Part shown: one piece after another, positions 1 through 39,640 of the stretch
Position numbering within the stretch: the first letter of the stretch is position 1
Layout of the letters: each line of letters starts with the position of its first letter
Origin: a virus
Strand: one strand, 5' to 3'
Virus record (IMG/VR): IMGVR_UViG_3300004151_000018
Span: 1-39,640 of that record
DNA length: 39,640 nucleotides
Made by a program: the position numbers and the translations under genes
Notes under the pieces: generated by a model
Database searches by the model: none
What the model was told of the DNA's origin: nothing
Seen by the model: the letters and a program-made list of their open reading frames with translations, nothing else

Positions 1-64
1 CTTGCAGATAGTTCGGCTTGATGCTTGGCGCGACTTTGAGGAGCACGGCGGCGATGTCGGGCAT
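1..64 (-). CDS. Partial gene at the left edge, possibly a lysis enzyme
   Basis: Only the first 21 codons are in the window, beginning MPDIAAVLLKVAP and running off the edge. The ATG at 62-64 is preceded by a good Shine-Dalgarno (GGAG) about 7 nt upstream. The gene follows the tail-fibre genes, where many siphophages keep their endolysin. The short N-terminus, an amphipathic segment followed by a KPNYLQ-like stretch, vaguely resembles the start of phage chitinase/muramidase-type lysins, but 21 residues cannot settle this. A terminator-like hairpin lies 17 nt upstream. The existence of a gene is likely; the function is a guess from position. Confidence 0.4.
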   Translation of the reverse strand, partial: MPDIAAVLLKVAPSIKPNYLQ

Positions 65-81
65 GATGGTCTCCGGGCGTG

Positions 82-103
82 AAAAAGGCCGCTCGTGGCG
101 GCC
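82..103 (-). terminator. Terminator-like hairpin upstream of the left-edge gene
   Basis: On the minus strand a perfect GGCCGC/GCGGCC stem with a 5-nt loop (CACGA) is followed at once by five T. This is the form of a rho-independent terminator. It lies 29 nt after the stop of the fibre-assembly-like gene and only 17 nt before the next start codon, too close for an ordinary promoter in between. It is one of four such elements in the late region. Confidence 0.75.
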
Positions 104-132
104 AAGGGTATCAGGTTGGAGTGTTGTCGCGG

Positions 133-765
133 TCAGTCGGGCAAGCCGGTCATCACGTCGATGGTGGCGGGATCCCCGCTGACCAGGACTGCGTCCTTAA
201 GCGCCCACGACCAAGCCTTGATCGCGCGGACATAATTGCCAGATGCCCCGATGAAGCTGGCGACCTTGGCGTCGTCCATCGGCACCATGATGTTGGCGGC
301 TGACCGCCAGAATCCTCCATGCGGGCTGACCTCGCCACGGTTGAGCTTGGCTTCCACAGCCAGCATGTCCGTTCGGCTTTCGCCGTCGATTTGGTAAACG
401 TTGCCCTCAAAGAGGAAGCCGACAGCGTACCGCCGGTCGCGCTCCGCGTTGATGGCGGTGATCTTGTCGGTGCGGCGCGCAGCGAGATCGGCGGCCCGCT
501 CATCGTCCGTCAACGCCCGCATGCCCCAACGTGGGTTGGCCGTCGTTTCGCCAATCACCCAGCCGTCGCGCTCGACGACATGGCCGGGCAGTGGCGTGGG
601 TAGCGGCACGTCCACGATCAGCAGATAGCCGATGTCGGGATAGCCACGGTCGGTCAGATCGGCCAATTCGGCGGGCGACAGATTGAGCGCCGCCAGCCAA
701 CCCGGCAACGGACCAGCATCTTCGCCAGTTGGCAGTCGCGTGGGCAGGTTGATCTTGAGATACAT
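133..765 (-). CDS. Tail-fibre assembly-like protein (DUF4376-like)
   Basis: This 210-residue protein has the DUF4376 signature in its second half: a TDKITAINAERDRR segment, then F-x-F-x-G-x-x-YQIDGESR, then a conserved region ending in W.L.D. DUF4376 proteins are common at the end of tail operons and are often annotated as tail-fibre assembly or tail-spike accessory proteins; no enzymatic role is known. The start was placed at the ATG at 763-765 (MYLKINLP), because a GGAGG lies 7 nt upstream; the frame stays open further back without a better site. The gene follows the glycine-rich tail protein with 11 nt between them. The family call is fairly good; the molecular role is inferred from position. 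Confidence 0.6.
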   Translation of the reverse strand: MYLKINLPTRLPTGEDAGPLPGWLAALNLSPAELADLTDRGYPDIGYLLIVDVPLPTPLPGHVVERDGWVIGETTANPRWGMRALTDDERAADLAARRTDKITAINAERDRRYAVGFLFEGNVYQIDGESRTDMLAVEAKLNRGEVSPHGGFWRSAANIMVPMDDAKVASFIGASGNYVRAIKAWSWALKDAVLVSGDPATIDVMTGLPD

Positions 766-776
766 CGCAGCCTCCA

Positions 777-1427
777 TCAGCAATAAACGATGACAAAAAT
801 CGCCCCGCAAGCCGTGATGCTGGTCCCTGCCCCTTGTCCGCTCCCACCGCCAGGTCCGCTTCCAAAGGAACCCACAGGCCCGCCGCCTCCTGAAAACAGC
901 CCTGCCGCCGCGCCGGGGGCCGTTCCTGACGCTGCGGCTCCATTTCCGAGTTCCGACCCCGCCGCACCACCCGCGTCACCAACTGCGGTCCCGCCCGCGC
1001 CGCCGGACGAATTGACGTCGCCACCACTGCCAATGCCCGGAAAGTACCAGGAACCGCCCGTCGCGCTCAGGACGCCACAGGTGGTCGCTGGTCCTTGGTC
1101 CACGCCACTTGCGTAGCCGACAAAGCCCACAATCGTTTCACCGGCAACGGCAGGGCTGGTCTTATGTGCGTAGCCGCCGCCACCGCCGCCGCCACCGTAG
1201 CCCGACCCACGCCCGACGCCACCGTGTCCGATCACGATGATCCGCTTCATCGCGCCAGCCGGTAGGTCAACCGGCAGCGTGACTGACCAGCTTCCGGGGG
1301 TTTTCGAGTAATACAACCAGATTGCGGGCACATGCGGGGCCGCAACAGCCCCCCCCTGCCTGCTCGCCGCTGGCTGGCCGATAAGCTGCGGGGCGCGCGG
1401 CAGCCCGGACAGATGGTCGCGGGGCAT
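777..1427 (-). CDS. Glycine-rich tail-tip/fibre protein
   Basis: This protein of 216 residues has an N-terminal part of mixed composition containing LYYSKTPGSWSVTLP and KRIIVIGHGG. It then has a long region dominated by Gly, Ser and Ala, including a run of eight Gly near residue 80. It ends in ITACGAIFVIVYC, a short beta strand with two Cys. Phage tail and fibre proteins with glycine-rich domains usually end in such a V-I-V strand, and in some phages they form polyglycine-II receptor-binding tips. The start codon overlaps the stop of the preceding gene (TGATG), implying translational coupling. The exact receptor or assembly role cannot be read from sequence. The extreme Gly content could also produce false matches, so the family assignment rests mainly on context. 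Confidence 0.55.
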   Translation of the reverse strand: MPRDHLSGLPRAPQLIGQPAASRQGGAVAAPHVPAIWLYYSKTPGSWSVTLPVDLPAGAMKRIIVIGHGGVGRGSGYGGGGGGGGYAHKTSPAVAGETIVGFVGYASGVDQGPATTCGVLSATGGSWYFPGIGSGGDVNSSGGAGGTAVGDAGGAAGSELGNGAAASGTAPGAAAGLFSGGGGPVGSFGSGPGGGSGQGAGTSITACGAIFVIVYC

Positions 1428-2179
1428 CAGCGCAGCGCTCCTTCTGCGAGAAAATCAAGGCGCGCAGGGGCAGCCGAAACAGCCGCTGTCACCGCGACGA
1501 TCAGCGCGTTGTTGGCTCCCAACTCCCATCCGGTGTCCGGCAGGTTGGCCGAGGCTGGGTCTTGCGTCCCGCCCATCAGGACGACAGGCGGCGTGGCGTC
1601 TGCGTTCCCTGCGTTGGCAGCCACAGCCCGTCGGGTTCGCAGCGCGACGCGAAACAAGCGTGCGCCAGACGGCAAGGCCGCGTCAGCCGTGAAGGGCGTG
1701 CCAGCGACCGTGAGCGCGAGCGCGCTGACCGCCGTGACCTGCGCGAGCGCGCCGACGTTGGCTTGCGTTGCGGATCCAACGTTGTTCGCGCCCACTGGAC
1801 CGAACAGCATCAAGCTGTCGCCAATCCGCCAACCGTCCGTGACAAATGACCCCGCCGCGCGCGTTGCGCTGCCGGTCGTCAGCGCCAGGACGCCAGTGGT
1901 GGCGGCGTCCTGCGTCGTCAGGCATTCGGCGATATAAAACAGGACAGACCTCGCGGTGCCGTCCGTGGAGGCGATGGCCCCGCCAATGATTCGCGCGCCG
2001 CCTTGCCTTACACGCTGCCGGACGACCACCTCACCCGGCAGAGCCACTTCACCAGGCACCGCCGCCGCGACGCTCGCCAACTGGCAATCCACGAGGATTT
2101 TGGCGGCTGTTCCGTTGGCGACAGAGAGGCTGGTCGTGAAGTGTCGGTATTCAAGAGGAGTGTTCAAGTTGCCAGACAT
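1427..2179 (-). CDS. Putative tail/virion protein, unknown function
   Basis: This 250-residue protein begins MSGNLNTPLEYRHFTTSL. It is rich in Ala, Val and Thr with alternating hydrophobic residues, suggesting a beta-rich fold, and lacks a signal peptide or membrane segment. The middle contains several small turn-rich motifs (GTPFTADAALPSGARLFRVALR), and the C-terminus runs VAVTAAVSAAPARLDFLAEG. I do not recognise a family. Its place between the tail-tip genes and the glycine-rich tail gene suggests a minor tail-tip component. The ATG at 2177-2179 is 9 nt after the previous stop. Confidence 0.5.
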   Translation of the reverse strand: MSGNLNTPLEYRHFTTSLSVANGTAAKILVDCQLASVAAAVPGEVALPGEVVVRQRVRQGGARIIGGAIASTDGTARSVLFYIAECLTTQDAATTGVLALTTGSATRAAGSFVTDGWRIGDSLMLFGPVGANNVGSATQANVGALAQVTAVSALALTVAGTPFTADAALPSGARLFRVALRTRRAVAANAGNADATPPVVLMGGTQDPASANLPDTGWELGANNALIVAVTAAVSAAPARLDFLAEGALR

Positions 2180-2188
2180 CGCAAACCC

Positions 2189-2623
2189 TCAAAGCTTGTT
2201 GCCGACCGCGCCAAGCGCGGCCAGCCGGTTGAGTTGGTCAAGGCGGTAGGTGAGACCGGCGGGCAGTGCAGCCTGGACGTCCGCGACAGAGGCCGCGCCG
2301 ATCACCGCGCAAGCCTCGGTGGGTGTTGCGGCGGCCACCAGCGCACGCCCCTGCGTCGTGACGTACACTGACGTCGCAAGCGCCCCCGCGACGGTGCTCG
2401 CAAGCGCCTGCATGGCCGTCACGCCGTCGGTCGCCGCTTGCTGCGCCTGAGCCGTCAGTCGCGCTGTCGCGGTGGTGGCGACCGACATGTCGTTGAGGCC
2501 GCCGGTGAAGTTGACCTTGTAGCCAGTGTCCGCCAGCCCCAACGGGTTGGTGTCTGTCTGGCGAGCGCCGTTGTAGCCGCTCAGACGCGTCAGCGCGCTC
2601 AGTTCGTCGGCGGTCAGGGTCAT
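2189..2623 (-). CDS. Small putative tail-associated protein
   Basis: This protein of 144 residues starts MTLTADELSALTRLSGYNG, with the ATG at 2621-2623 one base after the stop of the preceding gene. The sequence is largely alpha-helical, Ala-rich, with repeated small helices (QAQQAATDGVTAMQALA, TPTEACAVIGAASVADV), ending in a helix LDQLNRLAALGAVGNKL. The frame remains open upstream through the previous gene, but the composition there (Arg/Pro-rich, out of frame) shows that part is not translated. No family was recognised. It may be an oligomerising adaptor or trimerisation stalk, which is only an inference from its helical character and its place among the tail-tip genes. Confidence 0.5.
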   Translation of the reverse strand: MTLTADELSALTRLSGYNGARQTDTNPLGLADTGYKVNFTGGLNDMSVATTATARLTAQAQQAATDGVTAMQALASTVAGALATSVYVTTQGRALVAAATPTEACAVIGAASVADVQAALPAGLTYRLDQLNRLAALGAVGNKL

Positions 2624-2624
2624 G

Positions 2625-3503
2625 TCAAAGCTCCTCTTCCAGGCTGATCGGCACGCCATCCAAACGGAAGTTGGCGTATGTGAAGACGTCCAGTTCTGTG
2701 AAGTGCGCGAGGTAAGCGTTTCGCACCGCGTGCCGGGTGTCGCTGGGGTGCGGCCACCAGAAGAAGGGCTGGGCCACGTCCAGTTGACGCTGCATTTCCA
2801 GAAATGAGCCGAGCGCGTCATCGCGCGGCATGTGCGAGACCGTTCCCTTGAAGGTGCGCGGCTTCCGCCGCACCCGGCGGTGTATGGTGCCGCCGTCCGA
2901 TTCCTGCGTGATGGCCCGGCCACGGTAGCCGTATTGCGCGCCATAATCCGGGTTGTAAGGAAAGCGCAGCGCGGACGCCAATTCCAGCAACCCCGACTGC
3001 ACGAATCCGTCGGGGTTGGCCGGGTCGCTGATCGTGACCCGCGCCGACAAGGCATAGCCCTGGGTCGGCGTCAGAGTCGGTCGATACCAGGGATAGCCCT
3101 GGATTTCGTCAGGCGTGTAGGTCCGGTCCCACCAGCGCCCGCCGTCCCAATCGACCTGGGAGTCCGAGAACACCGACGGCCACACAGGTTGCGGCCCGCT
3201 GTCCCACATGAGGTCCGTTCGACCAGCCCCGTAATAGACGGCGGTCTGGATGGTCGCGTACAGGGAGAGGTTGTGAGGACCCAACACCAGCAGACCCAGC
3301 TTGCGCGGGCGGGCGAAATCAATGTCGATCACCGTGGCGGCAGCGGACAGACCCACAGACCGCCAGGGATAGGACAGCGGCAAGCGCTTCAGATTGGCCG
3401 CCGGATAATCCGTGACAAAGCTTCCCGCCACGAAATCCGCTTCTGGCGTCCAGCGCGGAAAGCCGACAATGGCCGTCGAGGGAGCGGTGGACAGGACGGA
3501 CAT
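2625..3503 (-). CDS. Putative tail-tip protein
   Basis: This 292-residue protein begins MSVLSTAPSTAIVGFPRWTP. It has many aromatic residues (WPSVFSDSQVDWDGGRWWDRTY, PFFWWPHP) and predicted beta strands, typical of tail-tip and baseplate components. The N-terminal part includes a discoidin-like pattern, in which a parametric rewrite of a position (DYPAANLKRL, LGLLVLGPHNLS) gives a jelly-roll look; this is a resemblance only. It is encoded between the presumed hub protein and small tail genes, downstream of the tape measure, where distal-tail and hub proteins normally lie. The start ATG is at 3501-3503, three bases after the preceding stop. Confidence 0.55.
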   Translation of the reverse strand: MSVLSTAPSTAIVGFPRWTPEADFVAGSFVTDYPAANLKRLPLSYPWRSVGLSAAATVIDIDFARPRKLGLLVLGPHNLSLYATIQTAVYYGAGRTDLMWDSGPQPVWPSVFSDSQVDWDGGRWWDRTYTPDEIQGYPWYRPTLTPTQGYALSARVTISDPANPDGFVQSGLLELASALRFPYNPDYGAQYGYRGRAITQESDGGTIHRRVRRKPRTFKGTVSHMPRDDALGSFLEMQRQLDVAQPFFWWPHPSDTRHAVRNAYLAHFTELDVFTYANFRLDGVPISLEEEL

Positions 3504-3506
3504 CAG

Positions 3507-5069
3507 CTATCTCCACACGGTGATTTTGGTTTCCAGCGACAGCAGGTCGATTTCAAGGGCCGAGACCCGCGCCAATGGGGCCGATGCAAAGCCGTAGCGC
3601 GGGTGCTCGACACGCACGACCGCGTTGAGATCGAGCGTGTCGGCCAGCTCGGGCGTCAAAATCACCGTGATGTCGTGCCGACGACGACGGGCGCCGCCCA
3701 GACCGTGCCGCCGCTGGGCTTCGGTCGTCGCATCGGACGCGGTCGCAAAGGCGGTGTCGGCGCTGTATTCGTTTTCGGGGGCGGTCACAGACGCCGGATA
3801 GGCCGTGTCCAGCCATTCTTTGGAGAGCCGATCCGCACGGTCGAGCGCCACCCCCGCAAGGCTGCTCTTGTCCGCAACGCCATAATTGCGGGCGTAGCGC
3901 AAGCGTGTCAGATCGAAGGGGCGCCCGCCGTCCGCGCGGGAGGTGAAGACTGGCTCGATGCTGATGATGTCGATGTCATTCAGCCGCCCAGGGCGGTCCA
4001 ACCCCAAAACTGTGAGGCAGCAGACCGGATCGCCGCTTGGCAGATCGACCCGCGCGATGCGCCACAGGCCAGCCCGATCACGCCAATAGCCCGCGCCCAT
4101 GCTGGACGCGGTCAGGTCCAGCAGGTCGCGGATCACGCTCCCGTTGCCATCCACCCACCACCCCAACTCGGCGGGTTGCTGGGCATCCAGCGCGGTCACG
4201 TCAGCCGCGCTGATCGTCGCCGGATCGACGCCTGCGCGGCTGACCAGCACGCGACGCCAAATCTGCGCGCCCGTCCGATCCGCAGCGCCGCCGCCGGATC
4301 GCGCGGTGACGCGCACAGTGCCCGCAGGCGTTGACCCCAGCCGGACATAAGCCGGAGTTGTGGCGTCACCCAGGAAATAGTCCCACTTGCCAGCCGCTGG
4401 CGTTGTCGCCTGCAGGTCGGCCAGCGTGGCGCGCGCCGTGCCGCGCGTCAGCGGAGAGCCGTTGTCTTCGACCGCGTCCAGCAGGATCGCCGACACGGCC
4501 TTGTCGGCGACGCACAGGATCAGAGAGGAGGAGCTCGCCCAAGGCGCCGGGCAATTGAACGCCCGACCCTCCAAAACCGGATACCATTGGTCCTTCAGCT
4601 CGGTCCCGCCTTCCAGGCCGGTCGCACCGACGTTGGTCCCCAACCACCGCCGCCCGGCGATCTGCTTGTCCAACGCCAGGGCGAAATCGTCGAGCACCCG
4701 CAACGACACAACATCCCCAACCTGGGGCGTCCCCAGACGACCGGAAAATAGGGACCGGCGCGCTGACCACGGCGAAGAAGGCGACGGCAGCACCCAAAGA
4801 GAGAGAGAGCCGCCGTAGGCGTCCACGCCGTCATTTTCCAGCCAATCGCAAAAGCCGTCTGCGTTGTGCAGTTCCACGACGCCGTAATCGTTCGATCCGG
4901 CGCCATAGGCGAGGCCGTCCGCGAAGATTTCCCGACGGATGCGAGACCCACCGCTCAGGCGATCAAAGAACGGACCTGGAGCCGTAGGATGCATGTAGGG
5001 TTCAGACGCCACCCGGATCGGCTGACCGCCGACTTTGGGCGTGGCTTCGACGCACAAGACCGTCATCAC
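3507..5069 (-). CDS. Putative tail hub/baseplate protein
   Basis: This 520-residue protein directly follows the tape measure gene, and its ATG overlaps the tape measure stop (ATGA at 5066-5069). The N-terminus is PYMHPTAPGPFFDRL followed by beta-rich segments such as SNDYGVVELHNADGF and RRSLFSGRLGTPQ. These resemble the start of tail-hub proteins that fold back on the tail tube axis. The C-terminal 100 residues contain a helical part, then a beta domain with TVILTPELADTLDLNAVVRV, similar in style to hub domain III/IV strands. Position and length fit the hub (lambda gpJ N-terminal region or T5 pb3-like role), but no diagnostic motif is visible. The assignment is by context. Confidence 0.5.
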   Translation of the reverse strand: MMTVLCVEATPKVGGQPIRVASEPYMHPTAPGPFFDRLSGGSRIRREIFADGLAYGAGSNDYGVVELHNADGFCDWLENDGVDAYGGSLSLWVLPSPSSPWSARRSLFSGRLGTPQVGDVVSLRVLDDFALALDKQIAGRRWLGTNVGATGLEGGTELKDQWYPVLEGRAFNCPAPWASSSSLILCVADKAVSAILLDAVEDNGSPLTRGTARATLADLQATTPAAGKWDYFLGDATTPAYVRLGSTPAGTVRVTARSGGGAADRTGAQIWRRVLVSRAGVDPATISAADVTALDAQQPAELGWWVDGNGSVIRDLLDLTASSMGAGYWRDRAGLWRIARVDLPSGDPVCCLTVLGLDRPGRLNDIDIISIEPVFTSRADGGRPFDLTRLRYARNYGVADKSSLAGVALDRADRLSKEWLDTAYPASVTAPENEYSADTAFATASDATTEAQRRHGLGGARRRRHDITVILTPELADTLDLNAVVRVEHPRYGFASAPLARVSALEIDLLSLETKITVWR

Positions 5070-8000
5070 GCCGCCTTCTTGTCACGGAACGCCGCCCGCG
5101 CGGCTTCGGAACGCACGGTGTCGCTGACCGTATCCAAGCGGGATGCGAGACGGTCGCCGACCATACCGGCGGTGCTGTTGCCACGCCGCAAGAGCCGGTT
5201 CTGCTCTTCCAGCAGGGCGTTTTGCCGCCGCAATTCGGCCAAAACCGCCGCGCTGTCCCCACCCGACGCCGGGACCGGGCGCGCGGGCGGCAACAGCGTT
5301 TCCGGCGCCGGCCTCTCGGAGACGAACGGAAGCGCCCCGTTGTCGTTGATGTAGTCAATGGTTGCAGCGCCGCCGATTGCGGCGGTGGCGCGCGCGGTCA
5401 ACACCCCTTCGCCACCAGCCAACGCAATGGCCCCCCCACCCGCATAGCGGGCCACCACGCTGTCGACGCCCCAGAGGCCGTTCCCGACCAACCCGCCATC
5501 TTCGTAAGCCCCGACGATCCCGCCCGTTTGGAAGCCGTTGACGCGCCAGCCCTGGCCCAGCTGGGTGAGGACCGTGCGGGCGATGGTTTTCACGCTGTCA
5601 GACTGCTGGACGATCCACGCCTGCCAGCCGCCGCCGCCGAAGTCACCCATGTAGCCGGTCTTCAAGGCCAACTGCATGTTGGCGCCGACCTGGTCGGTGG
5701 CCCCCCATTTGCGCGGGGTGGCCACGATCTGCTCCATGCGCGACTGTTCAGTCGCCGCGCTGTCCAGCGACTTCAGGGTCGCGTCCATGGACTGGAGATA
5801 GGTCAACTGCGATTGAGCCGTGGTCAACTGCCGATGCGCCACGGATTCCATGCTGCTGAAACCTTCCTGCACCTCCAGGAAGTCGCCAGGCTTGGCCGAT
5901 GCCCAATAGTCCTTGCTGGCTTTCAGGTAAGCGTCGGACAGTCCAGAGAGCTTGTCGGCGGCGGCGAGCGATTCAGCGTCGGTCGGCGTGTTGTCGTTGG
6001 CGATGGCCAGGGTGTCCCGCCACTGGCGCTGCGCTTCGAGATAGCGCTGCTCCAAGGTCAGCGGGCTGTAATCGCCGAGGAGGTTCGACAGCCGCGTCTT
6101 TTGCAGGGTGTCATGCAGATTTTGCCATTGGCTCGCCAGACTGGTGGTGGTGGACAGCGACGACGACAGCACCGAACGCCAGGATTGCACGGCGCTGTTG
6201 CGGGCTGTCTGCGCCGCTTCTGCCGCCGTATCCGACGCCGTTTTGTTCAGATCGGTGAGCGCGGCGGTCGCGGCGTTCACCGCGTCGGGGGTGTCCGCGA
6301 ACGCGCGCACAATGTCCTGCAGGCTGGCGTCGGTGATCGACCCGCTCTTGACCAGCCCCGACATCGAGGCGGTGAGTGTGGCCGTCACCTTGGCCGCCTG
6401 GGTCGCGCGGTCGGCGCCTTCCGGCCAGAGCGCGTTGACGTCCTGCAGCGCCGTCTTGTAGCTGTCGATCAGCGCGACGGCGCTGTCGTAGCCCTCTTCG
6501 CCCTTGGCTTTGCGCAGGCCGGTGTCCAGAGACTTGCCGTAGCTGACTTGCTCCTTTTTCAGCGCGTTGCCAAAACCCTCTTGCAGCTTGGCCGCCAACT
6601 CGTCGCCGACGATCCCGACCGTCGAGAAGGCTTTCACCAGATCGGTTGACGCCGTGGACCATTTGCCGCGCAGCTGCTCGACAGCCTTTTGCTCGGGCGA
6701 CGTTTCGACGGTGACGCCCGCAACTTCGTCCAGCAGGCGCTTCTTCACCGCGCCCAGCGCCAGCATTTGCTGCATGGCCCCATACAGACCATCCGGCACC
6801 GCCTGCCCAGCGGCGACGTAGGCTTGGGACGCCCGCCGCATATCGGCGGCGAGCGCGTCGAAATCCTTTCCGATGGGCGAAAATGTGTTGTTTCCCAGCG
6901 CAACGACGATGCCGTTCAGTTCAGCGACGCGGCTTTTCACCAACCCGACCGCGTCAAAGCTGTCCTGAAGCTGGGCCGACCGCCGATCTTCGGTCGCGCC
7001 AGTCGCTTCGAAGCCCCGAGACGCGCCAAAATTCACCGCGTTGTCGCGGGCTTGCCGGAGGGCGTCCGGGATCGACGCGCCCGCCGTCGTCAGGCTGCGG
7101 ACAGCCTGGTCCAGGTCGTCGATCACCGATTGGACGTCGGAGGTGAGCGTCAACCCACCCAACCCCACAGCCGAACGGGCCAACTCGTCCACCGTGCCGC
7201 CGACGCCGTCGGTTCCGACGCGCATCGAGCCGATCAAAGCCCCGGTCAACGTGGGATCGGCCTTGATCGCGGTGGACAGGCTGGCGACCGTGGCGTTGAT
7301 GTCCTGCGCGGTCAGGCCACGATAGGCGCCACCGCCGCCCGCCGCTTGCACCGCCTGGTCGCCGATGGTCCCACCAGCGCCGACACCGGCGCCGACAACC
7401 CCGCTGAAATCATTCGGCGACATGTCGCCGTAATCGGCGCTGACCGCCGGCGCCGTCCCTTTGACGCCGGTCAGGCTTTCGATCATTCCGCTGATCGACG
7501 GCCCAACGGTCGAGGCGATGGCCGACAAGGTCGAGGCGACCGCCGTCATGCTGAGACCGGCCACACCGGCAAGCGCGGCGGTTTGCTCCTGCGTCGCAGC
7601 GGCGGAGCTGGCCTGCCAACCCGCAAAGCTGGCCAGCGTGTCGGTGACAGCCGCCGACAGGTCGGACACCGTGTCCGCGATGGCGGAGAGAGCGCCGCCG
7701 CTGCCCCGGCCCGTGTCACCCCAGCCCCCGCCATAGGCGGAATCGCGTCCCGCCGTGCTGCTGTTGGTCTCGCCATGCCCGGCGTTCTCACCACCATGAC
7801 CAGACGCAGCGTCGCCATCATCAAAACCCAGCAGGCCGGTGGCGGGATTAACCCGACCAGAGGTGCCCAACGCCCGTTGCACCGCCGCCAGCTCATCCGA
7901 CCCGCGCAGGTGGATCAGGGTGTCGTCGCGCCCTTCGCCCAGACTGGCCAGCATCTGGGCAGTTTCGTGGGCGTTCCAGATGCGTTCGCCGCCCTGAAGG

Positions 8001-11000
8001 TGGACCAATTCCGGGCCGGATTTGCCGAGCAACGCCATGCCGTCCCGCAGCTTGGCAGCTTCAGGGCCGTCTTCGCCGACAACCGCCAAACCCGACGGAG
8101 CCGACACCGTGCCAGAGGCGAAGCCGGGCAGCTTGGCCCCGGCAGACACCTTGAACACGGACTGGGCGTTGTCGACGAAGTCCAGCAACGATTTGCCCAG
8201 CGCATTTCCTGCATCGACGCCGGATTGAAACTGCGTGACCAAGTCAGACAGGCTGGAGCGCAACGCCCGTAGCTGGGTCTGAAAGCTGTTCGCGAATTCC
8301 AGGTGCGAAAGCATTTCGTCCAGGCTGGTCGCCGTCTCGTGCGCGATCGCGTAAGAGATTTCCGGGACGCCAGACCGCATGCCCTTCAGCAGTTCAAGCG
8401 CCGCCTGTTCCGCGCTCTTGTCTTTGGTGTCGATGAAGCTGTCGCCCCGCCCGGCCGTCAAGTTCAGGCGGGTCATGATGTCGTTCAGACCCTTGGCGAT
8501 CTTGGCGGCGTCGGCGTTGAATTTGGTCGGGTCGCCGTTGTTGTCCGCGTCGTAGCTGCCCAGAGCGTATTTGCCGTTGCTGCCCAACGTGATGTTGGAG
8601 CGGCTGTAGGCAGTCCCGCGATCCTTGGCCCCCGTGACCGCCGACAGCAGCGCGCCCGCCGCCATCATGACACCGCCAACGATCTGGCCGCCGGGGATCA
8701 TCGCGGCGACGCCACCCGCCGCTGTCAGACCCCCGCCGATCTTCTGGCCGGTGGTGGCGCCCTTCTGGGTGGCCATCAGCGCGCCGCTGGCGATCCCGCC
8801 GATGCCTTGCAGCAATTGCCCCCATGACGGGTTCCACCCACCGATTCCCTGCGCATCGACACCCGGCATAGGACCGACAAAATTAGCGGACGGACGAGCG
8901 CCTTCGGCCTGACCAAACACCTTGGCGTCGAGCCAGCTTCCACCCGCGCCCTTCACGGTCGGGGCATAGCTGGTCGAGCCGTCGGCGTTTCGAAGCACCT
9001 GCTTCCCGCTGCTGCCAACCGAGGACGTTCCACCAACCCCAAGGAGGTCAGAAAAGAAATCCGACGCGCCGCCGAGCATCTTTTGCAGGCCGCCAAGGAA
9101 GGTGTCCGCGCCGCTTGTCGCGGCGTCGCCGAACGCAGTCGCAGCCCCAGCGGCGTCGCCCATCGGCTTCGTCACACCAAGAACGCTGTCCACCAGCGCC
9201 TCTTGATCCTGCGTCAGCATCTGAACGCTGACCGCCTGCGCCTTCCCTGCGGTGATCGCGTCAAACTGGACCTGCAACGCGCTTTCTTGCGCCGCCGTGA
9301 CGCCCGTGGTCGCCTGGCTGGCGTCGGCGATCCGCCCGCCAAACTGCCCGACGTCGCCGCCCACGGCCTTCACCGCCTTGCTGAATTCGCCCATGTAGGA
9401 CGTGGTTTCAGCGGGCAGCGCGCGCCCCCGATCAACCCAATCCGTCATGCGGGTCGGCCCGGCGTTGTAAGCCCCCGCCGCCTTGACCCAGTCCCCGCCG
9501 AACTGACGACCCAACATCGCAAGGTAGCGGACGCCGCCCTGGACGTTTTGAAGAGTGTCGGAGGCGTCCACGCCCAGCCATTTGGCCGTGCCGGGCATCA
9601 ACTGCATCACGCCCTGCGCCCCGGCGGAGCTGGTCGTAACCCGGCCCTGCTGATCGTACTGGCGGAAGTTGCTTTCGATCTTGGCCACCGCCAGGACGAC
9701 TTCTTCCGGCACCCCTTGCGCCCGCGCTTCCGAGCGGAGCGCGTCCACCACCTGGCCACCGTCCTTGATGGCGACCGGCAACGGCAACCCGCTGGTTGGC
9801 GCGGCGGCGGGCGGAAGAGCCGCCAAAGCCCCCGCCGCCGACGCACCGGCCACCTGCACCCACAGGGCGTTTGCAGCGGATGCCCCCAGCCCGCTGTTCA
9901 CGGACCCAAGGATGCGGGTCAGTTGACCGGGGTCGTTGGCGGGTTTGGGCGCGTTGTCGTTCGCCGTGACGACGCCGCCCGACATGAGCTGCGTCAGTGT
10001 GCCGGATAGCCAGGTTTCGGCGGGTTTGGTGATGACGGAGCGCACGAACAGGCGTTTCAGGTCTTCCGCCAGAGCCTTTCCGGCTTCGCTGGCCTTCTTT
10101 GCCCCGACCACCACGTCTTCAAACGAGCTGGTGATCGGCTGGGCGATGTTCGCGGCCTGCTGTGCAGCGTCCTGCAACTGGCTGTTCACGCGAGCCAGTT
10201 CGCCCTGTTGCCGGATGTAGGCTTGGGTGCCGAGGTCGGTGAGGTCCGCCCCCTTGGCCCGCAGGTCGTTGCTGGTCTGGAGGATCGCCACCGCCCGCGC
10301 CCGTTCGGCGTTGGATTGGCCAAGCATGGCGTATTCGGCGTTGGCGAGTTCAACGGCCTGGCGCTGTTCCGCCGCCATCTGCGCAAATTGCTGGCTGCGC
10401 TGCGCCAAATCACGGGCCAGGACGCCTTGACCGAGCGCGTTGAGTTCCCCAGCGTCGCGGGTGGGGTCCAACCCGCGCTTGCGCGCTTCCGCCAGCACTT
10501 CGTTGGCCAGCGTCGCTTCCCGCGCGGCGGCGGCGCCCTTGCCCCAAGCGTCCGCCAGACGGAGGGCGTCGGCGGCTTGGTCGCGCAGGGTGGCGGAGAA
10601 CTGAGCCGCCTGGACCGCGCGCTGGGCGTCATCCATGGCGCGCAGGCGGGACACGATGGCGTCATACGGCTCCACACTGCCGCGCGCCGCTTCGGTCAGC
10701 GCCTTTTGCTGGATCTGCGCGTCGTGCACAGCCGCGCCCGAAACGCCATAAGCGCGGGCCAAAATCCCATTCCCGGCGATGTCCGCTTCCGCCGCCCGCC
10801 GGGCGTCATCAACCGCCAGCGTCAGATCCCGCAGGGCTTCCCGTTGGCGGATGATGCGCAGGGTGATCGCTTCCGCGCCCGAAATGTTGTTCTTGGCGAT
10901 TTCGTCTTCGGCCCGCAGGTCGGCCTGCGCCAAAGCGCGCTGCACCGCGTTGCCGCGCAGGGCTTCGGACTGTCGGTGGTAGGCGCGCGTCAGCTCGTCG

Positions 11001-13642
11001 ACATAGTCGATGGACTTCTGGTTCACGCCGGGGTCGACCGCCGCCGGCGCCAGTTCCGGCAGGTCGTTTGCCGCGCGGACGGACGGAACACCGCCTTGCA
11101 CCGTCGAGATCGTCCGGGTGATCGCGGCCAAGCGCTTTTCCAGGGCGGCGATGTCATCCTGACGTCGGTTGATTTCGACGCGGGACTGCGCGGGATCGAG
11201 CAGCCTGCCGGTTTCCAGCCCCTGGATCTGAGATTTCGCGTCAGCGATCTTCTGCCGCAGCGCCGCCGGATCGTCGTCGCCAAACAGCGCGTTCGCGAAC
11301 AACCCGCCGGGCGAGTAACGCAACACCGGGTTGGCGTTCAGAACCTTGCCGATTCCGCCCAAACTTGGGTTTTCGATGAAATCGGCCAGGGCTTTGAAGG
11401 TGTCGGACAGAGCGACGGTGACGCCAATGGTGATCTTGGAATTCGCCGCCGTGTCCACCATCCTGTTGAACTGCACGCCGAGATCGTGCATGGCGGTGCC
11501 CGCTGGCGACAGGGAGTCCTTCCGCAACCCGTCAAACCGCCGGTGCAGCGCGCCCAACACCACGCCCAGGGCTTCGGCCTGTTTGCCGTGTTCGCCCATG
11601 ACACGGACCGCTTCGACTTCCGCCGGAGTCAGAAAGCCGATGGACTCCTGGAGCTGCAGGATCGCCGGTTGGCCTTCGGTCTTCAGCTTGACCAGTCCCT
11701 TCACGGCGTCATCAACCGACTGTCCCAGCCCCGCCGCCATGTCCGACCCCAGGACGGCCAGCTCCCGGCCCAGCGCGGCGCTGACGCCGCGCGTGCTGGC
11801 CAGCATCTTGCCGACGGCGAAGGATTCCGAACGCCCCGCGCCCCCTTCGTAGAGCGCCTTCGAGACGTCGCGCAGTTGCACGGCGGTCGCCTGCGCTTCC
11901 GTGCCATAAGCCCGCATGGTGACGGTGAGTTCACGGGTGTGCGCGCTGTTTTCCACCGCCCGCGCGCCGATCAGCGCCAAGCCGCCCGCAACAGCCGCCG
12001 CCGTCAGCACAATCGCGGTCATGGGCGTGGCGAGCAGCGCCATGGCGCGTTCCAGCCCACCGACCGCCCCGACCGCTTGCGGCCCCTGTTGCAACAGGGG
12101 AAGGAACAGGCCCTGGCCAGATCCGACCTGGACGGCAAAATCCTGAAACTGATAGCTGAGGTTGGTCACTTCGTGCGCGGCCAGCTTCGTTTTGCTGGCC
12201 GATGCGTCCAAAACGCCATGCTGGCGTTTCAGCCCAGCCGTCAGCTCGTCAACCCGCCCCACCACCTGCGGATCGCCCTTGGCCGCCGCGTCGTTCAGCA
12301 GCTTCAGATCTGCGGACAAGGCCCGCATTTTCGCGGCGGCGGGATCGGCCCTGTCCATAAGGGATTGGAGCGCGGCTTCTTCCTTCTTCGCGGCGATGGC
12401 CGCCGGTGACAGCGCCGCCGTCACCCGATCAATGTCGGCAGCCAGCTCCGCTTCCGACCGCCCGGCGGCGACGGCGCCGGCGCGCACGTCGGACAGGGCC
12501 TTGTCGTAACGGACCTGGGCGGCGTGGGCGGGGTCCAGCGCGTTCATCACGGACCCATAGGAGGCGGAAAGACGCGCGTTTTCCGCCGCTGTTTCCGCCG
12601 CCCGCTTCTGCGCCGGGTCGTTGGCTGCCGCATAAGCGGTTCGCAGGCGGTTGGCTTCGGCTTCTTCGACCCCGACCCGACGGATCATGGATTCGAGATC
12701 AACCAGTCCCGCCTCATACTTGCGCTGCGCCACATCGACCAGCCCGAGCGACACGCGGTAAGCGTCCAGCTCGTCAGCGCCAGCCGCAAACGCCGCATTT
12801 AAGTCATCCAAGCGCTGGGCGGACCCGTCGTCGCCAAAGGTGATGGTCCCGGCGCCGCTGACCGCCCCGGTCGTGGCGTAGCGGGTTGGCCCAATCGTGG
12901 CGGTGTTGGCGGTTTGACGGGACAGACCAACGGCGTCATTGATGGACCGTTGAGCCGCCGAAACGCCGCGAAGGCTGGCTTCCAGCCCCTTGGCGGCGGC
13001 GGCCCATTCGGAAAAGCCGGTGTGGCCCGCCCGGAAACTGGCGTCCACCGCTTGCAACGCCTTGGCGACGCCATACACCCCGTTCGACGCGGTTTCCGCC
13101 ACAGCGTAAACGGCGGACATGCCGCTGGCCCAGCCACCAACCGCCGCCGACGCGGCGTTCGCGCCTTTTTCCAGATCGTCGAACAGCTTGTTGTTCGCAG
13201 CCCGAGCGCGTTCGGTTGCCCGTTCGATCAAGGCCAGAATGTTGGCGCGCTGCGTCTCTTTGTCGGCGGCAGAGGCCGTGCTTTTTTCCAAAGCCTCCAA
13301 ATGACGACGGTATTCCGCCGTAGCCTTTGCGATCAACAGGGCTTCGCGCTGGGTGCGGTCATATTTGTTGGCCAGTTGCTCCACGGACAGGGACTGGCGC
13401 GTGACGCGCTCGGTCGTCCGTTCGACCGAAGCGCCATAGTCGTCGGTGGCCGTCTTACCCTTCGCCATCCCGGTGGCGAGCGTGTCCCCCGCCTTTTTGC
13501 CCGTCTGGCCCAGGCGATCAACATTCCCTTCGGCGACGGTCGCCGCCGCGCCCAGCCCGGTGACGTTGTCGGTCGCCGTCTTGACCCCGGCGGAAACCCC
13601 GTCTTTGAAGCCGACAGAAAGTTCTTCGACGTTTTCGGTCAT
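5066..13642 (-). CDS. Tail tape measure protein with internal lytic transglycosylase domain
   Basis: This 2,858-residue protein sets tail length, plugs the tail tube and crosses the cell envelope on infection. Residues 1-600 are Ala/Glu-rich coiled coil followed by the family hallmark VTNLSYQFQDFAVQVGSGQG, LLQQGPQAVGAVGG and a hydrophobic segment near residue 540. Around residues 1305-1400 is a soluble lytic transglycosylase domain: catalytic Glu in AKIESNF (about 1322), then GVMQLMPGTA and AGAYNAGP. A second hydrophobic stretch lies near 1620-1660. Around 1850-1890 is a GEDGPEAAKL and GGERIWNAHET motif, normally found near the end of such proteins, yet about 950 more residues follow and end in GVDSVVARYAGGGA (near 2720). 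At roughly 1.5 angstroms per residue the tail could be up to about 0.4 micrometres. The ATG at 13640-13642 has a GAGG 8 nt upstream. Confidence 0.93.
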   Translation of the reverse strand: MTENVEELSVGFKDGVSAGVKTATDNVTGLGAAATVAEGNVDRLGQTGKKAGDTLATGMAKGKTATDDYGASVERTTERVTRQSLSVEQLANKYDRTQREALLIAKATAEYRRHLEALEKSTASAADKETQRANILALIERATERARAANNKLFDDLEKGANAASAAVGGWASGMSAVYAVAETASNGVYGVAKALQAVDASFRAGHTGFSEWAAAAKGLEASLRGVSAAQRSINDAVGLSRQTANTATIGPTRYATTGAVSGAGTITFGDDGSAQRLDDLNAAFAAGADELDAYRVSLGLVDVAQRKYEAGLVDLESMIRRVGVEEAEANRLRTAYAAANDPAQKRAAETAAENARLSASYGSVMNALDPAHAAQVRYDKALSDVRAGAVAAGRSEAELAADIDRVTAALSPAAIAAKKEEAALQSLMDRADPAAAKMRALSADLKLLNDAAAKGDPQVVGRVDELTAGLKRQHGVLDASASKTKLAAHEVTNLSYQFQDFAVQVGSGQGLFLPLLQQGPQAVGAVGGLERAMALLATPMTAIVLTAAAVAGGLALIGARAVENSAHTRELTVTMRAYGTEAQATAVQLRDVSKALYEGGAGRSESFAVGKMLASTRGVSAALGRELAVLGSDMAAGLGQSVDDAVKGLVKLKTEGQPAILQLQESIGFLTPAEVEAVRVMGEHGKQAEALGVVLGALHRRFDGLRKDSLSPAGTAMHDLGVQFNRMVDTAANSKITIGVTVALSDTFKALADFIENPSLGGIGKVLNANPVLRYSPGGLFANALFGDDDPAALRQKIADAKSQIQGLETGRLLDPAQSRVEINRRQDDIAALEKRLAAITRTISTVQGGVPSVRAANDLPELAPAAVDPGVNQKSIDYVDELTRAYHRQSEALRGNAVQRALAQADLRAEDEIAKNNISGAEAITLRIIRQREALRDLTLAVDDARRAAEADIAGNGILARAYGVSGAAVHDAQIQQKALTEAARGSVEPYDAIVSRLRAMDDAQRAVQAAQFSATLRDQAADALRLADAWGKGAAAAREATLANEVLAEARKRGLDPTRDAGELNALGQGVLARDLAQRSQQFAQMAAEQRQAVELANAEYAMLGQSNAERARAVAILQTSNDLRAKGADLTDLGTQAYIRQQGELARVNSQLQDAAQQAANIAQPITSSFEDVVVGAKKASEAGKALAEDLKRLFVRSVITKPAETWLSGTLTQLMSGGVVTANDNAPKPANDPGQLTRILGSVNSGLGASAANALWVQVAGASAAGALAALPPAAAPTSGLPLPVAIKDGGQVVDALRSEARAQGVPEEVVLAVAKIESNFRQYDQQGRVTTSSAGAQGVMQLMPGTAKWLGVDASDTLQNVQGGVRYLAMLGRQFGGDWVKAAGAYNAGPTRMTDWVDRGRALPAETTSYMGEFSKAVKAVGGDVGQFGGRIADASQATTGVTAAQESALQVQFDAITAGKAQAVSVQMLTQDQEALVDSVLGVTKPMGDAAGAATAFGDAATSGADTFLGGLQKMLGGASDFFSDLLGVGGTSSVGSSGKQVLRNADGSTSYAPTVKGAGGSWLDAKVFGQAEGARPSANFVGPMPGVDAQGIGGWNPSWGQLLQGIGGIASGALMATQKGATTGQKIGGGLTAAGGVAAMIPGGQIVGGVMMAAGALLSAVTGAKDRGTAYSRSNITLGSNGKYALGSYDADNNGDPTKFNADAAKIAKGLNDIMTRLNLTAGRGDSFIDTKDKSAEQAALELLKGMRSGVPEISYAIAHETATSLDEMLSHLEFANSFQTQLRALRSSLSDLVTQFQSGVDAGNALGKSLLDFVDNAQSVFKVSAGAKLPGFASGTVSAPSGLAVVGEDGPEAAKLRDGMALLGKSGPELVHLQGGERIWNAHETAQMLASLGEGRDDTLIHLRGSDELAAVQRALGTSGRVNPATGLLGFDDGDAASGHGGENAGHGETNSSTAGRDSAYGGGWGDTGRGSGGALSAIADTVSDLSAAVTDTLASFAGWQASSAAATQEQTAALAGVAGLSMTAVASTLSAIASTVGPSISGMIESLTGVKGTAPAVSADYGDMSPNDFSGVVGAGVGAGGTIGDQAVQAAGGGGAYRGLTAQDINATVASLSTAIKADPTLTGALIGSMRVGTDGVGGTVDELARSAVGLGGLTLTSDVQSVIDDLDQAVRSLTTAGASIPDALRQARDNAVNFGASRGFEATGATEDRRSAQLQDSFDAVGLVKSRVAELNGIVVALGNNTFSPIGKDFDALAADMRRASQAYVAAGQAVPDGLYGAMQQMLALGAVKKRLLDEVAGVTVETSPEQKAVEQLRGKWSTASTDLVKAFSTVGIVGDELAAKLQEGFGNALKKEQVSYGKSLDTGLRKAKGEEGYDSAVALIDSYKTALQDVNALWPEGADRATQAAKVTATLTASMSGLVKSGSITDASLQDIVRAFADTPDAVNAATAALTDLNKTASDTAAEAAQTARNSAVQSWRSVLSSSLSTTTSLASQWQNLHDTLQKTRLSNLLGDYSPLTLEQRYLEAQRQWRDTLAIANDNTPTDAESLAAADKLSGLSDAYLKASKDYWASAKPGDFLEVQEGFSSMESVAHRQLTTAQSQLTYLQSMDATLKSLDSAATEQSRMEQIVATPRKWGATDQVGANMQLALKTGYMGDFGGGGWQAWIVQQSDSVKTIARTVLTQLGQGWRVNGFQTGGIVGAYEDGGLVGNGLWGVDSVVARYAGGGAIALAGGEGVLTARATAAIGGAATIDYINDNGALPFVSERPAPETLLPPARPVPASGGDSAAVLAELRRQNALLEEQNRLLRRGNSTAGMVGDRLASRLDTVSDTVRSEAARAAFRDKKAA

Positions 13643-13652
13643 GCGAGGGGCC

Positions 13653-14390
13653 TCAACGCAGGGGGGTGATAATCAAGGCAGGCGATTCAACGCGGGTGCC
13701 TTGACGCTTCCGCGTTCGGCCCGCCCGCTTGCCCGTTGTCCAAACCTGCTGATTGCGCAGGATGTACTGACCGGGGAAATCCATGGTCCAGACGCGCTTG
13801 ACGGACACGACGGAGCCGAAACGCGACCGGATTTGCTTCACCGCGTCGTCAAACAGCCCCGGAGCGACCGAAAACGACAGCGACGTGCCGCCGATGAGCT
13901 GGACGTCGACCTTGCGGCTGTAGGGCGCCATGTTGCCGATCACCACCTGGGTCACGGTGGCGGTCAGCAGCGCGGGGTCGAACTGGGCGGCGGGCACGAA
14001 CTTGCCGCCGTCCGTCCGCCCGCCTTCGGTGATGCCGAAATAGAATCCGTCCCGGAAATGCGCCGTCTTGCCCGTCGACGGGTTCAGCGGGATACCGGAT
14101 CGGGCCGGACTGCGGTTGATGAGGAAGGAGAGGGCGAAGGTGCAGACCGGCCCGAGAATCCCGAACCGATAAACGATGCGCCCGCCATCCGCCGGACGCA
14201 CCGCCTCTTCCGCCGCCCCTTCAACCCCGTCCACGAACCGCCGGTAGCGGGGCGACGCCCGCCCAACCGCGATCAACTGGTCGCGTTCGCGCTTGGCGAT
14301 GGCGGCCAGATGGCGCGATTGAGCTTCGGGCGACAGGGTGCGGTCGACGAAGACCAGCAGGCGTTCGTTGAAAGCGGCGGCTTTGGCCAT
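13653..14390 (-). CDS. Putative tail-associated protein between chaperones and tape measure
   Basis: This protein of 245 residues starts MAKAAAFNERLLVFVDRTL, with the ATG at 14388-14390 two bases after the GT-extension stop. The N-terminal third is helical and charged (SRHLAAIAKRERDQLIAVG), and the rest is beta-rich with YRFGILGPVCTFALSFL and a basic C-terminus (TGKRAGRTRKRQGTR). Homologous-looking proteins occur in alphaproteobacterial siphophages next to the tape measure, but I cannot name the family. A role in tail initiation or as a tail-tip ring is possible. The basic tail might contact nucleic acid. The longer open frame upstream is not used, as it overlaps the chaperone frame. Confidence 0.55.
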   Translation of the reverse strand: MAKAAAFNERLLVFVDRTLSPEAQSRHLAAIAKRERDQLIAVGRASPRYRRFVDGVEGAAEEAVRPADGGRIVYRFGILGPVCTFALSFLINRSPARSGIPLNPSTGKTAHFRDGFYFGITEGGRTDGGKFVPAAQFDPALLTATVTQVVIGNMAPYSRKVDVQLIGGTSLSFSVAPGLFDDAVKQIRSRFGSVVSVKRVWTMDFPGQYILRNQQVWTTGKRAGRTRKRQGTRVESPALIITPLR

Positions 14391-14392
14391 CG

Positions 14393-14788
14393 TCAACCTG
14401 CTTCCTGCTTTTGCTGCGCTTCCGCCGCCCGTTCTGCCCACCAGGCGGCATAGACGTCGTCCATGGCGCGCAGCAGACGGAACAGCACGGCCAACGGGTG
14501 GCCATGCTCGACGGCGTACAGCCGCACGGCGGTCCATGGGATGTTGGACGGCAAGGCCGGACCCATGCCGCCGCCCCGCCAGGACCGTTCATCGGTGAGA
14601 GCGAACCAGGCGCGCCACGCCCATTGCAGCCACGGTTCCACCGCCGCCGCTTCGCCCTGTTCGGTCAGCTGGGCGACGATGGCGGCGGCGGTTGCGGGAT
14701 CCTCTTCCGCCAATTCTTCGGCCAGGTCGGCGAGCCGCCCCTGGTCGAAGGATTTTCGGCCGAGGTGATCCCGCAGCGCGGCGGTCAG
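14393..14788 (-). CDS. GT-type tail assembly chaperone extension (read by -1 frameshift)
   Basis: This is the second half of a frameshifted chaperone. The frame is open from the slippery heptamer at 14788-14794 to the stop at 14393, giving 131 extra residues after residue 140 of the upstream gene, for a 271-residue fusion. It begins LTAALRDHLGRKSFDQ, then LADLAEELAEEDPATAAAIV, a tryptophan-rich WLQWAWRAWFALTDERSW and a helical C-terminus. There is no good ATG: the first possible independent start is a TTG at 14711-14713 without a clear Shine-Dalgarno, which supports expression by frameshift. In lambda, gpG and gpGT bind the tape measure and tail tube subunits and are absent from virions. Confidence 0.75.
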   Translation of the reverse strand: MTAALRDHLGRKSFDQGRLADLAEELAEEDPATAAAIVAQLTEQGEAAAVEPWLQWAWRAWFALTDERSWRGGGMGPALPSNIPWTAVRLYAVEHGHPLAVLFRLLRAMDDVYAAWWAERAAEAQQKQEAG

Positions 14789-15207
14789 TTTCCCTCCGCG
14801 TCCGCCAGTTCGCCCGCCGTCGCTTCGGTGGCCATGGTGGCGGCGGTGAAGGCCAGATCGAGCAGCTTGCGGCCACGCGGCTGCTGGATCAGGTCACAGA
14901 ACTCGTTGAACGACAGCGCGGCGCCGCCGATGACGCAGTCCCGCACATCGACCAAGGAGTGCTTAACCAGGCACCGCGCGTTGATGTCACGGAGCTGGCT
15001 GAAGGGAATGCGCTTCGTGTCGTTGTTGAAGCCCTTGGCGCGTTCCCGCTGCATGCGGGTTTGCGCGTCGTTGAACGCGTCGTTCAAGCCGCGCGTTTTG
15101 ATCTTCAGCGGACGGTCGGGATCCGGATGGACCCAGCGGCCTTCGGTGAAGACGTCTTCGTCCACCAGCAGATCGTCCAGGGCGTTGAGATTCAGGGCGT
15201 CGGTCAT
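14785..15207 (-). CDS. Tail assembly chaperone, gpG-like
   Basis: This 140-residue protein precedes the tape measure by two genes and ends at a -1 frameshift site. It is mixed alpha/beta, starting MTDALNLNALDDLLVDEDVF, with TEGRWVHPDPDRPLKIKTRG and LSFNEFCDLIQQPRGRKLLD. Chaperones in this position usually form oligomers on the tape measure before tube polymerisation. The ATG is at 15205-15207. A strong stem-loop lies about 45 nt upstream and separates this gene from the tail tube operon segment. The function rests on gene order and the frameshift; sequence similarity to gpG itself is not obvious. Confidence 0.75.
   Translation of the reverse strand: MTDALNLNALDDLLVDEDVFTEGRWVHPDPDRPLKIKTRGLNDAFNDAQTRMQRERAKGFNNDTKRIPFSQLRDINARCLVKHSLVDVRDCVIGGAALSFNEFCDLIQQPRGRKLLDLAFTAATMATEATAGELADAEGN
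14788..14794 (-). promoter_or_regulatory. Programmed -1 ribosomal frameshift site, GGGAAAC
   Basis: On the minus strand the last codons of the upstream chaperone read GAG GGA AAC TGA, so the heptamer G GGA AAC is in exactly the X XXY YYZ register for tandem -1 slippage. Lambda uses G GGA AAG at the same point of its G/T genes. Slipping gives CTG ACC GCC, which opens the 131-codon second frame. A short CCGC/GCGG inverted repeat just downstream could act as a weak stimulator; I did not find a long stem. Confidence 0.85.
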
Positions 15208-15251
15208 CGCAAAAGTCCTTTTGGTCGGATTGGTCGTGATGCGCGATGAAT

Positions 15252-15278
15252 GGGCGGACGCCGACCAAACGTCCGCCC
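15252..15278 (-). other. Nine-base-pair perfect stem-loop between tail tube block and chaperones
   Basis: GGGCGGACG at 15252-15260 pairs perfectly with CGTCCGCCC at 15270-15278 across a 9-nt loop. On the minus strand it is followed by ATTCATC, not a U-run, so it is not a classical intrinsic terminator. It could attenuate transcription or stabilise the 3' end of the very abundant tail tube message. It sits in a 136-bp gap with no gene. Confidence 0.6.
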
Positions 15279-15343
15279 CGGCACGCGCGCGCCGTCATGC
15301 CGCCCGGTCGGGCAGCCTCTTTCCCGTTGGTCGCGGGATCTCT

Positions 15344-15580
15344 TCAACGGGCCAGGAGGCGCCGATGCTGGTCCGGGATTTCGATGCGGATTGCCCGGTC
15401 AACCCGCACGACGATCAATTCACCGTCATTCTGCAGAATGCGGCCATCCGGGCCGGTCACATGAGCGCGGTACCAGCCTTCGACATCGTCGACTTCGACC
15501 ACGAACGGGATTTTCGCGCCGGTTACAGCGTCCACGACGCTGGCAAAAACAGCGCCGGGATCCCCTGCTTTGATGTGCAT
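15344..15580 (-). CDS. Small protein following the tail tube gene
   Basis: This 78-residue protein (start MHIKAGDPGAVFASVV) has a compact beta pattern, with KIPFVVEVDDVEGWYRA and GELIVVRVDRAIRI, and looks like a small all-beta domain. The start ATG is 9 nt after the stop of the tail tube gene, so it is probably translated from the same message. I do not recognise a family. Small genes at this place can encode tail decoration or tube-capping Ig-like domains; whether this one does is unknown. Confidence 0.5.
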   Translation of the reverse strand: MHIKAGDPGAVFASVVDAVTGAKIPFVVEVDDVEGWYRAHVTGPDGRILQNDGELIVVRVDRAIRIEIPDQHRRLLAR

Positions 15581-15589
15581 TCGCCCCTC

Positions 15590-17086
15590 CTAACGGACGA
15601 ATTCAAACCGGCAGAGGATCAGCTGAACGCCGGTCAAAGGATCCATGGAGGCGGTCATTTTGACAGGCAGTTTGACGTCCTGATTTTTGCCGCTGACCGT
15701 TGGATCACCGTCGCGGGCGATCAGACGCGGCGCTTCCCACACCATGGCGTGGCACTTGTCCTCACGGCCCAGGCGCATATTCACCGCACGCGCGACACCC
15801 GCATCCAGGTCCTGCAACAGTTCCGCGTTGCCGAAAAAAGTGTCCAGATCGACCGACACGTCGAACGCGCCGTCTTCCACATCCACCGGACCCATGGCGT
15901 TCGAATCACCGTCGGACACGGCGTCGCGGGCGCGCAGGTTGTTGTTGGTCGCGATCTTGATGGAGGAGGCCCAGTTGGGATTTCCCAGCGCCACCCCGCC
16001 ATACCCGATACGGCCGCAATTCGCGCTGAAGGCCATGACCGGATAGTCGGCGGATGCCGGAGCCGGATCGGGCGTGCTGTCGAGCGAGACGGTTCCGGGC
16101 GCGCCGCGCATGCCGATGAAGGCGATGGACCCGGCGGCCTTCTGTTTGGCCGAACCGCCGATTTCCAGCGTGTTCACCCGCATGCCGGATTGGGCGATGT
16201 AGGTCGGGACCGCCTGGCCCATGAAGCCGCGCTCCAGGGTGACGCCGCGTTTACCCACCCCGTTCACGATCATGTCGGGGATGAAGACGCGGATCGTCTT
16301 GCCCGCGCCGGTGTCCGCCGCCCAGGCGGGGGGCAGATTGTCCAAGGTCAGCTTGTGGGCGTCGATGCCGACCACCCGCCCCCAGGCGTTCGTCGGCCCG
16401 GTGTTGAAACGGTAAGAGGCCCCGGTGTCACCCACCTTCAGCCAGATCCCGACGCGCAGGTTGAGCGTGGTGAAGTCCAACCCGCCCGCTTCCGACGTCA
16501 AGCCGTCGGCCACCGCCCTGATGTCACCCGCAACCCCCTCAAAACCCACCACCTTCATGCGGGCTGCGGCGGCGGGAACCGCTTCGTCCATCAGCCCCGC
16601 CCCTGCAAAGGCGGGAGCGGTGGCGCTGCCGGTCGTCACCTTGGCCAGCTTGTTCCGGTTGGCGGCGGTGCCAAAGCCAGTGAAGCGCACCAGGTGCCCG
16701 GACACAAAGGCCGGACCCGCCGCCACCGTCACCACTTGCGTCGCCGCGTCGACCGCCTGGATCACGCTGTCGGCGACGCCGTCATTGTCGCGGTACGGGG
16801 TGTTTGACCAATCGTTGCAGAGAGCTGAGATGATTTCAGCGTCCAGCAGGCTGCCCGGCGTCGGGTAGTGCCATTCGATGCCAATGGACCCGTTGTTGTC
16901 CTTGCCGACCACCGTCGGATCGCTGTTCATCCGGTCATCACGGATGTCGTCGGATTCCACAGTGACCGGCTTCGACGACAGGCCGATGGAGGTGACGCGC
17001 TGGGCGAGCATGCGCGGGTTGGCTGGCGTCTGCCCAAAGGTCGTTTCAGCGACCCCGGTCAGGCGGACGCGGTTGGAAGTTGTCAT
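15590..17086 (-). CDS. Major tail (tube) protein
   Basis: This 498-residue protein begins MTTSNRVRLTGVAETTFGQTP, the usual start of phage tail tube subunits of the Phage_tail_3/TTP type (short N-terminal arm, then TTFG). RMLAQRVTSIGLSSKP, then EWHYPTPGSLLDAEIISAL and further beta strands follow, and the C-terminus GVQLILCRFEFVR is a beta strand. It forms the hexameric rings of the tail tube around the tape measure. At nearly 500 residues it is longer than many tube proteins (about 200-300), because of an inserted region around residues 100-250 that may be a surface domain. It follows the tail terminator block, and a terminator-like hairpin sits 28 nt before the ATG, which has AGGAG about 10 nt upstream. 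Confidence 0.85.
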   Translation of the reverse strand: MTTSNRVRLTGVAETTFGQTPANPRMLAQRVTSIGLSSKPVTVESDDIRDDRMNSDPTVVGKDNNGSIGIEWHYPTPGSLLDAEIISALCNDWSNTPYRDNDGVADSVIQAVDAATQVVTVAAGPAFVSGHLVRFTGFGTAANRNKLAKVTTGSATAPAFAGAGLMDEAVPAAAARMKVVGFEGVAGDIRAVADGLTSEAGGLDFTTLNLRVGIWLKVGDTGASYRFNTGPTNAWGRVVGIDAHKLTLDNLPPAWAADTGAGKTIRVFIPDMIVNGVGKRGVTLERGFMGQAVPTYIAQSGMRVNTLEIGGSAKQKAAGSIAFIGMRGAPGTVSLDSTPDPAPASADYPVMAFSANCGRIGYGGVALGNPNWASSIKIATNNNLRARDAVSDGDSNAMGPVDVEDGAFDVSVDLDTFFGNAELLQDLDAGVARAVNMRLGREDKCHAMVWEAPRLIARDGDPTVSGKNQDVKLPVKMTASMDPLTGVQLILCRFEFVR

Positions 17087-17114
17087 GGGCGGCGGCTCCT
17101 TTTAGCCAAGCACG

Positions 17115-17143
17115 AAAAAAGCCGCGAGGCGACGCCTGCGGCT
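17115..17143 (-). terminator. Terminator-like hairpin upstream of the tail tube gene
   Basis: On the minus strand AGCCGC and AGG pair with GCGGCT and CCT (one C bulged) around a short loop, followed by six T. This is a strong intrinsic-terminator form. It lies 28 nt after the previous gene's stop and 28 nt before the tail tube start codon, leaving no room for a full promoter plus leader. Confidence 0.8.
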
Positions 17144-17171
17144 GAACAACGATCAGAAACGGATGGGTGTG

Positions 17172-17405
17172 TCAGGCGGTCGGCTGGTCCGCGTCCGCAC
17201 CGTCAACGTCGCCAAGGTAAGCGTCGTCCACCAACGGCGACGCCGGTTCGACCAGGGCTGGGTTCGGCGGCGACAGGGGCACGAGGTGGCCCAGCGCGAC
17301 CAGGCGATCAATCGGCGCCGGGCCAGCCGCATCATCAGCGGAGACCGTCGCGCCAACGGCGAAACGGCGGGTGGGGGTGCGAAACACTTTCGCGACGGTG
17401 AACAT
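17172..17405 (-). CDS. Small protein before the tail tube gene
   Basis: This protein of 77 residues begins MFTVAKVFRTPTRRFAVG and ends DDAYLGDVDGADADQPTA. The N-terminal part is a small beta domain (FAVGATVSADDAAG) with a Leu/Val-rich core (IDRLVALGHLVPL), and the tail is acidic and Pro/Asp-rich. The pattern resembles many short phage proteins with a KOW- or SH3-like N-terminus, seen in head completion blocks, but no name can be given. I chose the ATG at 17403-17405 rather than the TTG two codons earlier. Confidence 0.5.
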   Translation of the reverse strand: MFTVAKVFRTPTRRFAVGATVSADDAAGPAPIDRLVALGHLVPLSPPNPALVEPASPLVDDAYLGDVDGADADQPTA

Positions 17406-17407
17406 GG

Positions 17408-17866
17408 TCAACTCCTGATCCAGTCAATGACGATGTGCATACCCCACCAATTGCCAGAATCGTCCTTGGCGCCAATGGGGTCGAAACGGATGCCCTGAAA
17501 CTCGATGGCGCCGATGTCCTCACCCCGGCACATGTTGGCGAAGGCGGTCAGCACCGTGCGGATGGTCCGGCTGCCGGTCCCGACCGGCGCAAAGGCGATC
17601 ACCGTCAGCGTGCCGGTCTCGTCCCAGCGGTCAGCGGTCGGATCGCCGCTGCCGATCGACGCCTGCTCCCACAGGTCGCCGCTGATGATGATCCGCGCCC
17701 AATGGTTCGGCGCCAGCTTGCCGTCCGCGCCCGTGGCCGGGCCGCGCGGCTGCGGCTCAGTGAAAGACTCGTTGTCCCACACCAGGGGGCACGGGGCCGG
17801 GGCGGCGTCGGTCCACCCCGCTTCCACGAAGGAGCGGATGGCGTCGAAGGCGGTGATCGTTGCCAT
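17408..17866 (-). CDS. Putative tail terminator protein (gpU/DUF4128-like)
   Basis: This 152-residue protein (start MATITAFDAIRSFVEAGW) has the arrangement of a phage tail terminator: an N-terminal helix that packs on a beta sheet, then IRTVLTAFANMCRGEDIGAI and GNWWGMHIVIDWI at the end. DUF4128 and gpU-type proteins form a hexameric ring capping the tail tube and joining it to the head. The gene lies directly between the head-tail connectors and the tail tube gene, where gpU usually lies. The start is the ATG at 17864-17866; the open frame continues upstream into the preceding gene but no start there is better. Confidence 0.6.
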   Translation of the reverse strand: MATITAFDAIRSFVEAGWTDAAPAPCPLVWDNESFTEPQPRGPATGADGKLAPNHWARIIISGDLWEQASIGSGDPTADRWDETGTLTVIAFAPVGTGSRTIRTVLTAFANMCRGEDIGAIEFQGIRFDPIGAKDDSGNWWGMHIVIDWIRS

Positions 17867-17870
17867 GGTG

Positions 17871-18212
17871 TCAGCCCTTCGCTTCCATCCACCAGCCAGC
17901 GTCGGCGCCACGGTAGCCGGGGCGCTCCACGGTCAGCATGGTCCCGGCCCCAGTCCAGGCGCCGTTGAGGATGGTGGGGGTGATGGTGATCTGGTCGCCC
18001 TTCTTCGGGCCGTCGAGCGGGAATGCGGTCGCCTTCAAGGTTTCGTCGGCGATGATGACTTGAAACAGCCGCTGAGAAACGCCGCCAACCAGCGTGTCCG
18101 ATCCAAGCTCGCGCGGCTTCGCCTTCAGGATCACATCGACCACGCCGACGCGACTCAGGACAACCAGTTCACCCTTCTTGTCGATCATGCGGGCTTCGCG
18201 GGTGCGGGCCAT
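17871..18212 (-). CDS. Putative head-tail stopper/joining protein
   Basis: This 113-residue protein (start MARTREARMIDKKGELVVLSR) is dominated by beta strands (VVDVILKAKPRE, LFQVIIADETLK, GDQITITPTIL), as in gpFII/stopper-type head completion proteins, and has a compact size typical of them. It lies between the connector-like gene and the tail terminator. The overall reading is of a ring protein that seals the portal before tail attachment. Sequence matching alone would not distinguish it from other small beta-barrel joining proteins. Confidence 0.5.
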   Translation of the reverse strand: MARTREARMIDKKGELVVLSRVGVVDVILKAKPRELGSDTLVGGVSQRLFQVIIADETLKATAFPLDGPKKGDQITITPTILNGAWTGAGTMLTVERPGYRGADAGWWMEAKG

Positions 18213-18215
18213 GCG

Positions 18216-18869
18216 TCACACCCCAACTAGCCCGGCGGCATAAAGCGAGTCCAGCACATCGGCGGGCATGGCCGATCCCGAAGCGGCCATGCTGCCGACC
18301 CAATATTCGGTGCGCCCGGTTCCTTCGGTCTGCTCGGCCTTCACGGCGAGGTCGCGGTCCTTGGCTTCCCAGCGCAGCCGCACCAGCCGCTTCACGGCGT
18401 CCTGCAGAACGGTCGGCACCTTCTCGGCCACCCACCCGGACGCGATGGTGACGGCGATTTCCTGTCGCTCCCAGCATCCCGCACAGCCGCTGCTGTCCAA
18501 CCGCGACAGCAGCCCGGCCTTCGGTTGCCCTCGATAGAGCGCGCCGTCCAGCACCGCCCCGCCGATGGTGACGGCGGTCACACGGACGGGATAGCGCCAC
18601 GGCAGCCCCAGCATGCCCCCATTCGGGGTTTCGTCTGGGCTGAATGTGACGACAGCCACCTCCTCAATGAAGGTGGCTGGGGCGTCTCCAGCGTCGTCGC
18701 CAGCAACCCGACAAGCCTCCGCAACCCGGTCGGACGCCGAAAGGCATTCCGCCGCCAGCCAGGAGTCGAAAGCCGTGTCGGCGATGTCGATGCCGAGTTC
18801 GGCCTTGAGGGTGGCGAGCGCGCAGAGCCGACGGTCGGGCGCGAGGCTGGCGACGACGATGGACGGCAT
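18216..18869 (-). CDS. Putative head-tail connector (gp6/Ad1-like)
   Basis: This 217-residue protein is mostly helical at its N-terminus (LCALATLKAELGIDIADTAFDSWLAAE). It then has a beta insertion (PVRVTAVTIGGAVLDGAL), and ends with helices (QDAVKRLVRLRWEAKDRDL). This helix-sheet-helix order matches the adaptor that binds the portal's clip domain in HK97-like phages. It is the first of the connector genes after the capsid block. The frame is uninterrupted, and the ATG is at 18867-18869. The family call is by fold pattern and place, not by a diagnostic motif. Confidence 0.6.
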   Translation of the reverse strand: MPSIVVASLAPDRRLCALATLKAELGIDIADTAFDSWLAAECLSASDRVAEACRVAGDDAGDAPATFIEEVAVVTFSPDETPNGGMLGLPWRYPVRVTAVTIGGAVLDGALYRGQPKAGLLSRLDSSGCAGCWERQEIAVTIASGWVAEKVPTVLQDAVKRLVRLRWEAKDRDLAVKAEQTEGTGRTEYWVGSMAASGSAMPADVLDSLYAAGLVGV

Positions 18870-18872
18870 GGC

Positions 18873-19010
18873 TCACCCCTTGGTCGTGTATGGGACGCCC
18901 CGCGACGTTTCCGCCGGTTTCACGGGGCGCAGATCGCGCGCGATGCGCTGGGGCGGCGGGCCGATGACCAGCGGCTTTGCGGGGCCTTCCCGCTCCGGCG
19001 CTGCGGCCAT
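18873..19010 (-). CDS. Short protein of 45 residues, unknown function
   Basis: This is a small frame: MAAAPEREGPAKPLVIGPPP at the start and KPAETSRGVPYTTKG at the end. It fills the gap between two genes exactly; its ATG overlaps the preceding stop (TGATG at 19008-19012) and its own stop ends three bases before the next ATG. The protein is Pro/Arg-rich and probably disordered. Tight packing supports translation, but no family was recognised. Confidence 0.5.
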   Translation of the reverse strand: MAAAPEREGPAKPLVIGPPPQRIARDLRPVKPAETSRGVPYTTKG

Positions 19011-19465
19011 CACTTGGCGCTCCTGGCGACGCGCGGCGGCGTCACGGTGCGCCGCTGACCGTCGGTTGTGGCCTCGGGCTGCGGGTCGGTCGCAATCTCG
19101 CCATCGACGGATGCGTCGCCGGAAACCGGGGCTTCGTCATCGGCGGTCGGCCCGGTCGCGGCGTCCGCTCCAGATGTCGCGGCCTCATAGGCACTCCGTT
19201 CAACCGCCATGATGCTCGCTGCGCGGGACACCAGATCGCCAATCGGCGTGGCGTGATCGACTTCAATCCCGCGCTGACGGAACCCAGCCAGCAGGCTGTC
19301 CAACTGTTCGGCGACTGCGCTCAACCCTTCCGCAGCACCGTCGGGCGAGGCGGCGGCGGCCACAGCGACGCGCCCCGAGATGAAGGCGGCGGCTTGGCCG
19401 TCGGGGAACGACGCAGTCTCTCCCGCCAAATAGGGTGTGTGGTTCTTCAGAAAGCGCACTAGCAT
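19010..19465 (-). CDS. Small virion-morphogenesis protein, unknown
   Basis: This 151-residue protein begins MLVRFLKNHTPYLAGETASF. The first 50 residues resemble short phage proteins of the type YxxGE-xAxFxxxxAxxLIxxGxA, found beside capsid genes and sometimes as N-terminal domains of head proteins. A helix follows, then an acidic, Ala/Thr/Pro-rich disordered tail of about 60 residues. Its ATG at 19463-19465 lacks a clear Shine-Dalgarno. A 6-bp hairpin sits 9 nt upstream. It probably belongs to the head or head-completion set; its exact role is unknown. Confidence 0.5.
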   Translation of the reverse strand: MLVRFLKNHTPYLAGETASFPDGQAAAFISGRVAVAAAASPDGAAEGLSAVAEQLDSLLAGFRQRGIEVDHATPIGDLVSRAASIMAVERSAYEAATSGADAATGPTADDEAPVSGDASVDGEIATDPQPEATTDGQRRTVTPPRVARSAK

Positions 19466-19474
19466 AGGTCGTGA

Positions 19475-19492
19475 CGGGGCCTCTCAGCCCCG
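19475..19492 (-). other. Short GC stem-loop between two head genes
   Basis: CGGGGC at 19475-19480 pairs with GCCCCG at 19487-19492 around a 6-nt loop. There is no U-run, so it is not a clear terminator; it lies 9 nt upstream of a start codon without a good Shine-Dalgarno. It is a modest signal in a GC-rich genome and may be chance. Confidence 0.3.
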
Positions 19493-19520
19493 CCCCTCCG
19501 TTCTGTGGTTGATGGTCGGA

Positions 19521-19991
19521 TCAGACCAGCGTGCCGCTGACCGGGTTCTCGGTGGCGCCGGCCAGGATGTAGGTGACGCCGAATTCACAGACGTCCGTGT
19601 TGGCCGCCGACAGATTCGGCGTGACCTGAAGCCGGACGTACCGATCCGTCCCGCTGAGATCAAAGTCGAGTTCGACCACGCCCGTCACCGTGCCGCCGCC
19701 GCCCGGCCCGGTCGCAACCACAGTTGCCGCCAAGGCGGCGCCATAGTCAGCCGCCCCGCTGCCGCCGCTGTCGCTGGCGTCCTGAAGGTTGGCGGCAAAG
19801 GTCAGCGTCGCAGCGGCGGCCAGGGCGGTCGTGTAGGTGACGACGGCCTTGAGCGAGGCGAAGCCCCGCCGGTCGATCCAGGCGCAATTGACCTCGGTCG
19901 CGTCACCGGAACCGCCAGCCGTCACATCGACACCGGCAACACCGTGGCGGGCGGCGATCAGCGCCGCCGCGTTCTGCATGGATGCGTGCAT
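19521..19991 (-). CDS. Putative minor head or decoration protein
   Basis: This protein of 156 residues begins MHASMQNAAALIAARHGV and is then all beta in character: VVTYTTALAAAATLTFAANLQ, VTGVVELDFDLSGTDRYVRLQ, EFGVTYILAGATENP. The end resembles the beta-tulip/Ig-like folds used by capsid decoration proteins. It lies directly after the major capsid gene, a usual place for decoration proteins. AGGAG precedes the ATG at 19989-19991. The function is inferred from place and composition. Confidence 0.5.
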   Translation of the reverse strand: MHASMQNAAALIAARHGVAGVDVTAGGSGDATEVNCAWIDRRGFASLKAVVTYTTALAAAATLTFAANLQDASDSGGSGAADYGAALAATVVATGPGGGGTVTGVVELDFDLSGTDRYVRLQVTPNLSAANTDVCEFGVTYILAGATENPVSGTLV

Positions 19992-20015
19992 GTTTGTGGG
20001 TCTCCTGCGCGCGGG

Positions 20016-21374
20016 TTAGTAGCTGACGCCGGTGATGCAGGAACCGGCCTCCGGCCGCTCCAGCTTGCAGTCGGCGTAGAGTTCCATGTGGATGAGGATT
20101 TCGTTGGTCTGGGTCAGGAAGTAGCTTTTCCCGTCCGCACCGACGTAACCACCCTCCATCGAGACACGGACCTCGGCGTCCGATCCGTTGGCGACGATGA
20201 TGCTCGGGCCATTGAAGAACAGGATCTCCGTGTTGGCCCCACCCAGGTTTGTGGGAACCTGATTGGTCTCCATGATCGGGCAACGCAGCAGGGTGTTGCT
20301 GACGTCGATGCTCGGGTAAATCTTGTTGCCGTTCGCATCGCGCAGGTCAGCCAGCTTCGCCACCGTGCGCGGGGCCATCACCCAATAGCCCTTGGTGACG
20401 ATGATGTTCGCCTCCTTCGGCTTCGTCACCGCCTTGCGCAGATCAGCCTCGATGGACACCGAGTCAGCGCCGCTGATGGCGAAGACGTTTTCGGCGGCGA
20501 TCTGGGACCGCAGGCCGAGCGGTACATGTTCGGTGCCCCCGCCGCGCAGGAAGCCCGAGTCCTCGTTGACCGCCGTGCGCTCCTGCAACCGACGAACGAC
20601 ATAGCTTTCGAGGTTGCGCACCGCCGCGCCGCCGTTGCGCGCCTGATCGAGCAGTCGCCGCGAGATGACCGCTTCGATGGTCAGGCGCTTCGGATCAAGG
20701 CGGATGTCGCCGAACTTGAACTCGCCCGACGTCGGCGCCGTGTTCTCGCCGGTCCACGAACCGTTGGGTGCCTGCGTCTCCTTCGGCAGGATCATGGTGC
20801 CCGGAACATTCAGGACCTGGGGCGACATGCGGCGGACCACCGTCATGTTGTCCAGACCATCGATGATGACCGAGGCGAAATCCGGGAGGGACAGCGCGCC
20901 ACCGGCGGCGTAGTTGCTGAGGTTCATCGAGCGCTGGATGACGGCAACGGTGTCCTCGCCGTAGACATGACCCAACCACTTCTCGGCGTTCAACTCGCCG
21001 CCGGAGTGACGGACCATGATGTCGGCGATCATGCGGCGCACTGGCGCCATCTTGACCACCTCCTCGTTGCCCTTCGCGATGGCGGGTAGCGGGGCGAAGG
21101 TGCCCTCCGGGGCGCTCCGGGGAGTGGCACCGCTGGCGGCCATAGTTTCCATCGACACGGCGCGCCCCAGCTCATCGCCCAGGTCTTTCGCGATCTGATG
21201 GGCGTCGGCATATGCCTTTTCGGCATCGGTCACGGCCTTGGTGGCGGCTTCCTTGCCGACAGCATCGGTCGCGGTGCGGAGCGCCGCCTTGGTGGTGGTG
21301 ATGGTCTGGGACGCCATCTTGGCGACGCCAACCGCCGCAGCGAGTGCCTGGCGGAGTTCGGGAATCGTCTTCAT
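20016..21374 (-). CDS. Major capsid protein, HK97 fold
   Basis: This 452-residue protein has an N-terminal helical delta domain of about 100 residues (MKTIPELRQALAAAVGVAKM, Ala/Lys/Glu-rich) that is likely removed by the adjacent protease. The mature part includes GGALSLPDFASVIIDGL, the N-arm/E-loop region with NVPGTMILPKETQ, then AVISRRLLDQARNG and the C-terminal TNEILIHMELYADC, as expected for the Phage_capsid (HK97) family. The start at 21372-21374 was chosen because MKTIPEL starts the delta domain and GGAG lies 8 nt upstream; the open frame runs 16 codons further but through a hairpin. The gene lies after the protease and portal as in HK97. Confidence 0.93.
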   Translation of the reverse strand: MKTIPELRQALAAAVGVAKMASQTITTTKAALRTATDAVGKEAATKAVTDAEKAYADAHQIAKDLGDELGRAVSMETMAASGATPRSAPEGTFAPLPAIAKGNEEVVKMAPVRRMIADIMVRHSGGELNAEKWLGHVYGEDTVAVIQRSMNLSNYAAGGALSLPDFASVIIDGLDNMTVVRRMSPQVLNVPGTMILPKETQAPNGSWTGENTAPTSGEFKFGDIRLDPKRLTIEAVISRRLLDQARNGGAAVRNLESYVVRRLQERTAVNEDSGFLRGGGTEHVPLGLRSQIAAENVFAISGADSVSIEADLRKAVTKPKEANIIVTKGYWVMAPRTVAKLADLRDANGNKIYPSIDVSNTLLRCPIMETNQVPTNLGGANTEILFFNGPSIIVANGSDAEVRVSMEGGYVGADGKSYFLTQTNEILIHMELYADCKLERPEAGSCITGVSY

Positions 21375-21389
21375 GAAAAAGCTCCACGC

Positions 21390-21420
21390 AAAAAAGGCCG
21401 GACGCGAGGTGCGACCGGCC
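21390..21420 (-). terminator. Terminator-like hairpin upstream of the major capsid gene
   Basis: On the minus strand GGCCGG pairs with CCGGCC, then a T/T mismatch and CGC/GCG, with a short ACCTC loop, followed by six T. It sits 37 nt after the protease stop and 15 nt before the capsid start codon. A conventional promoter cannot fit between it and the start. Confidence 0.8.
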
Positions 21421-21457
21421 AAACATCCGCCAGGAAAGCGGATCGGGTTCCCCCGCG

Positions 21458-22621
21458 TCAGGCGGCGAGAGAGAGTTCGAGGGACTTCAGTTCCAGCATC
21501 CGCAGCTCGGCGGCCCGAGTCTCCATGTCCAGATCATCATCGACCGCGACCTGCTGGATCACGCCATCGATCAGGTTGCGGACTTCGGTGAGGCTGGCCT
21601 CATTGGAACTGGACAGCACGCGCCCGGCCTTAAGCGTGAGGCCAGGGATGCTCTTCCCATGCAGCGCGCCGACGATGTCCTTGACCGTCAGGGCCGGAGC
21701 GTCCTTCTCCGCATCATCGGATTCGCCCTCCGCCAGTTCGGCCAACATCTCGGCGACCTCCTCCTGTGTCATCGCGATCAGCGCCGCCCCGAGCCGCCGC
21801 AGGGCGTCCGCCAGCATGCCGGGGACCGCGCTGTCGTCGCCCTCCCAATTGCTTTCGGCGGCGGTGCTTTCCTGGATCCAGTTGATCTCGGACAGGGCGC
21901 TCGCGAGATAGCCGATGTGCCACAGCCCTTTCGCGGTCAACGGCAGGCAAGCCTTAACCACCGCCCCGTCCATCGACTTCTCGGCCATGTTGGCGAGGCG
22001 GAGGATTTGCCCTTTCACGCCCCTCGGCGCCGACTTGGCGAGGGCGCGGAACTCAATGGCCAGCTTCTGCGGAGCGGCGGCGGCGGCGCGCAGCTTGGCC
22101 AATTCCACCGCATCGATCGACACCACGCCCGACCGCTCCACCACCAAGGCGCCGCGCACCGCTGGCACTGATACGAAGGAGAACTCGGCCAGTTCGCACG
22201 TCTCGTACTTCACCCCGCCGCCCAGGTTGCACCCATTGGCGTCGAACCGTGGCGGGTTCGCCGGGTCGAGCGCCGCCATTTCCTTGCCCATGAAGCCGAT
22301 GGAGGTCGCGTTCACGACTCCATTCTTCACGCGGTTGTAGGTCAGGTCGGCCAGCGGGTCATCGCCTTCGGGCGGGAACTGGACGAGAGCAGTCAGCTTG
22401 CCGTCCTTGACCCCGATGTCGATGCAGCGGGCAATCGGGTGGTCGGTGTCGTGCTGCCACAGCACCACCGGGTTCGCCCGGTAGGCCACGAGATCGATGC
22501 CGGATTGAACGACCATGTCGCCGGATCGATCCACCTCCGACGCCGAGCAGATGACTCGGACCTGCCGCAGTTCAGCCAGGGTGGTGGCGCCGCCGCTGTG
22601 AGCTTTGCGCTGAATGCTCAT
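21458..22621 (-). CDS. Prohead protease, S78 family
   Basis: This 387-residue protein is a HK97-type serine protease that matures the capsid. The N-terminal 160 residues carry the S78 features: GDMVVQSGIDLVAYRANP, WQHD with catalytic His57, and NATSIGF with catalytic Ser107; ETCELAEFSFVSVPA closes the domain. The following 200 residues are helical with LKAGRVLSSSNEASL, a pattern seen in scaffold-like extensions of such proteases. The extension may act as an assembly scaffold fused to the protease; that role is inferred. The ATG overlaps nothing upstream awkwardly; its stop is separated from the capsid gene by a terminator-like hairpin. It overlaps the portal gene by 4 bp (ATGA at 22618-22621). 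Confidence 0.88.
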   Translation of the reverse strand: MSIQRKAHSGGATTLAELRQVRVICSASEVDRSGDMVVQSGIDLVAYRANPVVLWQHDTDHPIARCIDIGVKDGKLTALVQFPPEGDDPLADLTYNRVKNGVVNATSIGFMGKEMAALDPANPPRFDANGCNLGGGVKYETCELAEFSFVSVPAVRGALVVERSGVVSIDAVELAKLRAAAAAPQKLAIEFRALAKSAPRGVKGQILRLANMAEKSMDGAVVKACLPLTAKGLWHIGYLASALSEINWIQESTAAESNWEGDDSAVPGMLADALRRLGAALIAMTQEEVAEMLAELAEGESDDAEKDAPALTVKDIVGALHGKSIPGLTLKAGRVLSSSNEASLTEVRNLIDGVIQQVAVDDDLDMETRAAELRMLELKSLELSLAA

Positions 22622-23925
22622 TTCGGTTCCTCTGGGTTCGGGTCAGCGCCTGCGTCCGCCGACGTCTTGCCGCCGGGCGGAGTGATGGCGACCACGTTGC
22701 CCTGGTCGTCCACGTAGGCGGTGTTCAGGGGGCGGGCGAAGACGTTGCCTGCCGGGGTGGGGTTCAACCCCTCGTCGCTGCGCCACTCGTTCGGCATCAG
22801 GGCGCCGGACTGAAACATCGTCCGGTTGCCTTCCTGGCGGGTCTTGAAGTCGGCGCGCAGCAGGCGGCGGACATCGAACTCGACATAGATTTCCTCGGGC
22901 AGGTTGAAGGCCCTCGTGAACTCCGCCTCGAACGACTCCAGCATCGGCATGAGCGTCTGGTCGTAGTATGCGCGGGTCAGCGCCTCCACATTGTTGTTCG
23001 TCATGCGGTCCAGCATGCCGATCATGTGCAACGGCACGCGAAAGCCTCGGGCGATCTCTTCGATCGTCAGTTTCCGCTGCTCCAGAAACTGCGCATCGAC
23101 CGAGGTCATGCCGAGCGCCTCGAACTCCATCCCCTCCTCCAGCACCACGGTCTTGCCCGCGTTGCTGGTTCCGCCATGGCGGCCATTCCAACTCGAACTC
23201 AGCCGGTCGGCCACATCCTTGGTGAGAACCTTCGGGTGCCTCAGGACGCCAGTCGGCTGAGCGCCATTCGCCATCAGCTTGGCCGACAACTCTTCGCCAG
23301 CGATGGCGATGCCGATGGACTCACGAAGCTGCGCCAACGGCGACAAACCGACGATGCCGTCGAAGGTCATTCCACGGACATGAAACACGTCATAATCGGG
23401 AACCATCATCGGCACATCCCGAAGGACGGCGTTCTCCAGCGTGGTGCGTCGGCTGATGGCGTAGAACAGGCGACCATCCATCGCCTCGAAGATCGTCACG
23501 CAGCCGGGATGGATCGGCCAGAGGCCCTCGGGATTCCCGAACCTGTCCCTCAAAATGACAGCGATAGCATTCCCTCGGAAGCCCCAGGCAGAGAACAGGG
23601 CGAGCAGCAAGCTGACTGGCGTCATGTGCCGGTGCGGTGCGCGCAGGATTCGGTAAAGCGGATGCTCGCGCGCCGGTTGTCGCGTCCCGTCCGGCATTTG
23701 ACGCCACACCTGCGGCTTGAGCTTTGCCCCGTCTTCAGCAATCACCCGAACGCAGGAGTAGACCGCCGAGACGCGCATCGCCGAAGAATCCGACACCCGC
23801 GCGCCCGACGCAGACGGCGCGCCGCCCATGAGCGAGACAAAGGTGTCCGAAGGGTTCTGGGGTGAGCCAAGACTTGCCTTTTGAACGACAGCATCCTGTT
23901 GCCGTTCACGCTTTCGCTTGCCCAT
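22618..23925 (-). CDS. Portal protein, HK97 family
   Basis: This 435-residue protein forms the dodecameric portal at the DNA-entry vertex. It shows the family order: VSAVYSCVRVIAEDGAKL near residue 55, LYRILRAPHRHMTP, PHPGCV-like PIHPGCVTIF, GLSPLAQLRESIGIA, then RGFRVPLHMIGMLD and MPNEWRSDEGLNP near the C-terminus. Length is normal for the family. It lies between TerL and the protease, with its stop overlapping the protease start, as in HK97-like phages. The ATG is at 23923-23925. Confidence 0.92.
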   Translation of the reverse strand: MGKRKRERQQDAVVQKASLGSPQNPSDTFVSLMGGAPSASGARVSDSSAMRVSAVYSCVRVIAEDGAKLKPQVWRQMPDGTRQPAREHPLYRILRAPHRHMTPVSLLLALFSAWGFRGNAIAVILRDRFGNPEGLWPIHPGCVTIFEAMDGRLFYAISRRTTLENAVLRDVPMMVPDYDVFHVRGMTFDGIVGLSPLAQLRESIGIAIAGEELSAKLMANGAQPTGVLRHPKVLTKDVADRLSSSWNGRHGGTSNAGKTVVLEEGMEFEALGMTSVDAQFLEQRKLTIEEIARGFRVPLHMIGMLDRMTNNNVEALTRAYYDQTLMPMLESFEAEFTRAFNLPEEIYVEFDVRRLLRADFKTRQEGNRTMFQSGALMPNEWRSDEGLNPTPAGNVFARPLNTAYVDDQGNVVAITPPGGKTSADAGADPNPEEPK

Positions 23926-23937
23926 GGTGGCCTCAAA

Positions 23938-25737
23938 TTAAATCGCGACGAATCCGGCGGAACGCTCAGTGGTGTGGTAGATCGAAGGACCAACATCGTC
24001 GCTACCGGACATCGCGACACCCATCGCTGAAATGAGGGCGACGGGGCCGTCGATCTTCTTCGAATCCTTTTCCTTGGTCGGGTAGACGTTGTCCTTCTTG
24101 TCGGGCCGCGCCACGACGTTGGACATCATCCACTTCATGCCAGGGTCTCCGGCATGCTGAAGCTTCCCAGCCCGAATCAGGGCGTCCAGTTCCTTCATCG
24201 GCTCGCTGAAATTCAACACCAGCGGTCGGTACTCAGTCACCGGGGCGTTCCTGGCCTGGAGTCGCGTCACCAGCATCGTAGCTTGATGCGGGTCGTAGGC
24301 GATGTTCTCGACCTGAAACCGCGCGCAGAGATCGAGGATGTCCTCCTCGATGACTCCGTAGTCGATGATGTTGCCGCCGGTGACGATCAACCAGCCCTCG
24401 GCGTCCCACGCCTGATAATGCTCATTCTCTGGCAGGAGGACGGTGTCCTCGGGCAGGTAGTGGAAGGTGAAAACCCGATAAGGCTCGTCGTCACTCTCTG
24501 GCAGAACCAAGGCTTCGAGGGCGGCGACGTCGATCTTGCTCGACAGGTCGAGTCCCAGCACCACCCGTCGGCCAACGAAGTCGTCCAGCTTCAGCCCCAG
24601 CGCCTCACATCGGTCCCAGGCGGCCATGTCGAAATAGGCCGACCGGGCGTTCACCCACTTGTTCAGATGCTTTGTCAGGAAGCGCCCCCGATTGCGGGGG
24701 CTGTTGATCGCCTCACGCTGACGGTTGAGCAGGAACTCCTCGTTGATCGACACGCCGCAATTCGGGTTGGCCTTGCGGATCACCGCCGGATCATCCCATT
24801 TGTCGTCCTCGTCGATGGTGTAGATGATCCCAAACAACTCGTTGTCGTTCGCGACCTTTTCCAACACCTTCCTGACGGTGTCCCGCATGTCGTAGCAGGG
24901 GCCTGCGATGTTGTCGCCCGCCGTGGTGATGACCACCGCCAGCGGTTGCTCGCGGGCGCCCATGCCCGTCACCATGGTGTCAAACTGTTCGGACGTGGCG
25001 TGCTCGTGATACTCGTCCGTGATCGAGCAGGACGGAGAAGCGCCGTCGCCCGGCTTGCCTATGACCGGCTCGAACTTCGCCCCCTTCAAGAGGATGCTGA
25101 TGTTCGAGGCGTTGACGTCAACGCCATAGTGCGACTTCAGATCCGGTCGTCCGTTCGCCATGTTCCGAGCCGGGCCGAACACCTCCCACGCCTGCTTTTC
25201 CGACGTGGCGCCCGCGTAAACCTCCGCGCCCTGCTCGCCGTCAGCGCAGAGCATGTAGAGGCCGATGCCCGCGACCAGAGCGGACTTGCCGTTCTTGCGC
25301 GGCACCTCGATGTAGACCTGCCGAAAGCGCCGGAACCCATCCGCCTTTCGCACCCAACCGAAGACCACGCAGAGGATGAAACACTGCCAGGGTTCCAGCC
25401 GGATCAGATGACCATTGGGGTTCAGCGGATCCTTGCGCGCCCACTTTCCCTTGGTGTGGGGCAGCAGTTCGATGAACTTGCAGACTTTTTCGGCCTTGGC
25501 CGGGTCAAATCTGTACGGCCAGCCTGCGGTGCCGCCAGACCGCAGGTCGTCCCGGTGCCGCTGACACGCCAGCTTGACCCATTTGCAGGCCGGGATGGCG
25601 CCGACCAGCACGTCGTCGATGTAGCGTTCGGCCAATTCGACATGCGGGTGCGCGACCGGACCGAGGGGCTTGCCGCCGCCAACCGCACCCCGCGCCTTGC
25701 GGACGCCCGGCTGATGTTGACGCGGCGCTCTCGGCAT
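23938..25737 (-). CDS. Terminase large subunit
   Basis: This 599-residue packaging motor has an ATPase and nuclease part. The Walker A-like PRKNGKS is at 146-152, the Walker B CSITDEYH at 237-244, the coupling motif VVITTAGDN near 268-276, and the nuclease acidic residue in GLDLSSK (Asp397). These match the Terminase_1 (HK97/P27-linked) family, and the length is typical. The start ATG at 25735-25737 overlaps the TerS stop (TGATG). TerS, an HNH protein and portal flank it. This is a confident call. Confidence 0.95.
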   Translation of the reverse strand: MPRAPRQHQPGVRKARGAVGGGKPLGPVAHPHVELAERYIDDVLVGAIPACKWVKLACQRHRDDLRSGGTAGWPYRFDPAKAEKVCKFIELLPHTKGKWARKDPLNPNGHLIRLEPWQCFILCVVFGWVRKADGFRRFRQVYIEVPRKNGKSALVAGIGLYMLCADGEQGAEVYAGATSEKQAWEVFGPARNMANGRPDLKSHYGVDVNASNISILLKGAKFEPVIGKPGDGASPSCSITDEYHEHATSEQFDTMVTGMGAREQPLAVVITTAGDNIAGPCYDMRDTVRKVLEKVANDNELFGIIYTIDEDDKWDDPAVIRKANPNCGVSINEEFLLNRQREAINSPRNRGRFLTKHLNKWVNARSAYFDMAAWDRCEALGLKLDDFVGRRVVLGLDLSSKIDVAALEALVLPESDDEPYRVFTFHYLPEDTVLLPENEHYQAWDAEGWLIVTGGNIIDYGVIEEDILDLCARFQVENIAYDPHQATMLVTRLQARNAPVTEYRPLVLNFSEPMKELDALIRAGKLQHAGDPGMKWMMSNVVARPDKKDNVYPTKEKDSKKIDGPVALISAMGVAMSGSDDVGPSIYHTTERSAGFVAI

Positions 25738-26243
25738 CAACCCAACTCAGCAAAGGCGTTGACATCGCCCGGCAGTTTCCCTGCCACTCGAGTCCGATCC
25801 GCTGGCGTGAGACCGAACTTCGCCAGCCACCCGGCGAACCGGCGGTCGGCGTCGGCGATGTCCGCGATCTCGGGCCGGGCGCGACGCATCGGGCCGCCCT
25901 TGCCCATTGTCCAGTAATACCGCTCGCCCGCTTCGGCGAAGACGATGGCGCCAGTTTCTGCTTCCATGGTCAGCGGTCGGGCCAGCGAGGCGCGTGCGGC
26001 CATTAGGTCGGCGTAGGCCTCACACAGCCCGGTCAGCGCAAATCCATCCGCCTCGGTCAGCACGCCCATGCCATCCAAGATCACCGAAACAGCGCCCCAG
26101 GTGGTTTTCGCCTTGTCCGTCAGATCAGTCGGCGGCGACGGCATGGCGCGTTGCGGCTTCGGCTCCCGCTTATTGGTCCGGCATTTCTGCGCCGTGCCGG
26201 TCACGAGCTTGAGGTGCGTCGGTTTGGGGGGGCGTCCTGCCAT
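25737..26243 (-). CDS. Terminase small subunit, P27 family
   Basis: This 168-residue protein begins MAGRPPKPTHLKLVTGT, the classical P27-family opening, then a helical middle with LTDKAKTTWGAVSVILDGMG and LTEADGFALTGLCEAYADL. It recognises the packaging site and recruits TerL. The start at 26241-26243 is favoured by GGAGG 8 nt upstream and by the family start; 12 codons upstream could also be translated. The gene follows a 96-bp gap after the HNH gene, which may hold the cos site. Confidence 0.92.
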   Translation of the reverse strand: MAGRPPKPTHLKLVTGTAQKCRTNKREPKPQRAMPSPPTDLTDKAKTTWGAVSVILDGMGVLTEADGFALTGLCEAYADLMAARASLARPLTMEAETGAIVFAEAGERYYWTMGKGGPMRRARPEIADIADADRRFAGWLAKFGLTPADRTRVAGKLPGDVNAFAELG

Positions 26244-26339
26244 TTTCAGCCTCCGGACCCTTTTGTTTTCATTTTGCACGCGCAGGAATTTTACTCCCAG
26301 CCGGTGGACGCCCTAACCCCTTGCGGGGATTGCCCCCCC
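26244..26339. other. Gap between HNH and TerS genes, possible packaging site
   Basis: The 96-bp gap has an A/T-rich end with GTTTTCATTTTGC and a CCCC-TTGC-GGGG hairpin (26317-26328) next to a run of eight C. TTGCGGGGAT here is identical to half an iteron of the replication array. In cos phages the cohesive-end site usually lies just upstream of terS. No experimental sign of cos is visible, so this is only a location to test. Confidence 0.3.
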
Positions 26340-26642
26340 CTATCCCCCGCGCCTGCCGTGACGCCGATTATCGCAGGTGGGACAAAGGGTTCGCAGGTTC
26401 GCGAGAGCATCAGCCCCACCTTCGCGACGTGGCACGATGTGGTCGGCGATGAGCCTTCCACCATGCCCTCGATCCGGTGTGGTGCAGTGCTCGGCGGTGC
26501 AGCGGTAGCCGTCCCGCTTCCAGCACGCGGCGCGCAGCCGCTTCCATTCGCTGGAGCCGTAGTAGGGGTCCTGAACCTGCGGGCGCTTGGCGGGGGCTGG
26601 ACTCCACCCCTTCGGACGAAACACGGGCGGACGGCACGGCAT
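26340..26642 (-). CDS. HNH endonuclease of the packaging module
   Basis: This 100-residue protein starts MPCRPPVFRPKGWS and holds CWKRDGYRC, then ADHIVPRREGG with Asp67-His68, Asn82 in ANLRTLC, CPTCDNRRH (Cys87, Cys90) and the last His95. This is a complete HNH motif with zinc ligands. In HK97 and many cos siphophages such an HNH protein lies beside terS/terL and is needed for specific genome cleavage. The ATG overlaps the preceding stop (TGATG). Longer upstream reading is out of phase with the neighbouring gene and is not favoured. Confidence 0.9.
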   Translation of the reverse strand: MPCRPPVFRPKGWSPAPAKRPQVQDPYYGSSEWKRLRAACWKRDGYRCTAEHCTTPDRGHGGRLIADHIVPRREGGADALANLRTLCPTCDNRRHGRRGG

Positions 26643-26821
26643 CAGTGCCCGGCCTTCTTGGCCCGCATCTGGTCGAAGGCTTTCTGAACCTCCTCCCGCG
26701 ACGCGCCCTTGCCGGGGTTCAGCGCCTCCGACAGCCAGGACAGCGCGCGGGCGCCATTGAAGGTGCCATCGGGGTTCTGCGCCGCCTCGCCCAGTGTCTT
26801 TTCCTTGCGAGGATCGGTCAT
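26642..26821 (-). CDS. Small protein of 59 residues upstream of HNH gene
   Basis: The frame MTDPRKEKTLGEAAQNPDG...REEVQKAFDQMRAKKAGH fills the gap between two genes: its ATG is in a 4-bp overlap with the preceding stop and its stop overlaps the HNH start. It is helical, with a charged C-terminal segment, and is of a type often found next to HNH genes in alphaproteobacterial phages. No function is known. Tight coupling argues that it is real. Confidence 0.6.
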   Translation of the reverse strand: MTDPRKEKTLGEAAQNPDGTFNGARALSWLSEALNPGKGASREEVQKAFDQMRAKKAGH

Positions 26822-27102
26822 CGCCCGAACCCCACCTCACCATCCGCCGCGATCTCCCTGGCCTCAATCATCCGAGCGACGAGCGGCCAGGACATCTCGA
26901 CATGCCGGGCGATCTCCGCCTCGCTGTAGAGCGGAACGGGATCATCAACGCCCGCCTCGGCAATGGCCGCGTTGCAGGCGGCGTTGCGAGCCGGATCGCC
27001 GAAGATCGATGCGCGAAGGGTCCGCTTGGCGATGGCGCGGGCGGTTGATTCTGTGACGGCAGCCGCGTCGGCGATGCTCCGAGACGGGGGCTGGATGGCC
27101 AT
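26818..27102 (-). CDS. Small putative DNA-binding protein
   Basis: This 94-residue protein begins MAIQPPSRSIADAAAVTEST and has helix-rich segments TARAIAKRTLRAS and YSEAEIARHVEMSWPLVARMI, which looks like a helix-turn-helix of the type found in packaging-associated small proteins. It is the gene before a 59-residue protein and HNH/terS. The start at 27100-27102 avoids a less likely extension into the preceding gene. An alternative is a second terminase-like adaptor. No family name can be given. Confidence 0.5.
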   Translation of the reverse strand: MAIQPPSRSIADAAAVTESTARAIAKRTLRASIFGDPARNAACNAAIAEAGVDDPVPLYSEAEIARHVEMSWPLVARMIEAREIAADGEVGFGR

Positions 27103-27104
27103 GG

Positions 27105-27434
27105 TCAACCCCGTCCCTGCGTCGGCGCAGCCACGCCCTTGAGCCGCCACGACACAAATGCGTTGAGGACCTCAATGCCCACGTACCCGGCGGCGCAGCC
27201 AATTCCCGCCGTCGTGAGCGGGTCGGCGTCCATCCGCTGCGCGACTGACCCAGCGGCGAGCGTCAGCGCGCCAAGCGTCGGTAGGTCCAGCAGCATCATG
27301 CGGCGGAACGACTTGACCCGGCCCGCCTTGGCCTCGCGGGACCACCGCGCGAACATGCCGAAGACAACCCCAAGCAGGGACGGCAGCAGCGGCTTGGCCG
27401 CCTGGATCAGATCGGGGTTGGGATCAGCGGCCAT
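27105..27434 (-). CDS. Putative holin (LydA/phage_holin_3-like)
   Basis: This protein of 109 residues has three hydrophobic stretches: about 16-31 (LLPSLLGVVFGMFARW), 48-66 (LDLPTLGALTLAAGSVAQ) and 74-96 (AGIGCAAGYVGIEVLNAFVSW), with basic residues between the first two (REAKAGRVKSFRR) and a basic, Pro-rich tail. The size and topology match LydA-type holins that pore the inner membrane to release endolysin. It lies at the start of the late operon, downstream of the candidate late promoter. Endolysin is not nearby, unless it is the partial gene at the left edge. The function is inferred from topology. Confidence 0.6.
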   Translation of the reverse strand: MAADPNPDLIQAAKPLLPSLLGVVFGMFARWSREAKAGRVKSFRRMMLLDLPTLGALTLAAGSVAQRMDADPLTTAGIGCAAGYVGIEVLNAFVSWRLKGVAAPTQGRG

Positions 27435-27437
27435 GGG

Positions 27438-27668
27438 TCAGTCCTCGGAACGTGTGGGGTGCGCGCCAGCGGCGCGAGCGTAGGGGCGCACCGGATCAGG
27501 CTGACCGGCGATGGCTTCGCGATAGGCTTCAACGAGGTCACAGGCAAGACCCAGAGGATCATCGAGCAGGATGGGCAGGACGAAGCGGCGACCACGCCGC
27601 CAGATGACCAGCTCCACCTTGCCGTCCACCGTTCGGGCGTAGGCTTGTGGGCGGTCGCGCAAGGGCAT
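27438..27668 (-). CDS. Small protein, first gene of the late region
   Basis: This protein of 76 residues begins MPLRDRPQAYARTVDGKVEL. The sequence has short strands (VELVIWRRGRRFVLPILLD), then a helix (GLACDLVEAYREAIA), and a Pro/Arg-rich end. Its ATG is 20 nt downstream of a strong terminator-like hairpin and has only a weak AGGG as Shine-Dalgarno. No family was recognised. Its place right after the candidate late promoter suggests it is the first translated late gene. Confidence 0.5.
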   Translation of the reverse strand: MPLRDRPQAYARTVDGKVELVIWRRGRRFVLPILLDDPLGLACDLVEAYREAIAGQPDPVRPYARAAGAHPTRSED

Positions 27669-27688
27669 GAGAGGGAACCCTGAATACG

Positions 27689-27723
27689 AAAAACCCCGTC
27701 GCCATGAATATGGGACGGGGTTT
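27689..27723 (-). terminator. Strong terminator at the start of the late region
   Basis: On the minus strand AAACCCCGTC pairs with GACGGGGTTT around a loop that can itself form CCAT/ATGG, followed by TTTTTC. Plus-strand reading also gives T-rich sequence after the hairpin, so it may work both ways. It sits 61 nt after the DUF6456-like gene and 20 nt before the next start codon. Confidence 0.85.
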
Positions 27724-27731
27724 ATTCTCTT

Positions 27732-27784
27732 CGGTCGTGTCTATACACACCGTATCAGAAAAGTAACGATGTCATATTCACGGG
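27732..27784 (-). promoter_or_regulatory. Candidate late promoter and operator region
   Basis: The segment is A+T-rich compared with its surroundings. It contains an inverted repeat CGGTCGTGT/ACACACCG (27732-27752) with a TATAGA on the minus strand (27740-27745) as a possible -10. The matching -35 is poor, and a second pair, TTGACC and TACTTT with 17-bp spacing, is also possible but weak. Transcription from here would run straight into the terminator at 27689-27723, the layout of lambda PR'-tR'. The promoter itself is not certain. Confidence 0.4.
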
Positions 27785-28774
27785 TCAAGCGGTATTTGCG
27801 CGGCTGCGCAACTCCACCCGCGCCGCCGCGTACAATTCGCTCATCGTGTCCGCGACCGCGCGCCACCGCCGACCACCCAAAGACACCGCTCGGAATTGCG
27901 CGCGCAACGCCTCGTTCCGGTCCAAGCCGTCGCGATCCTCGCAAAACACCAGCGGGACCGGCATTCCATCGGCCAGCACCTGCGTGGTTGTCACGTCAGG
28001 CCGCAAGCCATAGACATCGCCAACCGCCTCCAGCCCCACCCGCAACGCCGCTTTGGCGCGACGCTGCACCGACCGCGCCGTACCTCCGGCGGCTTGGGTC
28101 AAGGTCGCCTCGCGCAAGACCACCGCCTCGACCATACCCCACACGGACGCGCCGTCGAACGCTCCGGCGTCCTGGCAAGCCCGCCGCGCCGCATCCATCC
28201 GCATCGCGGCAGCGACGGCGAAATCCTCCCACGACCGCCCGCCATCCACCGTCAGGCCGCTTCCTCCTCCGCCCCCCACGTCCTCATCGTCGCTGGCGTC
28301 ACGCGCGCCCGCAACCACCTTCGCGTCCTGCCCCAATCGGTCGCCCGCCTCGAACTGCCGCATGGTCAGCAGCCCACGCCCGTTGAGCGTGGCCAAGGCC
28401 GTCAATGCCCGCGCCCTGGACTGACCAGCGCGCATGGTTCCCTCGACCACCACGTCACGGCGATGACGCTCCGGCGACACAGCGCCGACGCGCGCCACCT
28501 GCTCCGCTTGCCGACCACGCTCGCCGTCAACCCGGCGGCGGGCGCGCTCCAGCAGGATTTCGGCAACCAGATCGGTGACGTCCTCCGGCCCTTCGCTCCC
28601 TTCCCGAAAATGGCGGCGGGTCACGACGCGACCGCCCTGCTCCAGTTCAGCCGTGAAGACATCCGGCAGATCGGCGCGGCGGGTCGCTGAAACCGCAACG
28701 GTCAGCGTCACCGACAGCATGGCGGGGGCGTCGGGAACTGGCAGAACGCGGACGGTCTGAACGGCGTGTTTCAT
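27785..28774 (-). CDS. DUF6456-like protein, candidate late-gene regulator
   Basis: This 329-residue protein has a middle region (about 130-256) resembling DUF6456: GRGLLTMRQFEAGDRLGQD, a Gly-rich linker, then MRMDAARRACQDAGAFDG and a helical end (AKAALRVGLEAVGDVYG). DUF6456 proteins in Alphaproteobacteria have a helix-turn-helix-like fold and are thought to be regulators. In this genome the gene is between the replication initiator and the late operon, the position of lambda Q, and the candidate promoter and terminator lie right behind it. The ATG at 28772-28774 was preferred; a GTG four codons earlier overlaps the previous stop (GTGA). A function as antiterminator or activator is a proposal, not shown. 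Confidence 0.55.
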   Translation of the reverse strand: MKHAVQTVRVLPVPDAPAMLSVTLTVAVSATRRADLPDVFTAELEQGGRVVTRRHFREGSEGPEDVTDLVAEILLERARRRVDGERGRQAEQVARVGAVSPERHRRDVVVEGTMRAGQSRARALTALATLNGRGLLTMRQFEAGDRLGQDAKVVAGARDASDDEDVGGGGGSGLTVDGGRSWEDFAVAAAMRMDAARRACQDAGAFDGASVWGMVEAVVLREATLTQAAGGTARSVQRRAKAALRVGLEAVGDVYGLRPDVTTTQVLADGMPVPLVFCEDRDGLDRNEALRAQFRAVSLGGRRWRAVADTMSELYAAARVELRSRANTA

Positions 28775-28782
28775 CGGTCGTC

Positions 28783-29853
28783 TCACAGCAGCGCGGGTTC
28801 AGGCAGGATTTCGGCGATCAGGTCGGAAGGAGCCTCACAACCGCGCTCGTTGGGCGGCGAACCCCAGGACGGGAGCCACGTTTTCGATTTCGCAAAGCCG
28901 CCCAACCGCATCCGCCAGACCTGCCGGGCAGCCGGTGAACTCCGTCCGAATTGCGGCTCCGGGGCGGCGGGCGCAGCGGCCACGGAAACCGTCGCCCGCC
29001 CCCCGGCGGTCAGCCGAACGTCCGGGTACCCGGCAGCCTGCGCGGAGACCAACTCCTTGATCCGGTTTGAAAACCATTTCAGCGCGTCGATGGGCGGCTT
29101 GCCGGTGTCGGCCAAACGCTGCTGGGCCGTCAGGAACGCATGTTCGCACAGGTGCAGGTCGGCCCCGGCCTCGATCAGCTCAGCCGCAACCGCCTCGTCG
29201 GTCGCGGCGGGACGGGTTCGGCGGGCCCCCTCCCCGAACGCCACCACCCGCGCTTCCTCAAACGCCGCGATGATCGCCGACACGCTGGTCAGCGATGCGC
29301 CCGTTCCTTCCATCCCATCAGCTTTAAGCTCAAGCTTAGCTTTTAGCTTTTCTTCTTTAAGCTCTTCAGCCGCAAAATTTTTGCGGGGATGGGGCAAATT
29401 ATTTGCGGGGATGGGGAAAGAATTTTGCGGGGGGAAGGCGACGACATTCCCCTCCCCCCGCAAACCGTTTGCGGGGATGGGGCAAATTTCTTGCGGGGGA
29501 GTGGGGCAAGAATTTTGCGGGGATGGGGCAAATTCCTTGCGGGGGTGGGGCAAGCGATTTGCGGGGGGAATCATCGCCTCCAGACGATCCAGATCGATCC
29601 GGTATTCACGGGGCCGATGCGTCACGGGGTCTTCCTTCGCGACCAGAACCAGCACGCCCAGGGCGACCAGATCGGCGATGGCGCTGCGGATCGTGGGCAG
29701 CGTCGCCGAGCAGGCCGAGGCCAGCGCCGGGACGGACGGAAAGACGCCGCTGCCGTCACGCTGGGCATAGCAGGCGCAGCGCAACAGCACCAGCTTGGGC
29801 GTGCTGCGCAGCGACGACAGCCAAATCATATCATCCAGAGCGCCATAGGCCAT
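28783..29853 (-). CDS. Replication initiator, O-like, with origin inside the gene
   Basis: This 356-residue protein begins MAYGALDDMIWLSSLRS. Residues about 15-95 form a winged-helix domain (PKLVLLRCACYAQRDGSGVF, ALASACSATLPTIRSAIADL), as in O-type initiators that bind iterons. Residues 92-158 are a low-complexity Pro/Asn/Lys-rich region (PHPRKEFAPSPQ, CPIPANGL) encoded by a 22-bp repeat array; its three frames give different peptides. An A+T-rich stretch follows (encoding EELKEEKLKAKLELK), then a C-terminal part (180-356) probably contacting a helicase or its loader. This is the order of lambda gene O: DNA-binding part, iterons, AT-rich DUE, C-terminal part. Neighbours are an AAA+ ATPase upstream and the Q-position gene downstream. 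The ATG is at 29851-29853. Confidence 0.8.
   Translation of the reverse strand: MAYGALDDMIWLSSLRSTPKLVLLRCACYAQRDGSGVFPSVPALASACSATLPTIRSAIADLVALGVLVLVAKEDPVTHRPREYRIDLDRLEAMIPPANRLPHPRKEFAPSPQNSCPTPPQEICPIPANGLRGEGNVVAFPPQNSFPIPANNLPHPRKNFAAEELKEEKLKAKLELKADGMEGTGASLTSVSAIIAAFEEARVVAFGEGARRTRPAATDEAVAAELIEAGADLHLCEHAFLTAQQRLADTGKPPIDALKWFSNRIKELVSAQAAGYPDVRLTAGGRATVSVAAAPAAPEPQFGRSSPAARQVWRMRLGGFAKSKTWLPSWGSPPNERGCEAPSDLIAEILPEPALL
29318..29372. other. A+T-rich stretch next to the iterons, possible unwinding element
   Basis: Sequence such as CTTTAAGCTCAAGCTTAGC, TTTTAGCTTTTCTTCTTTAAG is much more A+T-rich than this GC-rich genome. It lies immediately after the iterons in the gene's reading direction, the position of the duplex unwinding element in lambda ori. 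AAGCTTAGCTTTTAGCTTT also contains short tandem AGCTT repeats. Confidence 0.55.
29381..29578. repeat. Iteron array, candidate replication origin
   Basis: About nine units with consensus TTGCGGGGATGGGGCAAATT start at 29381, 29403, 29425, 29469, 29491, 29515, 29537 and 29559. One inverted unit (29446-29467) fills the one double-length gap, so the spacing is 22 bp except for one step of 24. Three units match the full 20-mer exactly; the rest are degenerate. The 22-bp period is not a multiple of three, so the peptide differs from unit to unit while the DNA is conserved. This argues that the DNA is selected. The array lies inside the O-like gene. Confidence 0.85.
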
Positions 29854-29854
29854 G

Positions 29855-30064
29855 TCACACCCCCTGCGCGGCCTTGTAGGCCCGCCATGCCTTTGCGGTT
29901 TCGGTGGTAACCCCGCCGGTGGACAGCAGCGTCACCGCCGCCCGGCGCGGGAAACGGGGGCAGGACGGCGTCCGATGCCATCCCGCCTCCATCCGCTCGA
30001 TCAGGTCCAGAATGGGCTGGGCGGCTCTCAGAACCGTCTCAGCAGAAGCTTGCGGCATGGTCAT
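29855..30064 (-). CDS. Small protein upstream of the initiator gene
   Basis: This 69-residue protein starts MTMPQASAETVLRAAQPILD; a second ATG two codons later could also be used. It is helical at first (LRAAQPILDLIERMEAGW), then TPSCPRFPRRAAVTLLSTGG and a short helix. The stop is one base before the initiator ATG and the start overlaps the membrane-protein stop, so translation of the three is coupled. No family was recognised; a role in replication is suggested only by the position. Confidence 0.5.
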   Translation of the reverse strand: MTMPQASAETVLRAAQPILDLIERMEAGWHRTPSCPRFPRRAAVTLLSTGGVTTETAKAWRAYKAAQGV

Positions 30065-30303
30065 CCCTCCCGGTTGGGCAACGTCTTGCCGTTGACGATG
30101 ACGATGACGACCATGCCCGGCAGAGCGTCGGCGATGAGCAGCGCGCCCGCGAAAATGGCGGAACCGATCTGCGCCCCGTCACTCCAGGACATCCACGCAA
30201 CGAACGCGAAGATCCCGCAGCACGACCAAAACAGGATGAGACCGGCGCGCTTGGTCAGGCGAAGTCCCGCCAGCGCCAAACGACGATATGCGCTCGTTTG
30301 CAT
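30061..30303 (-). CDS. Small membrane protein, two transmembrane segments
   Basis: This 80-residue protein has a basic N-terminus (QTSAYRRLALAGLRLTKR), a first hydrophobic segment at about 20-40 and a second at 46-70 (IFAGALLIADALPG and VVIVIV), with SDGAQ between them, and ends NGKTLPNREG. Its position inside the replication block is unusual for a membrane protein. It may be a superinfection-exclusion or small accessory protein; nothing specific is visible. Confidence 0.55.
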   Translation of the reverse strand: MQTSAYRRLALAGLRLTKRAGLILFWSCCGIFAFVAWMSWSDGAQIGSAIFAGALLIADALPGMVVIVIVNGKTLPNREG

Positions 30304-30305
30304 TG

Positions 30306-31208
30306 TCAGCGCCCCCCCTGGTCATTGGCGTCGCTGCGCGTCGGCGGCCATGCGATCTTCTTGATGCGGGCCAGCGCGGCGGCATCTCCCCACAGCGGTG
30401 GCAGCGTGCTTTCCGAATGAGGCCGCACCGACGCAATCGCCCGGCTCATCACCGACGCAACGTCCGTCGCCTGAGGAATCTTCGGGCTGATGACGAGGTC
30501 CCGCTTGATCCCCTCCATCAACTGCCGCAGCAGGGCCGGATAGGCTCCCGCCGTCGCGTCGCAAAGCTCATCCATGGCCTCGTCAGGCAGGATGTAGGGC
30601 TTCAGGTAGCGCGTCAGGATCGCGTAGCGGCATTCGTCGTCCGGTTCGCGGATTTGTAGGTGCATACCGAAGCGCCGCCAGATCGCCGGATCAATCCCGT
30701 CTCCCTGGTTGGTGGCAGCCAGCAACGTTCCGGGAAAGGCGTCGATCATCTGAAGCAGCGCGATGACAACGCTGTTTCGGTTGGCGTCCGTCGAATGGGT
30801 TACGTCGGTGCGCTTAGCCGCGATGCTGTCAAATTCGTCCAGGAACAGGATGCAACTATCAGCCTGAGCGATCACATCGTCGAAGAGCGCGTTTACGTTC
30901 TGGCCGGTTTCGCCGACATACTTGCTTTGCAACGACGCCATGTTGACCACGATCAAGGGCAATCCTCGGCGGGCGGCCAGATGATGCGCCATCGTCGTCT
31001 TGCCGCATCCAGGCGGCCCAAACATCAGCGCCGTGCGGCGCGCCTTGATCCCCACCGCCGCCAGCTCGTCCGCCGCATCCAGCTCGATCATCCATTGGCG
31101 CAGAGCGGCGCGGATCGGTTGATCCAGGATCGGGGCCTCAGCATCGCGCGGGTACAGGATTTCAGCGAACTGCCGAATCGTCCTGGTGGGTTTGAACGCG
31201 TCTGCCAT
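30306..31208 (-). CDS. AAA+ ATPase of the classic (katanin/FtsH-like) clade
   Basis: This 300-residue protein starts MADAFKPTRTIRQFAE. It has a single AAA+ module: Walker A GPPGCGKT at 64-71, the pore-loop-like SLQSKYVGET at 92-101, Walker B ILFLDEFD at 120-127, sensor 1 LLAATNQ at 162-168 and the arginine-finger region IWRRFGMH at 177-183. Outside the module are only about 50 residues at the N-terminus and a helical lid at the C-terminus. Such ATPases remodel proteins. It lies two small genes from the O-like initiator where other phages keep a helicase loader or helicase, but DnaC/lambda P-type loaders are of other clades. It may remodel initiation complexes; that is an inference. The ATG at 31206-31208 is used rather than a TTG two codons upstream. 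Confidence 0.85.
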   Translation of the reverse strand: MADAFKPTRTIRQFAEILYPRDAEAPILDQPIRAALRQWMIELDAADELAAVGIKARRTALMFGPPGCGKTTMAHHLAARRGLPLIVVNMASLQSKYVGETGQNVNALFDDVIAQADSCILFLDEFDSIAAKRTDVTHSTDANRNSVVIALLQMIDAFPGTLLAATNQGDGIDPAIWRRFGMHLQIREPDDECRYAILTRYLKPYILPDEAMDELCDATAGAYPALLRQLMEGIKRDLVISPKIPQATDVASVMSRAIASVRPHSESTLPPLWGDAAALARIKKIAWPPTRSDANDQGGR

Positions 31209-31210
31209 GG

Positions 31211-31894
31211 TCAACCCTCTCCGCCCGTCGCGTCATCACCACCGGATGAGCCGGACGCGGAGCCGCCCGGCTTGCCCGGCTTCTTGCCGCCCTTCTTCGC
31301 GCCACCGCGCCGCAACTCGGGCGGCAGGTCCATGCCGTCGCTGCCGGTCGCCGCACACCACGCAGCATCCCACGCGGCCCGGTTGGGGTCGCCTGCGGCA
31401 AACGGGTTGTCGGCCAGCGGAACACCGGCCTCACCGGCTGTCTTCCCCAGCGCTGTGGCTTCATCCTTGGTCACAGCATCGGGGGCTGAGGGGGGCGTGG
31501 GTGGCGCGTCGGGGCGTTTGCGGCCCGACAGATGATCCTCAATGTCCGTCTGCTGGTCGTCAGCGGGATCGGCAGCGCCCTTGTTGCCCTTGCCCTTCAC
31601 CGGGCGCGGGTTGAGCGGGATGTCCGGGTTCGTGCCAGCGCCTTCGCCAAAGCCCATTGCCTCCTTGTAGAGGTCGAACAGAGCCTCTTGCTCTGCCAAG
31701 GCGGCGGCGTTTTCCTCCCGTTTGTCCATGTAGGTGATGATCTGGCGGATGATCTTGGTGTCGAACCCGGTGCCCTTGGCTTCGGCGAAGACCTCCTTCA
31801 CGTCCGCCTGGATGCCCTTGACCTCCGCCCGCAGATTACGGATCCGCGTGACGAACGATTTCAGCCGCTCAGCGGCGATTCCTCCCGTGCTCAT
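31211..31894 (-). CDS. GapR/DUF2312 nucleoid protein with an added C-terminal tail
   Basis: This 227-residue protein carries DUF2312 (GapR) at residues about 5-82: RLKSFVTRIRNLRAEVKGIQ and VKEVFAEAKGTGFDTKIIRQI, ending in an acidic helix. GapR binds overtwisted DNA ahead of replication forks and is a compact protein of about 90 residues in the host. Here about 140 residues more follow: a Pro/Asp-rich linker, then GEAGVPLADNPFAAGDPNRA and WDAAWCAA (about 155-182), which resembles the small ribosome-modulation-factor-like motif N-P-x-x-x-G-x-x-x-x-x-AW-x-x-GW found in phage proteins, and finally a Lys/Gly/Ser-rich basic tail (195-212). It sits between the DUF1064 nuclease and the AAA+ ATPase. 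The GapR domain call is good; the motif at the C-terminus is weaker. Confidence 0.8.
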   Translation of the reverse strand: MSTGGIAAERLKSFVTRIRNLRAEVKGIQADVKEVFAEAKGTGFDTKIIRQIITYMDKREENAAALAEQEALFDLYKEAMGFGEGAGTNPDIPLNPRPVKGKGNKGAADPADDQQTDIEDHLSGRKRPDAPPTPPSAPDAVTKDEATALGKTAGEAGVPLADNPFAAGDPNRAAWDAAWCAATGSDGMDLPPELRRGGAKKGGKKPGKPGGSASGSSGGDDATGGEG

Positions 31895-32370
31895 AGCCCA
31901 ACCTCAATGATGGTGGCGCCAGGGTAAGCCGCCTCGACCAGCTTCTTTTTCAGCCGGTACAGAGGGGTCCGCGTGGCAGATGATTTGACGTCCTCAATCC
32001 GCTGGACGCCCGTGGCGACCACGCGGTAGCGGAAATCGGCGATGTAAACGGCAACCCGGATGCCGTTGATTTCAATGGGGAACGCGGGCTGAAGCTCCAA
32101 CCCGGCGATTTCGCCAGACCACTCCAACAGGCGAAGCTCAGCGTAGCGCGTCGCCTCGGCCTTGCTGTCGAAGCGGATGCCGTCCACTTCGGTCGGAACC
32201 GCCCCGTATTTGTTCCGCTTGGCGTTCGGCTTGGCCGCTTTCTGCCCGGTCCGTTCAGCGCGCAGCCGGTCCCGCTCACGCTCGGCGAACAGGAAGGCGT
32301 CAACCTGCCGCAGAGCCAGCGCGCCAAGCGTCAGCACCGACACACCGCGCCCGTGTCTTCCGCCGCCCAT
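31891..32370 (-). CDS. DUF1064 protein, PD-(D/E)XK nuclease-like
   Basis: This 159-residue protein starts MGGGRHGRGVSVL. Residues 53-159 match the DUF1064 layout: NKYGAVPTEVDGIRFDSKAEA, RYAELRLLEWSGEIAGLELQP, VAVYIADFRYRV, then QRIEDVKS and LYRLKKKLVEA. The acidic residues (D112 in YIADF, and E126-D127-x-K129) fit a PD-(D/E)XK core, so it is probably a small recombination or resolvase-type nuclease, like T7 endonuclease I relatives. GGAGG lies about 6 nt before the ATG at 32368-32370, which overlaps the previous stop. Confidence 0.75.
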   Translation of the reverse strand: MGGGRHGRGVSVLTLGALALRQVDAFLFAERERDRLRAERTGQKAAKPNAKRNKYGAVPTEVDGIRFDSKAEATRYAELRLLEWSGEIAGLELQPAFPIEINGIRVAVYIADFRYRVVATGVQRIEDVKSSATRTPLYRLKKKLVEAAYPGATIIEVGL

Positions 32371-33080
32371 CACAGCCTCCACAGCCAATCAGGGACGCCA
32401 TGGTGCAGCCCGGCCAACTCGGCGGCGCGGCGGTAGGCTGGGCGGGCGGCGATCCAATCCCGCCACCATGTCGTCCGGCAATCCCCAGCCCACTCCCGAC
32501 CAACAGCCCGCCATTTCGGATGGTCCGTGATGGCGTAAAAAGCCGCCTGCTCAATGCGCGTCACCTCCGTGTCGCCCAGATGCTCCAGAACAGCGGTCAG
32601 GGTCCGCGCGATGTGAGACCCCAGCGCCGCCGGTTCCTCGCACCGGGACGGGCCAGGGCGAGCGCCAGCGGCCAGCATCACGTCCAGCAGCACCAGAAGG
32701 TCAGCGGAGCGGGCGCGCCAACCCGCGCGATCCGCAACGCGGTGACACCAGGAATCCAGAGCGCGCGACGCCTGCTTGGTGAGCTGCTTGCACAGGATCG
32801 GGTACAGCGGCGGCGAAGGCGGCGGCAGTTTGATCCGCTGCGCCTGTCGTCCGGCATAGCGGATAACCAGGGCGTGCAGAGCGTCAGGGGCCGCGCCGTT
32901 CCGTTCGGCGTCCTCCGCGTCCAGAACGAAGCTGGCGCGCTGTTCCGGCGAATGGATGCCCCAGACGATGGCCAGCGCCGGATGGCCATACGTCATCACC
33001 GGACAGCCTTGATCGTCACGCCGGGCCAGCGCCTCGACGTCAACGCCCCACGGGGTTTCGATGATGCAGGGTTCAGTCAT
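32370..33080 (-). CDS. Unknown protein of the early region, 236 residues
   Basis: The protein begins MTEPCIIETPWGVDVEALAR and contains AIVWGIHSPEQRASFVLDAE, then a helical part with LCKQLTKQASRALDSWCHRV, and ends in AGLHHGVPDWLWRL. It has several Trp residues and conserved-looking helices, but no motif that I recognise. A Cys-rich or nuclease signature is absent. It lies between a methyltransferase and the DUF1064 gene. It may work with one of these, without evidence. Confidence 0.5.
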   Translation of the reverse strand: MTEPCIIETPWGVDVEALARRDDQGCPVMTYGHPALAIVWGIHSPEQRASFVLDAEDAERNGAAPDALHALVIRYAGRQAQRIKLPPPSPPLYPILCKQLTKQASRALDSWCHRVADRAGWRARSADLLVLLDVMLAAGARPGPSRCEEPAALGSHIARTLTAVLEHLGDTEVTRIEQAAFYAITDHPKWRAVGREWAGDCRTTWWRDWIAARPAYRRAAELAGLHHGVPDWLWRL

Positions 33081-33084
33081 GGGT

Positions 33085-33594
33085 TCAGTCCTTCGGGCGC
33101 GACGGCTTCATGAAAACGAGCCAGTGGGTCAGTCCCTTCCGCCCGGACGGATGACCGAAAAGTGGAGCGACAGGAGCCAAATCGAGAACTTCCCGCAGCT
33201 TCACTTGCGTCTCATTCCACTTGAAGACCAGCACGCCATGGTCATCAAGTACGCGGAAGCACTCTGCGAAGCCCTTGCGCAAGTCGTCCTGCCAGTCTTC
33301 GGACAGCTTTCCATATTTGGCTGCCAACCAGCTTTTTGGCCCGGCTTTCACCAAATGCGGGGGGTCAAACGCAACCAGCTTAAAAGTCCCGTCATTGAAA
33401 GGCAGCGCAGTAAAGTCAAGAAGCGTGTCGGGTTCGATAAGAAGCTTGCGGGTGCCGCTGGCGTTTCCATGTGAGCGGTCAGTAACGATGATGGTTTCGG
33501 AGCGACAATCTCCAAAAACAACATCCTGATTTTCTTTGTTGAGCCACATCATGCGGCTTCCGCAGCATGGGTCGAGAACGCGTTTCAGCCTCAT
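33085..33594 (-). CDS. Small SAM-dependent methyltransferase
   Basis: This 169-residue protein starts RLKRVLDPCCGSRMMWLNKE, the family opening with a motif I-like DPCCGSRMMW (8-17). It has FDPPHLVKAG (motif IV, 76-85) and a strand-rich end (HGVLVFKWNETQVKLRE, THWLVFMKPS). It is close to the small class I methyltransferases found in many phages (SAM-dependent, NPPY/DPPH type) and may modify DNA or a nucleotide. The 4-bp ATGA overlap at its start (33591-33594) joins it with the Lar-like gene. It lacks a target-recognition domain, so a partner or host-directed role is possible. Confidence 0.75.
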   Translation of the reverse strand: MRLKRVLDPCCGSRMMWLNKENQDVVFGDCRSETIIVTDRSHGNASGTRKLLIEPDTLLDFTALPFNDGTFKLVAFDPPHLVKAGPKSWLAAKYGKLSEDWQDDLRKGFAECFRVLDDHGVLVFKWNETQVKLREVLDLAPVAPLFGHPSGRKGLTHWLVFMKPSRPKD

Positions 33595-34190
33595 CGCCCG
33601 CCCTCTGCGCCCGGAGGTGCGGGGTACGGGTGATAAAACGTTGGCTGCGGCGTCAGCAGAAGGTCGTCGTCGTCCAACCAGCCTTCGACCCGGAGTTCAT
33701 CAACGTAGGCAATGCCGTAAACGCTGTTGCACGATCCTCCGGGCCATCCAACCCGCACCAGGCCTTCATCCTTGGGGGCCTCGGCAATCGACACCCACGC
33801 AGACGCGGGCGGGGCGGCATAGAGCGGCGTAACGCGCCATGCGGGCTTGCCTTCGTGCAGCGCCGCTGCTCTCCGTTCTGCGTGGTGGGAATCCTGCGTG
33901 ATGTTGCGGCCCGGGAGGATTTGGTCTTCGCACAGCCACGCGACGGGAGCCACCTGCTCCGCCGCGATCTTGGTCTCGTTGTCCTGGGGGTGGCGGCGGT
34001 TCCAGGCGGCACGGGCGGCGTCAACGCCACGACCGTCATCCTCGATGTAATCGCCATGCTCCACGACGGGGCCGCGAGCGCCGCAGTCATCGCAACGCGC
34101 TTGGTAGGCGCACAGGTCTTCGCGTTCCACGAAGATTCCCCGGTTGCCGCACATCGGGCAGGGCAGTAGAGTTATCGTGTTGTCGGCCAT
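33591..34190 (-). CDS. Lar-like zinc-ribbon protein with DUF551-like end
   Basis: This 199-residue protein begins MADNTITLLPCPMCGNRG. The N-terminal 70 residues carry two CxxC pairs (Cys11/14 and Cys33/36), followed by AAWNRRHPQ, the signature of Lar restriction-alleviation proteins. The middle (about 75-130) has a helix and strand pattern with WRVTPLYAAPP. The last 70 residues (SAWVSIAEAPKDEGLVRVGW, PQPTFYHPYPAPP) resemble DUF551. Lar in the Rac prophage weakens type I restriction. Fusion with DUF551 is seen in phage proteins, but the meaning is unknown. It sits between methyltransferases. Restriction alleviation is an inference from family and neighbours. Confidence 0.7.
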   Translation of the reverse strand: MADNTITLLPCPMCGNRGIFVEREDLCAYQARCDDCGARGPVVEHGDYIEDDGRGVDAARAAWNRRHPQDNETKIAAEQVAPVAWLCEDQILPGRNITQDSHHAERRAAALHEGKPAWRVTPLYAAPPASAWVSIAEAPKDEGLVRVGWPGGSCNSVYGIAYVDELRVEGWLDDDDLLLTPQPTFYHPYPAPPGAEGGR

Positions 34191-35338
34191 CACTGCGCTC
34201 CCTCTGAAATCGCGGCCCGACCGGCATCGGTAAGCCGAACGAACCCAACGCCCAGACAGCCGTTGACGATTGGCGCAAACCGCTGGTGCATCTCGACCAT
34301 GTCAGGCATCTCGGCCAGGACGCTCCAAATCCGGTTGCTCATCACCGGGGCAAATTCCTGTTCCGCCATGTCTTGGCCGATCAGTCCGGGGATTTGCGCC
34401 AGAAGGGCGAGCTTGTGCTTGTCGATGTCTGCAACGACACAGTTCGTCGCGACAGCTTCACCTTGACCAAGCGCCCGGTCGATCTGGGCCAGCGCCGTCA
34501 CGACACGATCAGGGGACGGAGAAGCCCCCAGCATCGCGCCGTAAATCGCCCGGTACATCCCTCCCCATTCGTGATCGCGGGGATCAGCCGGATCGGGCTG
34601 GGGCCGGTCAACACCAGCCATCAGCATGTCTTGCGTCGGTGTGATCGGAACCAGCTTCCAACCCGAAAGGGCCGCAAGCGGCGCTTCGGCCTTGATGGCG
34701 CGGTCCTTCATGGCAACGAATTCAGCCGTCCGCTCGGCCAGCTCCCGCGTCACCAAGTCGTAATCCGCTTCGAGGGCGTCCTTTAGCCGCACGATCTCCG
34801 TCGCCTGCGCTTCGGAGTGCTGTCGGATTATATCAGCAGCGCCAGCCGGGATACGGTCGAGCACATGCTCAGCGAGTTCGTCGGGGCGACCGATGGCGAG
34901 CATGACCAGACCGACCATGTCCGGATCGAGGAGTCCTTCTTCGTCGGTGTAGGGAGCAATGATCGCCACCTGCCCGCCATATGTGGCGGACGCAGCGACC
35001 GGGGCGACGCTCCACCCATGGAACCAAGCGAAGGCGGCATAGGCGGCCACGTCGATGGGGTCGCCCTTGTGGACGTAGCGCAGCAACTCGACCGCCAGTC
35101 CGTCACGCCAGCCCTTGCGCATCCAGTTGGCCGTCCAGCCATACTTGATCTCGGAGGCGCGGAGCTTCTTCGCCATCGCCTCGGCAAAGTCGCGGACCAG
35201 CGTGGCAGTGTTGGGGTGCAGGCCCTTGGGAATCTCGAAAGAGGCGAAAGCTGGATCGCCCGTCACTTTGTCGATGGTGTGGCGTGCGTCCTGGGCGTCA
35301 GTCGCCTGCGCCTGGGGGTGTTGGATGTCGTTCGTCAT
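34190..35338 (-). CDS. Protein with MazZ-type dATP/dGTP pyrophosphohydrolase domain
   Basis: This 382-residue protein has, at about 48-110, a MazG-superfamily domain of the dATP/dGTP diphosphohydrolase kind: AMAKKLRASEIKYGWTANW, then LAVELLRYVHKGDPIDVAAY and AAFAWFHGW, with the acidic residues of a metal site. A helical linker (AEHVLDRIPAGAADI, coiled coil to about 235) is followed by SGWKLVPITPTQDMLMAG and MYRAIYGAMLGASPSP, a motif found in many phage proteins near DUF551. MazZ enzymes remove dATP in phages with 2-aminoadenine DNA, but no PurZ is seen in this window. The start at 35336-35338 is used. Confidence 0.65.
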   Translation of the reverse strand: MTNDIQHPQAQATDAQDARHTIDKVTGDPAFASFEIPKGLHPNTATLVRDFAEAMAKKLRASEIKYGWTANWMRKGWRDGLAVELLRYVHKGDPIDVAAYAAFAWFHGWSVAPVAASATYGGQVAIIAPYTDEEGLLDPDMVGLVMLAIGRPDELAEHVLDRIPAGAADIIRQHSEAQATEIVRLKDALEADYDLVTRELAERTAEFVAMKDRAIKAEAPLAALSGWKLVPITPTQDMLMAGVDRPQPDPADPRDHEWGGMYRAIYGAMLGASPSPDRVVTALAQIDRALGQGEAVATNCVVADIDKHKLALLAQIPGLIGQDMAEQEFAPVMSNRIWSVLAEMPDMVEMHQRFAPIVNGCLGVGFVRLTDAGRAAISEGAQ

Positions 35339-35339
35339 G

Positions 35340-36110
35340 TCAGGACTCCCGACGCGCCAGTTCGGCGCGGATGATGGTTTCGGGCATGTGCGGTTTGGCT
35401 TTGGACGTTTCGTCCGTGTGGCGGTCCAGCAGGCCCTGGAGTTGGCCAGCGCTGAGAAGGCGCGCTTGATCTTCCCAGGCCGGGTAATCGTCCGGGCGCT
35501 CAAGGTCGCGGCGGCAGGGCGGGATGTGACGCCAGCGCGTATCCGTCTGACCATGCAGGAAGACAACCCAGGCGTAGGCGGTGGCGCTGCTCGCCTCTCG
35601 GGCCAGATACCCGCCAATCAGCGGCAGGCGTTCCGCGAACTGGGCGATCAGCGCCGGGGGGCAGTCGGCGAACAGGTTGAAGCGCTCAATCGTCTCCATC
35701 CAGGTCCCGCGCACCAGCATCGCGCAGCCCAGGCGTGACACCTGCATCGACCGGCGGACAAAATCCGTCGCCAGCCGAAACGGCGGGTTCGTGATGACCA
35801 GATCGGGCCTCACAAGCGGGGCGTCCGGCCACAGGAAATCCGACACCGGGAACCCAACGCCATAATCGTGGACGTCGCTTGCGATGACGGACCCGAAGGA
35901 CTCACGCAGCGGGCGCACCATGTGGCCACGGTTGGCGGCTGGATCCCACGCGGCCAGTTCCTCCAGAGGCGGCAGACGAAACGGCACGTCCTTTCGGTAA
36001 AGCACATGCTCGGTCAGCGCCCGCGTTCCCCAAGGAGGCGTGGGGAAGTCGTCCAAGCTGTCGCGCGCTTCGGTTCTTTGCGCCATCACGGCATGAGTGC
36101 GGTTCTGCAT
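35340..36110 (-). CDS. Adenine-type DNA methyltransferase
   Basis: This 256-residue protein starts MQNRTHAVMAQRTEARDSLD. It has DFPTPPWGTRALTEHV, DPAANRGHMVRPL (56-68, motif I-like) and ITNPPF (106-111, catalytic NPPF), the order of an N6-adenine methyltransferase with SAM-binding part first. It is of the phage DFPTPPWGTRAL type, where the partner site is not known. The C-terminus is charged, possibly for DNA contact. It is directly downstream of the cytosine methyltransferase with a 6-bp gap, and both are likely to protect phage DNA from restriction. Confidence 0.85.
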   Translation of the reverse strand: MQNRTHAVMAQRTEARDSLDDFPTPPWGTRALTEHVLYRKDVPFRLPPLEELAAWDPAANRGHMVRPLRESFGSVIASDVHDYGVGFPVSDFLWPDAPLVRPDLVITNPPFRLATDFVRRSMQVSRLGCAMLVRGTWMETIERFNLFADCPPALIAQFAERLPLIGGYLAREASSATAYAWVVFLHGQTDTRWRHIPPCRRDLERPDDYPAWEDQARLLSAGQLQGLLDRHTDETSKAKPHMPETIIRAELARRES

Positions 36111-36116
36111 CTCGGA

Positions 36117-37859
36117 TCACTCCGCCGCCATCTGGCGGTTCAGGGCGTGGACGTCGTTGGCGACCGCCAGCAGCCGGGCCATGCGCTTTGGCACGCTGTT
36201 GCCGATCAGGCGCATTTGTTCGGTTTTGGTGAGGGCGCGCTCGATCCAGACGGCGCTTCCGTCACGCCCCTTGACCTCGATCCAAATGGATTTCGGCAAC
36301 TCCAGCTCGTGGGCCGCTGCGGCTTCCGCCGGGGCCAGCATCCGCATGCGGATATCAGTCACGGCGTAGGGCTGACCCTGGATCGTCACGGTGACGACGC
36401 CGAAACGGTCGCGGGTGGACAGGGAATGCAGGGCGTCCCGGCAGTCTTGGCCGTCAGCCGACGCGCCGTAATACTTGGTCAGAAAGGCCGCGACGGCAGC
36501 GGTGTGGAACCCGCCAGCGGTCTGCGTCGGCACGGGCGCAGCAACATCCATGGCGGTCGATGTGCCGCGCAGTTCAGCCAGGTACGCCGCCGCAACTTGC
36601 TGCTGAGTTCCCGCCGTCGTCAGCGTGGACAGGGCGTCGCCTATCTCATGACCGACCAAGCCCGTGTTGTGCTGCGCCATGAAAGCAGCGACCAAGCCAA
36701 AGCGCGGCGCGCCCGCCATAATGGTTTGGATCGGCTCATCCGGCTTTTGACCGTGGCTGTTCTCGTTGAAGATCGTTAAAAACGCGCTCGCAACAGCCAT
36801 TTCCCCACCCTTTGCCGTGGTTATGGTCGGCAGGGGCTGTCTTCCGTCGCGAACGCGGGAGCCGCTTTTCGTATGGCAAAGCGGGACGATGAATGGCGCT
36901 TGCGTTTCAAGAACGAACCGCTTCAGGCCACTGGCCACCCGCTTCAACGTGGCGGGCGCCAACGGCTTCCGGCGCTCGAAGATACTCGTCATCGGCTGCG
37001 ACCAGTCGATGATGGACGCCGCCGACGCCCAGGGCAGCAACCCCAACGCCGCCGCCTCTTCGCGCGGCGCGTGGGTGCGTTCCGGCCAGCGGATTGGCTG
37101 ACCATCAAAGCGCGCGACCCCGAAATAGCGACGGCGGGCGGTCGGCACGCCGTAATCGGCGCAATTCAGGTCACGATCATCATAGGCCGCGCCAAGTTCT
37201 TTCAGATGGCTGACAAAGCGGCGAAAGGTCCGGCCCTGCCGCGCCTTGTCCCTTACGAGCTGCTGTTGCTCGCGCGGAACCCGCTCGCCCTTCGCGGCCA
37301 CGGCGCCGTCCAGCTTCAACACGCGCCCGGTCGCCTTGTCGCGCTTGGCTACCAGCGGACCCCAGCCGCGAATCTCCCGGACGTTCTCGATGAAGATCAC
37401 CGACGGTCTGGTTTTTCCGGCCCACCGGCAGACCTGCCAGGGGAGCGAGCGCACGCGGGCGGAACGCGGCGCGCCGCCCTTGGCGACCGAATGGTCCCGA
37501 CAATCCGGGCTGGCCCAGAGAACCTTGACGCGTCGACCACCCGTCGCCTGGATCGGATCGACGTCGAAGATGTCGCCGCGAATGTGCTTCGTGTGCGGGT
37601 GCAGCGCCTGGTGCGCGGCGATGGCCACCTCATCATGGTTGTTCGCCACGTTCACCGGCATGCCGGCTTCTTCCAGGCCTTGGCACGCCCCGCCCAGCCC
37701 GGCGAACAGGACCACGGTGATGGCGTCGTCCAGCGCCCACTGCTGAATTTTAGGGAGCGTGCTCGACGCAGCGCCCCGACGGCCAGCGCGATTGATCTTC
37801 ACTCCCGTCCCACGCGCCGCCATCGGCGCAGAGAAAAGGGTCTCTTGCGCGGCGATCAT
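36117..37859 (-). CDS. C5-cytosine DNA methyltransferase
   Basis: This 580-residue protein has the C5-methyltransferase motifs in order: FAGLGG (52-57, motif I), NNHDEVAI (motif II region), WASPDCRDHS with catalytic Cys120 (motif IV, here SPDC instead of the usual PPC), FIENVREIRGW (156-166, motif VI with ENV), CADYGVPTARRRYF (233-246, motif VIII) and RLIGNSVPKRMA near 555 (motif X). The long segment between VIII and X is the target-recognition part, with PIQTIMAGAPRFG and TLTTAGTQQ. It is larger than a minimal enzyme (about 330). It is the second gene of the early region and overlaps the antirepressor-like gene by 4 bp. Confidence 0.92.
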   Translation of the reverse strand: MIAAQETLFSAPMAARGTGVKINRAGRRGAASSTLPKIQQWALDDAITVVLFAGLGGACQGLEEAGMPVNVANNHDEVAIAAHQALHPHTKHIRGDIFDVDPIQATGGRRVKVLWASPDCRDHSVAKGGAPRSARVRSLPWQVCRWAGKTRPSVIFIENVREIRGWGPLVAKRDKATGRVLKLDGAVAAKGERVPREQQQLVRDKARQGRTFRRFVSHLKELGAAYDDRDLNCADYGVPTARRRYFGVARFDGQPIRWPERTHAPREEAAALGLLPWASAASIIDWSQPMTSIFERRKPLAPATLKRVASGLKRFVLETQAPFIVPLCHTKSGSRVRDGRQPLPTITTAKGGEMAVASAFLTIFNENSHGQKPDEPIQTIMAGAPRFGLVAAFMAQHNTGLVGHEIGDALSTLTTAGTQQQVAAAYLAELRGTSTAMDVAAPVPTQTAGGFHTAAVAAFLTKYYGASADGQDCRDALHSLSTRDRFGVVTVTIQGQPYAVTDIRMRMLAPAEAAAAHELELPKSIWIEVKGRDGSAVWIERALTKTEQMRLIGNSVPKRMARLLAVANDVHALNRQMAAE

Positions 37860-38662
37860 GGCCCAACCCCTTCATGGTTAGAGGCAATGGCTTTGCGAGC
37901 GGAGGCGGCTTTGGCCGGGCCTTTGTCGGTGTCCGCGTTTTTCGTGGCACCGCGCAGGATTGGGGTGATCGCCGCTTTCAGGTTCTCGCGCATCGCGACG
38001 TTGCGAATGTCGGGCGCCATCTCCCAAGCCCATTGGTCGATCAGGAAGCGTTCTTCGTCCTCCGAACCGGGTTTGTACCGACTGAGGATCGACACCCGCA
38101 GAATTTCGTTCTCGGGATTCCACAAACGACCACCGGCAAGATCGTGGGTCAGCCGATGAACCAACTCGCTCTGCAATCGGGGAATGGATGATTCGGCCAG
38201 ATAGCGGGCATGCCGCTGGATCTGTACCAGAACGTCCGGGTGAAAGATGTCGGCGGTGGTCATCGTCTGGCCACGCATCGGCAGGGCCAAGGGAGACGAG
38301 TCTTGATCGGGGACGGAAGACGCGGCGGGCTTGGTCGCGGCGTCGAACACCTCGACCATGGCGATCAACAGCTCGACGCCCGCCGGAAGATCGGTCTTAC
38401 CGCCCAGATAAAGCGCCTGCTTTTTGTTGAAGGCCATTCCTTCGCTGGGGCGGCCCCGCCCGATTTTCGACGCACGGTGCGTCGAAATTCTGCCAAACCG
38501 TTCCAGGGATTCCCGGTGACGCTCTGCAAGTTGACGCAGGTCTTGAACCTTGGCGTAACCCAAGGCTGCCGCCAGCGTCACGTCCGTAACGCGCGGCTCA
38601 TTGTCGATGATGGTGATGTCGGTGGTGGTGAGCGCGCACGCGCTCGATTGCATTGCGTCCAT
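37856..38662 (-). CDS. Antirepressor-like phage regulatory protein
   Basis: This 268-residue protein, the first of the early region, begins MDAMQSSACALTTTDITIID. Residues about 15-110 have the pattern DNEPRVTDVTLAAALGYAK, LRQLAERHRESLERFG, GRPSEGMAFNKKQALYLGGK and AMVEVFDAA, typical of the N-terminal DNA-binding domain of phage antirepressors and Rha-like proteins. The C-terminal part is helical with EDEERFLIDQWAWEMAPDI and a Lys/Ala-rich end. The ATG at 38660-38662 is chosen for its GGAGG about 9 nt upstream; the frame stays open far upstream through non-coding sequence. It probably regulates lysis-lysogeny or the host, but no partner repressor is visible. Confidence 0.7.
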   Translation of the reverse strand: MDAMQSSACALTTTDITIIDNEPRVTDVTLAAALGYAKVQDLRQLAERHRESLERFGRISTHRASKIGRGRPSEGMAFNKKQALYLGGKTDLPAGVELLIAMVEVFDAATKPAASSVPDQDSSPLALPMRGQTMTTADIFHPDVLVQIQRHARYLAESSIPRLQSELVHRLTHDLAGGRLWNPENEILRVSILSRYKPGSEDEERFLIDQWAWEMAPDIRNVAMRENLKAAITPILRGATKNADTDKGPAKAASARKAIASNHEGVGP

Positions 38663-38762
38663 GACGCAAGCCTCCTCTGACGGCATTGCCGACGCAGGGA
38701 GGCTTTTCATGACCGCCCTGGCGCCGGGGGCTGAAAACCTGTCAGAGGCAGGCCGGAATGTT

Positions 38763-38803
38763 CCCCTTGCGGGTATTGTATTATCCGACCCCCGGCAAAG
38801 GGG
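38763..38803 (-). promoter_or_regulatory. Candidate early promoter with operator-like inverted repeat
   Basis: CCCCTTGC at 38763-38770 and GCAAAGGGG at 38795-38803 form an inverted repeat. Between them, on the minus strand, is GGATAATACAATACC, with TACAAT or GATAAT as a possible -10 for the leftward early operon, about 100 bp before its first start codon. No good -35 is visible. A repressor or activator site is a reasonable reading; this is low certainty. Confidence 0.4.
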
Positions 38804-38959
38804 ATGCGCCGGACGGAATCCGGGCATGAAAATAGCCGCATCGCACGAGTGCGCGGGCGGCATGCCGCTCTGAAGAGTTTTCAAGCTCCAAGACGGAGAC
38901 TGCTCCACAGAAACAGCGGTTGTCAAGACGGTGATGGCGGCGCCTTCCCAATCCCCCGG

Positions 38960-39020
38960 GAATTTATCGTACCCCCGGAAAAAGGCTTGGCACGGTTGTT
39001 TCTCGGGGGTACGATAATTC
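38960..39020. promoter_or_regulatory. Long inverted repeat at the brnTA promoter, probable operator
   Basis: GAATTTATCGTACCCCCG (38960-38977) and CGGGGGTACGATAATTC (39004-39020) are reverse complements apart from one extra T, separated by 26 bp. The right arm covers the -10 of the brnT promoter. BrnA and similar antitoxins repress their own operon, so the arms are good candidates for BrnA-BrnT binding. Confidence 0.7.
38987..39015 (+). promoter_or_regulatory. Sigma70-type promoter of brnT-brnA
   Basis: TTGGCA (38987-38992), 17 bp, TACGAT (39010-39015) is a near-consensus promoter. Transcription would start about 39022, at or next to the ATG at 39023, so the message may be leaderless or almost so; there is no Shine-Dalgarno. 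Confidence 0.75.
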
Positions 39021-39022
39021 TC

Positions 39023-39283
39023 ATGAAGATCACGTTCGATCCCGCCAAGCGCGACAAGACCCTGACCGAACGCGGCATTGACTTCGCCGACGCGGCAGAC
39101 GTGTTCATCGGCCCGACGTTGGATCGACCGGATGATCGTTTCGATTACGGTGAAACCCGCATCGTCACGGTCGGACATCTGCGCGGTCGGATGATGGTGA
39201 TCGTGTGGACGCCGCGCGGCGATGCGCGGCACATCATTTCGATGAGGAAAGCCAATGACCGAGAGCAAGCGCGCTTTGGGTAG
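39023..39283 (+). CDS. brnT: BrnT toxin (DUF497), ribonuclease of a type II toxin-antitoxin pair
   Basis: This 86-residue protein starts MKITFDPAKRDKTLTERGID. The family order is clear: FDPAKR.KTL.ERGIDF, ADAADVF, FDYGETRIVTVGHLRGR, VIVWTPRGD and HIISMRKANDRE, ending just after. BrnT has a RelE-like fold and cleaves RNA to stop translation. Its length and its overlap of 29 bp with brnA match known pairs. The ATG at 39023 lies at the predicted transcription start. The gene is on the plus strand, unlike the phage genes, and could be a phage accessory gene or the host side of an insertion. Confidence 0.92.
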   Translation: MKITFDPAKRDKTLTERGIDFADAADVFIGPTLDRPDDRFDYGETRIVTVGHLRGRMMVIVWTPRGDARHIISMRKANDREQARFG

Positions 39284-39545
39284 CGACCTGGAAAAGGTCG
39301 ATTCCCATGTCATCCAGCCCGAGGAATACGATGAAATTCCCGAGCTGACGGCGGAATGGTTCGTACAGGCGCAACCGCACATCGGCGGGAAGCCTGCGCG
39401 TCGCGGTCGCCCGCCATCCGACAGCACGAAGGAAGCCATCAAGCTGCGCCTGGACGCCGATGTGGTGAAGCACTTCCGTGAAACCGGGCCGGGCTGGCAA
39501 ACCCGCATCAACGAAACCCTGCGCCGCGCCGCCGGTCTGCCGTGA
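39255..39545 (+). CDS. brnA: BrnA antitoxin
   Basis: This 96-residue protein begins MTESKRALGSDLEKVDSHVI and has QPEEYDEIPELTAEWF, the usual BrnA N-terminal toxin-binding region. It then has a basic linker GGKPARRGRPPSDS, and a ribbon-helix-helix end: AIKLRLDADVVKHFRETGP and WQTRINETLRRA. BrnA neutralises BrnT and represses the operon. It overlaps brnT by 29 bp and follows the family order (toxin first). The end is 23 bp before a higA-like start. Confidence 0.92.
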   Translation: MTESKRALGSDLEKVDSHVIQPEEYDEIPELTAEWFVQAQPHIGGKPARRGRPPSDSTKEAIKLRLDADVVKHFRETGPGWQTRINETLRRAAGLP

Positions 39546-39568
39546 CGATGGTGAGGGAACGTACCACC

Positions 39569-39640
39569 ATGATCGGCCCCAACCCGCCCGTGCATCCGGG
39601 CGAAATCCTGCGGGAAGAGTTCCTGATTCCCTTGGGCTTG
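39569..39640 (+). CDS. higA: HigA-like antitoxin, partial at the right edge
   Basis: Only 24 codons are in the window: MIGPNPPVHPGEILREEFLI and onwards to PLGL. P-x-HPGE-x-LREEFL-x-PLGL is the family start of HigA/VapI antitoxins, XRE-type helix-turn-helix proteins. An ATG at 39548 in the same frame gives 7 more residues. It is 23 bp after brnA, in the same direction, with no HigB gene in front. HigB may lie past the edge, or HigA may be alone. The identity is good; the gene's end and partner are not visible. Confidence 0.8.
   Translation, partial: MIGPNPPVHPGEILREEFLIPLGL

Follow-up and report, generated by a model that had tools for sequence, protein, structure and literature searches.

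A GGGAAAC slip site conserved among Azospirillum phage loci points to a lambda-type -1 frameshift in a tail assembly chaperone gene

The slip site of the G/GT frameshift in phage lambda is GGGAAAG. The lambda fusion product is made at a low level, with a requirement of approximately 30 G per GT (PMC5009743). In Burkholderia phage KL1, a frameshift is predicted at a GGGAAAC heptamer that abuts a TGA codon, with products of 142 and 264 amino acids, and one gene precedes the tape measure gene (PMC3483164). The slip site of phage Colossus is also GGGAAAC (PMC3556154), and the same heptamer is used by the archaeal virus HCTV-1 (PMC5009743). In E. coli, A_AAC slips far less readily than A_AAG (PMC5009743). 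The AAC codon is decoded by a tRNA-Asn carrying queuosine, and reported shifts at UUUAAAC are about 2% with this modification and 1% in its absence (PMC6787027). A literature search, mostly of freely readable journals, identified no report of frameshifting in phages of Azospirillum.

The DNA analysed here (the window) is the whole 39,640-nucleotide stretch of the viral record IMGVR_UViG_3300004151_000018. Its arrangement of reading frames and the comparison with relatives indicate that it comes from a long-tailed phage of the Azospirillum type, whose tail assembly chaperone gene very probably undergoes programmed -1 ribosomal frameshifting. The features of the slip site are as follows.

15207-14785, minus strand: open reading frame of gene G, from ATG at 15207 to TGA at 14787-14785; 140 amino acids, ending in ...ADAEGN.
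14794-14788, minus strand: slippery heptamer GGGAAAC in the register G_GGA_AAC, with TGA adjoining.
14787-14785, minus strand: 0-frame stop codon TGA, which abuts the heptamer, in the context TGAC.
14788-14393, minus strand: -1 extension (T) of 131 codons (LTAALRDHL...QKQEAG), followed by TGA at 14395-14393.

The first open reading frame ends with GAG GGA AAC TGA. The original prediction, that GGGAAAC lies in exact X XXY YYZ register before this TGA, was correct from the sequence, and its sum of a 140-residue first part and a 131-codon second frame agrees with the open reading frames, giving a G-T fusion of 271 residues. The -1 frame opens 33 codons 5' of the heptamer. The first ATG, GTG or TTG in this frame is a TTG at 14713, located 25 codons beyond the junction, with a Shine-Dalgarno pairing of -1.5 kcal/mol compared to -3.7 kcal/mol at the start of gene G; the second frame is thus without a good start of its own, as had been proposed. 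Sites of the X3Y3Z form (Y = A or T) were present 66 times in the 79,280 strand positions of the window. A scan for in-register X3Y3Z sites with a nearby stop codon and a long -1 extension returned the GGGAAAC site as the only one in the window. The conservation of the site in relatives, described below, is decisive in showing that the heptamer arrangement is real and not a product of chance, and at the level of the sequence the frameshift arrangement at 14794-14788 is confirmed. A Shine-Dalgarno-like stimulator 5' of the site was considered and rejected, as the anti-Shine-Dalgarno pairing in the preceding 21 nt was no stronger than in synonymous shuffles.

The site is flanked by tail genes, of which the following are the nearest.

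15590..17086, minus strand: tail tube protein gene, 5' of gene G (Phage_tube_2, 6.1e-33; phrog_290, 1e-46).
13653..14390, minus strand: gene of 245 amino acids that separates T from the tape measure gene (phrog_16336, a family with no assigned function, 5e-58).
5066..13642, minus strand: tape measure protein of 2858 amino acids (TMP_2, 6.2e-20; SLT, 1.7e-19).

Located 5' of the tail tube gene are the terminase, portal, protease and capsid genes, a head-tail adaptor and a tail terminator. The gene order in the window is tube-G-T-x-tape measure, which is the same order as in KL1, and with the tube and tape measure genes around it, the site sits where tail chaperone frameshifts are expected. The tape measure protein is very long, with its transglycosylase (SLT) domain at residues 1303-1408. 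Gene 42 of Azospirillum phage Cd occupies the same place as the 245-amino acid gene of the window. Elsewhere in the window, positions 38715-38796 (minus strand) matched the Rfam family sRNA-Xcc1 (RF02221) with 61.1 bits, above the gathering score.

Close relatives were collected by searches with the first protein, which identified loci in Azospirillum genomes, IMG/VR contigs and phage Cd. Following the removal of duplicates, the set comprised 10 distinct phage or prophage loci, with first-protein identities of 40-64%. The GGGAAAC heptamer was identical and in register, with a -1 extension, in all ten. Gene 41 of phage Cd (64% identity in G and 46-47% in T) has the unchanged heptamer followed by TAA in place of TGA. 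The most divergent relative (L012) has kept GGGAAAC at its position 3390; the adjoining stop codon is lost, and the 0 frame continues for 17 codons. The start codons in the -1 frame differ in place from relative to relative, and in one locus (L015) the frame opens just 10 codons ahead of the site, with the first start at +51. The residues LTAALRDxL are conserved between the heptamer and the first possible start. This constraint ahead of any start argues that translation enters the -1 frame at the heptamer rather than initiating within it. Over ten codons of the -1 frame after the site, the variable columns numbered 2, 4 and 8 at the first, second and third codon positions, and the ratio of synonymous to non-synonymous differences was 124:76 in the -1 frame, compared to 43:183 and 8:188 in the other frames. 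It had also been anticipated that the second part would be overlooked or split off, which is what the existing annotations contain: the GenBank record of phage Cd annotates gene 41 only and leaves its T part bare, and the records of several relatives, such as phages M6 and PaMx25, list the second part as a gene in its own right.

A wider set was assembled from viral contigs searched with the T part alone, together with twelve KL1-related phage records, and comprised 38 distinct loci at 80% identity. The search was blind to the heptamer. An in-register heptamer was present in 38 of the 38 loci (23 GGGAAAC, 13 AAAAAAC, one CCCAAAC and one GGGAAAG), although these loci are mutually related and therefore not independent. 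The x3AAAC form, with A_AAC as the slip codon, was found in 37 of them, in phages whose hosts are alpha-, beta- or gammaproteobacteria. Heptamer loss in relatives that keep both frames, which had been put forward as the observation that would count against the frameshift, was seen neither in the ten Azospirillum loci nor in the 38 wider loci. A 0-frame stop codon lies directly 3' of the heptamer in 28 of the 38. Its absence from the other 10 rules out the adjoining stop codon as a universally essential part of the site.

The G part matched phrog_19222 (9e-38), a family that carries no name, and showed no sequence match to any named chaperone family. The AlphaFold model of G had a pLDDT of 84.8, and its best match in BFVD was the pre-tape measure chaperone of Caulobacter phage CcrColossus (K4K660; probability 1.00, E 1.3e-3, TM 0.54, with 17% identity in the fold alignment), a phage that likewise uses GGGAAAC (PMC3556154). 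The top BFVD matches were mostly named tail or pre-tape-measure chaperones. A search of the PDB with the same model gave no fold match, with proteasome entries at chance level. As the TM value is moderate (about 0.5), the fold match is suggestive rather than final, and the modelled G part resembles tail chaperones in its fold. The T part matched phrog_3817 (tail chaperonin, 2.1e-12) and phrog_8233 (tail assembly chaperone, 5.8e-7), the latter of which covers both parts of KL1 gp19, and a profile match to the T part of KL1 gp19 was also obtained (E 5.7e-7). Against PF23812 (Phage_TAC_18), the T part scored 18.2 bits (E 0.0027) and relatives 21.7-22.4 bits, under the curated cut-off of 27 bits. 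The T model was of low confidence (pLDDT 63). By sequence profile, the T part belongs to the tail-chaperone families phrog_3817 and phrog_8233, and the sequence relatives found are chaperones of the KL1/TAC_18 type.

The RNA that follows the slip site is predicted to fold, a feature absent from the original prediction.

14680..14780 (approximate), minus strand: RNA hairpin with outer stems GCG/CGC and then GCGGGATC/GATCCCGC, and more stems within.

The GCG stem starts about 8 nt after the heptamer and an 8-bp stem starts 13 nt after it. The minimum free energy of the window hairpin was -55.7 kcal/mol. Relative to shuffles that preserve the protein and the codon use, its z was about -3.2, and 1 of 1000 shuffles was equally stable. 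The signal in the window is less distinct, as several stretches of the G part are also near z -2.5. Across nine Azospirillum loci, the values after the heptamer ranged from -2.1 to -6.2, and the hairpin stretch was the strongest, or among the strongest, of the gene in most of the nine. Folding of the sequence after the heptamer gave long hairpins in nearly all of the close relatives. The first MAFFT alignment had the window among its sequences and yielded a poor consensus (-4.2 kcal/mol) because of a 12-nt insertion inside the window hairpin, which still folds and is longer; the consensus was refolded without the window. In the eight gap-free sequences, 88% of the cells in the consensus pairing were standard pairs, compared to at most 51% when the pairing was slid, and five pairs were altered on both sides. 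A scan of Rfam around the slip site gave no match. The divergent relative L012 has no hairpin beside the site; a strong structure starts there from -1 codon 19 (z -5.4), just past the 0-frame stop codon. In the wider family, the mean z was -1.8 after the site compared to -0.2 at the gene end, and the structure was weak in many distant relatives. When the 38 loci were divided by the adjoining stop codon, the mean z was -2.2 in those with it and -0.5 in those without it.

From this arrangement we infer that slippage occurs, at a rate in which the hairpin and the stop codon would each have a role, in a gene with a chaperone function. Most ribosomes would read GGA AAC TGA, stop and release the 140-amino acid G protein. 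A minority would slip one base back, with the tRNAs on GGA and AAC (Gly and Asn) re-pairing on GGG and AAA; CTG would then be read next, and 131 more codons would be translated to give the 271-amino acid G-T protein. The hairpin, about 8-13 nt downstream, is the probable slow step, and a stop codon occupying the A site may assist. By analogy with lambda, G would form a coat on the tape measure protein and G-T would bring in the tail tube protein through its T part, and with such roles a low G-T:G ratio matters. A low rate of slippage is expected, since tRNA-Asn pairs worse with AAA, and the efficiency may be low given that A_AAC is a weak slip codon in E. coli. A weak slip codon, with the hairpin and the stop codon acting as pauses, would fit a low G-T:G ratio.

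Other explanations of the two frames were considered. The T frame could be a separate gene with its own start, at TTG 14713 or a non-standard codon, perhaps through translational coupling to the stop at TGA 14785. A TTG is indeed present in the frame, and the second gene is annotated apart in M6 and PaMx25; however, the selected residues after the heptamer precede the TTG, the positions of possible starts vary by relative (L015 in particular), the Shine-Dalgarno pairing is slight, and the perfect conservation of the heptamer is left without explanation, and we consider a separate start very improbable. Transcriptional rather than ribosomal slippage might yield a shifted product at the related AAAAAAC sites, which contain a run of six A residues. 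The runs in the window are only three long, the majority of the distinct loci (23 of 38) have GGGAAAC, and a tandem X3Y3Z register with a downstream hairpin suits slippage of the ribosome, making a transcriptional origin extremely unlikely. A one-base change would fuse both frames, as would be the case for a single ancestral gene split by a sequencing error or a recent frameshift mutation, but the recurrence of the arrangement and the heptamer in independent genomes and isolated phages refutes a broken gene, for which the probability is practically nil.

A further alternative accepts the frameshift and treats the hairpin as a by-product of a GC-rich coding sequence, with no role. In L012 nothing matching folds beside the site and the hairpin lies farther downstream, which is consistent with this, as is the weak structure of many distant relatives. 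The stability of the hairpin against shuffles that preserve protein and codon use in the nine loci, the mean near zero at the gene end and the loss of standard pairs on sliding all argue against it, and a hairpin without a role appears unlikely.

In addition to the probable programmed frameshift, a second structured RNA was identified ahead of the gene.

15333-15208, minus strand: structured non-coding leader, directly 5' of gene G, with a putative role.

All 11 distinct loci have the leader ahead of G, and matches to its pattern outside the Azospirillum lineage look unrelated. Seven aligned loci shared more than 60 invariant columns, and the RNAalifold consensus contained 28 pairs, of which 5 had compensatory changes. 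There was no family match in Rfam. Judged by its alignment, the leader is a strongly conserved, previously undescribed structured RNA. A 78-amino acid open reading frame (15344-15580, minus strand) between the tail tube gene and the leader had no family match (best E 0.25), and in phage Cd the leader lies directly 3' of the tail tube gene. In each of the 11 loci, the leader loop, TTTGGTCGG or variants of it, could form 8-9 pairs with the sequence just 5' of the start codon, and in the window this target adjoins AAGGA, a likely Shine-Dalgarno sequence. The obvious guess is that the leader is a translational control element that could pair over the ribosome-binding site of G. A double control by RNA, in which the leader loop would set the amount of G and the A_AAC slip, assisted by the hairpin and the stop codon, would set the G:GT ratio, is a tentative and rather doubtful proposal.

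These results correct the annotation of a little-studied Azospirillum phage lineage whose T part goes missed. They also indicate that one chaperone family retains A_AAC, mostly with an adjoining stop codon, across alpha- to gammaproteobacterial hosts despite the shiftier A_AAG (PMC5009743), and the part that a weak slip codon, an adjoining stop codon and a hairpin would have in a low G:GT ratio becomes directly testable.

Of the described systems, KL1 gp18/gp19 shares the GGGAAAC heptamer with its adjoining TGA and has parts of similar length (142/264 amino acids compared to 140/271 in the window). The T parts are related, and both have a single gene separating T from tape measure, although KL1 gp18 and the window G have no recognisable sequence relation, and the intervening gene has 145 codons including the stop in KL1 (gp20) compared to 245 amino acids in the window. 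Pseudomonas phage 73 and Kakheti25 group with the KL1 system, and the Kakheti25 heptamer is AAAAAAC. The match to lambda G/GT that had been claimed in position and geometry held in part: in both, a -1 slip occurs or is predicted at an X3Y3Z site late in the chaperone gene, with the tube gene on one side and the tape measure gene on the other, whereas the window differs from lambda in its A_AAC heptamer, adjoining stop codon, conserved hairpin and the 245-amino acid gene before the tape measure gene. As KL1, Colossus and HCTV-1 all have GGGAAAC, the gene in the window joins an already known kind, and, by its sequence, the site is a lambda-type G/GT frameshift and not a new mechanism.

Follow-up and report, generated by a model that had tools for sequence, protein, structure and literature searches.

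An array of iterons placed within the gene of its own initiator is the textbook layout of phage lambda, and the arrangement itself is already known. The lambda origin, made up of iterons and an A+T-rich tract, lies in the middle of gene O (PMC7466680). In pSK41, a Firmicute plasmid with a RepA_N initiator, four Rep boxes occupy the center of rep, with the N-terminal binding domain encoded on one side of them and the C-terminal domain on the other (PMC5703833); in the repABC plasmids of alphaproteobacteria the origin lies inside repC, and silent mutations showed that an A+T-rich stretch is needed for replication (PMC3155836). O-like genes are also carried by the Rhodobacter capsulatus phages RcHotPocket and RcKemmy, for which PMC8601537 describes no origin in the passages on replication, origin, and repeats that were covered (12 of 14).

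The DNA analyzed here (the window) is the whole of virus record IMGVR_UViG_3300004151_000018, 39,640 bp, the minus strand of which encodes siphophage-type terminase, portal, capsid, and tail genes. Judged from its sequence, this phage very probably starts DNA copying at repeats that lie within its own initiator gene. The locus comprises the following features.

28783 to 29853, minus strand: O-like replication initiator gene, 356 aa (from PHROG, Pfam, and gene order)
29569 to 29853, minus strand: winged-helix DNA-binding region, residues 1-95 (from AlphaFold and PDB fold matches)
29372 to 29562, minus strand: iteron array, eight palindromic cores GCAARNNNYTTGC and C-rich spacers in 22-bp phase (from pattern and repeat-density scans)
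29303 to 29382, no strand: A+T-rich low-stability stretch, candidate unwinding element (nearest-neighbor energy, rank 1)
28786 to 29316, minus strand: C-terminal part of the initiator (mostly low-confidence model)
30306 to 31214, minus strand: AAA ATPase gene (PF00004, 3.2e-29; PHROG 3757, 1.3e-60)
27785 to 28786, minus strand: DUF6456 gene (PF20057, 8.5e-6, at gathering score)

The initiator protein matches the replication initiation protein family PHROG 270 (1.8e-9), with further matches to PHROG 391 (O-like; 4.3e-7) and PHROG 678 (4.9e-5); a match to Pfam HTH_36 (E 4.3e-5, 23.7 bits) falls just below the gathering cut-off of 25. AlphaFold places a winged helix (wHTH) at about residues 7-95, with helices and strands in wHTH order across residues 11-90 (pLDDT 67-95); the model is poor past the wHTH (mean pLDDT 54.6). 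Fold matches in the PDB are generic winged helices, all of them weak, and include the DnaD N-terminal domain (2v79) and an initiator (4pt7). The C-terminal part, with predicted helices at 191-206, 221-250, and 255-273 (pLDDT low to moderate) and no Pfam or NCBIfam match, is presumed to be the candidate helicase-recruiting part.

The AAA ATPase gene is located upstream of the initiator in the same early region, the DUF6456 gene is next downstream and overlaps the end of the initiator gene, and the gene order around initiator and ATPase is similar in relatives. The ATPase is 42% identical to the AAA-ATPase of RcHotPocket, and ATPases of this type are found near O-like genes in alphaproteobacterial prophages. 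It also resembles the anti-phage ATPase IteA (NF042959, E 1.9e-54), yet scores 185 bits against a cut-off of 510.

The 13-bp core GCAARNNNYTTGC has seven exact matches in the window, all within 29372-29562 (0.18 expected by shuffling, for a pattern written after the array had been seen), and there is one further, imperfect core at 29416-29428. Read along the coding strand, the cores are GCAAATCGCTTGC, GCAAGGAATTTGC, GCAAAATTCTTGC, GCAAGAAATTTGC, GCAAACGGTTTGC, GCAAAATTCTTTC, GCAAATAATTTGC, and GCAAAAATTTTGC, with start-to-start steps of 22, 22, 24, 22, 44, 22, and 22 bp, and they are mostly linked by the C-rich spacer CCCATCCCC. Behind core 5 lies an inverted C-tract; the 22-bp phase is kept across the 44-bp step because 44 bp is two units. 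Repeat density at the array (151 of 200 bp) is the maximum of the window; 100 dinucleotide shuffles of the whole window gave 58 at most. A sequence-only reading of this DNA had counted about nine 22-bp units, one inverted yet in phase; the array is real and the inverted element is there, but the count is eight palindromic cores, one of them imperfect.

The A+T-rich flank adjoins the array on its 3′ side (in gene direction); for low stability, 29317-29366 ranks first in the whole 39.6-kb window at 50 bp, and 29303-29382 does so at 80 bp. The complete genome of RcHotPocket, the iteron of which is unlike that of the window, likewise has its least stable 50 bp (39144-39193) and 80 bp (39114-39193) adjoining its array; in four other complete phages the site comes between rank 11 and rank 37 of about 700-840 at 50 bp, so that the stability minimum is supportive rather than general. 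GC skew carried no signal, with no switch at the array, and the strict DnaA box TTWTNCACA is absent from the whole window. The order of wHTH, iterons, low-stability flank, and C-terminal part is that of lambda O, in agreement with the sequence-only reading, which had placed the array inside an O-like gene, directly behind the winged helix and before an A+T-rich stretch, in the lambda gene O/ori layout.

Transcriptional regulation is a frequent role of winged-helix proteins that have palindromic sites. Plasmid iterons may also serve regulation, as in the Rep_3 case (PMC5703833). A role as operator or autoregulatory site of the O-like protein, or as copy-number site, with the origin elsewhere, is nevertheless unlikely for the array: it starts about 290 bp into the gene, no second iteron array exists anywhere in the window, and the window's least stable DNA adjoins it. 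The array may be regulatory in addition to being the origin.

The repeats could also be a by-product of a proline-rich, repetitive protein linker, with selection acting on the peptide and not on the DNA. The linker of the window initiator is indeed proline-rich, and one homologue (L008) has a period of mostly 21 bp, with repetition in the peptide as well. For the window this explanation is very improbable, because its eight cores are read in frames 0, 1, 2, 2, 0, 2, 0, and 1, thus in all three, and synonymous recoding destroys the repeats: in 300 trials of codon shuffling within the initiator gene, with protein and codon use unchanged, none was as repetitive as the gene itself. One core includes a TAA (at 29401), which does no harm solely because it stands out of frame.

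Two phages closely related to each other argue the same way. The initiators of RcHotPocket and RcKemmy are identical at 81 of 94 wHTH residues (86%), as against 17 of 60 aligned residues of the linker (28%); in the C-terminal part the figure is 76 of 155 aligned residues. Each gene holds three exact copies of the 11-bp core CGACTCCGAAA, in frames 1, 0, and 0 in RcHotPocket (encoding PTPK, RLRN, and RLRN) and in frames 2, 1, and 1 in RcKemmy (SDSEK, PTPK, and PTPK); as the same core is kept in different frames, it is the DNA that is conserved and not the peptide. The earlier reading had claimed units alike as DNA and read in differing frames, as found here, and had proposed beforehand that in homologues the DNA repeat should persist while the linker varies, which is the pattern in these two phages; the opposite case, a conserved linker without a DNA repeat, was not seen among 17 homologous genes.

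Searches based on the initiator itself failed to provide homologues: tblastn in phages at E 0.01 gave no match, peptide-pattern scans yielded a single contig, 100% identical over 14.1 kb, and nothing from genomes, a two-unit iteron pattern retrieved only that same contig, and whole-genome searches with the protein returned at best weak wHTH matches. The AAA ATPase was therefore taken as bait. Homologues were selected by this neighbor and then by a winged-helix HMM, repeats playing no role in the selection, and the set comprises 17 distinct O-like genes, that of the window included.

The stretch behind the wHTH in this set contains repeats, the sequences of which differ between genes (for example, AAAGGGGGCA, CCGTGTCTCA, CCGACTCCGAAA, CCGGCAAA, AAGGGGTCAAC, and CTAAGGGTGACA). 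Measured against 390 control coding segments, repeat content is above the 95th percentile in 15 of the 17 genes, and in 15 genes no more than 4 of 300 synonymous recodings reach the observed repeat value; the exceptions in both tests are L021 and L061, the latter with its best repeats further along than the stretch tested. Few repeat copies are present in L062 and L077. As a positive control, the same repeat finder returned the four annotated iterons of lambda O. Arrays were also identified in eight further, hand-picked O-like genes from phages of Pseudomonas, Rhizobium, Salmonella, Vibrio (only two clear copies), Aeromonas, and a cyanobacterium. Overall, some two dozen related genes were examined, most of them from alphaproteobacterial phages and prophages, and nearly all have in-gene repeats, each with its own sequence; the comparison adds to what was known by indicating that the in-gene iteron layout is usual across alphaproteobacterial phage initiators. 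Some phage packaging sites contain repeats, but a packaging, recombination, or other structural role for the array is extremely improbable, given that the terminase genes are about 3 kb off and that the repeats stay inside the initiator gene in relatives.

Iteron likeness tracks wHTH identity across the 17 genes (Mantel r 0.39, p 0.0002), a correlation that is suggestive only, because it is due in part to shared DNA ancestry in one clade. The iterons of Pseudomonas and Aeromonas phages resemble the window iteron; with wHTHs just 17-26% identical, this is not taken as a sign of common recognition. Direct repeats of the GAACCNGT type, about 12 bp apart, lie right behind the iterons of several O-like genes, at these gene positions.

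L110: 417-440
L009: 480
L115 (PPF1): 411-445
L116 (ST64B): 373-410

This motif was considered as a second DNA element and set aside; its copies mostly share one reading frame, and the cause may therefore lie in the protein (EPV repeats).

By the features tested (O-like family, wHTH with a moderate sequence match, in-gene iterons, and A+T-rich tract), the window initiator appears to belong with the lambda-O-type initiators; these features fit, and the domains of the plasmid families are absent, with no Pfam match to RepA_N and no match to RP-C (PF03428) in the initiator, and no repA or repB among the neighboring genes scanned. Lambda O and ori-lambda (and the Stx phages) share with the window in-gene iterons behind the DNA-binding part, an A+T-rich tract, and a C-terminal part; the lambda iterons begin at about codon 117 of O. 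The differences lie in the iterons (eight 13-bp palindromes in 22-bp phase in the window, four 18-bp iterons at 20-24 bp in lambda, of different sequence), in the wHTH (only 12% identical in alignment), and in the P-like loader of lambda, whereas none was recognized next to the window initiator, nor any helicase or helicase loader among the window genes scanned. RepA_N plasmids such as pSK41 have an initiator of another protein family, with only the weak wHTH-fold match (4pt7) to the window's, and repABC plasmids rely on the RepC family, the part shown to matter there being the A+T-rich stretch. RcHotPocket and RcKemmy share with the window the AAA ATPase gene order, the in-gene iterons, and the low-stability flank; they differ in the iteron (CCGACTCCGAAA, step 24 bp) and in the protein, which is about 23% identical to that of the window.

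Three relatives have a different back end.

L039, 9178-9978: O-like initiator with DnaA domain I behind wHTH and iterons
L058, 7075-7851: O-like initiator with DnaA domain I behind wHTH and iterons
L059, 9264-10361: O-like initiator with DnaA domain I behind wHTH and iterons

The DnaA N-terminal domain was identified at the C-terminus of all three (E 8.9e-12, 1.2e-10, and 3.7e-9, respectively), and for the C-terminus of L058 the PDB also gave DnaA domain I structures as matches (2e0g, E 2.1e-4). DnaA domain I contacts DnaB, and this suggests direct helicase recruitment in these relatives, a suggestion that does not extend to the window protein. The DnaA domain-I-like end of some homologues likewise adds to what was known.

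Anatomy and comparison make the origin reading well supported, and the locus is in all likelihood a lambda-O-type origin within its own initiator gene, at which the protein would drive binding, unwinding, and firing. We infer the steps from binding and dimer formation through unwinding and helicase loading to firing as follows: the winged-helix part would bind each 13-bp palindrome, probably as a dimer; the eight units, about two helical turns apart, would load the protein on one face of the DNA to give an O-some-like complex; this complex would destabilize the A+T-rich stretch beside it; and the host replicative helicase would be recruited by the C-terminal part, either directly or via a partner.

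Because protein and site share one short segment, a gene swap would deliver a matched initiator and origin together. We tentatively propose, as a possibility somewhat short of even, that many phages of alphaproteobacteria have O-like winged-helix initiators belonging to a single broad class, that of self-matched replicon cassettes. In this proposal one gene holds both the binding domain and the iterons private to it, and the two would diverge together, while the back end would be swapped; some members would have received a DnaA domain-I-like part, able to recruit the host helicase with no need of a P-like loader. For this phage and for about two dozen more, most of which belong to alphaproteobacteria, the survey provides candidate origin positions; it also provides a natural series of matched initiator/iteron pairs with divergent sequences in which joint change can be studied, under the added limit that the DNA must remain readable as protein in shifting frames.

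Other elements of the window were noted. A match to the Rfam family sRNA-Xcc1 (38715-38796, minus strand; 61.1 bits, gathering 53, E 9.6e-9) sits within a 579-aa ORF (37856-39595) that has no family match; either the early region of the phage encodes a small RNA or the ORF is no true gene at this place. Three DNA methyltransferase genes (33085-33594, 35340-36110, and 36117-37859) lie in one early region, together with a Lar-like restriction alleviation gene (33591-34193), and a gene at 31211-31894 encodes a GapR-like DNA-binding domain fused to a stretch weakly resembling ribosome modulation factor.
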